A DNA stretch of 64,000 nucleotides from Thiothrix subterranea (lineage in GTDB: Bacteria; Pseudomonadota; Gammaproteobacteria; Thiotrichales; Thiotrichaceae). The notes under the pieces are model-generated. The model ran no database searches. It saw only the letters and a program-made list of their open reading frames with translations, and was not told the DNA's origin. The DNA lies in the NCBI RefSeq assembly GCF_016772315.1, contig NZ_CP053482.1:1054001-1118000 (forward strand). Reading direction: 5' to 3'. The first letter of the stretch is position 1. Every line of letters begins with the position of its first letter. The translations under genes and the position numbers were made by a program. Shown here piece after piece: positions 1 through 64,000 of the stretch.

Positions 1-158
1 TTGGTGAATTCACGCACCACCGGCAACGCCACATCAGCTTCTAAAAGTGCCATCCGCACATCACGCAAGGCATCTTTAATATTGTCGTCGGTCAGACGTG
101 CCTGACCGCGTAGTTTTTTTACCGTCTGCGAAAGACGTTCACTTAAATTCTCGAACAT
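1..158 (-). CDS. ffh: Signal recognition particle protein Ffh, N-terminal fragment
   Basis: Reverse-strand reading from the ATG at 158 gives MFENLSERLSQTVKKLRGQA and continues with the amphipathic N-domain typical of SRP54/Ffh up to the window edge (52 codons). Ffh binds 4.5S RNA and signal sequences and delivers ribosomes to the membrane receptor FtsY. Only the start of the N domain is present; the GTPase and M domains lie outside. It is divergent from the next gene, an ffh/ypjD arrangement common in gammaproteobacteria. Confidence 0.9.
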   Translation of the reverse strand, partial: MFENLSERLSQTVKKLRGQARLTDDNIKDALRDVRMALLEADVALPVVREFT

Positions 159-265
159 GATTTTGACTTCTTGCTAGTCCCATTCAGGCACAAGTTGCTA
201 TCATAGCATTAAAGCAACGACGAATGCGTTCCCGAACCACCTAACCCACGAAATCCGTTTGAGTA

Positions 266-1069
266 ATGACAATAACACTTAACTTGTTTGCTACACTGGC
301 ATGGCTGGCAACTTGGCTACTGATTGGAGTACGCCTGCGGGATCGCTTGCAAACGCGCTCCCCTCAATACCGTCATGTACTGGTGGCACTGTGGCTGCTG
401 TCATTGGGTCTGCACGGTTGGAGTATTGTAAACCATGTTTGGCAAGTAGATGGCGTATCCATCAGTTTTGCCACCGCCAGCTCGATCGTCATGTGGCTCT
501 GCAATCTCTTGCTCTTTATGACCATGCTAAAGCGACCGTTGGAAACCTTGGGGCTTTTTATCGTGCCCTTCACGGTAACTACCATGCTTTTGCCATTATT
601 AAGCCCTAGTCAAACCAACACCATTAACTTAAACAATGGCTTAGGCGTGCATATTTTCACGTCTCTATTGGCTTACAGCATGTTAACACTGGCGGCATTG
701 CAAGCCTTACTGCTGGCGCTGCAAAACAAGCACCTGCACAATCACCAGCCGGGCGGCCTCATTCGCACCTTGCCACCGCTATTGGACATGGAAGCCTTGC
801 TGTTCAAATTAATTTTGCTGGGTGTCATGCTGTTATCACTGGGGTTGTTTAGCGGCGCTTTATACGTCGACAACCTGTTTGCGCAACATTTGGCACATAA
901 AACTATTCTATCCATTGTGGCATGGGTTATATTCACCGCCCTACTGGTGGGTCATTGGCGCTATGGCTGGCGCGGGCGCATCGCCATCCGCTGGACACTC
1001 AGTGGCTTTTTCATCCTCATGCTGGCGTTTTTTGGCAGCAAATTTGTATTAGAGTTTTTGGTAAAATAA
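266..1069 (+). CDS. YpjD-like inner membrane protein, cytochrome c assembly (CcsA/CcmC-like) family
   Basis: A 267-residue protein with about eight hydrophobic segments, including an N-terminal helix (residues 5-22) and several following the conserved central stretch near GLGVHIFTSLLAYS, where CcsA-family proteins place a haem-associated His. Its place between ffh and a corB-like gene matches E. coli ypjD. The family is related to the haem-handling CcsA proteins, but the function of YpjD itself is unsettled. The stop lies two bases before the next start, so the two genes are probably cotranscribed. Confidence 0.8.
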   Translation: MTITLNLFATLAWLATWLLIGVRLRDRLQTRSPQYRHVLVALWLLSLGLHGWSIVNHVWQVDGVSISFATASSIVMWLCNLLLFMTMLKRPLETLGLFIVPFTVTTMLLPLLSPSQTNTINLNNGLGVHIFTSLLAYSMLTLAALQALLLALQNKHLHNHQPGGLIRTLPPLLDMEALLFKLILLGVMLLSLGLFSGALYVDNLFAQHLAHKTILSIVAWVIFTALLVGHWRYGWRGRIAIRWTLSGFFILMLAFFGSKFVLEFLVK

Positions 1070-1071
1070 TT

Positions 1072-2361
1072 GTGGACATTAATGAAATACCGCTAGGCAT
1101 ACTGTTTTTTGTCTTGTTTATCCTGTTTCTGCTCTCGGCTTTTTTCTCTGGTTCTGAAACCGCGTTGATGTCACTCAACCGCTACAAACTCAAACACCTT
1201 GCAGAGAAAGGTCACTCAGGCGCAAAACTGGCACAAAAACTACTAGCAAGACCTGACCGTTTGATTAGCTTAATATTACTGGGCAACAACTTTGTTAACA
1301 TCCTGATTACGCAATTAGCGACCTTACTAGGCTTGCGTTTGTTTGGCGATGCGGGCTTAGCGATTGCAACCGGTATTTTGACGTTTTTACTGCTGATTTT
1401 CGGCGAAATCACCCCCAAAACACTCGGTGCAATGCATCCAGAACCCATTGCATTTGTGGCTTCGCGGGTTTACGTGGTTTTAATGAAGTTCATGTTCCCG
1501 TTCGTCTGGTTACTGAATTTATTTACCAATGGCATTCTGCGTTTATTCGGAGCGCACAGTGATGAAACCAGCCGCGTCGCCCTCAGTCACGAAGAATTGC
1601 GCACGGTAGTCAGCTCTGCCGGAGCGCAGATTCCACGCAACCACCTCGACATGCTATTGCGCGTCATGGACATGGAAAGCACCACGGTGGAAGACATTAT
1701 GATTCCCCGCAACCAACTGGTCGGCTTGGATCTGGATGACGATTGGAACGAACTCGAAGAACAAATCACCAACAGCAATTTCACCCGCCTACTGGTGTAT
1801 CGCGAAAGTCTCGATAACGTCATTGGCTTTGTGCACCTACGCAAACTTTTGCCACTGTTCCGTGACGGGCATTTGGACAAAGAACGCTTTGAAGCCAGCA
1901 TTCGCCCCGCGTACTTCATCCCAGAAAGCACCCCATTAACCCAACAATTAATCAACTTCAAAACCGAAAATCGCCGCATTGCCTTGGTCGTGGATGAATA
2001 CGGCGAAATCTTAGGCTTGGTTGCCCTTGAAGACATTTTAGAAGAAATTGTCGGTGAGTTTTCCAGCGTACCCAGCAGTCAATCGCGCGAAATTCGCCGC
2101 ATGGCAGACGGCAGTTATTGGGTGGATGGCAGCATCCCCATCCGTGACATTAACCGCGAAGTGGGCAGCAACTTCACCTCGGAAGAAGCCAATACCATCA
2201 ACGGTTTAATTCTGGAATACCTCGAATCCATTCCCGTCCCCGGCATGACCATGCTGATTGACGATTACCCTTTGGAGATTCGCAAAACCCGCAATAATGC
2301 GGTCAAAACGCTGATCATTCACCCCAAAATTCAGCGCAAAGCAGCCGATAACGATGAGTAA
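1072..2361 (+). CDS. HlyC/CorC (CNNM) family transporter, CorB/YfjD-like
   Basis: A GTG at 1072, two bases after the preceding stop, gives about 429 residues. An upstream in-frame start at 922 would lie wholly inside the preceding gene. Domains in order: CNNM/DUF21 membrane domain with about four helices (residues 8-190; motif FFSGSETALMSLNR), a CBS pair (about 205-330; motif VVDEYGEILGLVALEDILEE) and a C-terminal CorC_HlyC domain (about 345-425; DGSYWVDGS). Family members are linked to Mg2+/Co2+ efflux. Its end overlaps the radA start by eight bases, suggesting translational coupling. Confidence 0.9.
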   Translation: MDINEIPLGILFFVLFILFLLSAFFSGSETALMSLNRYKLKHLAEKGHSGAKLAQKLLARPDRLISLILLGNNFVNILITQLATLLGLRLFGDAGLAIATGILTFLLLIFGEITPKTLGAMHPEPIAFVASRVYVVLMKFMFPFVWLLNLFTNGILRLFGAHSDETSRVALSHEELRTVVSSAGAQIPRNHLDMLLRVMDMESTTVEDIMIPRNQLVGLDLDDDWNELEEQITNSNFTRLLVYRESLDNVIGFVHLRKLLPLFRDGHLDKERFEASIRPAYFIPESTPLTQQLINFKTENRRIALVVDEYGEILGLVALEDILEEIVGEFSSVPSSQSREIRRMADGSYWVDGSIPIRDINREVGSNFTSEEANTINGLILEYLESIPVPGMTMLIDDYPLEIRKTRNNAVKTLIIHPKIQRKAADNDE

Positions 2362-3718
2362 GGTCAAGCTTCAATACCACTGCACCGCCTGCGGCAGTCT
2401 GCACCCCAAATGGAGCGGGCAATGCGGTGAATGCGGTGCATGGAATACGATGGAGGAAAGCATAAGCCTACCCGCAAGCAAGCAAGCAGCCAATCAACGG
2501 GCGGGGGGCTACGCGGGTGAAACCGCCGTGATTCGCTCCCTCAACGAAGTGAGCTTAAGTGAAGCACCGCGCATCCTCACCCACCAACCCGAACTGGATC
2601 GGGTACTCGGCGGCGGACTAGTGTCAGGCTCGGTGGTACTCATCGGTGGCGACCCCGGCATTGGCAAATCCACCATTTTGCTGCAAACGCTTGCCACTTT
2701 AACCGAAATGAAAACCCTGTACGTGACCGGCGAAGAATCGCTGCAACAAGTGGGCTTACGTGCCAAACGTTTAGGGCTACCCAGCGACCACTTGCGCCTG
2801 CTCACCGAAACCTGTGTGGAAACCATCCTCAGTTTGGTGGTGCAAGAAAAACCGCAGTTGATGGTGATTGACTCTATCCAAACCGTGTTTACCGACAGCT
2901 TGCAAGCGGCGCCCGGTTCGGTTAGCCAAATCCGCGAATCAGCGGCTAAACTGGTGCGTTTCGCTAAGCAAACCAATACCGCCATGTTTCTGGTCGGTCA
3001 TGTCACCAAAGAAGGCACACTGGCAGGGCCGCGTGTCCTTGAACACATGGTCGATACCGTGCTGTATTTTGAAGGCGACCCTGGCGGACGTTACCGCATT
3101 ATTCGCGCCGTCAAAAACCGTTTCGGCGCGGTCAACGAACTTGGCGTATTCGCCATGACCGAACAAGGCTTGAAAGGTGTCAGCAACCCGTCCGCTATTT
3201 TCCTGTCACGCCACGAAGAACCCGTTTCCGGCAGTGTCATCATGGTCACACGCGAAGGCACACGCCCACTCATGGTGGAAGTGCAAGCGCTGGTCGACCA
3301 AAGTCACGGTGCAGTACCGCGTCGCGTGACCTTGGGACTGGAACAAAATCGCCTCGCGATGTTGCTGGCCGTGCTGCATAGGCACGCCGGAATCTCAATG
3401 TTTGACCAAGACGTATTCATTAATGTTGTCGGTGGTGTTAAGATTTCGGAAACCGCTGCTGATTTATCATTGTTGTTAGCGGCACTTTCAAGTTTTCGCA
3501 ACCGTCCTCTGCCTGCTGATCTGGTGGTTTTTGGAGAAGTTGGGCTGGCTGGCGAAATTCGCCCAGTTCCAAACGGTGAGGAGCGTTTGCGTGAGGCTGC
3601 CAAACACGGTTTTAAACAGGCTATCGTAGCGAAAGGAAACAAGCCACGTCACCCGATTGAGGGGATGAAAGTGGTCGCCATTGCCAGATTGGAGAAAGCG
3701 ATAGAAATTGTGATGTAA
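2354..3718 (+). CDS. radA: DNA repair protein RadA
   Basis: The 454-residue protein has all RadA hallmarks: N-terminal four-cysteine zinc finger (CTACG...CGECG, residues 11-28), RecA-like ATPase with Walker A GGDPGIGKST (about residue 97), the RadA-specific KNRFG motif (about residue 255) and a C-terminal Lon-like domain with GEVGLAGEIRPV. RadA drives branch migration of recombination intermediates together with RecA. The start codon overlaps the end of the corB-like gene. Confidence 0.97.
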   Translation: MSKVKLQYHCTACGSLHPKWSGQCGECGAWNTMEESISLPASKQAANQRAGGYAGETAVIRSLNEVSLSEAPRILTHQPELDRVLGGGLVSGSVVLIGGDPGIGKSTILLQTLATLTEMKTLYVTGEESLQQVGLRAKRLGLPSDHLRLLTETCVETILSLVVQEKPQLMVIDSIQTVFTDSLQAAPGSVSQIRESAAKLVRFAKQTNTAMFLVGHVTKEGTLAGPRVLEHMVDTVLYFEGDPGGRYRIIRAVKNRFGAVNELGVFAMTEQGLKGVSNPSAIFLSRHEEPVSGSVIMVTREGTRPLMVEVQALVDQSHGAVPRRVTLGLEQNRLAMLLAVLHRHAGISMFDQDVFINVVGGVKISETAADLSLLLAALSSFRNRPLPADLVVFGEVGLAGEIRPVPNGEERLREAAKHGFKQAIVAKGNKPRHPIEGMKVVAIARLEKAIEIVM

Positions 3719-3745
3719 ATTCGCAACAATAACGTGCATAATTTG

Positions 3746-3774
3746 TTGACTCCCAACAACAGATATAATAATTT
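3746..3774 (+). promoter_or_regulatory. Candidate promoter for the DEAD-box-like gene
   Basis: In the 199-base AT-rich gap after radA, TTGACT (3746-3751) is followed after 17 bases by TAATTT (3769-3774). A second candidate nearer the gene is TTGTTA (3841-3846), 18 bases, GATAGT (3865-3870). Neither is a strong consensus and the sequence cannot choose between them. The gap shows the downstream gene has its own transcription start region. Confidence 0.35.
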
Positions 3775-3917
3775 TATTATTCGGTTCGGGTCATACAAAC
3801 GTTACAGACACGGGTACGGGCAATCGCTAGAAATATTTTATTGTTAACGTTACCTCTCCAGCTTGATAGTATTTATTAATTACTCTCACCCACATTCATA
3901 GACGGGGAGTATCCATC

Positions 3918-5534
3918 TTGTCTTTTTCAGAATTAGGCTTAAATCCAGAGTTTGCGGCTAAAATTGAAGCTGCCGGTTATGAGAATCCGACTGACTTACA
4001 AAAGCAGTTGATTCCTCTCATCGCCCACAATAAAAGTGTCATTGTGTGGACACAATCGGCTTCCGGCAAGACCGGCGCATTCCTGATTCCTGCCATCAAC
4101 TACGTGTTAACCAATCCGATTGAAGAGCAGCGCCACACCCGTGTACTGATCTTGACCTCGCGGCGCGACCGGGTGAATCAGATCAATTACACGATTAAAC
4201 GCTTGATGGGTGATGAACAGCAAATTCGTTCCGGTTTCATTGTCAGCGGTCGCCCTTATCAGCCGCAGATGCGTTTATTACGCCGCCCACTGGACTTAAT
4301 GATCGCCACGCCGGGACGTTTGAATGATCTGGTTGACAATAACAAAGCCGATTTTTCCAAGCTGGAAATGCTGGTCATTGATGACCTCAGCGCGATTTAC
4401 CACAAAGGTCTGCATGGCTTGGTAAACAAAATTCTCTCGGAACGCACCACTGCCTGCCCCGTCATTGCGTTTGTACGCCCGGAAAATGACATTACCGGCT
4501 ATGCGCGTGCCGTGTTAGCAGGTGCCGAAGAGCTGGAAGTCGATGATGACCGCAACCCGCTGTTGCTGATTCCACAAGTCGTGCATCTCGCAGACGATTA
4601 CACCCACAAAATTGCCCTGATGGATCATTTACTGGATGAGTTTTCCGGCGAACCTACCGTTATTTTCACGATTACCACCAAAGTTGCTAAAGCACTCGCC
4701 GAAAGCCTTGCGAATCACGGGCATACCGCCGAGGTTGCATCCGACCTTCCCGAATCCGAACGCAATGGCACTTCCGCCCCGATTCTGATCTATGCCGATC
4801 AAGACGGCTTGCACCCTAACCTGCAAGGCGCTGAACACATTATCAACTTCGAGCTGCCGCACAAGGTAGAAGATTACGAAGCACGTCTGCAAGGGCTTAG
4901 CCCAGAACGTGAAGAAGCCGTGATTGCCGTGGTATTACCGCGTGAACGCGACAACCTAAAATTGATTGAAACCTTTTTGGGTGATTCGATCGAACAATGC
5001 ACCTTGCCGGGTCTGGCGCCGCTGGAACACACCTCTGGCTTCACGCCATCCGTGCGTTCCCCTCGCAGCAACCGCAGCAATAGCGGCGGCGGACAACGCC
5101 AACACAGCGGCAACGGCGGCAATCAAGGCGAACGCGGACGTCCATCACAGAACCGTTCTTCCGGCGGCGCACCGCAAAACCGCCCCGCACATCAAGGGCA
5201 AGGCGGCGGGCGCAGCAACAACCCCAACCAGCAACAAAATGCGCCACGGCGTGACAACCGTCCTGCCACAGGTCAAGAACAATCGCCAGCCAATGCCGCT
5301 GATCGTCAACAACGCAAAGGCCCTTATGGTCGCCTAAACGGTGGCGCACAACGCAAGCGTGACGGCGGGCCGTACACCGGTGGCAGCAATCCAGCGCCAC
5401 GCCGCGAACAAGGCGGTTCTTACGAAATCGGCAGTTGGGAAAAACCCAATTACACGCCGCAAGACGAAAAGCCTAAAACCGATAAGCAAGTCGTTATCCG
5501 TTACAAGGAAAAACGCCGTATTTTGACGAAATAA
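3918..5534 (+). CDS. Degenerate DEAD-box RNA helicase-like protein with RG/N/Q-rich C-terminal tail
   Basis: A 538-residue protein starting at TTG, with a good Shine-Dalgarno (GGGGAG, 3904-3909) about nine bases upstream. It retains the Q-motif region (FSELGL...GYENPTDLQ), the P-loop core SASGKT (residues 47-52) and motif Ib ATPGRL, so the fold is a DEAD-box RecA pair. Key motifs are altered: DEAD is DDLS (about 155-158), SAT is not recognisable, and the motif VI arginine pattern is missing (DYEARLQGLSPER). Residues about 380-510 are low-complexity RG-, N- and Q-rich sequence typical of disordered RNA-binding tails. It may bind RNA without normal ATPase activity; this is inferred from the missing residues. 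Confidence 0.8.
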   Translation: MSFSELGLNPEFAAKIEAAGYENPTDLQKQLIPLIAHNKSVIVWTQSASGKTGAFLIPAINYVLTNPIEEQRHTRVLILTSRRDRVNQINYTIKRLMGDEQQIRSGFIVSGRPYQPQMRLLRRPLDLMIATPGRLNDLVDNNKADFSKLEMLVIDDLSAIYHKGLHGLVNKILSERTTACPVIAFVRPENDITGYARAVLAGAEELEVDDDRNPLLLIPQVVHLADDYTHKIALMDHLLDEFSGEPTVIFTITTKVAKALAESLANHGHTAEVASDLPESERNGTSAPILIYADQDGLHPNLQGAEHIINFELPHKVEDYEARLQGLSPEREEAVIAVVLPRERDNLKLIETFLGDSIEQCTLPGLAPLEHTSGFTPSVRSPRSNRSNSGGGQRQHSGNGGNQGERGRPSQNRSSGGAPQNRPAHQGQGGGRSNNPNQQQNAPRRDNRPATGQEQSPANAADRQQRKGPYGRLNGGAQRKRDGGPYTGGSNPAPRREQGGSYEIGSWEKPNYTPQDEKPKTDKQVVIRYKEKRRILTK

Positions 5535-5546
5535 AGTAGAACCCTC

Positions 5547-5750
5547 ATGCTGCAAGACACGGAAGAACTGCATCGCAAACTGGCAGAACTCACCCAAGAA
5601 CACCGCGAATTGGATGAAATGATTGCAGCATCGCTGCAAGAATCGAATACGGATCAGCTCAAAGTTTCGCGCCTGAAAAAGCGCAAACTGCTGTTAAAAG
5701 ACATGATTTCACGGATCAATAGCCAGTTGATTCCCGATTTAAACGCCTGA
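5547..5750 (+). CDS. DUF465 / YdcH-family small protein
   Basis: A 67-residue, highly charged, helical protein (MLQDTEELHRKLAELTQEHR) ending with the DUF465-like stretch SRLKKRKLLLKDMI. Family members are short coiled-coil proteins without assigned biochemical function. It lies 12 bases after the DEAD-box-like gene on the same strand, so they may share a transcript. Its end overlaps the tail of the convergent Nudix gene by 12 bases. Confidence 0.85.
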   Translation: MLQDTEELHRKLAELTQEHRELDEMIAASLQESNTDQLKVSRLKKRKLLLKDMISRINSQLIPDLNA

Positions 5751-6698
5751 CCACAAACTGCGGATGGCAGCTATGCCTTGCCCGCCATGTTGCCGAGCAG
5801 TTATTGCATGATCAGAGGTCATGCCACCGAGTGCATAAACCGGCAGATTGACGTTTTCCACCGTTGCGGCGAATGCTACCCACCCCAAATGGGCTTCACC
5901 CGGATGCGATAATGTCGGCAATACTGGCGAGAGAAACGCGAAATCCGCCCCCAACGCTGCCGCCTGCTGCAACTCTGCCGAGCCATGACAAGACGCCGAT
6001 AACCATTGCCCCGGCAATAAGGTGTCGCGCAAACCGGCTTCTGCTGTCAACAATTGCCGACTGGTTAAATGCAAACCATCTGCCTCCGCCAACATAACCG
6101 GCGGAGAATTCAACACAATCTTGGCACCAAACGCATGACTTAACTGGATAACCTCATGCGCCAAAGCCACGTACTCTGAAGCCGCCAACGTCTTTGCCCG
6201 TAATACCACCAAACGCACCCCAGCCTGCAAACATTGCTGCAACTGCTGCAAAAATTCGGTGGAATCGTGTGGCTCAGGGGTAATCAAACACTGGGCGGGC
6301 AAACGTGCCGCAGTAACAATCGGCGCATTCGCAGGCGGAAATTCCAATGCGGGCAATTGTTCTGCATCAAACCACGCCACGGGTTGACCTTCGCGCCCGT
6401 GAGCAGTGCCACTAAAGGCCGTCACTTCCCACACATCCAACAACACCGCCAGCTCAGGATACACGTGGCGAATCTTAATGAGCGGCTGTGCGTGTTGAAG
6501 CTGAATACCGAGTTCTTCCTCAAGCTCACGGCTTAAGGCGTGCAGCGGAATTTCGCCGGATTCGACTTTACCGCCGGGAAACTCCCACTTGCCGCCCTGA
6601 TGTTTATGGGCAGGGCGTTGCGCTAATAAAATCTTGCCCGCCGCGTCACGGATAACTGCCGCGACGACGTGCAAATACTTAGCTGCGGTATTCGGCAT
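5739..6698 (-). CDS. Nudix hydrolase (MutT-like) fused to a ThiE-like domain
   Basis: About 319 residues from the ATG at 6698. The N-terminal Nudix domain carries the full box (GGKVESGE...RELEEELGI) next to the MutT-like GGKWEFPGG. Residues about 150-319 form a TIM-barrel resembling thiamine-phosphate synthase ThiE (LVVLRAKTL...GADFAFLSPVLPT...VYALGGM). This MutT-ThiE fusion is known in gammaproteobacteria; the Nudix part is expected to sanitise oxidised nucleotides and the ThiE-like part is uncharacterised. An upstream in-frame start at 6758 lies deeper within argJ and is less likely; the chosen start still overlaps the argJ end by 20 bases. Confidence 0.88.
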   Translation of the reverse strand: MPNTAAKYLHVVAAVIRDAAGKILLAQRPAHKHQGGKWEFPGGKVESGEIPLHALSRELEEELGIQLQHAQPLIKIRHVYPELAVLLDVWEVTAFSGTAHGREGQPVAWFDAEQLPALEFPPANAPIVTAARLPAQCLITPEPHDSTEFLQQLQQCLQAGVRLVVLRAKTLAASEYVALAHEVIQLSHAFGAKIVLNSPPVMLAEADGLHLTSRQLLTAEAGLRDTLLPGQWLSASCHGSAELQQAAALGADFAFLSPVLPTLSHPGEAHLGWVAFAATVENVNLPVYALGGMTSDHAITARQHGGQGIAAIRSLWSGV

Positions 6699-7887
6699 TG
6701 ATTTTGACGTAATCGTAGGAAAAATCACACGTCCACGTGGTTGCCGCCGCTTCACCACGCCCTAAATGGATGCGAATAGGAATTTCATCACGCTTGGTTT
6801 CTGCCGCGCCCAATTCCTCGTAGTAAGTGGGAGCCGGTTCGCCGTTTTCGATCAGCAAGGTTTTTCCCAACCAAATACTGATGCGGCTGACATCCAAAGC
6901 GTCAACTTGGCTACGCCCAACAGCAGCAAGAATACGCCCCCAATTCGGGTCACTGGCAAACAAAGCCGTTTTAACCAATGGTGACAACGCAACCGTGTTA
7001 CCCACCACCCGCGCTTCGGCACGGGTTGCCGCCCCTTGCACCTCAATGCTGATGAATTTGGTAGCACCTTCGCCATCACGCACAATCGCTTGCGCCAAAT
7101 ACAGACAAATTTCCAGCAATGCTTGACGGAATGCGGGCAAACCATCGCCACCCACATACACCCCGGAACTGCCGGTTGCCATCACAATCAGGGAATCATT
7201 GGTTGACGTATCGCCATCCACCGTGATGCAGTTAAAGGTTTCTTCCACCACTTCATTCAGCAAGTCTTGCAGAATAGTCTTTTCAACCAATGCATCGGTT
7301 GCCACATACGCCAACATGGTGGCCATATTGGGGTGAATCATGCCCGCACCTTTGGCAATCCCGGTGATCGTGATGGTTTCGCCAAAGATTTGCACCTGAC
7401 GGCTGATGGCTTTCGCCACCGTATCGGTCGTCATAATGGTACGCGAGGCTTCCATCCAGCCCGCTGCATCCAGCTTAGCAAAAGCTTCCGGCAAGGCAGC
7501 AGTGATTTTATCCACCGGCAATTGCTGACCAATCACGCCGGTCGAAAACGGCAACACTTGCTCCGCCCAACACGCGCCCTGTTGCGCCACTTGCTCACAC
7601 GAAGCACGCGCTGCTTGCATTCCCTGCTCACCCGTTCCCGCATTCGCGTTACCGGCATTGATCAGCAAATAACGCGGATTAGAATGCAGCAAATTGTGAC
7701 GGCACACGTGCACCGGTGCGGCACAAAACGCATTGCGCGTGAATACCGCTGCCGTATGACTGCCCGGCTCCAACTCAATCAGCAACACATCGTTACGGTT
7801 TTTGTAACGAATGCCCGCATTGACCGATGCCAAGCGCACCCCAGCAATCGGCAATAAGGTATCAGGTGCCTGTAAATTCACTGCCAT
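6679..7887 (-). CDS. argJ: Bifunctional ornithine acetyltransferase / N-acetylglutamate synthase ArgJ
   Basis: A 402-residue protein with the ArgJ autoprocessing site KGAGMIHPNMATMLAY, where the chain is cut before the Thr that becomes the nucleophile. It also has VDGDTSTNDS and the C-terminal DPNWGRILAAVGRS region. ArgJ recycles the acetyl group from N-acetylornithine to glutamate in cyclic arginine synthesis. It sits between secA and the Nudix-ThiE gene on the same strand. Full family length. Confidence 0.96.
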   Translation of the reverse strand: MAVNLQAPDTLLPIAGVRLASVNAGIRYKNRNDVLLIELEPGSHTAAVFTRNAFCAAPVHVCRHNLLHSNPRYLLINAGNANAGTGEQGMQAARASCEQVAQQGACWAEQVLPFSTGVIGQQLPVDKITAALPEAFAKLDAAGWMEASRTIMTTDTVAKAISRQVQIFGETITITGIAKGAGMIHPNMATMLAYVATDALVEKTILQDLLNEVVEETFNCITVDGDTSTNDSLIVMATGSSGVYVGGDGLPAFRQALLEICLYLAQAIVRDGEGATKFISIEVQGAATRAEARVVGNTVALSPLVKTALFASDPNWGRILAAVGRSQVDALDVSRISIWLGKTLLIENGEPAPTYYEELGAAETKRDEIPIRIHLGRGEAAATTWTCDFSYDYVKINAEYRS

Positions 7888-7908
7888 CTGAGCGCCTCCC
7901 GAATAAAC

Positions 7909-10614
7909 TTAGACTAATTGACCGTGACAATTCTTGTACTTTTTGCCAGAACCGCACGGGCAAGGATCATTCCGCCCTACTTTCACGCCATCGCGTTCGT
8001 AAGCTTGTTTATCGCCCACAACCGCATCCACCACTTCATCATCTTCCAAGGCATTGCCCGCATCAGGGTGCGAAAATGCCATCGGCTGTGGCTCATGCTC
8101 TTCCAACGCTGCGAGGGCTTGTTGCGGCTCTTGCAATTGAATGTGCATCAGGAACGCCACCACATCGTGCTTGACGCGATCCAGCAATTGCTCAAACATT
8201 TCAAAAGCTTCACGCTTGTATTCCTGTTTCGGATTTTTCTGCGCATACCCACGCAAACCGACGCTTTGGCGCAAATAATCCATGGCTGCCAGATGTTCTT
8301 TCCATTCACCATCCAACACATGCAACATCACATCGCGTTCCAACCGACGCATATTCGGCTCACCGATCATCGCCTCTTTTTGCTGAAGTACTGCCGCGAC
8401 CTGTTCTTGAATCCGGTCACGTAAGCCCTCTTCGTGCAAATTTTTCTCAGTTGCCAACCATTGCTTGAGTGGCAAATCCACGCCGAAATCGGTGTACAGT
8501 TGCTTGTAAAGCCCTTCCACATCCCATTGCTCATCAATGCTACCGGGTGGAATGTGTGCCGCCATCATCGCATCGACCACATCTTCGCGGATGGCATCAA
8601 TGGTGTCTTTAATATCATCCACTTCCAGCAAATCGTTGCGCTGGGAATAAATCACCTTACGCTGATCGTTGGCGACGTCATCGTATTCCAGCAAATGTTT
8701 GCGGATGTCGTAGTTGTGCGCTTCCACTTTACGCTGGGCATTTTCGATGGATTTGGAAACCAACCCCGCCTCAATCGCTTGACCTTTTTCCATGCCCAAG
8801 CGTTGCATCATGCTTTTCACCCGCTCAGAGGCAAAAATGCGCATGAGGTTGTCTTCCAATGACAGGAAGAAACGGGAAGAGCCGGGGTCGCCTTGCCGAC
8901 CGGAACGCCCGCGCAACTGGTTATCAATGCGACGGGATTCGTGACGTTCAGTACCGAGAATGTGCAAACCACCCGATGCGACGACCGTATCATGGCGTTT
9001 CTGCCATAATTCACGGAGTTTGCGCAATGCTTCGGGATCAGGGTTTTCACCCAGTTGCTTAACTTCCTCTTCCATACTGCCGCCGAGCACGATGTCGGTA
9101 CCACGACCGGCCATATTGGTCGCAATCGTGACCGCACCGGGGCGACCCGCATTCGCGACAATGTGTGCTTCACGCTCATGCTGCTTGGCATTCAAAACTT
9201 CGTGCGGAATACGCAGTTCTTTGAGCTTATTGGAAACCAATTCCGAGGTATCAATGGATGCCGTGCCCACCAATACCGGGCGACCTTTCGCCACTTCGGT
9301 TTCAATTTCTTTAATGATAGCGTCGTATTTTTCTTCAGCCGTCAAGTAAATCAAATCGTTGGAATCAATGCGCACCATCGGACGATGCGTGGGAATCACC
9401 ACCACTTCCAAGTTATAGATTTGTTGTAACTCGAACGCTTCGGTATCGGCTGTCCCCGTCATCCCCGATAGTTTTTCATACAAACGGAAATAGTTCTGGA
9501 AAGTAATGGATGCGAGCGTCTGATTTTCAGCTTGAATTTCGACTTTTTCTTTGGCTTCAATCGCCTGATGCAAGCCTTCCGACCAACGTCTACCCGGCAT
9601 GGTACGCCCGGTGAATTCATCGACAATGACGATTTTGCCGTCACGCACAATGTAATCCACGTTACGCTGGAACAAGGCGTGCGCACGCAACGCCGCCCCC
9701 AAATGATGCAACACGCTGATGCTGACAGTATCGTACAGCCCCTGACCTTCCGGCAAAACACCGGCTTGCCACAGCAATTGCTCAGCACGTTCTTGCCCTG
9801 CTTCGGTCAAATACACTTGGCGGGCTTTTTCATCGACCGAATAATCGCCCGCGCCTTCCTCTTCCAATTGCTTGGTCAAGGTCGGGATAAGCTGATCAAT
9901 CGCCATGTAAAGCTGCGAAGCGTCGTGGCTAGGGCCGGAAATAATCAACGGGGTACGCGCTTCATCAATCAGGATAGAGTCAACCTCATCCACAATCGCG
10001 TAATACAAATCGCGCTGCACCCGGTCTTCTTTACGGAACGCCATATTGTCACGCAAGTAATCGAAACCGAATTCGTTATTCGTGCCGTAAGTAATGTCTG
10101 CCGCATACGCTTCACGGCGTTGCTCAGAACTCAAACCATTGATAATGACACCCGTGGTCAGCCCCAAGAAACCGTACAACTGCGCCATCTGCGCCGCGTC
10201 ACGTTGCGCCAAGTAATCGTTAACGGTGATGACATGCATCCCATTACCCGGCAACGCATTCAAGTAAGCCGCCAGTGTTGCCACCAAAGTTTTACCTTCG
10301 CCGGTTTTCATTTCGGCGATTTTGCCGTCATTCAACACCATGCCACCGATCATTTGCACGTCGTAATGGCGCATTCCCAAGACGCGATGCCCCGCTTCAC
10401 GCACCACCGCAAACGCTTCCGGCAGCAAGCTTTCCAGCGTTGCATCCTGTTGCAGGCGTTCACGGAATTCGGTGGTTTTTGCCGCTAATTGGGCATCAGA
10501 CAGCGCTTTGTACTGTTCTTCCAGCGCATTGATTTTCTTGACGGCTTTGGAATAAGACTTGACCAGACGGTCATTGCGGCTGCCAAAAATCTTTTTGGCT
10601 ACAGAACCCAGCAT
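7909..10614 (-). CDS. secA: Preprotein translocase ATPase SecA
   Basis: A start at the ATG at 10614 gives about 901 residues beginning [20 protein letters not shown], the normal SecA N-terminus, with AGAG four bases before the codon region. Visible motifs are [14 protein letters not shown]-type Walker [16 protein letters not shown], the [14 protein letters not shown] helicase motif, and the C-terminal SEC-C zinc site [14 protein letters not shown] that contacts SecB. SecA powers export through SecYEG. The upstream extension to 10677 has no family similarity and was excluded. Confidence 0.97.
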
Positions 10615-10699
10615 ACGTTTACTCTCTTGTATCCTTTCCAAACAGAAAGTCCGATGAACGCCATGCAAACACAGCATTACACCGGACGGTTTGTGTCAT

Positions 10700-10705
10700 A
10701 TTATA
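10700..10705 (-). promoter_or_regulatory. Candidate -10 element for secA
   Basis: On the minus strand TATAAT lies about 86 bases upstream of the secA ATG, in the 117-base gap after the M23 peptidase gene. No good -35 hexamer is visible at the usual distance, so this is a weak call resting on the perfect -10 hexamer and its position. Confidence 0.35.
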
Positions 10706-10731
10706 TACGGTTTAACCGGCTGTACGGTGAA

Positions 10732-11694
10732 TTATTCTTCGTGACCAAGGTATTCACGCGGGTCAACCTGTGCACCGTGCTTTAGCACTTCCAAATGCAA
10801 GTGCGAGCCGGTGGAACGCCCAGTGCTACCCATCCATGCCACATTGTCGCCTTTTTTCACCACTTCGCCTTCGGCAACTTTAGTCGTGCTTAAATGCGCG
10901 TAGCGGCTGATTAAACCGTCACCGTGATCCACTTCCACCACATTGCCGTAGCCGTCATTGCGATTGCCTGCGAAAGACACGACACCGCCGCCGACCGCAT
11001 AAATTTCAGTGCCATGCGGCCCGGCATAATCCACGCCTTTGTGCATTTTCTGGCGACCGTTAAACGGGTCACGCCGAAAACCGAACTCAGAGGAAATATA
11101 ACCGCTGCGCACCGGTCTGCCGCTCGGCGAGATCTCGGATTGCACACTCATGCCTTCCAGAATTTGATCCAACGTCGCTAACATGCCTTTTTGACGGTCA
11201 AGGTTGTTTTCGACCAACTCAAACGATGCCAGAAACTCATTCGACGATAACTTGGGAACGATTACTTCCACATCATCACTCGCCAAACCACCACGAGCGG
11301 GCTTGGCATCCAGCGAGAATTCTTGCGGGTCGAGTTTAGCTTTATCAGCCACACGTTTAGCCAAGGCATTCAAACGCGCTATTTCGGCTTCGAGTGTGCC
11401 TAAACGGGCGGAAAGCGTATCCACATCCACGGTGTAATTGGCGTATGCCTTTTTAATTTGTTCAACCGTGGAAATTTGTTGCTCTAATGCCGTCAACAGC
11501 TTACCCGCATCGTTCTCAGACACTTCCGCATTCGGTGGCGTCGCATCGAGCCGGTAAAGCCCCAACATTTGGTTAACCGAAAGCCCCACCAATAGCAAAG
11601 CAACCATGCCTGCGGGGATAATTAGGTGCTTCCACGGGTGAAGCATAAACGACGAACGGCGTGTGCCGTCATCACTAAGACAGATTACCTGCAT
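10732..11694 (-). CDS. M23-family metallopeptidase, membrane-anchored, LytM type
   Basis: A 320-residue protein. Residues 21-42 form a membrane anchor (HLIIPAGMVALLLVGLSVNQ), about 65-115 look coiled-coil, and the C-terminal LytM domain has the zinc motifs HKGVDYAGPHG and HLHLEVLKHG. Such proteins cleave peptidoglycan cross-bridges or activate amidases in the periplasm. A homologous gene next to secA is common in gammaproteobacteria. It is divergent from the dciA-like gene. Confidence 0.9.
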   Translation of the reverse strand: MQVICLSDDGTRRSSFMLHPWKHLIIPAGMVALLLVGLSVNQMLGLYRLDATPPNAEVSENDAGKLLTALEQQISTVEQIKKAYANYTVDVDTLSARLGTLEAEIARLNALAKRVADKAKLDPQEFSLDAKPARGGLASDDVEVIVPKLSSNEFLASFELVENNLDRQKGMLATLDQILEGMSVQSEISPSGRPVRSGYISSEFGFRRDPFNGRQKMHKGVDYAGPHGTEIYAVGGGVVSFAGNRNDGYGNVVEVDHGDGLISRYAHLSTTKVAEGEVVKKGDNVAWMGSTGRSTGSHLHLEVLKHGAQVDPREYLGHEE

Positions 11695-11747
11695 GATAGT
11701 AAATCTCTTGGATTCCTCACTGACTCAAAAAATGCGACCATAGGGTT

Positions 11748-11753
11748 TATAAT
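11748..11753 (+). promoter_or_regulatory. -10 element upstream of the dciA-like gene
   Basis: A perfect TATAAT lies 31 bases before the ATG at 11785. There is no convincing -35 at 16-18 bases; CTGACT lies farther away, about 22 bases. Position and strand fit a promoter for the following gene. Confidence 0.45.
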
Positions 11754-11784
11754 AGAATATTGCGGGTTCAGGAATTCACCAAAT

Positions 11785-12216
11785 ATGATGAAAAAAATTG
11801 ATCGGTTGATTAGCAAGGGGTTTGATGAGAGATTGCATCAACTGGATCGACTCACGGTAGAAATCGCACGTTTCTTTGCCGTTCCAACAGAAAACCGTTT
11901 TTGGCCTTTATTAAAAAACCAACGCATAACACTCCTGACCGATGACCCTCATTTTGCTACGCAAGCCCGCTTTCAGCAGCACTTGTTATGCAAATATTTA
12001 AGCAAATGCTTAAACACTAACATTCGCGGAATAGATATTAAGGTCATCGGCTTACATCTTGCAAGCATTGAACAAAAAACGAGCGAATTTAGGGTTTCCA
12101 GCAATACAGCCAGTATCATGAAAAGTATCGCGCAAAGCATTGATGATAAAGAACTTAGGGAAGCGATAGAGCAACTGGCAAAGACTGCCAGCCGCCCGGT
12201 GCAAGGGATCAATTAG
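11785..12216 (+). CDS. DUF721 / DciA-like protein
   Basis: The ATG at 11785 follows AGGAAT at good spacing and gives 143 residues; a longer frame back to 11626 overlaps the divergent M23 gene. The N-terminus ([21 protein letters not shown]) and the small alpha/beta core fit the DUF721 family, to which the replicative-helicase operator DciA belongs. The slot between lpxC and the secA-linked peptidase is the usual location of this gene. Its last four bases overlap the end of lpxC. Family assignment is from pattern and synteny. Confidence 0.7.
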
Positions 12217-13130
12217 ATGCCAGCAAACGCATAGCTATCGGCGAAAATGGCTTGTTCTTTTTGTTTATCGGCCAGCGTCACCATTTCCCACGCATCTTGG
12301 CGCTGGAGCAATTCTCGCGCCAGTAAGTTATTAATAGCATGACCCGACTTATGCCCTTGATAAGCGCCGATAATGCCATGCCCTAAGGTATACAAATCGC
12401 CGATTGCATCCAAAATTTTGTGACGAATAAATTCATCGCGATAACGTAAACCGTCTTGATTCAGCACGCGGAATTCATCCAACACAATCGCGTTTTCCAA
12501 ACTGCCGCCCAATCCCAAATTGCGGGAACGCAGCATTTCCACATCGCGCATGAAACCAAAGGTTCGCGCCCGCGCAATTTCGCTGGCATACGCTTGGCGC
12601 GAAAAGTCGATTTCCAAGGATTGTGCCGTGGCGCTGACCGCCGGATGATCAAATTCAATTTCAAAGCTGGCTTTAAAACCGGCATAAGGCAGTAATTTTG
12701 CCCAACCGTTGCCACGGCTTGCCTCAATGGGCTTTTTAATGCGAATAAAACGCTTGGGTGCTTTGAGTTCCTCAATGCCTGTGGAGAGCAGCAAATACAG
12801 GAACGGTGCGGCGCTGCCATCCATGATAGGAATTTCAGCAGCATCCAAATCCACGTAAAGGTTATCTATCCCTAAACCCGCTAACGCTGACAGCAAGTGC
12901 TCAATCGTTGCCACTTTAGCATCGTGATGAATGAGCGCCGTGCATAACATGGTTTCACCCACCAATTCGGGGTGAAGCTCAATCAATGCGGGGGGAGTCA
13001 TATCAACCCGGCGAAATACAATGCCGGTATTAGAAGGTGCAGGGCGTAATGTCATCGAGACTTTCGTGCCGGAATGCAAACCGATACCGACAGTCGATAC
13101 GGTTGTTTTAAGTGTGCGTTGCCTTAACAA
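12213..13130 (-). CDS. lpxC: UDP-3-O-acyl-N-acetylglucosamine deacetylase LpxC
   Basis: A 305-residue protein with the LpxC zinc ligands in [16 protein letters not shown] and [17 protein letters not shown], and the catalytic His in [10 protein letters not shown]. LpxC performs the committed deacetylation of lipid A synthesis. As in E. coli it lies downstream of ftsZ, here separated by 226 bases that can hold its own promoter. Tail-to-tail overlap with the dciA-like gene is four bases. Confidence 0.97.
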
Positions 13131-13286
13131 GGTAAACTCCCTTTCGTTGTTGGCGCGTTATTTTTTAGAATACGTGAATTCTAGTCGATTTGAGTTATTA
13201 GAGCCTGAACAAGTTTCCATAAACTTTCACAAATCGCTGTATAGAATCATTATTTCTATCAATAGCGTAGCATTGACGCCCCCGCT

Positions 13287-13312
13287 GGCGTTGAAGCAGT
13301 AGCCTCAACGCC
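13287..13312 (-). terminator. Hairpin between ftsZ and lpxC
   Basis: GGCGTTGA (13287-13294) is repeated inverted as TCAACGCC (13305-13312) with a 10-base loop, 45 bases past the ftsZ stop. There is no T-tract on either side, so this could be a weak terminator or an RNA-processing hairpin. Confidence 0.35.
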
Positions 13313-13356
13313 TCGACGGGCATGTCGATTAATCAACGAAATTCAAAACTGCACAC

Positions 13357-14577
13357 TTAGTCCGCTTGCTTGCGTAGAAAAGCCGGAATATCCAAGCTGC
13401 TTTCAGTGCCATTGCGGATATACGTGGGGGTATCACGCACCGCCCCGTAAGAACCTCTGACACCAGGCACATCCTGCGCCAATACCACCGGTGGTAGATC
13501 GCGCACACGGTTACGTTGCTCATTGACCACTGCTTGCTGTTGCGCGTGACGATCCATGCCTCTGACAGGCTGCTGCTGACCGACAACCGACAACGCTGGG
13601 CGTGCTGCCGCCGTCACGCCGCCTTCTTCCAAACCCGTCGCCACGATGGTGACACGGATTCTGTCGCCGAGTTCTTGATTCAACGTCGTGCCAATGATCA
13701 CATTCGCATCATCCGCCGCGAATTGACTCACCACCGCACCCACTTCCTCGAACTCGTGCATGGTCATATCCAAACCACCGCTAATGCTGACCAGAATGCC
13801 ATGCGAGCCGTCCAAGCGGATGTCTTCCAATAACGGGCTGGAAATCGCCATTTGTGCGGCCTTAGACGCACGGTCTTCACCTTGCGCCTCACCCGACCCC
13901 ATCATGGTAACACCACCGTTCATCATGACCGCACGCACGTCCGCAAAGTCAACGTTGATCAAGCCGGGGTTAGTGATCAATTCAGCAATGCCCTGCACCG
14001 CTTTCAGCAATACATCATTAGCGGCTTCAAACGCTGACAGCAATGACACATTCTTGCCCAACGACGTCAGCAATTTCTGGTTAGGAATGGTAATCAAAGA
14101 ATCCACATGCTTGTGCAATTCCGTAATTCCCGCATCCGCCGATTTCTTGCGGCGTGAACCTTCCATCAAGAACGGGCGGGTAACGACCGCTACCGTCAGA
14201 ATCCCCATATCACGCGCAATTTCAGCAATGACGGGAGCTGCACCCGTACCCGTGCCACCGCCCATCCCGGCAGTAATAAACAGCATATCGGTACCGCTCA
14301 CCAATTCCTTAATGCGCTCACGGTCTTCAATCGCGGCTTCACGCCCGATTTCAGGGTTAGCACCCGCGCCCAAGCCTTTGGTCAGCGAAGTACCCAGTTG
14401 CAACACACTCTTCACGCCGATGCCAGCCAAGGCTTGGGAATCGGTATTCGCACAAATGTATTCAACGCCTTCAATGCCAGATGCCAACATGTGCTTGACC
14501 GCATTGCCGCCGCCACCGCCGACACCGATGACTTTGATTGCAGCGCCTTTGGCTGCACTGTCCATTAATTCAAACAT
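13357..14577 (-). CDS. ftsZ: Cell division protein FtsZ
   Basis: A 406-residue tubulin homologue with the GTP signature [17 protein letters not shown], the T7-loop region ([11 protein letters not shown]) and the conserved C-terminal peptide [11 protein letters not shown] that binds FtsA and ZipA. Between core and tail is a roughly 60-residue linker. FtsZ polymerises into the division ring. Last member of the dcw run before lpxC and 17 bases after ftsA. Confidence 0.98.
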
Positions 14578-14594
14578 GCCCGTATCTCCGACTG

Positions 14595-15839
14595 TTAAAA
14601 ATTACCGTTAAACCAGCTTTTCAAGCGATCCCACCAGCCATCTTCCGTCGACATAACGCCGGGAGTGGGATAAGTGCGCTTGGTGCCATATGCCTGCTGT
14701 GCCATCCCGTACAGCAGTAAGCCTACCCCAGTGGAATGGATAGGGTTTTCAACTTCACCACGCAGGCCGCCCATGTTGCGAGGCATACCGATGCGTACCG
14801 GCATGTGAAACACTTCTTCGGCTAACTCACGCACTCCCCGCATTTTGGAAGAGCCGCCCGTCAACACGATGCCTGCGCCAATGCGTTCCTCATAACCGCT
14901 GCGCCGCAGTTCCTGAAGCACCAGTGAAAATAATTCTTCGTAACGCGGTTCAATCACCGACGCTAAGGTCTGTACCGACAAACTGCGTGGTTCGCGTTCG
15001 CCCACGCCCGGTACTTCAATCAACTCGTCTTCATCAACAAGCTGGCGTAGCGCCCGACCGTGTTTAATCTTAATCTCTTCCGCGTGTTGCGTTGGCGTTC
15101 TGACCGCGACCGCAATGTCATTGGTGACTTGATCACCTGCAATCGGAATCACCGCCGTGTGGTGAATCGAACCGTTCATGAACACCGCAATATCGCTAGT
15201 GCCGCCACCAATATCCACGAGGCAAACGCCCAGTTCCTTCTCATCCTCTTCCAACACGGCATAGCTAGACGCGACCTGTTCCAGAATAATGTCTTCCACG
15301 TGTAAACCGCAACGCTCCACGCACTTAACCAAATTCTGTGCCGCACTGTGCGCCGCCGTCACCAAATGCACCCGCGCTTCCAGACGCACGCCTGACATGC
15401 CAATCGGCTCACGAATACCTTCCTGCTGGTCAATGATGTACTCTTGGGGCAATACATGCAAAATACGCTGATCAGCAGGCACTGCCACCGCCCGTGCCGC
15501 ATCCATCACGCGATCGACATCGCTGAGCGTGACTTCCTTATCCTTAATCGCCACAATCCCGTGAGAATTCAGGCTACGCACATGGCTACCGGCGATACCG
15601 ACGTATACCGAGCGAATTTGGATGCCCGCCATCAATTCGGCTTCTTCCACTGCACGTTGAATCGACTGAATGGTGGATTCAATATTCACCACCACGCCTT
15701 TTTTCATGCCCCGTGAAGGGTAAGAACCCAGACCGATAATCTCCAAACGTCCTGCGTCATTGACTTCACCGACCAAGGCCACCACTTTAGATGTACCCAA
15801 ATCCAGCGCTACAATCACGTTATGTTCTTTCTTTGACAT
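14595..15839 (-). CDS. ftsA: Cell division protein FtsA
   Basis: An actin-fold ATPase of 414 residues starting [17 protein letters not shown], with the phosphate-binding [15 protein letters not shown] motif and a C-terminal amphipathic membrane-targeting helix ([13 protein letters not shown]). FtsA tethers FtsZ filaments to the membrane. The ATG at 15839 is spaced six bases from AGGAG; a GTG immediately before it is too close. The start lies inside the ftsQ end (20-base overlap). Confidence 0.97.
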
Positions 15840-16647
15840 CACTCACTCCTGCGAATCGGCGCGTTGACTCCCGCGAGCCGACTGGGGATTTCTTCCATTC
15901 CACTGCAAAACCATTGGTATAACGCAAGTCTACTCGCCGTATATTGCCTAGTTTTTTGGCTAATTCCTGCTGAAAACCAACGCGAAAGCGTTGTATCCGG
16001 CGTTCCTGATCTTCGCTGCCGATCATGACTTCCGGGCCATCTTTAATTTTTAAACGCCACGAACCGCTGACATCCTCGGTCAGTTCCGAAACTTCCAGTG
16101 GTAAACCTTTTAGCCATTCCTTGACTTGCAGATAGCGTTCAGCGATTTCGCGCCCCTTATCCTCTGGGCTATATAACGTTGGCAATAACCCACGTATAGA
16201 GGATAGGTCAGCACTAAATAATTCACCGTATTTATTCATCAGGCGTTCTCGCCCCCAAAACGCCACCGGATGTTGCTCTTCGATGCCCACAATCAAGCGA
16301 TCAGGCCAAGCTTTACGCAAACTAACCCCACGTACCCACGGCAACGCTTTGAGTTCAGTTTCTAGCACATTCACATCCAGCAGATATAAATTGGTTTGCT
16401 GATACTTATCCGTAACTGCTTGTAACTCTGTATCTTTGATGAACTTGCGCTCGCCTTGTAGATCAATCCGACTAATGGATAGGTTTTCGGGGTTATTGAG
16501 CATTGCTCTCACCCCTAAGCTGCCTGCCAGCAACATAACACCCACCACCAACACCGCAATCAGCTTCCATAAAACCGGCGAAACTTCAGCCAAACGGAAG
16601 CTTGCATGATTAGGTTTAGCAGTTTTACGGCGTGGTGGTGTTGCCAT
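15820..16647 (-). CDS. ftsQ: Cell division protein FtsQ
   Basis: A 275-residue bitopic protein: short basic cytoplasmic N-terminus, one membrane helix (about residues 30-50), a POTRA domain beginning ISRIDLQGERKFIKD, and an FtsQ beta domain. FtsQ recruits FtsB/FtsL to the divisome. Its ATG shares one base with the ddl stop (TAATG), so translation is probably coupled. Confidence 0.95.
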   Translation of the reverse strand: MATPPRRKTAKPNHASFRLAEVSPVLWKLIAVLVVGVMLLAGSLGVRAMLNNPENLSISRIDLQGERKFIKDTELQAVTDKYQQTNLYLLDVNVLETELKALPWVRGVSLRKAWPDRLIVGIEEQHPVAFWGRERLMNKYGELFSADLSSIRGLLPTLYSPEDKGREIAERYLQVKEWLKGLPLEVSELTEDVSGSWRLKIKDGPEVMIGSEDQERRIQRFRVGFQQELAKKLGNIRRVDLRYTNGFAVEWKKSPVGSRESTRRFAGVSDVKERT

Positions 16648-17567
16648 TACAGCGTCGTCTCCAAAATGCGCACAACCAGCGCGTTAAAATCCATTCCAAT
16701 CGCACGAGCGCCCATTGGCACCAAACTGTGATCCGTCATACCAGGGTTTGTATTGACTTCGATCAGCCACGCTTTGCCTTGGGCATCGCGCATCAGATCA
16801 ACCCGACCCCAGCCGCGCCCGCCAACTGCGGCGAAAGCTTGCTGTGCCAGCACTTGCATGGCCTGCTCTTCCGTCGCATCCAAACCACAGGGGCAAAAAT
16901 AATGCGTGTCATTCGAGATGTATTTGGCTTCGTAATCGTAAAACTCACCCGGCACTTCCAAGCGAATCAGGGGCAATGACTCGCCAGCAACGATTCCGGC
17001 GGTGTATTCCGCACCCGTGATCCACTGCTCAGCAATCACCACTGCGCTGCATTGTGCCGCTTTGTGGTAAGCGCCTGCCAAATCCGCCGCCACTTTCACT
17101 TTGCTCATGCCGATGCTGGAACCTTCCGTAGCCGGTTTCACCATCAGCGGCAAACCCAACTCGGCAACCACGGCATCAAAATCGGTAGCCGCCGTCAGCA
17201 CCCGATACGCCGGTGTTGGCAAACCCGCGCCCGCCCAGACCCGTTTGGTCATAAGCTTATCCATGCTGATCGCCGAAGCCATCACGCCACAGCCGGTGTA
17301 GGGCAAACCGAGAATTTCCAGCGCACCTTGCAACACGCCATCTTCGCCACCAGCACCGTGCAGAATATTAAATACCCGATCAAAGCCACCGTCTTGAAGT
17401 GTCTTAATAATGTTACGGTCAACATCAATGCCGTGCGCATCCACGCCACTGGCTTGCAAGCCCGCCAGCACTGCCGCGCCACTTTTCAGCGAAACTGGGC
17501 GCTCGGCTGCCCAACCACCGTACAACACCGCGACTTTGCCGAATTTAGCCGCCAGATTCTGACTCAT
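16647..17567 (-). CDS. ddlB: D-alanine--D-alanine ligase
   Basis: A 306-residue ATP-grasp enzyme with the N-terminal [14 protein letters not shown] motif, [17 protein letters not shown] and the metal-binding [17 protein letters not shown]. It joins two D-Ala molecules for the pentapeptide stem. Its place between murC and ftsQ is that of E. coli ddlB. Note that murB is absent from this cluster. Confidence 0.96.
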
Positions 17568-19000
17568 GCGCCACCCTCCGGTTTCAGCATCAGTTTTTCG
17601 GGCAAACTCGCGGCTAATGCACCCACGCTGCCCGCACCTTGAGTCAAAATCACATCGCCATCCTGCAACACATGCTTCAAGACCCCAGGTACGTCTTCCA
17701 CATCAGTCACAAAAATCGGGTCAACTTTGCCACGGATACGAATCGCCCGTGCCAACGCCCGCCCATCCGCGCCCGGAATCGGCTGTTCGCTGGCGGGATA
17801 CACATCCATCAACACCAGCACATCAGTTTCCGACAACACTTGCGCGAAATCTTCAAACAAATCGCGAGTACGGGTGTAACGGTGCGGCTGAAACACCTGC
17901 ACCAAGCGGCGCGTCGGCCAGGCATTCCGCACAGCCTCCAGCGTCGCTTTCATTTCACGCGGGTGATGCCCGTAATCATCGACCAAAGTTGCCTGCTTAC
18001 CCGGCGCGAAAGTAATGTCACCGTATTGCTGAAAACGTCGCCCCACCCCGTCAAATTTGCGCAAACCATCCATAATGGCCTGATCGGACACGTCCAGTTC
18101 CGCCGCAATTGCAATCGCTGCCAGTGCATTCAAAACGTTGTGACGCCCCGGCAAATTCAGCACGATGTCCAAGGTGCGATTGCCCTTGACGCAATGCACC
18201 GTAAAATGGCTTTCCGTCCCCACAAAGCGCAGGTTCGTCGCCCGCACGTCCGCTTCCTGATCAATGCCGTAAGTGACGATAGGTCGCCCAACGTCCGGCA
18301 TGATTTCGCGCACGTACTCATCATCCACACACAACACCGCCAACCCATAGAATGGCAAGTGATGCAAAAATTCCACAAACGTTTGCTTCAACTTATTGAA
18401 ATCATTGCCGTAGGTGGACATGTGGTCTTCGTCGATATTCGTCACCACCGCAATCATCGGTTGCAAGTGCAGGAATGACGCATCGCTTTCATCCGCCTCT
18501 GCCACCAGATATTCACCCGTGCCGAGTTTGGAATTGCTGGCTGAACTGTTCAGCTTGCCACCGATTACGTAAGTCGGATCCATCCCGCCTTCCACCAGCA
18601 AACTCGTGGTCAAACTGGTCGTCGTGGTTTTACCGTGCGTACCCGCCACCGCAATGCCCTGCCGGAAGCGCATCAATTCCGCCAACATTTCCGCACGGCG
18701 CACAATCGGCAAACGTTTTTCACGCGCCGCCACGATTTCAGGGTTAGTCGCATCAATCGCGGTCGACACCACGATCACATCCGCCCCCTCAACATTTTCT
18801 GCGGCATGACCTTTGTAAACCGTAATCCCCAGCGATTCCAAGCGGCGCGTCATCGCGCCCTCTGCCACATCCGAACCGGATACCTGATAGCCCAAATTGG
18901 CGACCACCTCAGCAATACCGCCCATCCCCGCACCACCGATACCGATGAAATGCAGCCGATTAATGCGTTTGCGAGCCAGATCGTCCTTGCCTATTTTCAT
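17564..19000 (-). CDS. murC: UDP-N-acetylmuramate--L-alanine ligase MurC
   Basis: A 478-residue Mur ligase with [16 protein letters not shown] at the N-terminus, the ATP loop [11 protein letters not shown], the central ADESDASFL and the C-terminal [14 protein letters not shown]. It adds L-Ala to UDP-MurNAc. It overlaps ddl and murG by four bases each (ATGA). Confidence 0.97.
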
Positions 19001-20121
19001 TGTTGTTTTCCTGCTGAATTATCGAAATCATAACCGGCGTAAGCGGCACAAATCGCTGCCACTTGTGCCGTTGCATGAGGCTTAGCCAACGTGCGCGAAG
19101 CGATGCTCATTTGCCGCAAACGGGCGCGATCCGTACACAACTCTTTTAATACGCTCGCAAGTTTTTCCGGGGTTAAATCGCGCTGCTGAATCAATAACGC
19201 TGCGCCGTTTTCCGCCAAGTAATTGCCGTTCGCGGTCTGGTGGTCATCCACCGCGTGTGGATAAGGCACTAACACTGCCGCCACGCCTGCCGCTGCCAAT
19301 TCAGCAATGGTGAGCGCACCGGCACGGCAAATCACCAAATCCGCCCATGCATACGCTTCCGCCATGTCCTCAATAAACGGCATCACGTCTGCTTCAACAC
19401 CGGCGGCAGCGTATTGGTGGCGGGCATCGTCAATGTTTTTCACGCCAGCTTGGTGACGCACCCTCGGACGAATTACTGCATCCAACTGCGCCAAGGCTTG
19501 CGGAACCATCTGATTCAAAGCTTGCGCCCCCAAACTGCCCCCAACCACCAATACATGTACCGGCTCATCGTCACGGTCAACCAAGCGCTCCAGCGGCGCG
19601 GGCAAACTGGCAATATCCAAACGCACCGGATTGCCGGTTGCCATCACCTTTTGGCTGGCAGCAAACGTGCCGGGGAAACCTTCCAACACCCGCCGACTGA
19701 CACGCGATAACAGCTTATTGGTTAAACCTGCGACGGCATTTTGCTCATGAATCACTACCGGCTTGCCCAGCAATGCCGCCATTAATCCACCGGGGCCTGC
19801 CACAAATCCGCCCATGCCCAATACCGCAGCAGGCTGATGTTTGCGCACGATTTGCAGCGCCTGCCACAACGCCCGCACCAAATTCACCGGCGCTAATAAC
19901 AATGCCCGCAAGCCTTTGCCACGCAAGGCACTGACATCCAACCACACCATTTCAATACCGGCTTCGGGAATCACTCGTGCTTCCAAGCCTTTGCGCGTCC
20001 CCATCCACACCACGGGAATCCCTTGGGCGATCAAGGCACGCGCCACTGCCAAACCGGGGTAAACGTGCCCACCCGTACCGCCTGCGGTAATCATAATCGG
20101 ACGCTGCTGTTTACTCGCCAC
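18997..20121 (-). CDS. murG: UDP-GlcNAc:lipid I glycosyltransferase MurG
   Basis: About 374 residues. The chosen GTG at 20121 is preceded by GGAGGA at ideal spacing and gives an N-terminus ([15 protein letters not shown]) of normal MurG length; the ATG at 20094 has no such site. Motifs are [16 protein letters not shown] and the C-terminal donor site [16 protein letters not shown]. MurG makes lipid II at the inner membrane face. Its start overlaps the ftsW end by 11 bases. Confidence 0.95.
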
Positions 20122-21340
20122 GGGTAGTCCTCCGAATCGCACGGGCTTTGGGTGGTTTGGGCGCACGCACCTCCGGCAAACCAAACTGCACCAATTGGGT
20201 TTCACGATGCACCCGCATCAATAACGCCATTGCCATCAACGTGATCAACAAACTGCTCCCGCCATAACTCATCAACGGCAAGGTCAAACCTTTCGGGGGC
20301 AATACCGCCAAGTTCACCCCAATATGCAGAATGACCTGAAACCCTATCCAAAACCCAATGCCATAAGCCACATACGCGCCAAAATGTTTACCCGCTTTGT
20401 CCGCCTGAAAGCCAATCACAAACGCGCGTAACACCAGCCAGCCGTACAAACTCAACACCACCAACATGCCTATAAAGCCGAACTCTTCCGCCAATATCGA
20501 GAAAATAAAATCGTTGTGCGCTTCCGGCAGGTAAAACAACTTCTGGATACCGCCACCCAAGCCATTGCCAAACCAACCGCCGTCACCAATAGCCATCAGC
20601 GCATGAACGGTCTGATACCCCTTATCGGCTTCGTGCGCCCACGGGTTCATCAACGCATCCCAACGATCGCCGCGATAGCCCATCATCGACACCGGAATCA
20701 TTACCAAAATCGCGCCACCAATCAGGATACCCAGCCGTTGCAGCGGCACGCCGCCCAAAAACAGCAACGACAAACCCGTGACGAAAATAACAATCGTCGA
20801 ACCAAAATCCGGCTCCAGCAATAACAAGCCACCCGTGACCCCCAACACCACCAAGGGAATCAATAAGGGCTGATAAGACGGCGACGTTGCCAAGCTTTTC
20901 CCGTGGCGAATCAAGTAACCCGAAAGATACAGCAGCATAATCAGTTTCGCCAGCTCCGACACCTGTATCGCCATAAAGCCCAAATTCAGCCAACGCCGAC
21001 TGCCATTCACTTCCTTGCCAATACCGGGAATCAGCACCAACACCAACAACACCAGCACCAGCGGCAATAGACGCACGCCTAATTGCTGCCAGAAATCCAC
21101 CCGAATTTGGTACATCCCCAGCGCCAACACCACCCCAATCGCCAGATAGAACGTCTGGCGTTGCAGGTAAAAATACGGGTCGTTGTACTGCTTTTCTGCC
21201 ACCCATAACGACGCTGACGCCAACATCACAATCCCAATTCCAATGATTGCCAGCAACGCAATCAGCAAATCACGATCCACATAACGTGACCAAAAATTGT
21301 TATCCGGGGCATCCAACGTCAAGGTAGGCAGTTTAATCAT
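20111..21340 (-). CDS. ftsW: SEDS peptidoglycan polymerase FtsW
   Basis: A 409-residue polytopic protein (about ten helices) with SEDS motifs: NGSRRWLNLG, QVSELAKL, GDGGWFGNGLGGG and LPEAHNDFIFSILAEEFG. FtsW polymerises septal glycan with FtsI. It ends in a basic tail. Four-base overlap with murD. Confidence 0.97.
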   Translation of the reverse strand: MIKLPTLTLDAPDNNFWSRYVDRDLLIALLAIIGIGIVMLASASLWVAEKQYNDPYFYLQRQTFYLAIGVVLALGMYQIRVDFWQQLGVRLLPLVLVLLVLVLIPGIGKEVNGSRRWLNLGFMAIQVSELAKLIMLLYLSGYLIRHGKSLATSPSYQPLLIPLVVLGVTGGLLLLEPDFGSTIVIFVTGLSLLFLGGVPLQRLGILIGGAILVMIPVSMMGYRGDRWDALMNPWAHEADKGYQTVHALMAIGDGGWFGNGLGGGIQKLFYLPEAHNDFIFSILAEEFGFIGMLVVLSLYGWLVLRAFVIGFQADKAGKHFGAYVAYGIGFWIGFQVILHIGVNLAVLPPKGLTLPLMSYGGSSLLITLMAMALLMRVHRETQLVQFGLPEVRAPKPPKARAIRRTTRGE

Positions 21341-22710
21341 GGCAGGCTCCTGACTTCCGCAGTAAACACGTCACCGCGATGCACATAGCTTTTGAACATA
21401 TCAAAACTCGCACAAGCCGGTGACAGAAGCACGTTATCCCCAGCTTGCGCCAGTTCTGCTGCGATAGCCACGGCATCCGCCATATCATGCGCAAACACAT
21501 ACGGGGCGTAACCTTCCACCACATCCGCGATTTTGTTACGGTCTTCGCCGATCAAAACCAGTGCTCGTGCTTTTGCCATTGCCACCGCACGTAAGGGCGA
21601 AAAATCTGCCCCTTTGCCCTGCCCACCCGCAATCAACACGGTTTTGCCGGGCAAACCAGCCAAAGCCGCCAGCGTCGCGCCAACATTCGTACCTTTGGAG
21701 TCGTTATACCAATTCACCCCAGCGCGTTCGCGAACCCACTGGGTGCGATGTGCCAAGCCGCTGAATTCGCGCAAAGCTGCCAACATACCATCCAGCGGAA
21801 TACCTGCCGCCTCACCCAACGCCAGCGCCGCCAGTGCATTCGCGTAGTTGTGCTCACCCGGCAACTTCATTTCATCCACGTCCAGCAACAGGGTTTCACC
21901 CTTGGCTAACCAGCGTTTACCCGCGTGTTCACGCAGACCGTATTGACCGTCTGTCGGAATATCCAAGCCAAAACTGACGCTTCGACTGCGCTCAGCGTCC
22001 GTCAAGTCTGCCAGCATCGCCATTACCACCGCATCGTCACGGTTTACTACCGCGCATCCACAATGTTGGTACGCAACTTGCTTGGCGGCGGCATAATCAG
22101 CAAAGCTGGAATATCTGTCCATGTGGTCTTCGCTGACATTTAAGACCACCGCTGAAATAGCGCGTAGTGATTGGGTGGTTTCCAATTGAAAGCTGGAAAG
22201 CTCCATCACATACAAATCTGGCGTGGGCTGTGCCAGCAAATCCAGCGCGGCATAGCCCAAATTGCCACCCGCGTAAGACTTCATCCCGGCTTTTTGCACC
22301 ATTAAATCCACCAGCGTGGTGACACTGCTTTTACCGTTAGAGCCGGTAATCGCAATCACGGGGGCTGAGGCTTCGCGCACAAATAACTCAATGTCGCCAA
22401 TGATTGCCGCACCGCGTTCACCGGCTGCATGGATTTCCGGGGTCGCAATCGCAATGCCGGGGCTGACCACCAAGGTCGCAGCACTGGCAAACCAAGCAGC
22501 GGCTTCAGCAAATGCCCCAAAGTGGTAAGGCGTTTGTGGAAACTCTGCCAGCAACTCAGCCTTGCCCGGTGGGTTAGCACGGCTATCCACCACCGCAAAC
22601 GCCATCCCACGCGCCTGCAAATGCCGCGCAACCGATAACCCGGTCTGACCTAAGCCAACCACCAGCGTATCCCAATTGTGCATTTGCATTGTCATACCAG
22701 CGTCACTCAT
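21337..22710 (-). CDS. murD: UDP-N-acetylmuramoylalanine--D-glutamate ligase MurD
   Basis: A 457-residue Mur ligase: N-terminal LVVGLGQTGLSVARHL, ATP loop ITGSNGKSSVTTLV, central NVSEDHMDRY, and C-terminal YNDSKGTNVGAT and LSPACASFDMFKSYVHRG. It adds D-Glu to UDP-MurNAc-Ala. Several Met codons lie within the first ten residues, so the start could be up to nine codons later. Confidence 0.96.
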   Translation of the reverse strand: MSDAGMTMQMHNWDTLVVGLGQTGLSVARHLQARGMAFAVVDSRANPPGKAELLAEFPQTPYHFGAFAEAAAWFASAATLVVSPGIAIATPEIHAAGERGAAIIGDIELFVREASAPVIAITGSNGKSSVTTLVDLMVQKAGMKSYAGGNLGYAALDLLAQPTPDLYVMELSSFQLETTQSLRAISAVVLNVSEDHMDRYSSFADYAAAKQVAYQHCGCAVVNRDDAVVMAMLADLTDAERSRSVSFGLDIPTDGQYGLREHAGKRWLAKGETLLLDVDEMKLPGEHNYANALAALALGEAAGIPLDGMLAALREFSGLAHRTQWVRERAGVNWYNDSKGTNVGATLAALAGLPGKTVLIAGGQGKGADFSPLRAVAMAKARALVLIGEDRNKIADVVEGYAPYVFAHDMADAVAIAAELAQAGDNVLLSPACASFDMFKSYVHRGDVFTAEVRSLP

Positions 22711-22714
22711 TGCC

Positions 22715-23797
22715 TTAACGAATTTTCAAGGTTGCCAAACCGATCATCACCAGAATCACCGTGACAATCCAAAAACGGACAATGACCCGTGGTTCGGGCC
22801 AGCCTTTTTTCTCATAGTGGTGGTGCAAGGGCGCCATGCGGAAAATCCGCTTGCCACCCGTGGCTTTAAAATAGCCGACTTGCATAATAACCGAGAGCGT
22901 TTCCAATACAAAAATCCCGCCCATAATTGCCAGCACGATTTCCTGACGCACGATTACCGCGACGATACCCAGTGCAGCACCCAGTGCCAATGCGCCCACG
23001 TCACCCATGAACACTTGCGCAGGGTAGGTATTAAACCATAAAAACCCCAAACCAGCACCGAATATTGCCGCACAAAATACCACTAACTCGCCTGCACCAG
23101 GAATTCTCGGCACACCCAGATATTGCGAAATGGTGGCGTGTCCGCTCACATAAGCAAAAATGGCCAAACCGCCCGCGACCATAATCGTCGGCATAATCGC
23201 CAAGCCATCCAACCCATCGGTCAGGTTCACCGCATTGCTCGAACCCACCACCACCAAATAAACCCAAGGGATAAACAACCACCCCAATTGCCAATGCGCA
23301 TCTTTGAAGACCGGCAAGAAAAACGTGGTTTCAATCGGATTTGTCGCCGTAAAAAACAAGTAAAACGCACCTGCAAAACCAATCAGGCTCAAACCGACGT
23401 ATTTCTGGCGGGCAGTCAAACCCATATTACGGCGCTTTTTGAGCTTAATGTAATCGTCTAAACCGCCGACCAAGCCAAAGCCTAGCGTGACAAACAACAC
23501 TACCCATACATAGCGATTCGACAAATCCGCCCACAGCAAAGTCGCGATTGAAATAGCTAAAATAATCATCACGCCACCCATTGTTGGCGTACCCGCTTTC
23601 ATTTGATGTTGCGGGCCATCCTCACGAATGTATTGCCCAATTTTCAAACGGGTCAGGGCGCGGATCATGCTGTGGCCAGTCCACAAGGCGATAAACAGCG
23701 CTGTCAATAAGCCCAAAATCGAACGCAAGGTCAAATATTGGAACACCCCAAAGCCACTGTAAAAATCGCTCAGGAAATCAAACAACCACACCAACAT
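22715..23797 (-). CDS. mraY: Phospho-MurNAc-pentapeptide transferase MraY
   Basis: A 360-residue membrane enzyme of about ten helices with the catalytic signatures [23 protein letters not shown] and [15 protein letters not shown], and the C-terminal [14 protein letters not shown]. It transfers phospho-MurNAc-pentapeptide to undecaprenyl phosphate, giving lipid I. Its start shares a base with the murF stop. Confidence 0.98.
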
Positions 23798-25161
23798 TAC
23801 ACAGCCCCTTGGACAGCCGCGACTGTCAATGCATCCACCACCCGTTCCATCCGCATCGAACGCGACCCTTTCACCAGCACCTGAGCACCCGGTTGCAAGC
23901 TGGCTTCTAACGCTGCCAATAAAGGCTCCAATTCACGATGGGCGTGTGCGGCTTCACCAAAAGCGGCACTCGCATGAGCACTTAACGCCCCCAAGGTAAA
24001 CAATTCATCAATACCGGCTTGCGCCGCCTGCTGACCAATTGCTGCATGTAATTGTTCGCCTGTCTGCCCTAATTCGCCCATATCACCCAATACCAGTATT
24101 TTTTTGCCCGCCAAACCCGCCAATACCTCAACCGCTGCCGCCGTCGAGCTTGGATTAGCGTTGTAAGTATCATCAATCACCCGACAGCCGTGTTTACCCG
24201 GTTTAGGATTTAAGCGCCCTTTGACGGGTTGCAAAGATGCCAAGCCCTGACAAATCGTCTCCAATGGCACACCCAACGCTAATGCGGTCGCGGCGGCGGC
24301 CAATGCATTCATCTGGTTATGCCGTCCTAATAATTTGAGATCAACCGCGACCGTTTGCCCTTGAGCTTGCACATAAAATGGCATGTCAGCCGTGCTGCCG
24401 CCTTGCACATCCGCCGTATTATTCATGCCAAAACGCAACACCTTGCGCTGCTGATTCAAGCTTTGCCAATAATCGGCGTAGGTATCGTCGGCATTGATAA
24501 TCGCAATTCCCGCATCACTCAAGCCGTTGAAAATTTCACCTTTTGCGCGTGATACTCCGGCAATATCCCCGAAACCCTCCAAATGGGCGGCTCCGGCATT
24601 ATTAATCACGGCGACATCTGGGCAAGCAATCCGCGTCAAATAATCAATTTCACCGAAATGGTTAGCACCCATTTCAATCACCGCAAACGCATCCGTGTCA
24701 CGCAAACCCAATAAGGTCAGCGGCATCCCAATGTCATTATTCAAATTGCCAGCCGTTGCCAGCGTCTGCCCTTGCAAGGACAAAATCGCCGTCAGCATTT
24801 CCTTCAAGGTGGTTTTGCCATTGCTGCCAGTCAAACCGACCAACGGTTGCTGGAAACGTTGCCGCCAAGCCGCCGCTAAACGCCCCAACGCTAAACGCAC
24901 ATCATCGACCACGACTTGTGGAATTGGCGCATCAACAACCCGCGACACCAAAGCGGCACTGGCTTTATCCGCTATTTGCGGCACAAAATCATGAGCATCA
25001 AAACGCTCACCGCGCAAAGCAAGAAACAAATCGCCGTCCTTTGCTTGGCGGGAATCACGTTCCACACGTTCAATGGCAATGTTTCGGCTACGCTCAACAT
25101 CCGGGGCATGAAGCGTGCCGCCTGTCATTTGCGCAATCTCGCCCAACGTCAGCCAAGTCAT
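23797..25161 (-). CDS. murF: UDP-MurNAc-tripeptide--D-alanyl-D-alanine ligase MurF
   Basis: The ATG at 25161 overlaps the murE stop as ATGA and gives 454 residues beginning [15 protein letters not shown]; a start three codons earlier is possible. Motifs are ATP loop [32 protein letters not shown] and LGDMGELG. It adds D-Ala-D-Ala to the tripeptide precursor. Confidence 0.96.
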
Positions 25162-26669
25162 GCGCCACACTCCTGCAACGCCAACGCTGCTTGGGTGCGG
25201 TCATCAAACGGCACTGTGCCATGTGCCAGAATTTGCACGGTTTCATGCCCCTTGCCTGCGATCAACACGGTATCGCCGGGTTGTGCCTGCCCAATAGCGA
25301 GACGAATGGCTTTAGTACGGTCGTGTTCAAAGGTCACACCCGTTTTATTGTGGAAGCCTTGCATAATGTCCTCAAATATTTGCTGCGGATTTTCAGAGCG
25401 CGGATTATCGTCGGTTACAATCACCACGTCAGCATCTGATTCAGCAATTGTTGCCATTAACGGACGTTTTCCGCGATCACGGTCGCCACCGCAACCAAAC
25501 ACACACAGCAAGCGTCCACGGGTATGCACCCGCACCGCCTTCAATACTTGTTGCAATGCACCCGGCGTATGCGCGTAATCCACCACCACCAGCGTGTCGG
25601 TAATTTCACCCCGGTCACTGAGCGAAGTCGAAGTGACACGTTCCATGCGCCCCGGCACGACCTGCACCTGTTGCAACCCTTGCAACGCCTCTGACAGTGT
25701 TTCGCCTTTCGCCAACAATATGCCTAAAGCCGCCAGCAAATTATGCAAATTAAATTGCCCCAATACAGGGGCTTGCAATAGCGCTTCATCTTGCCCGGTG
25801 CATACCGTTGCCCGAATACCGCTGTGATCAAATACCGGATTGCTTGCCACCAAAGTGCCAGCCGGATAATCAGCCACCTTGCCAACACCATAGCCAATCA
25901 CTTGAATGGCACTGCCGCTTAATTCCGCCGCCAAACGCTGCCCAAAGGCATCATCCAGATTCAGCACCACTGCTTGCAAATCAGGCCAGTGAAACAACTT
26001 GCGCTTCGCCTCGGCATACGCTTCAACCGTGCCATGGTAATCCAAATGGTCGCGGGTAAGATTCGTCAATGCTGCCACGTTAAAGCGCACCCCATTGACT
26101 CGCCCCTGATCCAGCGCGTGCGAAGAAACTTCCATCGCCACTGTCGTAAATCCACCCTGCTGCAAATGCCGCAATAAAGCGTGCAAGGTGAGCGCGTCCG
26201 GCGTGGTATGCGTGGCAGGCTGTAACGCCCCCGGCACACCAATACCCAATGTGCCAAGCACGGCGGCTTGCTGTGGGTGAATAGCATTCAAAGCTTCGGC
26301 AACAAAATGGCTCACCGAGGTTTTGCCATCAGTACCCGTCACGCCCACCATGAACAATTCGGCACTGGGGCTGGCATTAAAACGGTCGGCGAGCGTGCCT
26401 AAATGCTCCCGCAGGGAAGGCACCGGCACTGACTCAACCGACAAGGGTGGCGGTTGTAATCCAGCTTCTGGCTCGTAAAGCACGACCGTCGCACCCGCAT
26501 GTACGGCGGTAGCGGCATAACTCAAACCGTGTTGACGAGTGCCGCGCAACGCAATGAATGCCATGCCGGGTTGAATGGCACGGTTGTCCAGCGTCAAACC
26601 GCTGACTTGAATATCCGGCACAGCATCTGCAATACCGTGTAACAATTCACGCAAGGAAACGGTTTTCAT
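25158..26669 (-). CDS. murE: UDP-MurNAc-L-Ala-D-Glu--meso-diaminopimelate ligase MurE
   Basis: A 503-residue Mur ligase with ATP loop GVTGTDGKTSVSHF, NLTRDHLDYHG, VVDYAHTPGALQQVL and the C-terminal DNPRSENPQQI. The DNPR motif is the usual marker of meso-diaminopimelate specificity rather than lysine, as expected for a Gram-negative. Four-base overlaps on both sides. Confidence 0.96.
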   Translation of the reverse strand: MKTVSLRELLHGIADAVPDIQVSGLTLDNRAIQPGMAFIALRGTRQHGLSYAATAVHAGATVVLYEPEAGLQPPPLSVESVPVPSLREHLGTLADRFNASPSAELFMVGVTGTDGKTSVSHFVAEALNAIHPQQAAVLGTLGIGVPGALQPATHTTPDALTLHALLRHLQQGGFTTVAMEVSSHALDQGRVNGVRFNVAALTNLTRDHLDYHGTVEAYAEAKRKLFHWPDLQAVVLNLDDAFGQRLAAELSGSAIQVIGYGVGKVADYPAGTLVASNPVFDHSGIRATVCTGQDEALLQAPVLGQFNLHNLLAALGILLAKGETLSEALQGLQQVQVVPGRMERVTSTSLSDRGEITDTLVVVDYAHTPGALQQVLKAVRVHTRGRLLCVFGCGGDRDRGKRPLMATIAESDADVVIVTDDNPRSENPQQIFEDIMQGFHNKTGVTFEHDRTKAIRLAIGQAQPGDTVLIAGKGHETVQILAHGTVPFDDRTQAALALQECGA

Positions 26670-28531
26670 GTTGCTCCTCCCGCCGAATTTGCTGGCGCTG
26701 ACACGGGTATTGGTGCTTGCTGAACGGCTTGCCGAGGATCCGGTAAGTTATCGGGCGGCACATCCAGCAAACGCAGCGCTTCCGCCATCACTTTCGAGAA
26801 AACCGGCGCGGCAGCACGACCGCCGCTGTCGTCAATTTTGGGTTCATCAATTTGCACCGCCACCACCAAACGCGGGCGACTGGCGGGCGCAACACCGATA
26901 AAACTCGTTAAATAACGGTCATTTTGGTATTTATTATCAATGTATTTATAAGCCGTTCCGGTTTTACCCGCAATCCGGTAGCCGTCGACCATGGCTTTTT
27001 CACCCGTGCCACCTTTTTGCACCACCGCTTCCATCATGCCTAGCACAGCACGAGCGGTCTCTGGAGCCATCACTTGCTGACCCAATCCGGGTTTATCGAG
27101 CTTATTGATAGAGGTTGGCATCAATACGCCATTAGCGGCAAACGGTGCATAAGCATGGGTTAACTGCAATAAACTGGATGACAAACCGTAGCCATAGCCA
27201 TGCGAAGCACGGTCAACCTTGCTCCATTGCGTGTAGTTGGTTAATAGCCCCGCTGTTTCGCCGGAAAAACCTGCATTCGGCGCTTGCCCAAACCCCAAGC
27301 GGCTGAGAAACATCCACTGATCACGCGCGTTCATGAGCAACGCCACGCGGCTTGCGCCCACGTTACTGGATCGCGCTAATAAAGTGGATAACGTGATTGA
27401 ACCGTAATCTTTGGGATCTTTAACACTGTATTTGCCGAATTTAATTTCACCCGGTGAGGTATTAATTTCAACATCTGCTCCCAATACCCGCGCTTCCAAT
27501 GCGGCTGCAATGGTCAGCGGCTTTAAGGTTGAGCCGGGTTCGGATTTATCGGTAACGGCACGGTTGCGATACAGATAGGGTTCAAGCTCTTTGCGGTTAT
27601 TGGGATTGAATGAAGGCACATTCGCCATCGCCAAAATTTCCCCGGTATGCGCATCCAATACCACCACAGAACCCGCTTTTGCATTGAGCAGTGAAACCTG
27701 TGTTTTCAGTTCTTTATAGGCCAAGTATTGAATACGGCGATCAATACTAAGTTGTATATCCTGCCCCGGCTGCATTTCTTCCATGCTAATGACGCTTTCA
27801 ACCAATTTGCCTTTCGCATCACGCACGACGCGCGTTTGACCGTTTTTGCCCGCCAATAATTCATTTCGCGCTTTTTCGATACCCTCAATGCCATTGCCAT
27901 CCACATTGGTCATGCCCACCACATGCCCCGCTGTTTCGGCTAACGGGTAATACCGCCGGTATTCACGGGTCGCCGCCACACCGGGTAAATCCAACGCTAA
28001 AATGGTATCAGCCACTTCCAACGGCAATTGACGCCCAAGGTAATAAAATTGTTTGCTACTGGCTTCTTTTAATTTAGCGGGCAAACTGCCCTCTTCCAAA
28101 CCCAGCTCTTTTTCAATCTGGCGAAACCCGGATTCCAACTGCGCAAAGCGGGTGGTTGCTAACTCTTGAGCTTCGCGCTCTTCCGCCGCATTATCGCCAA
28201 CGGTCGCATCCGTTAACTGGCGTGACAGATCGTATTCACGGCGCAATTCCTCGCGGGCTTGCAACAACTCTTGCGGGTTGCACCACAAGGAAGAAACCGG
28301 AGAACTAATGGCCATCGGGTCGCCATTACGGTCAGTGATCATCCCTCGGTAAGCAGGCACGGTGACGACGCGCATCTGACGCTTATCGGCTTGCTGTTGT
28401 AACCATTCTTGCTGAAAGATTTCCAACCAAGCGGCTCGCAACATCAGCACGCCGATGACGATCAGCAAAGCCAACATCAAAAATAAGCGTCTCCCTTGGA
28501 ACACCGGGGATTTAAGTGCTTTACGCCTCAC
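26666..28531 (-). CDS. ftsI: Septal peptidoglycan transpeptidase FtsI (PBP3)
   Basis: A 621-residue class B penicillin-binding protein. There is one membrane helix (about residues 16-34), a pedestal domain (YRGMITDRNGDPMAIS), and a transpeptidase domain with the active-site serine in GSTLKP, SSN and KTGTA motifs. A Pro/Ala-rich tail follows. The start is GTG, overlapping the ftsL stop (GTGA). It cross-links septal peptidoglycan with FtsW. Confidence 0.97.
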   Translation of the reverse strand: MRRKALKSPVFQGRRLFLMLALLIVIGVLMLRAAWLEIFQQEWLQQQADKRQMRVVTVPAYRGMITDRNGDPMAISSPVSSLWCNPQELLQAREELRREYDLSRQLTDATVGDNAAEEREAQELATTRFAQLESGFRQIEKELGLEEGSLPAKLKEASSKQFYYLGRQLPLEVADTILALDLPGVAATREYRRYYPLAETAGHVVGMTNVDGNGIEGIEKARNELLAGKNGQTRVVRDAKGKLVESVISMEEMQPGQDIQLSIDRRIQYLAYKELKTQVSLLNAKAGSVVVLDAHTGEILAMANVPSFNPNNRKELEPYLYRNRAVTDKSEPGSTLKPLTIAAALEARVLGADVEINTSPGEIKFGKYSVKDPKDYGSITLSTLLARSSNVGASRVALLMNARDQWMFLSRLGFGQAPNAGFSGETAGLLTNYTQWSKVDRASHGYGYGLSSSLLQLTHAYAPFAANGVLMPTSINKLDKPGLGQQVMAPETARAVLGMMEAVVQKGGTGEKAMVDGYRIAGKTGTAYKYIDNKYQNDRYLTSFIGVAPASRPRLVVAVQIDEPKIDDSGGRAAAPVFSKVMAEALRLLDVPPDNLPDPRQAVQQAPIPVSAPANSAGGAT

Positions 28532-28800
28532 TCGCGAATCACCTTAATATTATCAGCACTGGGTTTCTGCATTTTTAATACCTGTTTAGAACGGGTTTCC
28601 ACGTGTACCTGATTTAACAAGGTGCTTTGTTCCAATTTCAAGCGGCTCCAATCAGCGCTCAGTTCATCGCGTTCTTTTTCCAATTTTTGCAATTCGGCAA
28701 ACAATTGGCGCGAATGATGCCGATTCACTACAATCATCAGCGCCAAAGCAATCACCAAAAAATACAGTAACGCCACACGCAGCAAGCCGCTTCTATTCAT
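28528..28800 (-). CDS. ftsL: Cell division protein FtsL
   Basis: A 90-residue bitopic protein: one membrane helix (about 7-25) followed by a periplasmic coiled coil (LFAELQKLEKERDELSADWS). Low sequence conservation is usual for FtsL; identity is supported by size, topology and position between rsmH and ftsI. It forms the FtsQLB complex that licenses FtsWI. Confidence 0.93.
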   Translation of the reverse strand: MNRSGLLRVALLYFLVIALALMIVVNRHHSRQLFAELQKLEKERDELSADWSRLKLEQSTLLNQVHVETRSKQVLKMQKPSADNIKVIRE

Positions 28801-29723
28801 GCAGACCGCTCCCCGATACGCATAATGGCGCTACGCGCGCGAACATTGCCTTCCACCTCCTCCTCTGAGGCTCGCACGGCTTTACCGATGAGTTTCATCG
28901 GCGGCTGAATAAAGGTGGGCATAACCGGCAACCCTTTCGGCAAATTAGGCACGCTGGAAGCGTCACGCAAAAAGTGCTTAACGATGCGGTCTTCGAGGGA
29001 GTGAAAACTAATGACCACTAAGCGCCCGGCTGACGCCAGCGATTCCAGCGCTTGCTGCAAACACGCTTCGACATCATCCAGCTCCTGATTAACTTTAATA
29101 CGAATGGCCTGAAAACTGCGGGTGGCAGGATTTTTACCCGGCTCACGCTTGCGCACCACGCTGGCGATCAAATCAGCCAACTGTGTTGTGGTTTCCAAGG
29201 GAGTATTCACGCGGGTACGCAGGATTTCTTTAGCAATTTGGCGGGAAAAACGTTCTTCACCATAACGCCACAGCACATCGGCAATTTGCGCTTCGTCTGC
29301 CCGATTCAACCACTGCGCGGCACTTTCACCGCTGGTAATATCCATGCGCATGTCCAGTTGTCCTTCCCGCATAAAGCTGAAACCACGTTCCGCATCATCC
29401 AATTGTGGAGAAGAAACCCCTAGATCCAGCAAGATACCTTGAATTTTATCGGTTATACCGGCAGCCAGCAGCGCTTGCGGAAAATCCCGAAACGAACCGT
29501 GCCATACAAACACACGTGCATCGGCGGCGTAGCGCTGGCGAGCGTGTTCAATAGCCACAGGGTCTTTATCAATCACTATTAAGCGACCGCTCGCTCCCAG
29601 ACTTTCCAAAATCAATGCCGAATGACCGCCACGACCATACGTGCCATCGACATAAGTGCCTGACTCTTGAACATTCAATGCCTGCACGGCTTCCTGCAAT
29701 AGCACTGTGTCATGTTTCAACAC
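28797..29723 (-). CDS. rsmH: 16S rRNA (cytosine1402-N4)-methyltransferase RsmH
   Basis: An S-adenosylmethionine methyltransferase with DGTYGRGGHSALIL, LLDLGVSSPQLDDAERGFSF and VISFHSLEDRIVKHFL. Of two GTG codons, the one at 29723 has GGTGG eight bases upstream and gives the usual N-terminus (LKHDTVLLQEAV); the GTG at 29735 overlaps that ribosome site. About 308 residues. It methylates C1402 in the ribosomal P site. Confidence 0.95.
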   Translation of the reverse strand: MLKHDTVLLQEAVQALNVQESGTYVDGTYGRGGHSALILESLGASGRLIVIDKDPVAIEHARQRYAADARVFVWHGSFRDFPQALLAAGITDKIQGILLDLGVSSPQLDDAERGFSFMREGQLDMRMDITSGESAAQWLNRADEAQIADVLWRYGEERFSRQIAKEILRTRVNTPLETTTQLADLIASVVRKREPGKNPATRSFQAIRIKVNQELDDVEACLQQALESLASAGRLVVISFHSLEDRIVKHFLRDASSVPNLPKGLPVMPTFIQPPMKLIGKAVRASEEEVEGNVRARSAIMRIGERSA

Positions 29724-29747
29724 GGAATCAACCACCTTTTATCGACA

Positions 29748-30203
29748 TTATAGGGAAACCTGATTCAAGATTTCGGTCGCTTCGGCATCGTCTTGCGCTT
29801 CCAGCAACCACGATTCACGAGCCGCCTCCCACGTATCAGCGTCCCACAGTTCTAATTTATTCGCCTGACCGACCAGCACCGCACGCTTGTCGAGATTGGC
29901 ATACTCGCGCAAGGGTGCTGGCAATAACACTCGGCCTTGCGCATCCAGCTCTAATTCAGCGGCGTGACCTAAGATCAGACGCTGCATATTGCGTACCCGA
30001 CGATTCATATTGGGCAAAGACATCAGGGTTTTCTCGATCTTAAGCCATTGATAAATCGGGTAAATAAGCAAGCATTTATCGGTGTGGTCAACCGTAATAA
30101 CAACCTGCCCCGCCGCATTTTCTGCAATATCATCGCGATACCTAGCGGGCATAGCGAGCCTGCCCTTGGGATCAATCGAAATGTTGGAAATACCACGAAA
30201 CAT
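29748..30203 (-). CDS. mraZ: Transcriptional regulator MraZ
   Basis: About 151 residues from the ATG at 30203, beginning MFRGISNISIDPKGRLAMPA. It has two AbrB-like SpoVT repeats, each with the DxxGR signature (DPKGRLAMP and DAQGRVLLP). MraZ is a DNA-binding repressor of its own operon, the dcw cluster. AGGTGG lies just upstream; an earlier GTG at 30218 lacks a ribosome site. A matching operator lies directly upstream. Confidence 0.96.
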   Translation of the reverse strand: MFRGISNISIDPKGRLAMPARYRDDIAENAAGQVVITVDHTDKCLLIYPIYQWLKIEKTLMSLPNMNRRVRNMQRLILGHAAELELDAQGRVLLPAPLREYANLDKRAVLVGQANKLELWDADTWEAARESWLLEAQDDAEATEILNQVSL

Positions 30204-30236
30204 GCCACCTGATTCCACTTACGATGGGAACAAACC

Positions 30237-30262
30237 CCACTTTTTTCCACTTCCTTCCACTT
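30237..30262 (-). promoter_or_regulatory. MraZ operator: 10-bp-period direct repeats
   Basis: On the minus strand AAGTGG occurs three times at exact 10-base spacing (plus-strand CCACTT at 30237, 30247, 30257). A fourth copy lies at 30215-30220, nearer the start codon. MraZ proteins are known to bind tandem GTGG/TGGG-type boxes with a 10-bp period in the mraZ promoter. The array starts at about the predicted +1, so bound MraZ should block transcription of the dcw operon. Confidence 0.85.
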
Positions 30263-30269
30263 GAGAAGG

Positions 30270-30298
30270 AATATAGGCAGACAGCATCTACCTGTCAA
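30270..30298 (-). promoter_or_regulatory. Sigma70 promoter of the mraZ/dcw operon
   Basis: Read on the minus strand: a perfect -35 TTGACA (30298-30293), a 17-base spacer and -10 TATATT (30275-30270). The expected start point is near 30263, immediately before the MraZ repeats, and the leader is about 60 bases. It is the strongest promoter match in the window and the only obvious one for the 15-gene run. Confidence 0.85.
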
Positions 30299-30482
30299 TA
30301 AAATCAGATCAAAATTGCTTTAAATAAAATAATGAAGGACAAAAACAAAACAAATTCACCAAGACTAACTTGGCAAATTGCTTTATAATCAAAAAATTGG
30401 AATGAAATTCTAAGAACTTGGATTAAAATTCAGATGGCTATTATTTTGGATTAATAGACTGAATAAATAATAATAAAAAGAT

Positions 30483-30833
<351 letters not shown>

Positions 30834-30857
30834 GGGGCGCAACATAACAGATAAGCG

Positions 30858-31067
30858 CTAACGTTGCACCTGTGTAACCACAGAAACTTGCTGAGCGGCT
30901 TCCACTGACTGCTTAGGTGCTACCTCAGGCGTAGCAACTACCCAATAGTGGAAAAACCGCTGTGGAAAAAACTCAGGGTAATTCACCGCACCCACAAACA
31001 AAAACAACGTTGCCAAAGCAAACGCAATCAATACATCGGTTACACTATTAATAAGCCACTGGAGCAC
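30858..31067 (-). CDS. Small single-pass membrane protein, unknown
   Basis: About 69 residues with one hydrophobic helix near the N-terminus (TDVLIAFALATLFLFVGAV) and a polar C-terminal half. The GTG at 31067 is six bases from GAGGAA; another GTG two codons earlier is too close to that site. No family recognised. It ends 25 bases from the RNase P RNA 5' end on the same strand. Confidence 0.55.
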   Translation of the reverse strand: MLQWLINSVTDVLIAFALATLFLFVGAVNYPEFFPQRFFHYWVVATPEVAPKQSVEAAQQVSVVTQVQR

Positions 31068-31151
31068 GGGCACTTCCTCGACACCTGACCGAAAGAATAC
31101 AGATATAGCGCAGATTGTCTGAAATTGCCCGCTAGAAACCGCATAAAACAG

Positions 31152-31439
31152 CTAGATAACACTCAAAATGGCATCTTGCAATTGTACTGCCGCCACAATC
31201 GAGACCGTGCCGACCAACAAAACCAAACCGGGTTTACGGAGAATGGATAAACCGTGCGATGCCAAAATAGCGCCCACGAAGAAAAAGCCAATCACACCAA
31301 TGATTAACACGGCAGGTACGTCGACCCCCATCAGACGCGCAATGCTGAGGAAAATCACCCCAGCAATTCCCGTTATCAATAGTGCTTTAAGCACTTCCGA
31401 CGGCACGGCACAGTGGGTGCGTGCAACTAAATCGTTCAT
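31152..31439 (-). CDS. Small membrane protein with three helices, unknown
   Basis: 95 residues from the ATG at 31439, which follows AGGAG at good spacing; a longer reading to 31460 is possible. Three hydrophobic segments (about 20-38, 44-64, 72-90) separated by short loops. No family is recognised. It lies divergent from thiC, with a 160-base gap holding the riboswitch leader on the other strand. Confidence 0.6.
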   Translation of the reverse strand: MNDLVARTHCAVPSEVLKALLITGIAGVIFLSIARLMGVDVPAVLIIGVIGFFFVGAILASHGLSILRKPGLVLLVGTVSIVAAVQLQDAILSVI

Positions 31440-31507
31440 GCAGAAGCTCCTGCTTAACATTCTAAAACCACAGCATAATATAAGACTTTGCTTAAATACA
31501 AATTTAG

Positions 31508-33610
<2,103 letters not shown>

Positions 33611-33620
33611 TTACCCCAAA

Positions 33621-33652
33621 TGATTAAAGGCTGCCTCCACAGCCTTTAATCA
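33621..33652 (+). terminator. Hairpin after thiC
   Basis: TGATTAAAGGCTG (33621-33633) pairs perfectly with CAGCCTTTAATCA (33640-33652) around a 6-base loop, ten bases past the thiC stop. It lacks a following T-run, but the 13-bp stem between two convergent genes makes a bidirectional terminator or 3'-end stabiliser likely. Confidence 0.55.
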
Positions 33653-33670
33653 TGGGCAGCAATGACGGGG

Positions 33671-33835
33671 TTACACCTTGTCTTGCTGCTTATCCAAGAA
33701 TGCCTGCCGCAAACCGCACCTCACTGCCGCATCCACTTTACCGAAATGCCCTTTGCGCGTTGTTCGCCAACAGACGATAGCCGAAAATGCCAATAACAAC
33801 ATGGCAATAGGTACGGCAAGATACAAATAATCCAT
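33671..33835 (-). CDS. CcoS-like small membrane protein (tentative)
   Basis: 54 residues from the ATG at 33835, preceded by AGGAG; the upstream extension to 33904 is not needed. The layout MDYLYLAVPIAMLLLAF, a single helix, then an RKGHFGKVD stretch resembles CcoS, the small cbb3-oxidase assembly protein (MxxLYxLIPI..., RxGQFDDL). The tail is longer than in typical CcoS and no other cco genes are nearby, so this is a resemblance only. Confidence 0.45.
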   Translation of the reverse strand: MDYLYLAVPIAMLLLAFSAIVCWRTTRKGHFGKVDAAVRCGLRQAFLDKQQDKV

Positions 33836-34246
33836 CCACTTCTCCTCTACCCACTCTCTCAGTCGTGCGCTTTCATTATCTACGCATAACCCAAAGTTAG
33901 GCAAGGGTTAACCCTAAAAAAGTCCATAAGAAAATAAAATGAGCGCCGGTGAATCAAGCGAGGAGAGCAGACGCAAAAACGCCTCCGAAACAGGGGGAAT
34001 CGGAGGCGTGAAAAACTGAATAGCTTCTCAACCAAGTCACTAGATAAGGAGATTCAGTATTTTGGATTTTAGCGCTTACAGTACCAAATTGGTCATGATT
34101 TATTCTTATGCAAATTAATCAAACTTAATGATAACTGAATACACTGAAACTTAACCCCTTATGCAACAGTTTATCGTACCCTTAGGACAACGAGGCAATA
34201 TGCTTCTACAATAGCCGTTAGGTAAGACTGTGCGAGGAGAACGCTT
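33836..34246. other. Gene-free gap with a hairpin
   Basis: About 410 bases without a convincing reading frame. The only clear structure is ACGCCTCCGA (33979-33988) paired with TCGGAGGCGT (34000-34009). Read on the minus strand the stem is followed by a short T-run (33979-33975), so it looks like an intrinsic terminator for a minus-strand transcript, yet no minus-strand gene lies upstream of it. The rest is AT-rich leader for the next operon. Confidence 0.5.
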
Positions 34247-34942
34247 ATTTCTGCCCCAAATCCTTATAACACCATCAAGGCATACACCCTGATCGCGCTG
34301 GCATTCTCGGCGACGTTAGTCTGTCTGTTTGCTTGGTGGTTTCAAGCCCCTTGGTGGCTGCTGGGTATTTATACCGTAGCGGCGGTTTTAATCGCGCTCA
34401 GCGTGCCGCTATTGTACCGCCTATTCGGTTACAAAATGCAGGACGAAGCGTTGTGGCTGCACGAACGCAATCTGCGCGAACACGCCACCCTGATGCAACG
34501 CTTGGACAATGCCCGCGAATCCCTAACCGAATTAAACATTACTGCCGGTGTGAAACAAGCCAATATCCTCACCGACATTCTCGACGATTACCGTTCGGTG
34601 GTGGAAACCCGTTTTATCGGCAAACAATTCGCACCGATTACCTACCTGAATGCCGCTCGTAGTGTGCAGGAACACGTCGTGCAAAATCTCACTGACATGG
34701 TGGCGGTTGGGCATAGCCTTGCCGGATTAAACCGCCAAGCTGCACAATCGGATTTGCATCAGGAACAACAACAACGCATCACCACGTTACTCGCCGAAAA
34801 CGATAAATTCTTCACTGCCTTAAACGAAACCGCCGTGGAAGTCGCCAATATTCGCTCAGTCAGCGAATTTGCGCGGCTCGACACCTTGGCGCGTTTAGTC
34901 AGTTTGGCGCAAACCGCCAGCCACACAGGAACCCAGTCATGA
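34247..34942 (+). CDS. Membrane protein with coiled-coil cytoplasmic domain, possible XpaC-like; apparent ATT start
   Basis: The frame is open from a TAA at 34223. Coding-like sequence begins at once (SAPNPYNTIKAYTLIALAF) with two adjacent membrane helices, but holds no ATG, GTG or TTG until GTG 34403, which lies after the first helix. AGGAGA (34235-34240) is ideally spaced for the ATT at 34247. Starting there gives about 231 residues: two helices, then a long helical domain (MQRLDNARESL...ILTDILDDYRSVVETR). It may be related to XpaC/TelA-partner proteins, but this is a weak resemblance. It overlaps the next gene by ATGA. Confidence 0.6.
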   Translation: MSAPNPYNTIKAYTLIALAFSATLVCLFAWWFQAPWWLLGIYTVAAVLIALSVPLLYRLFGYKMQDEALWLHERNLREHATLMQRLDNARESLTELNITAGVKQANILTDILDDYRSVVETRFIGKQFAPITYLNAARSVQEHVVQNLTDMVAVGHSLAGLNRQAAQSDLHQEQQQRITTLLAENDKFFTALNETAVEVANIRSVSEFARLDTLARLVSLAQTASHTGTQS

Positions 34943-36612
34943 ATATGCGCAACACCCTTACTTTCACCGCCATCGCTTGGTTAGTCGCCACCACGTTAAG
35001 CGGCTGTGGCGAAACCCTCGACACCAAAGAAAAAGCCGAAGCCAAAGTCGCCGAACTGGTACAAACCGAAATTCAGCCCACCCAGCGTGAAAATCAATAC
35101 CGCGCCAATATCCAACTGACCCGCACCAATTTGCTGGCAATGTTGCCGGATTTAGCCGAATACCCGCTGTTGCTGGACGTAACCGACAATAATGACACCG
35201 AAGTCGCAGAAATTTTCACCTCTGCCGACAAAGCAGGCAAAGGCTTGGACGGCGTGTATCTGGAGTTAGCCGAAAATTTCAACCAACAACGCCAAACCCT
35301 GAGCAACGGTAAAAAAGCCGCGATTACCATCCGCAAACTCGATTCCGGGTTAGGGGCGCAATTCATTATGACCGGGCAATACATTGCCGAAGCGTATTCC
35401 CCCGCGAATGCCTTGTGGGGAAGTTTGGTGAATAGCAGCAGCAATAAACTTACCACCATTGCCGACGTAACTGCTTCCAGCGTCGGCGGGGTAATTGCGC
35501 GGAAAACCAAACTCGACCTGATTACCACCGATGGTAAGCTTGACGTTGCCAAATTGCTCACCAACGTCAGCAGCGGCGAATTTGCGATGGGTTACACCAA
35601 CCCTTACCAATCCGCCACTGGCTTAAACTTCTTAATCACGGTGCTGGATGCGTTTGCGAAAGGCGATCACAGTCAAATGTTGTCGCCGGATGTTGCCAGC
35701 GCGTTTGAAGCCTTCCAGCTCGGTGTGCCGTTTGTGGCGCAAAACACCCTGCAAATGCGTGATGCCGCCATGGGCAGCGGCGTATTGGATGGTTTTGTGG
35801 GCAGCGAACAAACTTGGTTAAGTGCCACCGGCATGGATGATTACCAATTCGTGCCGTTCGGGGTACGCCACGACAATCCGCTGTACGCCACCAGCGAGGC
35901 TGACCCGGCGGAGTTGGAAACCTTGAAGCTGTTTGCTAACTACATTGCCACCCAAAAATCGGTACTAACCAAGTACGGCTTTGAAACCAGCCCCGATTTC
36001 CGCGATGCCTACAAAATTCCCGATGGCAACACCCTTGCCCAAGCGCAAAAACTTTGGAAACAGAAAAAGTCCGGTGGCAAACCGGTTGCGGCAGTGTTTG
36101 TTACCGATATTTCCGGCTCAATGGAAGGCGAACGCATTAAAAATCTGAAAAAAGCCCTGATCGAATCCTCCGACCTGATCAGTGCCAATAACGCGATTGG
36201 CTTGGTGTCGTACAACGATACCGTGAACGTGGATTTGCCGATTAACCCGTTCAACGTGCAACAAAAATCCTTGTTTAACGGCGCGGTGGAACAGCTTTCG
36301 GTGGGCGGCAAAACCGCAACTTACAGTGCCACTTTAGTGGCGGCGAATTTGCTGAGCGAATTCAAAAAGACCCACCCGGATTACAAAACCGTGATCTTCG
36401 TATTATCCGATGGCGAAACCAATATGGGCGTGGATTTCGAGCAAACCAAAACCTTGCTGGAATTGGTCGGCATCCCGATTCACACCATTGCTTACGAACT
36501 AAGCTCGCCCGAACTCAAGGAAATGGCGAGTCTGGCAGAAGGCGCGTATACCGAATCGAGTGCGGGTTCGGCCTCATTCCGCATCGGTAACTTGCTGAAT
36601 TCGGAAATGTAA
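34939..36612 (+). CDS. Lipoprotein with solute-binding fold fused to a VWA domain
   Basis: A 557-residue lipoprotein: signal peptide with lipobox LSGC (Cys23). Residues about 60-365 resemble a type-2 periplasmic binding protein (TSADKAGKGLDGVYLELAENF; FAMGYTNPYQSATGLNF; FVGSEQTWLSATG). Residues about 384-550 are a von Willebrand A domain with an intact metal site (DISGS at about 390, later LSDGETNMG). VWA domains make metal-dependent protein contacts. It is coupled to the preceding membrane protein and followed by a small periplasmic protein, suggesting an envelope-located complex. Function not known. Confidence 0.8.
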   Translation: MNMRNTLTFTAIAWLVATTLSGCGETLDTKEKAEAKVAELVQTEIQPTQRENQYRANIQLTRTNLLAMLPDLAEYPLLLDVTDNNDTEVAEIFTSADKAGKGLDGVYLELAENFNQQRQTLSNGKKAAITIRKLDSGLGAQFIMTGQYIAEAYSPANALWGSLVNSSSNKLTTIADVTASSVGGVIARKTKLDLITTDGKLDVAKLLTNVSSGEFAMGYTNPYQSATGLNFLITVLDAFAKGDHSQMLSPDVASAFEAFQLGVPFVAQNTLQMRDAAMGSGVLDGFVGSEQTWLSATGMDDYQFVPFGVRHDNPLYATSEADPAELETLKLFANYIATQKSVLTKYGFETSPDFRDAYKIPDGNTLAQAQKLWKQKKSGGKPVAAVFVTDISGSMEGERIKNLKKALIESSDLISANNAIGLVSYNDTVNVDLPINPFNVQQKSLFNGAVEQLSVGGKTATYSATLVAANLLSEFKKTHPDYKTVIFVLSDGETNMGVDFEQTKTLLELVGIPIHTIAYELSSPELKEMASLAEGAYTESSAGSASFRIGNLLNSEM

Positions 36613-36629
36613 GCCAGAGGAGGCAGCGC

Positions 36630-37019
36630 GTGAAAGGCTTGAAAATCTTTGGTTTATTTTTAGTGCTGCACGCGGCAGCTTGGGCGGGTACGCACGTTTA
36701 CCTGAGCCAACACCAGCCGGATGTGCTGATCGTGGTCGATACCTCGTATGCGTTGAAACCGCAATTCGCAGCGATGGAACACTGGATTGCGGCGCGGGAA
36801 GCGAGTACCCGTTACAAAAAGATTGTGGTGGGAACGGATAAAGCGTTACTGGGGGAACTTGCCTCCCTAAAATCCAGAGAGGCCATTTTCCGCACCGCCT
36901 TTGGGCGGATGAGCGTGGAAAATTTACAGCGTTATGCCTCAACGCCTGCTGTGGAAAAAATCCTGCTATCCGATGGCAGTATCAATCCAGAGGGGTGGAC
37001 GGTAGTGACGTTTCCTTGA
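36630..37019 (+). CDS. Small exported or membrane-anchored protein, partner of the VWA lipoprotein
   Basis: 129 residues starting at GTG with AGAGGAGG just upstream. An N-terminal hydrophobic segment (residues 4-22) is followed by a stretch (DVLIVVDTSYALKPQF) resembling the first strand and metal loop of a VWA domain but with DTSYA in place of DxSxS, so the metal site is incomplete. It lies 17 bases after the lipoprotein gene. Its 3' end overlaps the convergent transporter by 38 bases. Confidence 0.65.
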   Translation: MKGLKIFGLFLVLHAAAWAGTHVYLSQHQPDVLIVVDTSYALKPQFAAMEHWIAAREASTRYKKIVVGTDKALLGELASLKSREAIFRTAFGRMSVENLQRYASTPAVEKILLSDGSINPEGWTVVTFP

Positions 37020-37905
37020 CCAGCGTGGTGGCTTGCATCTGCCCCGAAAACAGACTGGAGGCGAGAATTAGGATTGCGCCGACCCATTCATTCCAATCCA
37101 TGCGCTCTTGAGTTAACCAATAGGCTGCAATCGCCGCCACCACCAGTTCAAACAGGAAAATGACGTTGGATTGGCTGGCTGGCACTCGCGCAATGCCGTA
37201 TTGCACCGCATAAGTGACACTCCCCACCAACACCGCCAAACCCAGTAACAAAACCAGCGCTGATGTTGAAAATACTTGCAAGCCACCGCTATGCGGCATG
37301 AGCAGCAAACCCAACCCTGTCAAGACGCTCACCCCCAGCCATACGCTTAAGGTTTTCACGCCTTCGCTGACTTCTACGCCCAGATAACGACCGGCGACAA
37401 TACTCAACGCAAAGGTGACACCAGCGGATAAGCCCAACCATTCCGCCTGATTACTCGGCAGCGGTAAACGCCCATCGGGTTGCCACAACATAATGACTGC
37501 CCCCCACAACGACAGCACAATGACTGACCACCCCACACGGTTCAAACGTTCATGCAGAAAAACGCGGGCGAATACCACCGTCCATAACGGTGATAGGTAA
37601 AACAGCAGCAAGACACGCATGATTTCGCCGTCTAATGCGCCCAATACGTAACCGACGTTGCTCCAGCCGGAAGTGATCGCCAAGATCAGCAGCCAAAACC
37701 ACTGGCTGCGCACTTGCCATAGCCCTTTGGCGTAATACCAGCCAATGATCAACGTGGGCAAGGTATACGCAATACAAGTAGCGAGTAATCCACCTACCCC
37801 TAGGTCATCCAATAAGCGGAATGGATACCAAAACAAGCCCCACAAGGTGGCGGAGTAGAATAACGTGAGCAAGGCGAGATTGTGTTGCCAGCGAGTTGAA
37901 CGCAT
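36982..37905 (-). CDS. EamA/DMT-family transporter
   Basis: About 307 residues with ten hydrophobic segments in two EamA-like halves (LFYSATLWGLFWYPF; later NVIFLFELVVAAIAAYW). The family exports metabolites or amino acids; substrate cannot be told. The ATG at 37905 follows GGAAGG; an upstream TTG at 37917 overlaps that site. Confidence 0.88.
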   Translation of the reverse strand: MRSTRWQHNLALLTLFYSATLWGLFWYPFRLLDDLGVGGLLATCIAYTLPTLIIGWYYAKGLWQVRSQWFWLLILAITSGWSNVGYVLGALDGEIMRVLLLFYLSPLWTVVFARVFLHERLNRVGWSVIVLSLWGAVIMLWQPDGRLPLPSNQAEWLGLSAGVTFALSIVAGRYLGVEVSEGVKTLSVWLGVSVLTGLGLLLMPHSGGLQVFSTSALVLLLGLAVLVGSVTYAVQYGIARVPASQSNVIFLFELVVAAIAAYWLTQERMDWNEWVGAILILASSLFSGQMQATTLVKETSLPSTPLD

Positions 37906-38026
37906 AAAACCTTCCAATAATCGACAGTCTATCCAGTTTACTGGAAAATCTACGTGGCTTTAGCGTTATAATCGTTTTTGTTGTTGAATCAAGCCTACTT
38001 TTATCCTTTGGTAACAAGCGAGTGTT

Positions 38027-38722
38027 ATGACCCTAACGAGTGACGAACTCCAACAGTTATTAAGGCGCTCAGCATTACTGGATGCGGCTCTGATACGTTT
38101 TGTACCTGCCCATTTTAAGGGCGTATCTGACCGCGTGGCTTCCAGCCGTATTATGTGCGGGGTCGGCTTTGAACACGCTGAGAGTGTCAAAATACTGATT
38201 ACTAACGATAACTTTACTTCAGCAATCAGCCTGTTACGGCTTCAGTATGAAGCACTGGTACGTGCGGTATGGCTGCAATACGCGGCGAGTGACAAGGTAA
38301 CACAGAGACTCATGGGGGAATTCACTCACGAAAAAGCCAAACAAGCCGATAGATTATCGATGATGACTCAGATGCTACAGGAACTGGAAGGCAAAGCGCC
38401 CTCGGATATAATGAACTTGCTGCTGCAATTCAAAGAGTATTCATGGAAACCCCTGAGTTCTTACGTACACGGCGGCATTCATGTATTAAACCGTCATAGC
38501 AAAGGCTATCCTCCTTTTTTGATTCATCAAGCGGTACGCGCCTCCAACAGTGTGTCTATTATCTTAGCCATGCACTTAGCGCAAATTTCTGGTGAACCTA
38601 AGCAGATGTTGCTGTTATCAACCCTGCAAGTCACATTTGCCGATTGTTTGCTGGAATCTCATGCGCAAACGGTGGCGAAACATCTCATCATTAAACCAGT
38701 CAAGCGCAACACGGAGCAGTAG
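38027..38722 (+). CDS. Helical protein of unknown function (DUF6988-like), upstream of the AAA-M41 gene
   Basis: 231 residues, mostly alpha-helical, soluble. Features include RIMCGVGFEHAESVKILI, LLRLQYEALVRAVWLQYAAS and SSYVHGGIHVLNRHSKG. Similar proteins annotated as abortive-infection-like or DUF6988 have this aromatic-rich helical layout, but I do not recognise a defined active site. It lies 32 bases before the protease-like gene on the same strand and may be its partner. A TATAAT at 37967-37972 lies 54 bases upstream. Confidence 0.6.
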   Translation: MTLTSDELQQLLRRSALLDAALIRFVPAHFKGVSDRVASSRIMCGVGFEHAESVKILITNDNFTSAISLLRLQYEALVRAVWLQYAASDKVTQRLMGEFTHEKAKQADRLSMMTQMLQELEGKAPSDIMNLLLQFKEYSWKPLSSYVHGGIHVLNRHSKGYPPFLIHQAVRASNSVSIILAMHLAQISGEPKQMLLLSTLQVTFADCLLESHAQTVAKHLIIKPVKRNTEQ

Positions 38723-38754
38723 CATAGGTTGTGACCACGTAGTAAGATCACACC

Positions 38755-40653
38755 ATGTTACAACTTGATAAAGCCTTGATTCACGCTCGCAAAGCCGAGT
38801 TAGAATCCACCAAACACGCCCTGAAACAGCATTTCGTGGGGATCGACCCGATCATCGACGAGCTGATGGACTGCATCCAAGTCTGGTATCTAATGCCGGA
38901 ATTGCTCAAGCGTCCCGTCATTGTGAACCTGTGGGGAATGACAGGGGTTGGCAAAACCGACTTAGTGCGCCAACTGGTCAAACACCTGCATTTTCAAGAT
39001 CGCTTTGCCGAAGTGGAACTTTCCAATATTGGGCAAACCTCGTGGAGTTCGTCCGTTTCCAGCGTGTTAGACGATTACGGTTTTCATAACGGCAAACCGT
39101 GCATTGTGTTATTTGATGAAATTCAGCGCTTTAACACCATTGATTCCAAAGGCGAACAGTTGCCGCAAACCAAATTCATGGACTTTTGGGAACTGTTATC
39201 CGACGGGCATTTGTCCAAAAAGCAAAAAGATGACCTCGACAGTTTTCTGCACGAATATTATCAGCGCGAACGCAATGCCCAACGCCGCCGCAGCAAAGGC
39301 GAAAAAGAGGACGAAGACGACAGCCCCGGTTACATCAGCACCTGGGATGCGGTGAATCTGAAAAAAGCGCTGAATCTGGACATGGAAGTGGTGGATATGC
39401 TCGACATTACCGAAGAGGAAATGGTCAGCATGATTCTTACCGCCAAGCGCAAAAAAGTGATTTACGAACCCATTAATCACACCCAAACGCTGATTCTGAT
39501 TTCGGGCAATTTGGATGACGCGTTTCACATGTCGCATCAAGCGGCGGAAGCGGATGTGGATGCGGATATTTTTCACGCCTTCACCACCAAAGTGACGCTG
39601 ATGAATATTAAAGACGCGCTGCTACGTAAGTTCCGCCCGGAACAAGTGGCTCGGTTTGGCAATATCCACCTCGTTTACCCCAGTTTGCGCAAACAGGATT
39701 TTCACACGCTGATTACGCGGGAAATCCAGCGGGTACAAACCGACACGTTTGAGCGTACCGGCATTCGTTTGGTGACGGATGTGAGCATGAACCAGTTGAT
39801 TTACCGTAATGGCGTATTTCCGGTGCAAGGGGTGCGCCCATTATTTTCCAGCGTGACCGATATTTTGGAAGTCAATTTGTCGCGCTTATTACTGCAAGCC
39901 CTCAGCGACGGTATTGACACCATTCACCTGAGCTATTCCGAAGAACGCCAAGCGATTGTGGCACGGTTAGGTGAGATCACCACAGTGGAACACCCGTATG
40001 TGGGGCGCATCGACAAAATTCGGCAGGACAATACCCAAGCATCCGTGGCGAATATCAGCGTGCATGAATCCGGTCATGCGGTGGCTTACATGGTGCTGTT
40101 CGGTTTGGTGCCGTTGCAATTGCAAAGCAAGGTTGCCAGCAGCTACGCGAGCGGTTTCACCTTCCCACACCAATTGCACCGCACACGGCGCACCTTGCTG
40201 GATATGATCAAGGTGTATCTGGCGGGCGGCATTGCGGAAGAATTGCTGTTTGGGCATTTGGAAGCATCGACCGGGCGTGAAAATGACCGCGAACGCGCCA
40301 CGGAATTGGCGATGGATTATGTGCGCCGTTACGGTTTCGACGATGAATTTCAAGCCACGTACACCATCGAAGATTACCCACACCGCATGAATACCGTGGT
40401 GACGGATATGGATGTGGAAAAAATGATGATGCGTCTGGTCAGCGAAACCAAGGAGTTACTGGGGCAATACGTGCATTGCTTACACGCCCTTTCCAAAGCA
40501 CTAACCGAAGCGGGTAAGCTGGAAACAGACCAAGTGGCGGCGATTGCGCAACAGTATGATGTTGCTGCTGAGATTAAGCCGGAAGGTCATTTGCACATTG
40601 CGGATTATGCGGCGCGGTTGCGGGAACCGTTGGTGTGGCGCGGGCGGCATTAA
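38755..40653 (+). CDS. AAA+ ATPase (ClpB D2-like) fused to an FtsH-type M41 metallopeptidase domain
   Basis: 632 residues. The AAA+ module has Walker A GMTGVGKT (61-68), Walker B IVLFDE (117-122), the HSP100-type FRPEQVARFG (293-302) and the small-domain sensor GVRPLFSSVTDILE (359-372), the pattern of ClpB second domains. A charged insert lies at about 160-195 (EKEDEDDS). Residues about 425-580 match the FtsH peptidase: HESGH (437-441), a hydrophobic AGGIAEELLFG helix and GRENDRERAT, whose Asp511 would be the third zinc ligand. There is no membrane helix, unlike FtsH. Probably a soluble ATP-dependent protease; substrates unknown. Confidence 0.85.
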   Translation: MLQLDKALIHARKAELESTKHALKQHFVGIDPIIDELMDCIQVWYLMPELLKRPVIVNLWGMTGVGKTDLVRQLVKHLHFQDRFAEVELSNIGQTSWSSSVSSVLDDYGFHNGKPCIVLFDEIQRFNTIDSKGEQLPQTKFMDFWELLSDGHLSKKQKDDLDSFLHEYYQRERNAQRRRSKGEKEDEDDSPGYISTWDAVNLKKALNLDMEVVDMLDITEEEMVSMILTAKRKKVIYEPINHTQTLILISGNLDDAFHMSHQAAEADVDADIFHAFTTKVTLMNIKDALLRKFRPEQVARFGNIHLVYPSLRKQDFHTLITREIQRVQTDTFERTGIRLVTDVSMNQLIYRNGVFPVQGVRPLFSSVTDILEVNLSRLLLQALSDGIDTIHLSYSEERQAIVARLGEITTVEHPYVGRIDKIRQDNTQASVANISVHESGHAVAYMVLFGLVPLQLQSKVASSYASGFTFPHQLHRTRRTLLDMIKVYLAGGIAEELLFGHLEASTGRENDRERATELAMDYVRRYGFDDEFQATYTIEDYPHRMNTVVTDMDVEKMMMRLVSETKELLGQYVHCLHALSKALTEAGKLETDQVAAIAQQYDVAAEIKPEGHLHIADYAARLREPLVWRGRH

Positions 40654-40685
40654 CAAACGCCACCACTGTATTCCTCTGCGCCATT

Positions 40686-40722
40686 TAACACAGAATCATG
40701 TGCTATACTCTATTCTGTGTTA
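40686..40722 (+). promoter_or_regulatory. Operator/promoter of the RHH-PIN toxin-antitoxin pair
   Basis: TAACACAGAAT (40686-40696) and ATTCTGTGTTA (40712-40722) form a perfect 11-bp inverted repeat. Between them lies an extended -10 (TGCTATACT, hexamer 40704-40709). This is the usual layout for autorepression by a ribbon-helix-helix antitoxin, here encoded 20 bases downstream. Confidence 0.75.
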
Positions 40723-40741
40723 CTGATAAGCGAGTATTTCT

Positions 40742-41107
40742 ATGTCTACCACCGTTAATTTCACTGGTTCTGTTGACCGCGATTTGTTGCGCCGTGCCAA
40801 GGTAATTGCGGCGAAATCCGATACTTCCATTAACGCACTGTTTAACGCTGAATTACGTTATCTGGTGGAAACTTTTGAGGCTGCGGAAGTTGTCAGTAAT
40901 CAAAATTTCCGCACGCTATTGAATTTTTCATTGGGCAAGGTTGATGATCTGCAAGCAATGGAGGCATTGGGGATTGAGAGTGCCGAAGATTTATTTCTGT
41001 TGATGGTGCAGGCACACCTACCCATGCCGCGCTTGCCGGATAGCGTGACGCAGGGGATGGTCGAGGTTCTGAATGCGTTGCCTCTGGCGGTGGTCGCACA
41101 TGGCTGA
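40742..41107 (+). CDS. Ribbon-helix-helix-like antitoxin
   Basis: 121 residues. The N-terminus (TVNFTGSVDRDLLRRAKVIAAKSDTSINALFNAELR) has the strand-helix-helix pattern of RHH regulators. The C-terminal half would hold the toxin-binding region. It overlaps the PIN gene by eight bases and has a palindromic operator upstream. Identified by arrangement and fold pattern; exact family not recognised. Confidence 0.75.
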   Translation: MSTTVNFTGSVDRDLLRRAKVIAAKSDTSINALFNAELRYLVETFEAAEVVSNQNFRTLLNFSLGKVDDLQAMEALGIESAEDLFLLMVQAHLPMPRLPDSVTQGMVEVLNALPLAVVAHG

Positions 41108-41624
41108 TCGTTCCGTCATCCTGTTGGCAGATGCAGGCCCCTTGATCACACTGGCTTACGCAAATGCATTGGACGTGCTGCTGTTACCCGGTTGGTCGGT
41201 GCAAATGGTCGATATGGTGCTGTATGAAGTGACTCGTCATGCAACACCTACCAGTCAAAAGATTGCCCAGTGGGTAGCACAACAGCCTTTAGTTGTACGG
41301 GAAACCCGTGTTTTCCAACGCTACACGCAAGCCTTAGCGACGGGCGCATTGCCGCGTAAAGCCAATCTCGGCGAACTGGCGGTACAGGAGGTGATGACCG
41401 ATTTTGCCTTAATTTCTGAGCCACCGACGGGCATTTTTCTGTTTGAAGACCACAAGATTGCCCGCGCTAGTTTTTTGTTACCGGAACATTGCCACAAGAT
41501 CAGCACTCGTGCCTTTTTGCAATTTCTGGAACAAAAAGGCTTGGTGGAATCGGCTGCTGAGATTGAACGTAGGGCAATACAGGCAGGTCGGACGTTTTCG
41601 CAGTTACGGTTTCCGCCTGTGTAA
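41100..41624 (+). CDS. PIN-domain toxin (VapC/DUF3368-like)
   Basis: 174 residues from the ATG inside the antitoxin stop. PIN features: LADAGPLITLAYANALDVLL (first acidic residue), LGELAVQEV (central Glu) and FLFEDHKIAR (C-terminal Asp). PIN toxins are Mg2+-dependent RNases that cut tRNA or rRNA. Paired with the upstream RHH antitoxin. Confidence 0.75.
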   Translation: MADRSVILLADAGPLITLAYANALDVLLLPGWSVQMVDMVLYEVTRHATPTSQKIAQWVAQQPLVVRETRVFQRYTQALATGALPRKANLGELAVQEVMTDFALISEPPTGIFLFEDHKIARASFLLPEHCHKISTRAFLQFLEQKGLVESAAEIERRAIQAGRTFSQLRFPPV

Positions 41625-41647
41625 CACCATTGAGGAAGTCAAAATAC

Positions 41648-41914
41648 ATGAACCGACAAGGAAATGTCATTTTTTACCCCCCTAAACACAAAATTTGCAT
41701 TGAAGTGCATTTCGAAGATGAAACTTTCTGGCTCACTTAAAATCGCATGGCGGAACTGTTTGGGGGTCGAATCGAATACCATCACCTACCACCTGAAAGA
41801 AATCTTTGCCAACGGTGAGCTTGACGAAAATTCAACTACTCGAAAAATTCGAGCAGTTCAGCAAGAGAGCCAGTTGCAGGTTGCCGGTACAATAATTCGC
41901 GCGATAGACCATTG
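41648..41914 (+). pseudogene. Remnant of a RhuM-family gene
   Basis: Fragments in shifting frames match the RhuM N-terminus: VHFEDETFWLT, a stop (TAA) where Q or another codon is expected, MAELFG, then in another frame NGELDENSTTRKIRAVQQE. At least one in-frame stop and one frameshift are seen, and the gene ends before the KilA/Bro-like remainder. RhuM proteins are associated with mobile islands. No function expected. Confidence 0.7.
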
Positions 41915-41934
41915 AAGTCTTAGCAAATCTAATA

Positions 41935-42675
41935 TTAAATCAAACTCAATATTGCAATAGAACAATCGTCATGTGTTTTCTTAATGAAAAAATCTTTCAT
42001 TGCATTTGATAATGCGATTTGAACTTTTCGTTCACTTTCATTATCCAACCAACCAAATATTGTATTTATTGCAGGAGCGGGTAGTTTCGTCTTATTATCG
42101 TATAGGCTGCTAGAAGTACCATCTGTCATTACCATAAATCCGGTAGATTTACTTAACTCACCCTTATAAATGAAGAAGTTGTCAATAGCATCATTTTCAG
42201 TTATGAAAAAAGTTGTATTGCTATACTCTCCATTATGAGGATGAGAGAAAATAAAAGCCTCCTGTTCACTTCTTGATATGATTAAGCCATCACCTATGTG
42301 ACCAGCTATATATCTATTCGTTGCTTTTTCAATAACAACAAACACGAGTGTACATGAATAGTCATTAATATCATTTGAGGAAAATAATTTGTCTTTTCTT
42401 ATGTGTTTTATAATATGAGATCTAATTTTATCAGCAATTAATTTCTCGCTAGTTATATCGTAAAGTTCAGAAAAGTAACTACTAACATATCCAATAGATT
42501 GTTTGGCTGCTATTTTTGAACCAATTCCTGATAGCTTTTTGCTGCCTGCACCATCAGAAACTGCGATGCCAAGATGTTTTTTACCTTTATTTGTGTAAAC
42601 TGAATCTTGGCAAGGCATGTTACTAGAACTATGCCCTCTACCTATCATGATATTTTTGACTATTTTTATCTTCAT
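41935..42675 (-). CDS. PP2C-type protein phosphatase
   Basis: 246 residues with PP2C metal motifs: GRGHSSSNMPCQDS (substrate-facing start), AVSDGAGS (D40/G), IAGHIGDGLI and VMTDGTSS. It should remove phosphates from Ser/Thr residues. It begins three bases after the VWA gene stop and is the last of three AT-rich minus-strand genes (kinase, VWA, PP2C), so it probably counteracts the kinase. Confidence 0.85.
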   Translation of the reverse strand: MKIKIVKNIMIGRGHSSSNMPCQDSVYTNKGKKHLGIAVSDGAGSKKLSGIGSKIAAKQSIGYVSSYFSELYDITSEKLIADKIRSHIIKHIRKDKLFSSNDINDYSCTLVFVVIEKATNRYIAGHIGDGLIISRSEQEAFIFSHPHNGEYSNTTFFITENDAIDNFFIYKGELSKSTGFMVMTDGTSSSLYDNKTKLPAPAINTIFGWLDNESERKVQIALSNAMKDFFIKKTHDDCSIAILSLI

Positions 42676-42678
42676 TAT

Positions 42679-43353
42679 TTATATTTCACCCCAACTTTTA
42701 ATACCATCTGTATCAAGTTTTACTGAATCACCAACTGTTGATTGAGACACTCTAGAAACACTTTGGCTTAACCATTGAAAGAACTCTTTGAAATTCATTC
42801 CCTTAAGTTTTAATGCGGGTCTTTTGCCAGAAAATTTTGAAAGTTGAGTAAGATCAGCAGAATTGCCAATTCCAATAGGGAATATAACTAATTTCTTCTC
42901 GGATTCTAATGTACATGCTCGTTGACTTGCATTGCTTATATCATCTGTGGGAGAACCATCAGTCATAATTACTAACCAAGGTTGATAGTAATCTACGCCT
43001 GTTTTTCTATATTGTGATTTTCGATCTTCAAGTATACTTATCGCCATTGAAACAGCTTCTCCTAAAGGTGTAGTCCCACTTGCAATTAAATTGGGAATAA
43101 CTTGTCTATGAATAGAAGCAAAATCTAAAGCTACTTGAACTTGTGAGCCAAATGTGACAATAGATATATCAGCAGAATCTTGTGCAATGTCATCATCTTT
43201 TATCGCATCAAAAAACATGGAAACACCATTTTCTAATTCTCTGATGGGCTCCCCTGACATTGATCCACTAACATCCAGAACTAAGCAAATAGGAACTCTT
43301 GCTGTTGGATTGTCGGTAAGTTCTTCATATTTTAAAATTAGATCGTTATTCAT
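42679..43353 (-). CDS. TerY-like VWA-domain protein
   Basis: 224 residues, essentially one VWA domain with an intact metal site: LDVSGSMSGEP (27-37), SGTTPLGEAV and MTDGSPTDD. TerY proteins carry this domain and occur beside a PP2C and a kinase in tellurite-resistance-associated phosphorylation triads. AGGAG lies upstream of the ATG. No TerD or TerC gene is in the window. Confidence 0.85.
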   Translation of the reverse strand: MNNDLILKYEELTDNPTARVPICLVLDVSGSMSGEPIRELENGVSMFFDAIKDDDIAQDSADISIVTFGSQVQVALDFASIHRQVIPNLIASGTTPLGEAVSMAISILEDRKSQYRKTGVDYYQPWLVIMTDGSPTDDISNASQRACTLESEKKLVIFPIGIGNSADLTQLSKFSGKRPALKLKGMNFKEFFQWLSQSVSRVSQSTVGDSVKLDTDGIKSWGEI

Positions 43354-43362
43354 GATTTACTC

Positions 43363-45159
43363 CTATTTGAAAAAAAGATTAAGAATATTGCTAAGAAGAT
43401 TACTCGAATTAGAGTATGGGTTGTTTGATTTCTGATGTGGTGGTGTCTGTTGGTGTGTTGATACATTTATGTAAGGCTTTCTGATTTTATTATCGTTTTC
43501 TTTCTTAGAAGAACCCTGTATATTCCTTGCTCTGATTTCTATCAGACAATCCCCGCAAAGCATACTTTTTCCTTGTTTTTGACGATCTTTATATTTTTTT
43601 TCAGAAACCACATGAACTCTATCACATTTTGAGCAGTTTATATCAATTGGGTCAAGTATTTTTAATGTGTCAGGAAATAAAATATTACTTGCATGATTTT
43701 TGTTTAAAAGTTCGTAGTATTTTTTCATGACATTGATTAATTCTTCAATTGTATGTCGTTTGTTATCACTAAAGGTTTTATAAAAACACTCTTTTACTGA
43801 ATAGGGTAAGTTGCTCCAAATATTTCTCCATGGCCCTTCTGGTGCTTTTCCTGTGGATTTATCAGAAAAAGGATATGGAAATTGCATTGCTCTAATGTTT
43901 TTACTTTGTTCTTCGCCATCCTGTTGAGCATATGGAGGCTTTCCGGGTAATAACAACATAAATAACATGGTTGTAACAGCAAATAACTCATGTTCTTTCG
44001 TTCTTAAAAAATCAGCATAATTCTTTCCTTGTATTTCAGGAGCTGTGAAGTTGACTGTCCCTACTGGGCAAGGATAATTTTCTACTTGATAGCTATCTGT
44101 ATCAACAAAGTAAAGAATGCCGCGCTTGTTAATCAAAATGTTGTTTGGATTTATGTCGCCAATAATTATATTTAAATCATGTAGTTTTCTGACCATAAAC
44201 AAGAAATCCATGCACAGTTCAACAAGATTTTTTCTATCTAGATTTGGAAAATTTCTTAACAAAGCAGGTTTTGTCATTATTTGTGTTTGAATGGTCTTTC
44301 CATCTGCTTTAGGCATAATATAACCTAAAACTTCTCCTTTTTCATTTTTTATAAGCTCAATAGGCCAACAAACTCCATCAATAGCAATGTTTTTTGATGT
44401 CATTAATGTAAGCTTCTCTAATTTGTTAGTTGTTAGTTTATCTTTGTGGTATATTTTTGCTACAATGTTGGGTTCGTTTTTTATCTCGAAAATTTTCCCC
44501 TCACCTCCACTTTTTCCTTGTTTAGTTAATTGATAAATATTCCTGCTTTTTATTCCGATTACGTTTTCACCCACATTGGGCATATATCTTAAGGAAATTA
44601 AATGTCCATTGTTATTAGCTTTGACTCCTATTTTATAAGGCTCTACTTTAAGGGTGGGAGGTGATGAACTTCTCTGGTTATGGTTTTTCTGTTCTTTTTT
44701 TGGTGAATTATTCCAAAAATAACATTGAACATTCTCCAGCTTTGCTCTTGCGACAAAAGCGTTGTCCAAAGTTAAAACAACACCATTATAACTTTTTGCT
44801 GTCATGATGATTTTTAAGTCATTATCTAAACTTCTATTAGAAGGATTATTAAAATTGTTTCGTTGTATTAAATAAATTTCATGGCTGTGAAATTTTACTT
44901 TTGAAAGACTATCATCATTTACTAGACCAAAACCGTTTGGAAAAGACTTCATTTTATCAAAGTTACTATTTTTAATTTCCCGAAAAAATTTTCGCGCATT
45001 GGATTTGACTAATTCACTACTATTTTTACTATCTTTTAAATGATTTAATTCATCCAATACAATAGATGTGACAACAGGAATGCCATGATTTAATATAACT
45101 CTTTGAATAACATCAACTTCTTCTGCTAAAACAGATGTATCTAAAAATAAAAGTGTCAT
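43363..45159 (-). CDS. PIN nuclease - protein kinase - zinc ribbon fusion
   Basis: 598 residues. Residues 1-150 form a PhoH2/VapC4-like PIN domain with acidic residues in FLDTS (D7), LDELNHLK (E37), DNDLKII (D114) and TLDNAF (D132). Residues about 185-485 are a kinase fold: P-loop GKSGGEG (215-221), VAKIYH (K235), catalytic GDINPNN (D335) and metal FVDTDS (D353). Residues 509-538 have two CxxC pairs (CSKC, CGDC). Both catalytic sites look intact. First gene of the triad. The PIN fusion is unusual compared with typical TerY-P kinases as I know them. Very AT-rich, suggesting transfer. Confidence 0.85.
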   Translation of the reverse strand: MTLLFLDTSVLAEEVDVIQRVILNHGIPVVTSIVLDELNHLKDSKNSSELVKSNARKFFREIKNSNFDKMKSFPNGFGLVNDDSLSKVKFHSHEIYLIQRNNFNNPSNRSLDNDLKIIMTAKSYNGVVLTLDNAFVARAKLENVQCYFWNNSPKKEQKNHNQRSSSPPTLKVEPYKIGVKANNNGHLISLRYMPNVGENVIGIKSRNIYQLTKQGKSGGEGKIFEIKNEPNIVAKIYHKDKLTTNKLEKLTLMTSKNIAIDGVCWPIELIKNEKGEVLGYIMPKADGKTIQTQIMTKPALLRNFPNLDRKNLVELCMDFLFMVRKLHDLNIIIGDINPNNILINKRGILYFVDTDSYQVENYPCPVGTVNFTAPEIQGKNYADFLRTKEHELFAVTTMLFMLLLPGKPPYAQQDGEEQSKNIRAMQFPYPFSDKSTGKAPEGPWRNIWSNLPYSVKECFYKTFSDNKRHTIEELINVMKKYYELLNKNHASNILFPDTLKILDPIDINCSKCDRVHVVSEKKYKDRQKQGKSMLCGDCLIEIRARNIQGSSKKENDNKIRKPYINVSTHQQTPPHQKSNNPYSNSSNLLSNILNLFFK

Positions 45160-45356
45160 ATTTCAATCCAAATAATGTTCTTATCGAAGCCCTAGTAATA
45201 GTTTATCTTAATGGAGTGAGCAGATTTAAGGCAAGTATTATTGTAAGCGATCATAAAAATTACTGACTTGTAAGAGCCGCGACTCCAAGTGCCTACTACA
45301 GCCCCCCAATTTCCGCTATCATAGCCGCTTGATGAACTGCCCATTGGTTTACCCCC

Positions 45357-48300
45357 ATGCTGATCTTCCCCGGTAGCGTTGCCCTCTCCGATTTTCGCCG
45401 CAACAAGCTGTTGAGCGCCTTGCAAGCCATCGTGCCCACGATCACCGCTGTGCAAGCCGAATACGTCCATTTCGTGCGCAACAGCCGCGAACTGCACCCC
45501 GACGAACACGCCCAGTTGCAAGCGTTGCTGACCTACGAAGAAGTGCAAGGCAGCCACGCGTTCAGCGGCACATTGCTGCTCGTCACCCCGCGCAAAGGCA
45601 CGATTTCGCCTTGGTCAAGCAAAGCCAGCGACATCGCCCACAACTGCGGCTTGACGATGGTGGAACGCATCGAACGCGGCATTGCCTACGACATCCAAAC
45701 CACTGCCGCCCTGTCTGAAGCCGAGCGTCTCGCCATTGCCGCGCTGTTGCACGACCGCATGACCGAAATGGTACTGACCGACCTGCAAGATGCCGTCGTC
45801 CTGTTCAGCGAAGCCGAACCCGCCGCCTTACGCTACGTTGACATCAGCAATGACCCCAAAGCCGCGCTCGCCAAAGCCAACACCGACTGGGGCTTGGCGC
45901 TGTCAGCGGATGAAATCGACTACCTCGCGGAAAACTACGCCGAACTCCAGCGCAACCCCACCGACGTAGAGTTGATGATGTTCGCGCAAGCCAACTCCGA
46001 ACATTGCCGCCACAAAATCTTCAACGCCGACTGGATTATCGACGGCAAAGAACAGCCCAAATCGCTGTTTGCCATGATCCGCAACACCCACGCGCACGCG
46101 CCCGAAGGCATTCTTTCCGCCTACCATGACAACGCCTCCGTCATCGAAGGCCCGTTGGCAACGCGCTTTTTGACCGACGTAAAAACCGGCGAATACCACT
46201 ACACCAACGAACCCGTCCACATCCTCATGAAGGTGGAAACTCACAACCACCCCACCGCCATTTCCCCGTTTGCGGGTGCTGCAACAGGTTCGGGCGGCGA
46301 AATCCGCGATGAAGGCGCAACCGGCAACGGCTCGAAACCCAAGGCGGGCTTGAGCGGCTTCTCGGTATCCAATCTGCGCATCCCCGGCTACGCCCAGCCA
46401 TGGGAACACGATTTTGGCAAACCCGACCGCATCGTTTCCGCCCTCGACATTATGCTCGAAGGCCCTATTGGTGCCGCCGCGTTCAACAACGAATTCGGTC
46501 GCCCCAATATCACCGGCTATTTCCGCACCTTTGAAATGCAAGCCCCCGGCGCAAAAGGTACGGAACTGCGTGGCTACCACAAGCCGATCATGATTGCAGG
46601 CGGCATGGGCAATATCCGCGAAAACAACATCAATAAGAACCCGCTGCCTGAAGGCACACCGATCATCGTCCTCGGCGGCCCCGCCATGCTGATCGGTTTA
46701 GGCGGCGGTGCGGCTTCCTCAATGGCAAGCGGCACGAGTGCGGAAAACCTCGACTTCGCCTCTGTGCAGCGCGGCAACCCCGAAATGCAACGCCGTTGCC
46801 AAGAAGTCATCGACCGTTGCGTAGCCTTGGGCGCGGAAAACCCCATCCTCTCCATCCACGACGTAGGCGCTGGCGGTATTTCCAACGCCATCCCCGAAAT
46901 CGTCAACGATGCCGGACGCGGCGGACGCTTTGAACTCCGTGCCGTTCCCAACGCCGAACTCGGCATGGCACCAATGGAAATCTGGAGCAACGAAGCGCAA
47001 GAACGCTACGTTCTCGCCATTGCCGAAGACCGCCTCGACACCTTCCGCGCCCTGTGCGAACGCGAACGCGCCGTCTACGCCGTGGTCGGGAATGCTACGG
47101 TTGAACAACAATTGCTGGTTGGCGATTCCCTGTTTGACAACAATCCGGTGAATTTGCCGATGAACGTGCTGCTCGGCAAACCGCCGAAAATGCTGCGTGA
47201 CGTGCATCACCAAACTTTCCACAAGCCGGAAATCGACCTGAGCGGCATTGAGTTGCCGGAGGCGATTGAGCGCGTATTGCGCTTGCCGACTGTTGCCTCC
47301 AAGTCCTTCCTGATTACCATCGGCGACCGCACGGTAACGGGCATGGTGACCCGCGACCAAATGGTCGGAGCATGGCAAGTGCCGGTGGCGGATGTGGCGG
47401 TCACCTCCAGCGATTACACCACCAATTTCGGCGAAGCGATGGCAATGGGTGAACGCACCCCGATTGCGCTGGTGAATCCGGCAGCATCGGGGCGCATGGC
47501 GATTGGCGAAGCCCTCACCAATATTGCAGCGGCAGACATTGCCAATATCCGCAACATTCGTCTGTCCGCCAACTGGATGGCGGCGGCAGGCTATCACGGC
47601 GAAGATGCCGCGTTGTTTGACACCGTGAAAGCGGTCGGCGAAGAACTGTGCCCGCGTTTGGGTCTAGCAATTCCGGTTGGCAAAGACTCCCTGTCGATGA
47701 AAACCGTATGGCAGCAAGACGGCGAAAACCGCGAAATGATCGCGCCGCTTTCCTTGATCGTCACCGCGTTTTCGCCTGTGCAGGACATTCGCAAAACCCT
47801 GACTCCGGCATTGTGCAGCGACGTTGGCGATACCGACCTGATTCTGGTGGATCTCGGCAAAGGGCGTAACCGATTGGCAGCGTCTGCACTGGCGCAAGTC
47901 TACGGACAAGTCGGGCATCACGCGCCGGACGTGGATAACCCTGACGCGCTCAAAGCCTTCTTCGATACCGTGCAAGATTTACGTGGCGAAAACCTGATTT
48001 TGGCGTACCACGACCGTGCCGATGGCGGCTTGCTGGCAACACTGGCAGAAATGAGCTTTGCGGGGCATGTGGGCGTGACCGCTTGCATCGGGCAGGTGAG
48101 TGAGCAATTGCTGCCCGCGCTATTCAGCGAAGAACTCGGCGCGGTATTGCAAGTGCGCCATTGCGATACGGATGCGGTGTTGGAAGCGTTCCGCGAAGCT
48201 GGGCTGGCGCATTGCACTCATGTCATTGGCGAATTGAACGACAGCGACGAATTGGTGCTGACCTTTGCTAACAAAGAAGTGTACCGCGCTCCACGTGCTA

Positions 48301-49247
48301 CTTTGCAAAAAATCTGGGCAGAAACCAGCTACCGGATGCAGGCGTTGCGTGACAATGCCGATTGCGCCGCGCAAGAATTTGAGCGGCTGGATGATGTGCA
48401 AGACCCCGGTTTGCCATTCGCGCCAACCTTTGAGTTGGATGAGGATGTGGCAGCGCCGTATATCCGTACCGGAGTACGTCCGGCGATTGCGGTATTGCGT
48501 GAGCAAGGTGTGAACGGGCAGGTGGAAATGGCGGCGGCGTTTGACCGTGCCGGTTTCAAGGCGGTTGACGTACACATGACCGACATTATCAGTGGGCGTG
48601 TGAAGTTGAAAGATTTCAAAGGCTTGGTGGCGTGCGGCGGCTTCTCCTACGGCGATGTGTTGGGCGCTGGCGGCGGCTGGGCGAAAACCATTCTGATGAA
48701 TCCGCGTGCCAGTGATGAATTTGCGGCGTTTTTTGCGCGGCAAGATTCCTTCGGGCTGGGCGTGTGCAATGGCTGCCAAATGTTCTCGCAATTGCGTGAC
48801 ATGATCCCCGGTGCGGCACATTGGCCACGTTTCTACCGCAACCGTTCCGAGCAGTTTGAGGCGCGTTATTCGGCAGTCGAGGTGTTGGAATCGCCGTCGT
48901 TGTTCCTGCAAGGCATGGCTGGCTCGAAGCTGCCGATTGCGGTAGCGCATGGTGAAGGGCGGGCGGTGTTTGATACCGCTACGGCTGAAGGGATGTTGGC
49001 GGAAGGCTTGGTCGGCTTGCGTTATGTGGATAATCGCGGCAATGCCACTGAGCATTACCCCGAAAACCCCAACGGTTCGCCGTTGGGCATCACGGGCGTT
49101 ACCACGGCGGATGGGCGTTTTACCATCATGATGCCGCACCCCGAACGCTTGTTTCGGGCGGTGCAGCATTCATGGAAGCCGGATGATACGGGTGAAGATG
49201 GTGCGTGGTTGCGGATGTTCCGCAATGCGCGGGTTTGGGTAGGCTAA
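45357..49247 (+). CDS. purL: Phosphoribosylformylglycinamidine synthase PurL (large, single-chain)
   Basis: 1296 residues, the length of the fused gammaproteobacterial enzyme. The order is N-terminal PurS-like domain, two AIR-synthetase-like halves ([33 protein letters not shown]-type loop; [12 protein letters not shown]) and a C-terminal class I glutamine amidotransferase with the Cys nucleophile in [12 protein letters not shown] and the His/Glu in MPHPERLF. It catalyses the fourth step of purine synthesis. G+C rises sharply relative to the triad upstream, marking return to core sequence. Confidence 0.98.
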
Positions 49248-49278
49248 ACTAAACTTGGTTTTATTGGGAGGGGGATCG

Positions 49279-50955
49279 TTATCCCTTCCCAAACGCTGCT
49301 ATCAACATCTCCACCATCGCTTTGCGTGATTTGTAACGGTTACAAAAATCCTTGACCAAATTATGCGCCATGTTTGCGCCATCGGGCATTTTGGCAAGCA
49401 CATTCAATTCGTCAATGACTCGCTCGTAGACCGCTCTCCCCGTGTTGTCGCGCAGGTAATCACAAATCTGGCTGGCGTAGGTTGCTTTAACCTCGTGTGG
49501 AAATGCTATCGCTAACAAGGGTGCGTAGCGTTTGAAAAGGGATGCGCTTTGACCGGGTATCGTGGGCTGTTTGATGAGTTCATAGAGGGCGGGAATATCA
49601 TTTTCTTCCTGCAATAACATGGCTCTAGCGGAATCGTAACCGCGTGGAACAGGAATCAGCCCATACAGCCGTTGCCGCGCATTTACCCATTCTTCCGCTG
49701 GATAGGTCGCTTTGAGTTCGCGGTAATGCTCCAGTGAGTAATGGGATGTTTGATACAAATGTTCCAGTTCGGTGCGAATGGCGGGTATATCGTTCTGCAA
49801 ATAGGCGATTTCTAACGAGCGCTTGCGCCATCGGCTAATTGTCCCTGCATTTTTTTGTTGTTCTGCTAAGTGAATACCGTCTTGCAACAGGCTGCGGGCT
49901 TTGTCGTAGTCTTTAGCGTCGATAGCTTTCTGTATGAAGGTGTCGCGGAAATCAGGGATTTCCATGTGTGTGGTCGCAACCGCTTCCATGTCGTCCAGCC
50001 TGTTCCACGTTTTGAGCAGCTCTAGTTTTTGACGCAATAAGGCATCTCGCTGCCAATCATTGGGGCGGGATTGTATGTGTTTGTCGAGCGCTTGTAGGTA
50101 AGTGTTCTGATCGGTTTGGCTATGTTGCGCCCATTCTTCCAGCAGTTCGGTAAAGGTATCTTCTAGCCCGTATTCGCTGTAGCGGGAGTCAAATTGGGTG
50201 GCAAGTACGCGTTTGAACAAGGTGGCTTGTTCAGAGGTGGGAAGTTGTGGATAGGCGGTGGCGAGTTCATCCTTGATGCTGTACATCAGGCTGTTAAGTT
50301 CGCCGTTGGAATCGTCAACGTTGTTTGCAATACCCGCGATGCCTTGGGCAATGGTGAAGCAGATTTCTACCTTGGCAGCAGAAGCAAGATTAGAGGCTGA
50401 TAATGTGTCCAGCAGTTCCTGCACTTCATCTGCGAACGCACTGGCATCGTCTTCGTCGATATAATCATAGCTGGAATATTGGCGGGCGATTTTATCAAAC
50501 AATTGCTGGTATTGTTTGCTGGGCGCTTCTGTAGTGGGGGTAACAACTTGGAAACGCAGCAAGAATTTATCCAACATTTTACGGTCGTCGTGCAGCAGTT
50601 GGCGGATATAGGCGGCTAAGTCTTCCCGTTTGAGGGTGTTCAGTACCTGATCCAGTTGTTGGCGTTTGGTTGGTTGCGCTGGGGACGTTGGTTTTACCCG
50701 CAGTTGTTGGCGGATATTGAGCAAGCTGGCGGCGACGTGCTTGCAGATGTCACCATCATAAGGGCAGGTGCATGACCACTCGCTGATTTCTTTGCCATCC
50801 AGTTGGATTTCTACGTCGTAGGCGCGCGTCCCGTTTACCTCGGCTTGCCAGAATTCGGGTTCGGTTTCTTCCAGATTATGGACGCGTTGCGTGTAGCCTC
50901 TGCCGCGCTGCATGATGACGGCATTAATGTGTTGCTCGAAATTATCCAGATTCAT
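49279..50955 (-). CDS. SWIM zinc-finger protein
   Basis: 558 residues. A SWIM motif (CTCPYDGDICKHVAASLL) lies at about residues 59-77, followed by long TPR-like helical repeats (LLQKLELLKTWNRLDDMEAV; KDYDKARSLLQDG). SWIM domains bind DNA or protein; such bacterial proteins sometimes pair with SNF2 helicases, but none is adjacent. Convergent with purL, 31-base gap. Confidence 0.85.
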   Translation of the reverse strand: MNLDNFEQHINAVIMQRGRGYTQRVHNLEETEPEFWQAEVNGTRAYDVEIQLDGKEISEWSCTCPYDGDICKHVAASLLNIRQQLRVKPTSPAQPTKRQQLDQVLNTLKREDLAAYIRQLLHDDRKMLDKFLLRFQVVTPTTEAPSKQYQQLFDKIARQYSSYDYIDEDDASAFADEVQELLDTLSASNLASAAKVEICFTIAQGIAGIANNVDDSNGELNSLMYSIKDELATAYPQLPTSEQATLFKRVLATQFDSRYSEYGLEDTFTELLEEWAQHSQTDQNTYLQALDKHIQSRPNDWQRDALLRQKLELLKTWNRLDDMEAVATTHMEIPDFRDTFIQKAIDAKDYDKARSLLQDGIHLAEQQKNAGTISRWRKRSLEIAYLQNDIPAIRTELEHLYQTSHYSLEHYRELKATYPAEEWVNARQRLYGLIPVPRGYDSARAMLLQEENDIPALYELIKQPTIPGQSASLFKRYAPLLAIAFPHEVKATYASQICDYLRDNTGRAVYERVIDELNVLAKMPDGANMAHNLVKDFCNRYKSRKAMVEMLIAAFGKG

Positions 50956-51035
50956 CATTTTTGGCTAAAAGAAGTAGAGTATACCTATTTGGATTTTTGA
51001 AGTCAGCCCTATGCAACACCAACCGCCAGCCGGAA

Positions 51036-51629
51036 ATGGCTGAAACCTTCTTTGACGCTTTTCACGATACGGTTGAGTTTTTTGACTGGAATGAGAGCCA
51101 TATTCGGGAGTTCGCTGCCCGCAGTATTAGCGGTTATTTTGCAGGGAAGCGTGGTGTACCACATCCTGCTTCCGTGATGGCATTGGCTCGGGATGGTAGC
51201 ATTATTGGGCTGGCGTTATTGCTGACAGACGAAGCTGGGGAGGTATGCTTGGATTTGTTGTGTGTTGTGCCTGCTTATCAACGTCAGAAAATTGCTACCT
51301 GCATGGTTGCTATGGCGGTCAATCATCTTGCTGCGATGGGTGTCGAGACATTGAGCAGTGCTTACCACATTTGTAACGAAAGTAGTCGTCATTGGCATCA
51401 TCTGTTTGGTTTTGTGGATGTTTATGACCAGATGTATATCCGCTTGAAATATGCTTGGTATCGGAACGAAGTTTGGCGGCGTGACAAGCTGGGGCTAGTT
51501 GATGGATTGGGTGCGCTGAAGGCGGAACGGGAATTTTGGTTGGCACAACTTGATAATCTGGAATTGCTTGCCAAAGTCCGCGAACGTGAACATGAACCCA
51601 GCATCAAGGTGACGTTAGATGAGCTATGA
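51036..51629 (+). CDS. GNAT-family acetyltransferase-like protein
   Basis: About 197 residues from ATG 51036; an in-frame TTG at 50961 would add 25 residues lacking clear coding character. The acetyl-CoA site follows the GNAT pattern: LDLLCVVPAYQRQKIATCMV (motif A) and NESSRHWHHLFGFVDVYDQM. A helical C-terminal extension follows (KAEREFWLAQLDNLELL). Its end (KVTLDEL) overlaps the relE remnant, so the last 20 or so residues may be left over from a lost antitoxin gene; that is speculation. Confidence 0.7.
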   Translation: MAETFFDAFHDTVEFFDWNESHIREFAARSISGYFAGKRGVPHPASVMALARDGSIIGLALLLTDEAGEVCLDLLCVVPAYQRQKIATCMVAMAVNHLAAMGVETLSSAYHICNESSRHWHHLFGFVDVYDQMYIRLKYAWYRNEVWRRDKLGLVDGLGALKAEREFWLAQLDNLELLAKVREREHEPSIKVTLDEL

Positions 51630-51814
51630 GCTGAAGAACCGCATGTGCCTTCATGAGTGGTGCGCCGAACATTTACAAGATCAAATTGCGGCAGTTGGGT
51701 TATCGCCCTGTTTACCACGTGGACGACAATATCGTGACCATTACGGTGATTGCTGTCGGCAAGCGGGAGCGGAATGCGGTGTATCAAGCAGCGTTGCAAC
51801 GATTAGATGAATAG
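51619..51814 (+). pseudogene. relE-type toxin gene with internal deletion
   Basis: ATG at 51619 gives the RelE-like start MSYELK, then the frame is lost. From 51653 another frame reads SGAPNIYKIKLRQLGYRPV and IAVGKRERNAVYQAALQRL, the conserved C-terminal half of RelE mRNA interferases, to the stop at 51812. About half the gene, including most of the N-terminal helices, is missing. No intact antitoxin gene was found beside it. Confidence 0.75.
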
Positions 51815-51815
51815 A

Positions 51816-51840
51816 AAAATCGGGGACGAACCCCGATTTT
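51816..51840. terminator. Intrinsic terminator, bidirectional
   Basis: AAAATCGGGG (51816-51825) and CCCCGATTTT (51831-51840) form a 10-bp stem with a 5-base loop, followed by CTTT on the plus strand and preceded by A residues for the minus strand. It separates the relE remnant from the convergent secreted-protein gene. Confidence 0.85.
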
Positions 51841-51855
51841 CTTTCATGCCATCAA

Positions 51856-52650
51856 CTAAAATGCATTGTACTGAATATCTGCACACACTGTGTTAAGCAT
51901 ACTGCCATCATAGGTGTTTTTTAGGGTAACGCTTTTGCTGGCATTGTCTATACCGATGATGACATATTCATGCGTTAAACCTATCATTTTAGCGAATCCC
52001 CCAGCACTCCCAGTTTTGACAACTTTATTAACATATAGTCCTGAGCATCCTTTTGCCACTGCTGCTGCCTTTCGTTGGTTTTGAGCCTGCGTTTCTCTTG
52101 CTTCTCGCACTCTAGATTCTGCTGCCTCGTGAGCTTCATCCACTTTTTTCTTGGCTTCCGCTTGTGCGTGGCGTGTTTTCAAGCTCCAAGGATCGCCAGC
52201 TTGCTCGCTCATGGATTTTTTTCTGGAATCGTAGGTTTTGTTGCAATTTTCGCTTTTCATGCTGACATTGCCATCTTCTACTTCAGCCGTGCCATTCACG
52301 AGCTTACTGGTTACGCTGTATTGCTTTGCTGGGGTGCAGCTTTCAACGTATTCGATGACAGGTGAAGTGTCGTTGCTGCCATTCGACCAAAGATAAGTGT
52401 ACCCCGGTTTGAGTTCCAAGGTTTTGGTTGCCTGTGCATCGGCAGCTTCGTTTGATTTGGTAACAGATTGACCATAAAGGCTCGTTGCCAGAAGGATTAG
52501 CGCTAAACCGCCGAGTGCTGCTCCCGCCTCTTTATCAGACATTTCAGTCGTGCTAGATGATGAGTCACCAGTAATCGTTGCTGCGGAAACGTAAGTATTG
52601 CTGGCAATCAAAGAGATAGCCAAGCAGGTGCTAAGAATTTGCTTTGTCAT
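51856..52650 (-). CDS. Secreted/membrane protein A with shared N-terminal module
   Basis: 264 residues: signal peptide (MTKQILSTCLAISLIASNTY...SAA), a Ser-rich spacer, a hydrophobic segment (GGLALILLATSLYGQ, about 47-61), then a soluble region with a charged helical stretch (HAQAEAKKKVDEAHEAAE, 160-200) and four scattered cysteines. The N-terminal ~65 residues closely match the second protein at 62599-63786, the C-terminal part does not. Function unknown. A heptamer array lies 38 bases upstream of its start. Confidence 0.75.
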   Translation of the reverse strand: MTKQILSTCLAISLIASNTYVSAATITGDSSSSTTEMSDKEAGAALGGLALILLATSLYGQSVTKSNEAADAQATKTLELKPGYTYLWSNGSNDTSPVIEYVESCTPAKQYSVTSKLVNGTAEVEDGNVSMKSENCNKTYDSRKKSMSEQAGDPWSLKTRHAQAEAKKKVDEAHEAAESRVREARETQAQNQRKAAAVAKGCSGLYVNKVVKTGSAGGFAKMIGLTHEYVIIGIDNASKSVTLKNTYDGSMLNTVCADIQYNAF

Positions 52651-52687
52651 AGTTGAAGCCCGTGAGTGTTAAATAGACAATGCGTAT

Positions 52688-52715
52688 GCTATGCGCTATG
52701 CGCTATGCGCTATGC
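52688..52715. repeat. Heptanucleotide tandem repeat, 4 copies of GCTATGC
   Basis: Four perfect head-to-tail GCTATGC units, lying in the leader/promoter region of the minus-strand secreted-protein gene. The minus-strand hexamer TTGACG (52722-52717) abuts the array. The same unit, in the same context, occurs nine times at 63824-63886. Perfect short tandem repeats of this kind change copy number by replication slippage. Confidence 0.95.
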
Positions 52716-52784
52716 GCGTCAACTTTTTTTATGGAAGTCAATTGAATTATGATGAGCGGTTAGTTTGTGGTGCATTCAATTTTC

Positions 52785-52798
52785 TTGATGCACATCAA
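52785..52798. promoter_or_regulatory. FNR/ANR-type box
   Basis: TTGATGCACATCAA fits the FNR consensus TTGAT-N4-ATCAA exactly. It lies between two divergent genes, 135 bases before the secreted-protein start and 98 before clpB. A further imperfect inverted repeat (GTGCATTCAA/TTGATGCAC, 52770-52793) overlaps it. Which gene it controls, if any, is not evident. Confidence 0.5.
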
Positions 52799-52816
52799 AC
52801 TTATCCACAACCCCAC

Positions 52817-52845
52817 CTTGAATTCCCTCACTTCCCACCCAAGAT
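52817..52845 (+). promoter_or_regulatory. Candidate sigma32 (heat-shock) promoter of clpB
   Basis: CTTGAAT (52817-52823), a 14-base spacer, CCCAAGAT (52838-52845). This resembles the sigma32 consensus CTTGAAA / CCCCATNT with acceptable spacing, 50 bases before the clpB start. Heat-shock control is the norm for clpB. Confidence 0.55.
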
Positions 52846-52895
52846 TTGTCCCATCCGACGCATTCGCGTCCAACCCAAATCAATAGGTAGCCCAC

Positions 52896-55508
52896 ATGAG
52901 AATGGACAAACTCACCAGCAAGTTCCAACTCGCCCTGCAAGACGCGCAATCGCTCGCGTTAGGGCGTGATCACCAATTCATCGAACCCGCCCACTTAATG
53001 ATCGCACTGCTCGATCAAGAAGGCGGTTCGACACGCGGTTTGCTCACCAAAGCCGATGTCAATGCCAACCAATTGCGCTCCAAACTCGGCGAAGCCCTCG
53101 ACCGGATGTCATCCGTCTCCGGCGGCGATGCAGGCAGCGTCCACGTATCCAACGACCTCAGCAAACTGCTGAACGTTACCGACAAAATTGCCCAGCAACG
53201 CAAAGACCAATACATTTCCTCCGAACTCTTCATCCTCGCCGGACTGGAAGACAAAGGCACGCTCGGCAATCTTCTGCGTGAATGCGGCGCGACCAAAGGC
53301 GCGGTGGAAAAAGCCATCGAAGGGATGCGTGGCGGTCAAACCGTCAACGACCCCAACGCCGAAGACCAACGCCAAGCCCTCGACAAATACACCATCGACC
53401 TCACCGAACGTGCCGAACAGGGCAAGATCGACCCGATCATCGGGCGTGACGAAGAAATCCGCCGCATGGTGCAAATCCTGCAACGCCGCACCAAAAATAA
53501 CCCGGTGCTGATCGGCGAACCCGGCGTGGGTAAAACCGCACTGGTCGAAGGCTTGGCGCAACGCATCGTCAACGGCGAAGTCTCCGAAGGCATGAAAGGC
53601 AAACGCCTGCTCTCGCTCGACCTTGGCGCATTGCTCGCAGGCACAAAATACCGGGGTGACTTTGAAGAACGCCTCAAAGCCGTGCTCAACGACATCGCCA
53701 AAGCCAACGGCAATATCATCCTGTTCATCGACGAATTACACACGATGGTCGGCGCAGGCAAAGCCGACGGCGCGATGGACGCTGGCAACATGCTCAAGCC
53801 CGCCCTTGCTCGCGGCGAATTGCACTGCCTCGGCGCAACCACGCTCGACGAATACCGCCAATACATCGAAAAAGATGCCGCACTCGAACGCCGCTTCCAG
53901 AAAGTGCTGGTCGATGAACCAACCGTAGAAGACACCATCGCCATCCTGCGCGGCTTGCAGGAAAAATACGAAGTGCATCACGGCGTGGAAATCACCGACC
54001 CCGCGCTGGTCGCAGCCGCCACGCTGTCACACCGTTACATCACCGACCGCCAGTTGCCGGACAAAGCCATCGACTTGATTGACGAAGCCGCATCCCGCAT
54101 CCGCGTCGAAATCGACTCCAAGCCGGAAGTAATCGACAAGCTCGACCGCCGCCTGATCCAGCTCAAGATTGAGCGCGAAGCCTTGAAAAAGGAATCCGAC
54201 GACGCTTCCAAAAAGCGTCTTGCCGACTTGCAGGCTGAAATCGACCGTCTGGAAATCGAATCCGCCGATTTGGAAGAAATCTGGAAAAGCGAAAAAGCCG
54301 ACGTGCAAGGCACTTCCCACATCAAGGAAGCCCTCGACCAAGCGCGGCTCGAATTTGAAACCGCCCGACGTGCAGGCAATTTGCAACGCATGGCGGAACT
54401 GCAATACGGGCGCATCCCCGAACTCGAAAGCCAGTTGGCACAAGCCGACGATGCCGCCGCCCACACCGAATCCAAAGCACCCAAGTTGCTGAAAACCAAG
54501 GTGACGGAAGACGAAATTGCCGACATCGTGTCACGCTGGACAGGCATCCCGGTCAGCAAAATGCTCGAAGGCGAAAAGGACAAGCTACTGAAAATGGAAG
54601 AGGTGCTTGCTAAGCGCGTGATTGGGCAAACCGAAGCGGTGGTCGCGGTTTCCAACGCCATCCGCCGTGCGCGTGCCGGGCTTTCCGACCCTAATCGCCC
54701 CAGCGGTTCGTTCCTGTTCTTGGGGCCGACCGGTGTGGGTAAAACCGAACTCACCAAGGCGTTGGCGACCTTCCTGTTCGACACCGACGACGCGATGGTG
54801 CGGATTGATATGTCCGAATTCATGGAAAAGCATTCCGTCGCCCGCCTGATCGGTGCGCCTCCGGGTTACGTCGGCTATGAAGAAGGTGGCTATTTGACCG
54901 AAGCGGTGCGCCGCCGTCCGTATTCCGTGATCCTGTTGGACGAGGTGGAAAAAGCCCACCCCGACGTATTCAACGTGCTGCTGCAAGTGCTGGATGATGG
55001 GCGTTTGACCGACGGGCAAGGTCGCACCGTGGATTTCCGCAACACTGTGATCATCATGACCTCCAACCTCGGCTCGCACCTGATTCAGGAAATGGCGGGC
55101 GAAGCCAACTACGAGCGCATGAAAGCAGCGGTGATGGAAGTCGTCGGTACGCATTTCCGCCCTGAATTCATCAACCGGATTGACGAAACGGTGGTATTCC
55201 ATCCGCTGGATCAGGCAGAGATTCGCCAGATTGCGGATATTCAGCTTAATAACCTTCGTAAGCGGTTGGCGGCGCGGGATTTGGGGATTCAGATTACCGA
55301 TGCGGCGTTGGATTTGCTGGCAGAAGCGGGATTTGACCCGGTGTACGGGGCGCGTCCGTTGAAGCGGGCGATCCAGCAGCAGGTTGAGAATCCGCTGGCG
55401 CAGCAAATCCTTGGCGGCAAGTTTATGCCGGGGGATACGATTGCGGTGGGGGTGGAAGAGGGCAGGCTGACGTTTATGGCGTTGGTGGAGGCTGACGAAA
55501 CAGTATAA
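52896..55508 (+). CDS. clpB: ATP-dependent disaggregase ClpB
   Basis: 870 residues: N domain ([20 protein letters not shown]), AAA+ D1 with [14 protein letters not shown], coiled-coil middle domain (about 400-525), D2 with [14 protein letters not shown], and the C-terminal [18 protein letters not shown]. It resolves protein aggregates with DnaK. The ATG at 52896 follows AGGTAG and matches the E. coli N-terminus. Its 3' half is nearly duplicated at 60010-61301, and the last few codons (after LVEA) differ between the copies. Confidence 0.97.
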
Positions 55509-55531
55509 ATCTAATTCTTTTGGGAAATAAA

Positions 55532-55557
55532 GATGCCGCCCATTATCGGGCGGTATC
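55532..55557. terminator. Hairpin between clpB and the convergent nat gene
   Basis: GATGCCGCCC (55532-55541) pairs with GGGCGGTATC (55548-55557) with one G-T pair and a 6-base loop. On the minus strand the stem is followed by TTTATTT, as in an intrinsic terminator for the nat operon; on the plus strand it follows clpB by 23 bases without a T-run. Confidence 0.65.
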
Positions 55558-55574
55558 GCATTACGGAGAAAGGT

Positions 55575-56348
55575 TTATATTTCCAACTGAAAGTATTTGG
55601 AAACGATATGTTTCTGTTCATTAGGCTGAATTTCTTTTATATGTACTCCAGTGCTGTCAGTGATTTTGAGTGTGTTGCCTAGCAGCGTTATACGTTCAGC
55701 TTCGCTGTGCTTAATGAGTAATAATTTTTGGACGAAAATTGCTTCTGGGTGCGTTGAATTTAGGTAATTCGCAGGAGAAAAATCTATCCACAAGTGCGGT
55801 GACAAATTAAAGGCGTATTGATTTGTCCATTCGTTATCTATCAATGCCTGCAAAAGATATTCTCCTGAGTTATCTTGTGTAAGCATGAAGTGGTCAAAAT
55901 CCTGATTAATGGGGTCGCTTAATTGTTGCAATGATACTGGCTCACGAATTCCATAACTACCAAATCCTAAATCACAAAGCCAATATTCTCCAGAAAGATT
56001 TATTACTAGAGCCATATGTGTTTTTGGACGTAAAACTGGATAAAACATTGGGCGTGCAGCCACGAATTGATAATGTATGCCTAACGCTTGTAAGGCCATT
56101 GCAAATAATCCATTTAATTCATAGCAATACCCGCCTCTTTTATTTTCAATGATTTTTTTAAAAATATCATCTGGGTTAAGAGATACTATTTTCCCTTGTT
56201 GTACATCTATGTTTTCAAAAGGGATTGTAAATAATTGGCGACGCATTAAGTATTTGATGTAATCTATATTAATTTCGCATCCTTTCTCATGTGGTACAGC
56301 TTCAATTCGCTTTAAATATGCTGATAGGCTAAAAATATTTGATTTCAT
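55575..56348 (-). CDS. Arylamine N-acetyltransferase family protein
   Basis: 257 residues with the NAT catalytic triad: Cys75 in RGGYCYELN, His111 in KTHMALVI and Asp126 in WLCDLGFG. The N-terminal FTIPFENIDV is also typical. NATs move acetyl or acyl groups from CoA to amines or hydrazines; some relatives close amides in natural-product synthesis. Last gene of the minus-strand AT-rich set. Confidence 0.92.
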   Translation of the reverse strand: MKSNIFSLSAYLKRIEAVPHEKGCEINIDYIKYLMRRQLFTIPFENIDVQQGKIVSLNPDDIFKKIIENKRGGYCYELNGLFAMALQALGIHYQFVAARPMFYPVLRPKTHMALVINLSGEYWLCDLGFGSYGIREPVSLQQLSDPINQDFDHFMLTQDNSGEYLLQALIDNEWTNQYAFNLSPHLWIDFSPANYLNSTHPEAIFVQKLLLIKHSEAERITLLGNTLKITDSTGVHIKEIQPNEQKHIVSKYFQLEI

Positions 56349-56414
56349 GATGCTTTTCCTTAAAGTATTACTTTTTAATATACTGAGATCATATATCCAT
56401 CACTGGCTAATATA

Positions 56415-57311
56415 CTATATTTTAGTAGCTAATTGCTTAAAAAGTTGCAATGATTCGATTCTTTTGGAAAATAGCACAATGGATATTCCAATAAGAATTA
56501 TAGTTGCCGCCGCCATTTTTTCTATTGATACAACTTCATTAAAAATGATGGATGATGTTGCTAATCCAGAAATAGGAACAAAAAGCGATAAAGGAGCTAC
56601 ACTAGTTGCGGGATATTTTTTTATTAAGTTATTCCATATCCAATACCCAAATATTGTTGTAATATAAGATTGAAATCCAATGGAAAATATGGCAGTTGAA
56701 TTGAGGCTTTGTGGTAGCATTATAAATGGAAGATCGCCTTTGATAATAAAAGTAATTACAAATAAAGGAATTGTAGCGAAAAATCCAGACCAAATCACAA
56801 AGGAGAGCATATCGTTTGGTTTATACTTCTTCAAAAGCATATTACAGAAGCCCCACGCAAATGCCGCACATAAAACCAAAGCAACACCAATACTTGATAT
56901 ATTGCCATCGGTTAATGAAGTAATAAAAATCAGTCCAGCAAAAGCTATAGCCATTCCCGTATACTGAATTTTTGATATATTCTCTTTGAAAAAGAAAAAG
57001 CTCATTATTATTGTAATAAAAGCTGTAAATTGTAAAAGAAGAGAAGCTATTCCAGCAGAAAGACCACTAACTATACTCAGATTCACAATTCCCCAGAGAC
57101 CAACACCGAATAAAATTCCATATAAAGCAACGATTGGTAATGGAATGATTGGTCTTTTTACAAAGAAAATCAAAGGGAACGCACAAAATAAAAAACGAAA
57201 TGCCGTTAACAAGAATGGGTCTAATGTGTTTAATCCTAGTTTTATGACGGAAAAATTCGCTCCCCATATTACCGCAACTAATAATCCTAGTAAAAAATCA
57301 GATTTTTTCAT
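56415..57311 (-). CDS. EamA/DMT-family exporter
   Basis: 298 residues, ten hydrophobic segments; EamA signature WGANFSVIKLGL near the start and a second repeat (QSYITTIFGYWIWNNLIKKYPA). Likely exports a small metabolite. It sits between the acetyltransferase and the oxygenase genes with short gaps (66 and 17 bases), so the three probably form an operon. Confidence 0.9.
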   Translation of the reverse strand: MKKSDFLLGLLVAVIWGANFSVIKLGLNTLDPFLLTAFRFLFCAFPLIFFVKRPIIPLPIVALYGILFGVGLWGIVNLSIVSGLSAGIASLLLQFTAFITIIMSFFFFKENISKIQYTGMAIAFAGLIFITSLTDGNISSIGVALVLCAAFAWGFCNMLLKKYKPNDMLSFVIWSGFFATIPLFVITFIIKGDLPFIMLPQSLNSTAIFSIGFQSYITTIFGYWIWNNLIKKYPATSVAPLSLFVPISGLATSSIIFNEVVSIEKMAAATIILIGISIVLFSKRIESLQLFKQLATKI

Positions 57312-57328
57312 GATTGCATCCTTTATGT

Positions 57329-58333
57329 TTATGCTTTGCCAAGGTATTTTGGTTTATTCTCGATGAGAATATGTCTATTTATTTGCTTAGTGCCGTAAAG
57401 TCTTAGTAGCCAACGATCCGAACCATCAAATCTTGCTTTGAATGCTCCTCTTGCGTGTAATGTTCTCTGGTTGTGCAATATTAAAATATCTCCGGGTGTA
57501 AGGATGATTTTATTTGAAGTTGCTTTTTTTATTTCATTGAAAAATACATTAAGGCAGAATGTTGCTTCTTTAGTTTGGGCGGTAGCAAATTTACTATCAA
57601 ATCGGTTCAGCATGTATCCATCAGTTGATTTCCCTAAAATGCTTAATGATTCAATGTACTCTTGATTCTCTCCAAAGGAATCTGGCTTTAATATGCGATA
57701 GTTTTGTTTTTTAAGTCCATCAATGATAAATTTCGGCATATTTTCTAATATATCATCTAAAAAAATTAGTTCAGTCGGGACACTTGTATCTGTTTTTAAA
57801 CAATGCAAAGCCAAAAACTGAGGGCGGCCTGAAATATTCACTACGTTTTCACAATCCAATGGTAAATGAGGATTGTCAACGTGCATTCCAAATTCAAATT
57901 CCGATCCATGGGAACTGACTTCATCTTTGGATTGTTCATTTGGAATGACATGCCTAATTATTCTGTCTTTGTTTTCACCAGAATAAGCAACGGGATGAAC
58001 ATTGCACATAGAATACAAGCCAAATAATAAAGCAAGAGGTTGATAGATAAGTCTATCGTTAATATGTCCATTCTTTGTTGGAGTGGTGGGAAGCTCTAGT
58101 GGTAATGGCATTCCCCTGATAATAAATGCCGGAGCATTATAAATATTACTTGCCAATGACTTAATAGTATCAGAATTGTTCTTGCTTAGAGATGACTGAA
58201 GTATTGAACTTCCTATTTCTGAAAAAATTTCATATAAATCATGTTCGTCGGTATTGAATCTTGATGACATCGATTTTAAGTGGTTTGTGATGCTGAGTTT
58301 TTCTTTATGACTAATGTGTATTTCCTGAATCAT
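57329..58333 (-). CDS. TauD/clavaminate-synthase-like Fe(II)/2-oxoglutarate oxygenase
   Basis: 334 residues. The iron-binding triad is visible as HVD (151-153) in EFGMHVDNPHLP and the distal His (about 293) in LHNQRTLHARGAF, with the 2-oxoglutarate Arg in DRWLLRLYG. This layout matches arginine or asparagine beta-hydroxylases of the VioC/AsnO type, so an amino-acid-derived substrate is plausible. First gene of the minus-strand operon. Confidence 0.85.
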   Translation of the reverse strand: MIQEIHISHKEKLSITNHLKSMSSRFNTDEHDLYEIFSEIGSSILQSSLSKNNSDTIKSLASNIYNAPAFIIRGMPLPLELPTTPTKNGHINDRLIYQPLALLFGLYSMCNVHPVAYSGENKDRIIRHVIPNEQSKDEVSSHGSEFEFGMHVDNPHLPLDCENVVNISGRPQFLALHCLKTDTSVPTELIFLDDILENMPKFIIDGLKKQNYRILKPDSFGENQEYIESLSILGKSTDGYMLNRFDSKFATAQTKEATFCLNVFFNEIKKATSNKIILTPGDILILHNQRTLHARGAFKARFDGSDRWLLRLYGTKQINRHILIENKPKYLGKA

Positions 58334-58522
58334 TAATATTTTTCATCCATGTTTGATTGGTGTAAATTAAAAGATCAACGAGTATGAGAGGACAACTAAA
58401 TCAAGACTCTTAATAACTGCGCTTCTTGCGCTTTTGCATGACTCAACCATGAGTGCTATGCAGGTAATAATTTATCAGTTGTTAATTTATCAATACAGTG
58501 ACAGAAAATATTTAACTTACAG

Positions 58523-58551
58523 GTACAGTTTGCTAAAATTGTAATCTGTAC
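58523..58551. promoter_or_regulatory. Candidate operator of the MocR-type regulator
   Basis: GTACAG (58523-58528) and CTGTAC (58546-58551) form an inverted repeat. Outer copies ATACAG (58493-58498) and CTGTAT (58571-58576) extend the symmetry. TAAAAT lies between. MocR regulators bind paired short boxes between themselves and a divergent target, here the oxygenase operon. Confidence 0.5.
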
Positions 58552-58581
58552 TGCCATTTATAACTTAAAACTGTATTGCAC

Positions 58582-59991
58582 ATGACGCTCTATCAAGATA
58601 TTGCTAATAAAATCAATGACCATATCAATAATGGTATGTTTTTGCCTGGTTCGCGCTTGCCGGGTGTGCGCTGTCTTAGTCAGCAGTTTGGAGTTAGCGT
58701 TTCGACAATTGTGCAAGCCCAGCAACAACTGGAGAGCCGTGGTCTGCTTGAGGCTCGACCACGTTCAGGTTACTACGTTTGCACGAATCCGTGGCTGAAG
58801 CTGGAATTACCGCTACCTTCAAAGCCGGAATTGAAACCTGCTTTTGTCAGTGGCCAAGAATTGGTGTTACAACTTACTCATCTTGCTAACAAGTCAGATT
58901 TCGTGCGTTTAGGTGCGGCAGTGCCGGATATTTCCTTCATGCCGATACGTGCATTGCAAGGCAGTCTTAGCAAAATTGTTCGTCGTTATGAACAATTGAA
59001 TGCCAATTATGCTTTCCCAACAGGGATACCGGAGTTAAGGGGGCAGATAGCCCGTCGTATGTATCTTACGGGAGCTACTGTTGAGCCAGATGAGGTGCTT
59101 ATCACTAATGGTTGCCAAGAATCATTAATGTTGGCACTTCAAACTGTGGCTAAATCGGGAGACATTATTGCCATCGAATCGCCAACCTTTTACGGTATAT
59201 TACAAGTAATTGAGGCTATGGGGATGAAAGCGTTGGAAATCCCTACTGATCCACAAGAAGGTCTTAGTCTCGCAGCTCTTGAATTGGCATTGGAGCAATG
59301 GCCTGTGAAGGCTTGTGTGCTAACACCTAATTTCAGCAATCCGCTAGGTAGTTTAATGCCTGACAATAAGAAACAGCAATTGATAGCACTAGCTCATCGT
59401 CATGGATTATTATTGATTGAGGATGATATTTATGGTGATCTTGGGTTTAGTGGTAAACGCCCATGTAGTTTATTCAGTTTTTCTGAAAGAAATGATGGCA
59501 ATGTAATTTATTGTTCTTCATTTTCGAAAACCATCTCTCAAGGTTTGCGGGTAGGATGGATGGTATTGCCACATCGTTATTTTAAAAAAGCTGAATATTT
59601 GAAATATGTAAACAATCTTGCTACGCCAAGTATTCCTCAATTAATGGTTGTGGATTTCTTAACGCAAAATGGATATGATCGCCATTTGAGACAAGTGCAA
59701 ATACGATATTCAAGACAAATTAGTCTATTCACCCATGCCATCAGTAAATATTTTCCGGCTGGGACACGAGTATCGCAACCTCAAGGAGGATTCGTTCTTT
59801 GGGTGGAGCTATCAGAGGATATTGATACTTTGCAACTTAGTCATCATATGTTGAAGCATAATATAAGTATTGCCCCCGGACAAATATTTTCCGCAACACA
59901 AAAGTATCGTAATTGTATTCGCTTGAACTGTGCTAAATCGTGGTCAGCAGAATTGGAAAAATCATTAATTTTGTTGGGAAAGGCAATCTGA
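58582..59991 (+). CDS. MocR-type regulator: GntR DNA-binding domain fused to an aminotransferase fold
   Basis: About 469 residues from the ATG at 58582. Residues 1-70 are a GntR winged helix ([20 protein letters not shown]...ARPRSGYYV). The rest is a fold-type-I PLP domain with [26 protein letters not shown] and the cofactor lysine in [16 protein letters not shown]. Such proteins sense PLP or amino acids and control divergent genes. A start at TTG 58576 is also possible. Confidence 0.9.
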
Positions 59992-60009
59992 ATTATTTTC
60001 CAATGCATA

Positions 60010-61310
<1,301 letters not shown>

Positions 61311-61331
61311 ATTCCATTTATCCAACAAAAA

Positions 61332-61354
61332 GAACGCCGCATTAAGCGGCGTTC
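61332..61354 (+). terminator. Intrinsic terminator after the clpB fragment
   Basis: GAACGCCGC (61332-61340), loop ATTAA, GCGGCGTTC (61346-61354), then CATTATTTTG. It lies 21 bases past the stop and is the best clpB-type terminator of the two copies, which suggests the downstream half keeps the ancestral end. Confidence 0.85.
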
Positions 61355-61391
61355 CATTATTTTGCTTGTCTTTAAGCTATATTTTCTGAGT

Positions 61392-61592
61392 TTAGTTAGT
61401 CATTGTTTTGTGAATTATTTTTGCCTTTGCTTTGACCCGTTTGGGGGCTTTAGCTTTAAGTTTGGCAAGTTTTGCTCTTGTTTTGGCTTGAGTTTTAATT
61501 CTCGCTTTAAGTTCTGCTAACTTTGCTTTTGTCTTGCGAATTTCTGCTGCTTTGCTGTCCGCTGAATAGTAGACATTATTCCAAAATCTCAA
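61392..61592 (-). pseudogene. Lys/Ala-rich open frame cut by the IS
   Basis: Reading from the IS boundary (61571) to a stop at 61392 gives a strongly biased Lys/Ala peptide with heptad-like spacing (KAKLAELKARIKTQAKTRAK). The first residues in the 66-codon frame come from the IS end, so the original start is lost. It is one base out of frame with the interrupted secreted-protein gene on the other side of the IS. It may be a displaced C-terminal tail or a separate small basic protein. Confidence 0.4.
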
Positions 61593-61613
61593 CTTATTGA
61601 TGGTTAAATGAAT

Positions 61614-62138
61614 TTAGTAGTTTTTGATTCGCATGGCAGTGCGTAAATTGTGCAAACCACAAGCGATTTCCATCACTAAATCATCAAAATCTTCCACGTA
61701 GTTGCGGAAAATATCTTTGACGCACCGACACCGTTTGATACCGCTGTTCACATGTTCAATGACCACCCGAATGCTAGAAATGGCACGATTATGCGCTTTA
61801 TCCTTATCACTCAAGGGTTTACCTCGTGGCTTTTTCTTGGGTTGGTGGACAACTGCCCCGTCACCCGAATTATGCCCCAGATAGCCCAAATCCCGGTAAA
61901 TCTCATACCCTTCTGGCACTTTCACGCCTTCCTCATCCGCGATACGTTTGTCATGGTCTTTGCCGCGTCGTGTTTCTCCCAAGTATTTGATTTCACGATC
62001 TTCTAAGCCTGCTATTATGTTATTCTTCACCGAATGGAATTTTTTTTCCACTGTAGTATTCCTCCTGAACCCCAAAGTCAGTCGGACGTTGGATACGGCG
62101 TTCTGTCGCATCCAAGCCCAGCGCTTGCGGCATTTCAT
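61614..62138 (-). CDS. IS5-family transposase, frame B (C-terminal part)
   Basis: It supplies the remaining catalytic residues: Asp in YRDLGYLGHNSG and Glu in VIEHVNSGIKR, followed by FDDLVMEIACGLHNLR. The meaningful part begins at the A8 tract (VEKKFHSVKNN). Together with frame A it would make a protein of about 300 residues. Confidence 0.85.
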   Translation of the reverse strand: MKCRKRWAWMRQNAVSNVRLTLGFRRNTTVEKKFHSVKNNIIAGLEDREIKYLGETRRGKDHDKRIADEEGVKVPEGYEIYRDLGYLGHNSGDGAVVHQPKKKPRGKPLSDKDKAHNRAISSIRVVIEHVNSGIKRCRCVKDIFRNYVEDFDDLVMEIACGLHNLRTAMRIKNY

Positions 62139-62520
62139 GCGAAAGGCGTTCCAATACCTCTTCGGGGAGTCTGGCCGGGGAATGTCCCATGCTTTTTAAG
62201 CTCGACTGCAAAACGGGACACAGGCGATGTATCCACCGATTGGCTAACCCTTGGGACATATTGAAGGAGTAGCCCAACACTTCTTGCAGTGGGTAAGTCT
62301 TCAAATAATACAGAATAAAGAACAACTTATCTTCGATCGTTGTCAGGTTGCCGGGGCGACCTCGCTTCGTTTCACTCTCATGACCATCAACAATCAACTG
62401 CGCCGTGTATGCCCGTTGAAAATGGGGCAACAGTTTGGTGAATTCACCCAGATCTATGCCTGTCATGGCGCGGAAGGTTTTGCTCTTGCCTTTGAGCGCA
62501 TGGTAGCTGTACTCTGTCAT
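62020..62520 (-). CDS. IS5-family transposase, frame A
   Basis: About 166 residues from the ATG at 62520: N-terminal helix-turn-helix region (LQEVLGYSFNMSQGLANRW) and the first catalytic Asp in LGLDATERRIQRP. The frame runs out after an A8 tract (minus strand, 62047-62040), where a +1 shift, or loss of one A by polymerase slippage, would enter frame B. It overlaps frame B by about 119 bases. Confidence 0.85.
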   Translation of the reverse strand: MTEYSYHALKGKSKTFRAMTGIDLGEFTKLLPHFQRAYTAQLIVDGHESETKRGRPGNLTTIEDKLFFILYYLKTYPLQEVLGYSFNMSQGLANRWIHRLCPVLQSSLKSMGHSPARLPEEVLERLSHEMPQALGLDATERRIQRPTDFGVQEEYYSGKKIPFGEE

Positions 62521-62598
62521 GGGTGTTCCGTTCCCTTGGTGAAAATGATGATCATAGGTTGTAGCGCATTCCCGTTGATTTTTCACATGATTTGTTGA

Positions 62599-63786
62599 CT
62601 AGGGACAAGTGCGAGATTTTGGAATAATGTCTAATGTAACTGGATTTATTCCTATAACTTTCATGTTGGATGTTAAGGCATATTCAAGTTTCATGTCAAA
62701 AACCAGAGTGATTTTATACTTCTTGCCTTTTACAGTGGCTAGATTTTTTGGCTTGACAGAATAAAGCAAATTAACATCTTGGATCTCTTTTTCCATGTTT
62801 GATGTAATTGTTTTTCCAAAAAACTCTGGGTCATTTATGTTGAATTTTTCTGACTTGCCACTTTGCAGTTTAGTGTCTATGTTAAAATAATCTCTGGCTG
62901 GATTAGATGTTCCCAAACCGTCTTCTACATACTTGCCTCTGTCGAGAAAATAATTATTTTTTCCATCGGCATAAGCTTTTAAGTCAAAATAATCCGAATT
63001 ATCAGAAATTATCTTATAATTTTCATTTAATAAGTAACTTAGATTTTCTTTAGGTACACGCCTTATTTCAGGTATACTTCCTGATTCTAAAGTATCAAGA
63101 AACGATATTTCAACATCTCCCGTATACATTCCTTTTTCCATTTTTCCACTTAAGCTAATTCCAAGTGGTTGCAAAAAAGATTTTGGATAATATTTCTCGG
63201 ATGGAAGAGGTAGGTGTGTTTTTTGTTTATAACTTGGGTGAAGTTCGATGCGCATTGTTAAATCAGGACTTTCCATGTAACCATTTACACACTCATAATT
63301 CCACCAAGAACGTTTGGCATAAGAGTTGATGATGTCATTCTTTGCAATTGGATGCTTAAATAAGTTGGCATTTCCTAACAAACCTAATGGCATTGCAAAT
63401 TTACATTTTTTACCTGCTTCTGCGGGACCATCAGAATAAGTACCAGATGTCCAGATAGTGCCATTTGCTGAATCTACTGGTGTAGTCTCATTTTCTTCTC
63501 CAGACAGTGTTTTTGCCCCATCATTATTTGTTGCGGCGGAAGCAGTAACAGTGGATATAGTGGCAACATTCGCGACCGTGGCAGCTTGTTGTTTATCTGC
63601 TTCTTCAGCTCTCGTGATCGTTTGACCGTAGAGAGTTGTGGCTACACCGAGTAGTAACAGTCCGCCAAGAACGGCTTTACTCTGATCGTCAGTTAATTCG
63701 GTAGTATCGGTTGATGCTGCGCAAACGTAAGTGTTGCTGGCAATCAAAGAAATAGCCAAGCAGGTACTAAAAATTTGCTTTGTCAT
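62599..63786 (-). CDS. Secreted/membrane protein B with shared N-terminal module, 3' end replaced by IS
   Basis: 395 residues as read. Signal peptide (MTKQIFSTCLAISLIASNTY), a Thr/Asp spacer, a hydrophobic segment (AVLGGLLLLGVATTLYGQ) and then about 320 residues rich in beta-type and Asn/Lys sequence (WTSGTYSDGPAEAGKKC...; NINDPEFFGKTI). The last ten residues (DIIPKSRTCP) are encoded inside the IS repeat. Removing the IS and one TA would instead end after 20 more residues at a stop at 61507. The N-terminus matches protein A; the remainder is unrelated. Confidence 0.75.
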   Translation of the reverse strand: MTKQIFSTCLAISLIASNTYVCAASTDTTELTDDQSKAVLGGLLLLGVATTLYGQTITRAEEADKQQAATVANVATISTVTASAATNNDGAKTLSGEENETTPVDSANGTIWTSGTYSDGPAEAGKKCKFAMPLGLLGNANLFKHPIAKNDIINSYAKRSWWNYECVNGYMESPDLTMRIELHPSYKQKTHLPLPSEKYYPKSFLQPLGISLSGKMEKGMYTGDVEISFLDTLESGSIPEIRRVPKENLSYLLNENYKIISDNSDYFDLKAYADGKNNYFLDRGKYVEDGLGTSNPARDYFNIDTKLQSGKSEKFNINDPEFFGKTITSNMEKEIQDVNLLYSVKPKNLATVKGKKYKITLVFDMKLEYALTSNMKVIGINPVTLDIIPKSRTCP

Positions 63787-63823
63787 AGTTGAAGCCCGTG
63801 AGTGTTAAATAGACAATACATAT

Positions 63824-63886
63824 GCTATGCGCTATGCGCTATGCGCTATGCGCTATGCGCTATGCGCTATGCGCTATGCGCTATGC
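63824..63886. repeat. Heptanucleotide tandem repeat, 9 copies of GCTATGC
   Basis: Nine perfect units upstream of the gene for protein B, 38 bases before its start codon, flanked by the same TTGACG-like hexamer (minus strand, just beyond the array) and the same leader as at the 4-copy array at 52688. The last 114 bases of the window after it carry no recognisable gene; an inverted repeat TCTACG/CGTAGA is seen near 63960-63976. Confidence 0.95.
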
Positions 63887-64000
63887 GCGTCAAGAATTTT
63901 TTTGTGCTAGTCAAGCTATTTCTATGAGAGTAATAGCCCGTTCGTCACTTGCTATTAATTCTACGAATTACGTAGAGACGCTGCAAGTGTTATTTACGAA

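Follow-up and report, generated by a model that had tools for sequence, protein, structure and literature searches.

The gene at positions 38755..40653 of the window, the whole stretch of 64,000 nucleotides of Thiothrix subterranea DNA that was analysed, encodes an HSP100-type AAA+ motor fused to an M41 zinc peptidase in a single chain of 632 amino acids. Most probably the protein works in the cytosol as a hexameric, ATP-dependent zinc protease. With somewhat more reserve, we favour the reading that it represents an unrecognised bacterial AAA+ protease lineage apart from FtsH, Lon, ClpAP/CP, ClpXP and HslUV, in which the M41 ring acquired a motor for a second time, now from the HCLR/HSP100 side. 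Such a lineage would be soluble, would have spread across phyla (Bacteroidota, Cyanobacteria, Thiotrichaceae, large viruses) and would carry in its pre-sensor-1 hairpin an insert of its own for handling substrates.

Gene and domain organization

The gene is complete, as judged from its ORF, its Pfam matches and its relatives, and lies on the plus strand, as do all the features of the protein described here. The AAA+ large subdomain (residues 1-309; 38755..39681) was delimited by hhalign to ClpB/ClpA-type D2 and by the structure model. It contains the Walker A motif GMTGVGKT (residues 61-68; 38935..38958), the Walker B motif IVLFDE (residues 117-122; 39103..39120), a helical insert of ~85 residues at the position of the pre-sensor-1 hairpin (residues 154-239; 39214..39471), sensor 1 Asn252 (39508..39510) and the arginine finger Arg300 (39652..39654) in FRPEQVARFG (residues 293-302), a region aligned by hhalign with its ClpB counterpart. 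The small (lid) subdomain, ClpB_D2-small, follows at residues 310-397 (39682..39945; Pfam PF10431 and lid profile) and carries sensor 2 Arg361 (39835-39837) in GVRPL (residues 359-363). The M41 zinc peptidase domain (residues 426-606; 40030..40572), placed by Pfam PF01434, hhalign and a fold match to AFG3L2, includes the zinc-binding and catalytic motif HESGH (residues 437-441; 40063..40077) and the third zinc ligand Asp511 (40285..40287), which aligns with the FtsH ligand position.

Pfam recognizes a single AAA module in the protein. Peptidase_M41 (residues 432-595, E 1.2e-17) passes its cut-off, and so do ClpB_D2-small (residues 311-391, 24.5 bits against a cut-off of 21.9) and AAA PF00004 (30.9 bits against 21.2); AAA_2, with 24.4 bits, is under its 27-bit cut-off. 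The NCBIfam matches, the best being FtsH and ClpB, are all partial and far under the cut-offs (56.6 bits against 600 for FtsH_fam, TIGR01241; 40.2 against 1232 for the curated ClpB model), and therefore these models leave the protein unnamed. No membrane helix was found by hydropathy, the best 19-residue mean being 1.33 compared with 2.42 in the FtsH of the same genome. Among 99 relatives, five reach a hydropathy of at least 1.6 (best 1.70), and all five peaks are at position 372 or beyond, within folded domains.

The earlier note on this DNA had described a ClpB-D2-like HSP100 module followed by an M41 peptidase, with no membrane helix. This description is borne out by Pfam, by profile-profile comparison and by hydropathy, and the motifs that it quoted (GMTGVGKT, FRPEQVARFG, GVRPL, HESGH and D511) all lie where it had placed them.

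Affiliation of the AAA+ half

Judged by its sequence, the AAA+ half is a member of the HCLR clade, of the ClpA/B/C-D2 type, an assignment which combines end-to-end homology, the sensor 2 Arg and the D2-small lid. In profile-profile comparisons it matched ClpB/ClpA-type D2 (reference set n=27) at 99.1% with E 1.9e-18 over residues 10-397, which is end to end, whereas FtsH AAA (n=25) was matched at 74% with E 2.8e-5 over residues 54-124 only, around the P-loop. The matches to the other sets were 73.5% for ClpB-type D1 (n=25), 79% for ClpX (n=12; residues 284-381) and 95.7% for the Lon-like set (residues 14-136), the latter consisting of two rows named by eye. The large subdomain alone gave 97.3% to ClpB/ClpA-type D2 over residues 10-158 (hhalign), and the lid profile gave 95.6% to the same set compared with less than 1% to the FtsH-AAA, ClpX, Lon and D1 sets.

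Similar results were obtained against proteins of the same genome, using the ORFs of 44 loci with AAA+ or FtsH matches plus the ClpB of the window. The profile of the AAA+ half placed ClpB first (E about 7e-11, in this small set), followed by a ClpA-like and two Lon-like proteins, and the FtsH of the own genome was not listed at E 0.01. In a PDB sequence search with the family profile, residues 285-400 matched ClpB, ClpC and Hsp104, and the P-loop region matched ClpE and ClpA; the region 29-155 also matched Msp1 (E 9e-7), which we take to be a classic AAA protein. The AAA region of FtsH itself contributes between -0.3 and 2.6 bits in the printed family-profile alignments. At E 0.01, Pfam detected AAA in 75, AAA_2 in 67 and ClpB_D2-small in 66 of the 78 members scanned.

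The classic AAA clade is described as being without the sensor 2 Arg (PMC5039278). Unlike that clade, the present family has Arg361 in all of its 99 distinct relatives. The earlier note had regarded a first half of the FtsH AAA clade as the outcome that would speak against its reading; the AAA+ half goes with ClpB/ClpA-type D2.

Predicted fold and the M41 half

A structure model based on 11 close relatives (pLDDT 59.5) was discarded, and a model based on 78 relatives, with pLDDT 87.1 and pTM 0.77, was used instead. The structure prediction of both halves, which the earlier note had called for, gave a ClpB/ClpA-type motor fold and an AFG3L2-like peptidase fold. In the structural comparison, residues about 1-415 of the model match Skd3, ClpC, ClpA and ClpB with Z 20-22.6, and the AAA+ only construct of Skd3 is the top row, tied with the rows below it (Z 22.6, rmsd 3.0, 298 residues). 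Residues 423-609 match AFG3L2 with Z 20.1 and rmsd 2.6 over 181 residues. One FtsH model reached Z 20.3 over residues 15-601, but with an rmsd of 7.1. When the Foldseek results are ordered by E-value FtsH chains come on top, but the overall fit is poor, with a query TM of 0.28-0.38 and rmsd >10 for ranks 1-18; this order can be explained by the fact that FtsH chains span both domain types.

As far as the alignments can tell, the protease half is an FtsH-type M41 peptidase with HExxH and an Asp ligand. It matched FtsH M41 at 99.8% (E 3.5e-30) in the profile-profile comparison, and in the same-genome test FtsH was the only match apart from the query itself (E 3.9e-25). The M41 region also matches FtsH and Yme1 in the PDB sequence search, and in the family profile the position of D511 aligns with the D of FtsH 'TGAENDLQRAT'. 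The earlier note had named M41 zinc residues that do not cluster in a model as a further outcome against its reading; on this point the evidence consists of the superposition on AFG3L2 and the alignment of the ligands with those of FtsH. M41 was found by Pfam in 78 of the 78 members scanned, though the patterns used to scan for them sat in the AAA half.

Insert at the pre-sensor-1 hairpin and pore loop

According to hhalign, the insert sits between DGRLTDGQG and RTVDFRN of ClpB D2. The residues of the ClpB hairpin, an element that lies between alpha3 and beta4 in the HCLR clade, align on either side of it, and in the model two-residue strand marks are present at 152-153 and 240-241. Between them the model has helices at residues 161-180, 196-206, 212-215 and 220-233, and across the 99 relatives this stretch is 85-123 residues long. 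If substrates are docked or gated anywhere in particular, this would most likely happen at the insert, which may replace the N-terminal or membrane parts used by other AAA+ proteases.

The GYVG pore loop of ClpB is missing from the window protein and the hhalign alignment is ambiguous at this place, so Trp97 as the pore residue is a guess. All 87 cellular members have W, Y or F at its position, which is aromatic in only 4 of 12 viral members.

Conservation, distribution and phylogeny

The search for other HSP100-M41 fusions suggested in the earlier note returned 99 distinct relatives, this being the number left from 109 family loci (numbered with the prefix L) after identical proteins were removed. 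Two FtsH loci, L002 and L013, had been excluded beforehand; four of the 109 loci are second copies of genomes already counted and eight have <800 bases of upstream flank. Residues K67, D121, N252, R300, R361, H437, E438, H441 and D511 are invariant in all the 99 distinct relatives, and both E122 and T68 are kept in 98. As both sets of catalytic residues are present in 99 distinct relatives, the architecture is not a product of chance. Moreover the gene is under strongly purifying selection, as seen in two near relatives: 63 codons are silent and 3 residue-changing in the comparison with L003 (dN/dS 0.012), and 68 and 9, respectively, in that with L004 (dN/dS 0.037).

The most divergent of the relatives on putatively viral contigs (L104 at 4983-7094, with the same protein on L105-L107; L109; L111) are 24-27% identical. 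They keep all the zinc ligands and the counted motor residues, the exceptions being Asp for Glu122 and Ser for Thr68 in L111.

A scan of species genomes, in which members can be missed since it requires exact peptide patterns, gave 145 stretches with a tblastn match. Among the best 80 of the 145, which were examined, carriers were found in Thiothrix, Thiofilum, Methylophaga MAGs, many Bacteroidota and Cyanobacteria. MAGs with the labels Acidobacteria and actinobacterium were also among them, labels for which binning may be responsible. Cultured carriers include Thiothrix lacustris, Chryseobacterium, Arcicella aurantiaca and Neolewinella lacunae. Closer to the window, 57 genomes (its own included) were compared, and full-length copies are present in 8/16 genomes of the genus, 3/20 of other genera of the family and 0/21 of other families. 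Class-wide, three of 369 genomes have a match at E <= 1e-30, all of them from the family of the window.

In a tree made by a quick method and rooted on the viral rows, whose branches are long, the cellular members form a clade separate from the viral ones. The Thiotrichaceae clade (8 rows, starred) joins 19 Bacteroidota rows with a support of 86, which is not starred. This suggests, without proving it, a transfer linking the Thiotrichaceae clade and the Bacteroidota group.

Genome neighbourhood

No neighbour recurs across all the lineages in the loci examined, and most of those that do recur belong to a single genus or clade. The protease gene thus acts as an independent unit that takes up places next to ordinary genes of the chromosome. 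Several of the gene names used in this work (hisA/F/E, tatA/C, FabH/FabD-like, ClpA-like, Lon-like, sirtuin-like, methyltransferase-like, purL and transposase) were given by eye and are what we take these genes to be.

The protease gene directly follows a hisF-like gene in L007, L008, L011, L012 and L021, while a 173-aa gene lies between the two in L009 and a methyltransferase-like gene in L010. A hisE-like gene comes next in six of these seven loci, L011 being the exception. In these relatives the protease gene looks to be in or beside a his-type operon; the hisF-hisE site of the genome of the window carries no protease copy. In that genome and in L003-L006 the gene lies near an EamA-type transporter gene. 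An HflX-like GTPase gene adjoins it in six Arcicella-group loci (the name HflX is our presumption by eye, the GTPase domains come from Pfam), and genes that look like those of fatty-acid synthesis do so in Chamaesiphon. The gene inserted between hisF and the protease in L010, in a genome of the genus of the window, appears by eye to be DNA cytosine methyltransferase-like (L010:1-1399).

The earlier note had placed the gene at the edge of an accessory island, which holds in part. L001, L003 and L004 differ downstream of the gene, and L005 and L006 share another gene there, but the seven relatives with the gene in or beside a his-type operon do not fit this description.

Other features of the window were recorded. 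A short ORF at 41664-41915 (plus strand) is probably a decayed remnant, since over 46 residues it shares 85% identity with a stretch of the 180-aa protein encoded directly downstream of the protease in L004. A cluster at 41935-45159 (minus strand), encoding a PP2C phosphatase, a VWA protein and a kinase that begins with a PIN-type domain, lies between the protease gene and what looks by eye like purL, at 45357. Further on, a second, partial ClpB is encoded by a 456-aa ORF at 59940-61310 (plus strand). It repeats residues 435-866 of the ClpB of the window (52896-55508, plus strand) with 427/432 identities behind a new 23-residue start, and it therefore comprises only part of the middle region and D2. 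Transposase-like ORFs (by eye) are located downstream of it, at 61614-62586.

Proposed function and alternative explanations

An intact AAA+ motor fused to an intact M41 domain is expected to hexamerise, thread and cleave. In the window protein six subunits would form an HSP100-D2-type (HCLR-clade) AAA+ motor ring stacked on an M41 peptidase ring. An aromatic pore residue, probably Trp97, would let the motor take hold of unfolded or tagged chains, with the helical insert at the pre-sensor-1 hairpin docking the substrate or gating its entry. ATP hydrolysis, involving Walker A and B, sensor 1, the Arg finger and sensor 2, would then thread these chains and deliver them to the zinc site (His437/Glu438/His441/Asp511) for proteolysis. 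The genome of the window also encodes FtsH and ClpX (curated models) and ClpB, plus ClpA-like and Lon-like proteins recognized by eye, and the fusion protease therefore adds to them, presumably as an additional quality-control or regulatory protease.

The patchy distribution of the gene (8/16, 3/20 and 0/21) is easier to reconcile with a specialised client than with general quality control, and the protein has no separate N-terminal substrate domain. Both observations fit a processing enzyme that unfolds and clips one or few partner proteins, its motor being mainly a remodeller; m-AAA, for example, processes some of its substrates by clipping. Nevertheless the loci offer no constant neighbour as a possible client, and this explanation, although it deserves consideration, is unlikely.

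A little less probable is that clade-specific membrane proteins recruit the soluble protease to membrane-associated substrates, like those of FtsH. In 24 of 24 Chryseobacterium loci the called ORF is immediately preceded, on the same strand and at a distance of 0-15 bases, by a DUF4407 gene (e.g. L067:3847-4944), the assignment coming from a Pfam run on one of the 24, and no DUF4407 was found near the protease in the other family loci at E 1e-10. In addition, a SPFH/Band_7-type gene is near the protease in six loci: in four of them, from one Saprospiraceae-type clade, it lies 126-246 bases upstream, and in the other two, L011 and L097, it lies 612 bases and 2.5 kb downstream, respectively. However, the loci with DUF4407, like four of the six with SPFH, come from related genomes and may reflect plain synteny, and the neighbours in Thiotrichaceae, Chamaesiphon and Arcicella are mostly of biosynthetic or GTPase type. 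As a general rule, an HflKC/SPFH link was rejected (six loci, four of them of one clade).

The presence of relatives on 18 IMG/VR contigs, which are putatively viral, raises the question of a phage-derived or anti-phage protein; these relatives are more distant and comprise 12 distinct forms, with 24-38% identity to the window protein. This origin or role is improbable. No match over 80% of the window protein was found in 50,697 named phage records or in 72,556 plasmids, where the partial matches cover 33% at most, in or into the M41 region, and are mostly annotated as FtsH or unannotated. PHROGs gave two partial matches, one in the lid region, to an ATP-dependent protease, and one in the M41 region, to a family without a known function, and PADLOC gave only partial matches in the P-loop region (best 29.4 bits, E 1.1e-7, residues 6-94). 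Moreover the cellular members form their own clade and are often located beside biosynthetic genes.

Loss of the membrane anchor by an ordinary paralogue of FtsH would account for the FtsH-type M41 half, for the passing PF00004 score and for the whole-chain Foldseek order. It would not account for an AAA half that matches ClpB/ClpA-type D2 along its whole length and FtsH over residues 54-124 only, for Arg361 in 99/99 relatives, a feature missing in the classic clade according to PMC5039278, or for an FtsH_fam score of 56.6 bits against 600, and we give it hardly any credence. The claim of the earlier note that the architecture is distinct from that of FtsH thus withstands the evidence from the AAA half, the sensor 2 Arg, the missing anchor and the missed TIGR01241 model.

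The neighbouring ORF at 38027..38722 (plus strand) encodes a 231-aa DUF6988 protein (Pfam, E 1.4e-60), which strongly matches the PADLOC candidate family PDC-S52 and has a weak HEPN_AbiV match under the cut-off. The earlier note had paired it with the protease across 32 bases, a spacing that is correct, and had proposed it as an adaptor, sensor or substrate that might always accompany the fusion, for which the loci give no support: DUF6988 occurs in 3/109 of them (L001, L003 and L005), all in the genus of the window. A module of two genes, in which DUF6988 would serve the protease as adaptor, sensor or defence partner, is suggested by the spacing and by the PADLOC candidate status but is also highly improbable in view of L004 and L006, close relatives with the protease at the same location and no DUF6988. 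DUF6988 was consequently rejected as a partner and is placed outside the protease system.

Comparison with known systems

According to a review, the motors of these proteases belong to two clades, FtsH to the classic one and Clp-D2, ClpX/HslU and Lon to HCLR (PMC7226402). A conserved soluble protein crossing both motor clades would show that a protease ring can change its motor clade. No published description of an HSP100-M41 fusion was found in a literature search based in part on partial texts and covering subscription journals poorly, which makes it weak evidence of absence. Both modules are known; it is their pairing, conserved in many bacteria, for which no description was found. If the proposed lineage is real, it adds a route of bacterial proteolysis currently missed by family models, and as a natural chimera it can be used to ask which features of a protease ring its motor has to match. 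As cultured carriers exist, deletion and trapping experiments are feasible.

With FtsH, m-AAA and i-AAA (Pfam M41, TIGR01241) the window protein shares a single chain with AAA+ followed by M41, the aligned HExxH and Asp ligand and a peptidase fold matching that of AFG3L2. FtsH is described as membrane-anchored (PMC9020784), whereas the window protein is without a transmembrane anchor, has a motor of the HCLR/HSP100 type with a sensor 2 Arg and misses the FtsH_fam cut-off by a factor of ten. The D2 modules of ClpA, ClpB and ClpC (HCLR) resemble it in the whole AAA module, the D2-small lid, the Arg finger, sensor 2 and the fold (Z 20-22). Unlike them, it has no D1, N domain, middle domain or GYVG pore loop, carries the helical insert at pre-sensor 1, and has its protease fused instead of a separate ClpP. 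Skd3 (human CLPB), whose AAA+ only construct is its top structural row, has ankyrin repeats and no protease domain. Finally, Lon also combines an HCLR motor and a peptidase in one soluble chain and gives a weaker profile match to the motor of the window protein, but its peptidase is of the Ser/Lys type, whereas that of the window protein is M41.
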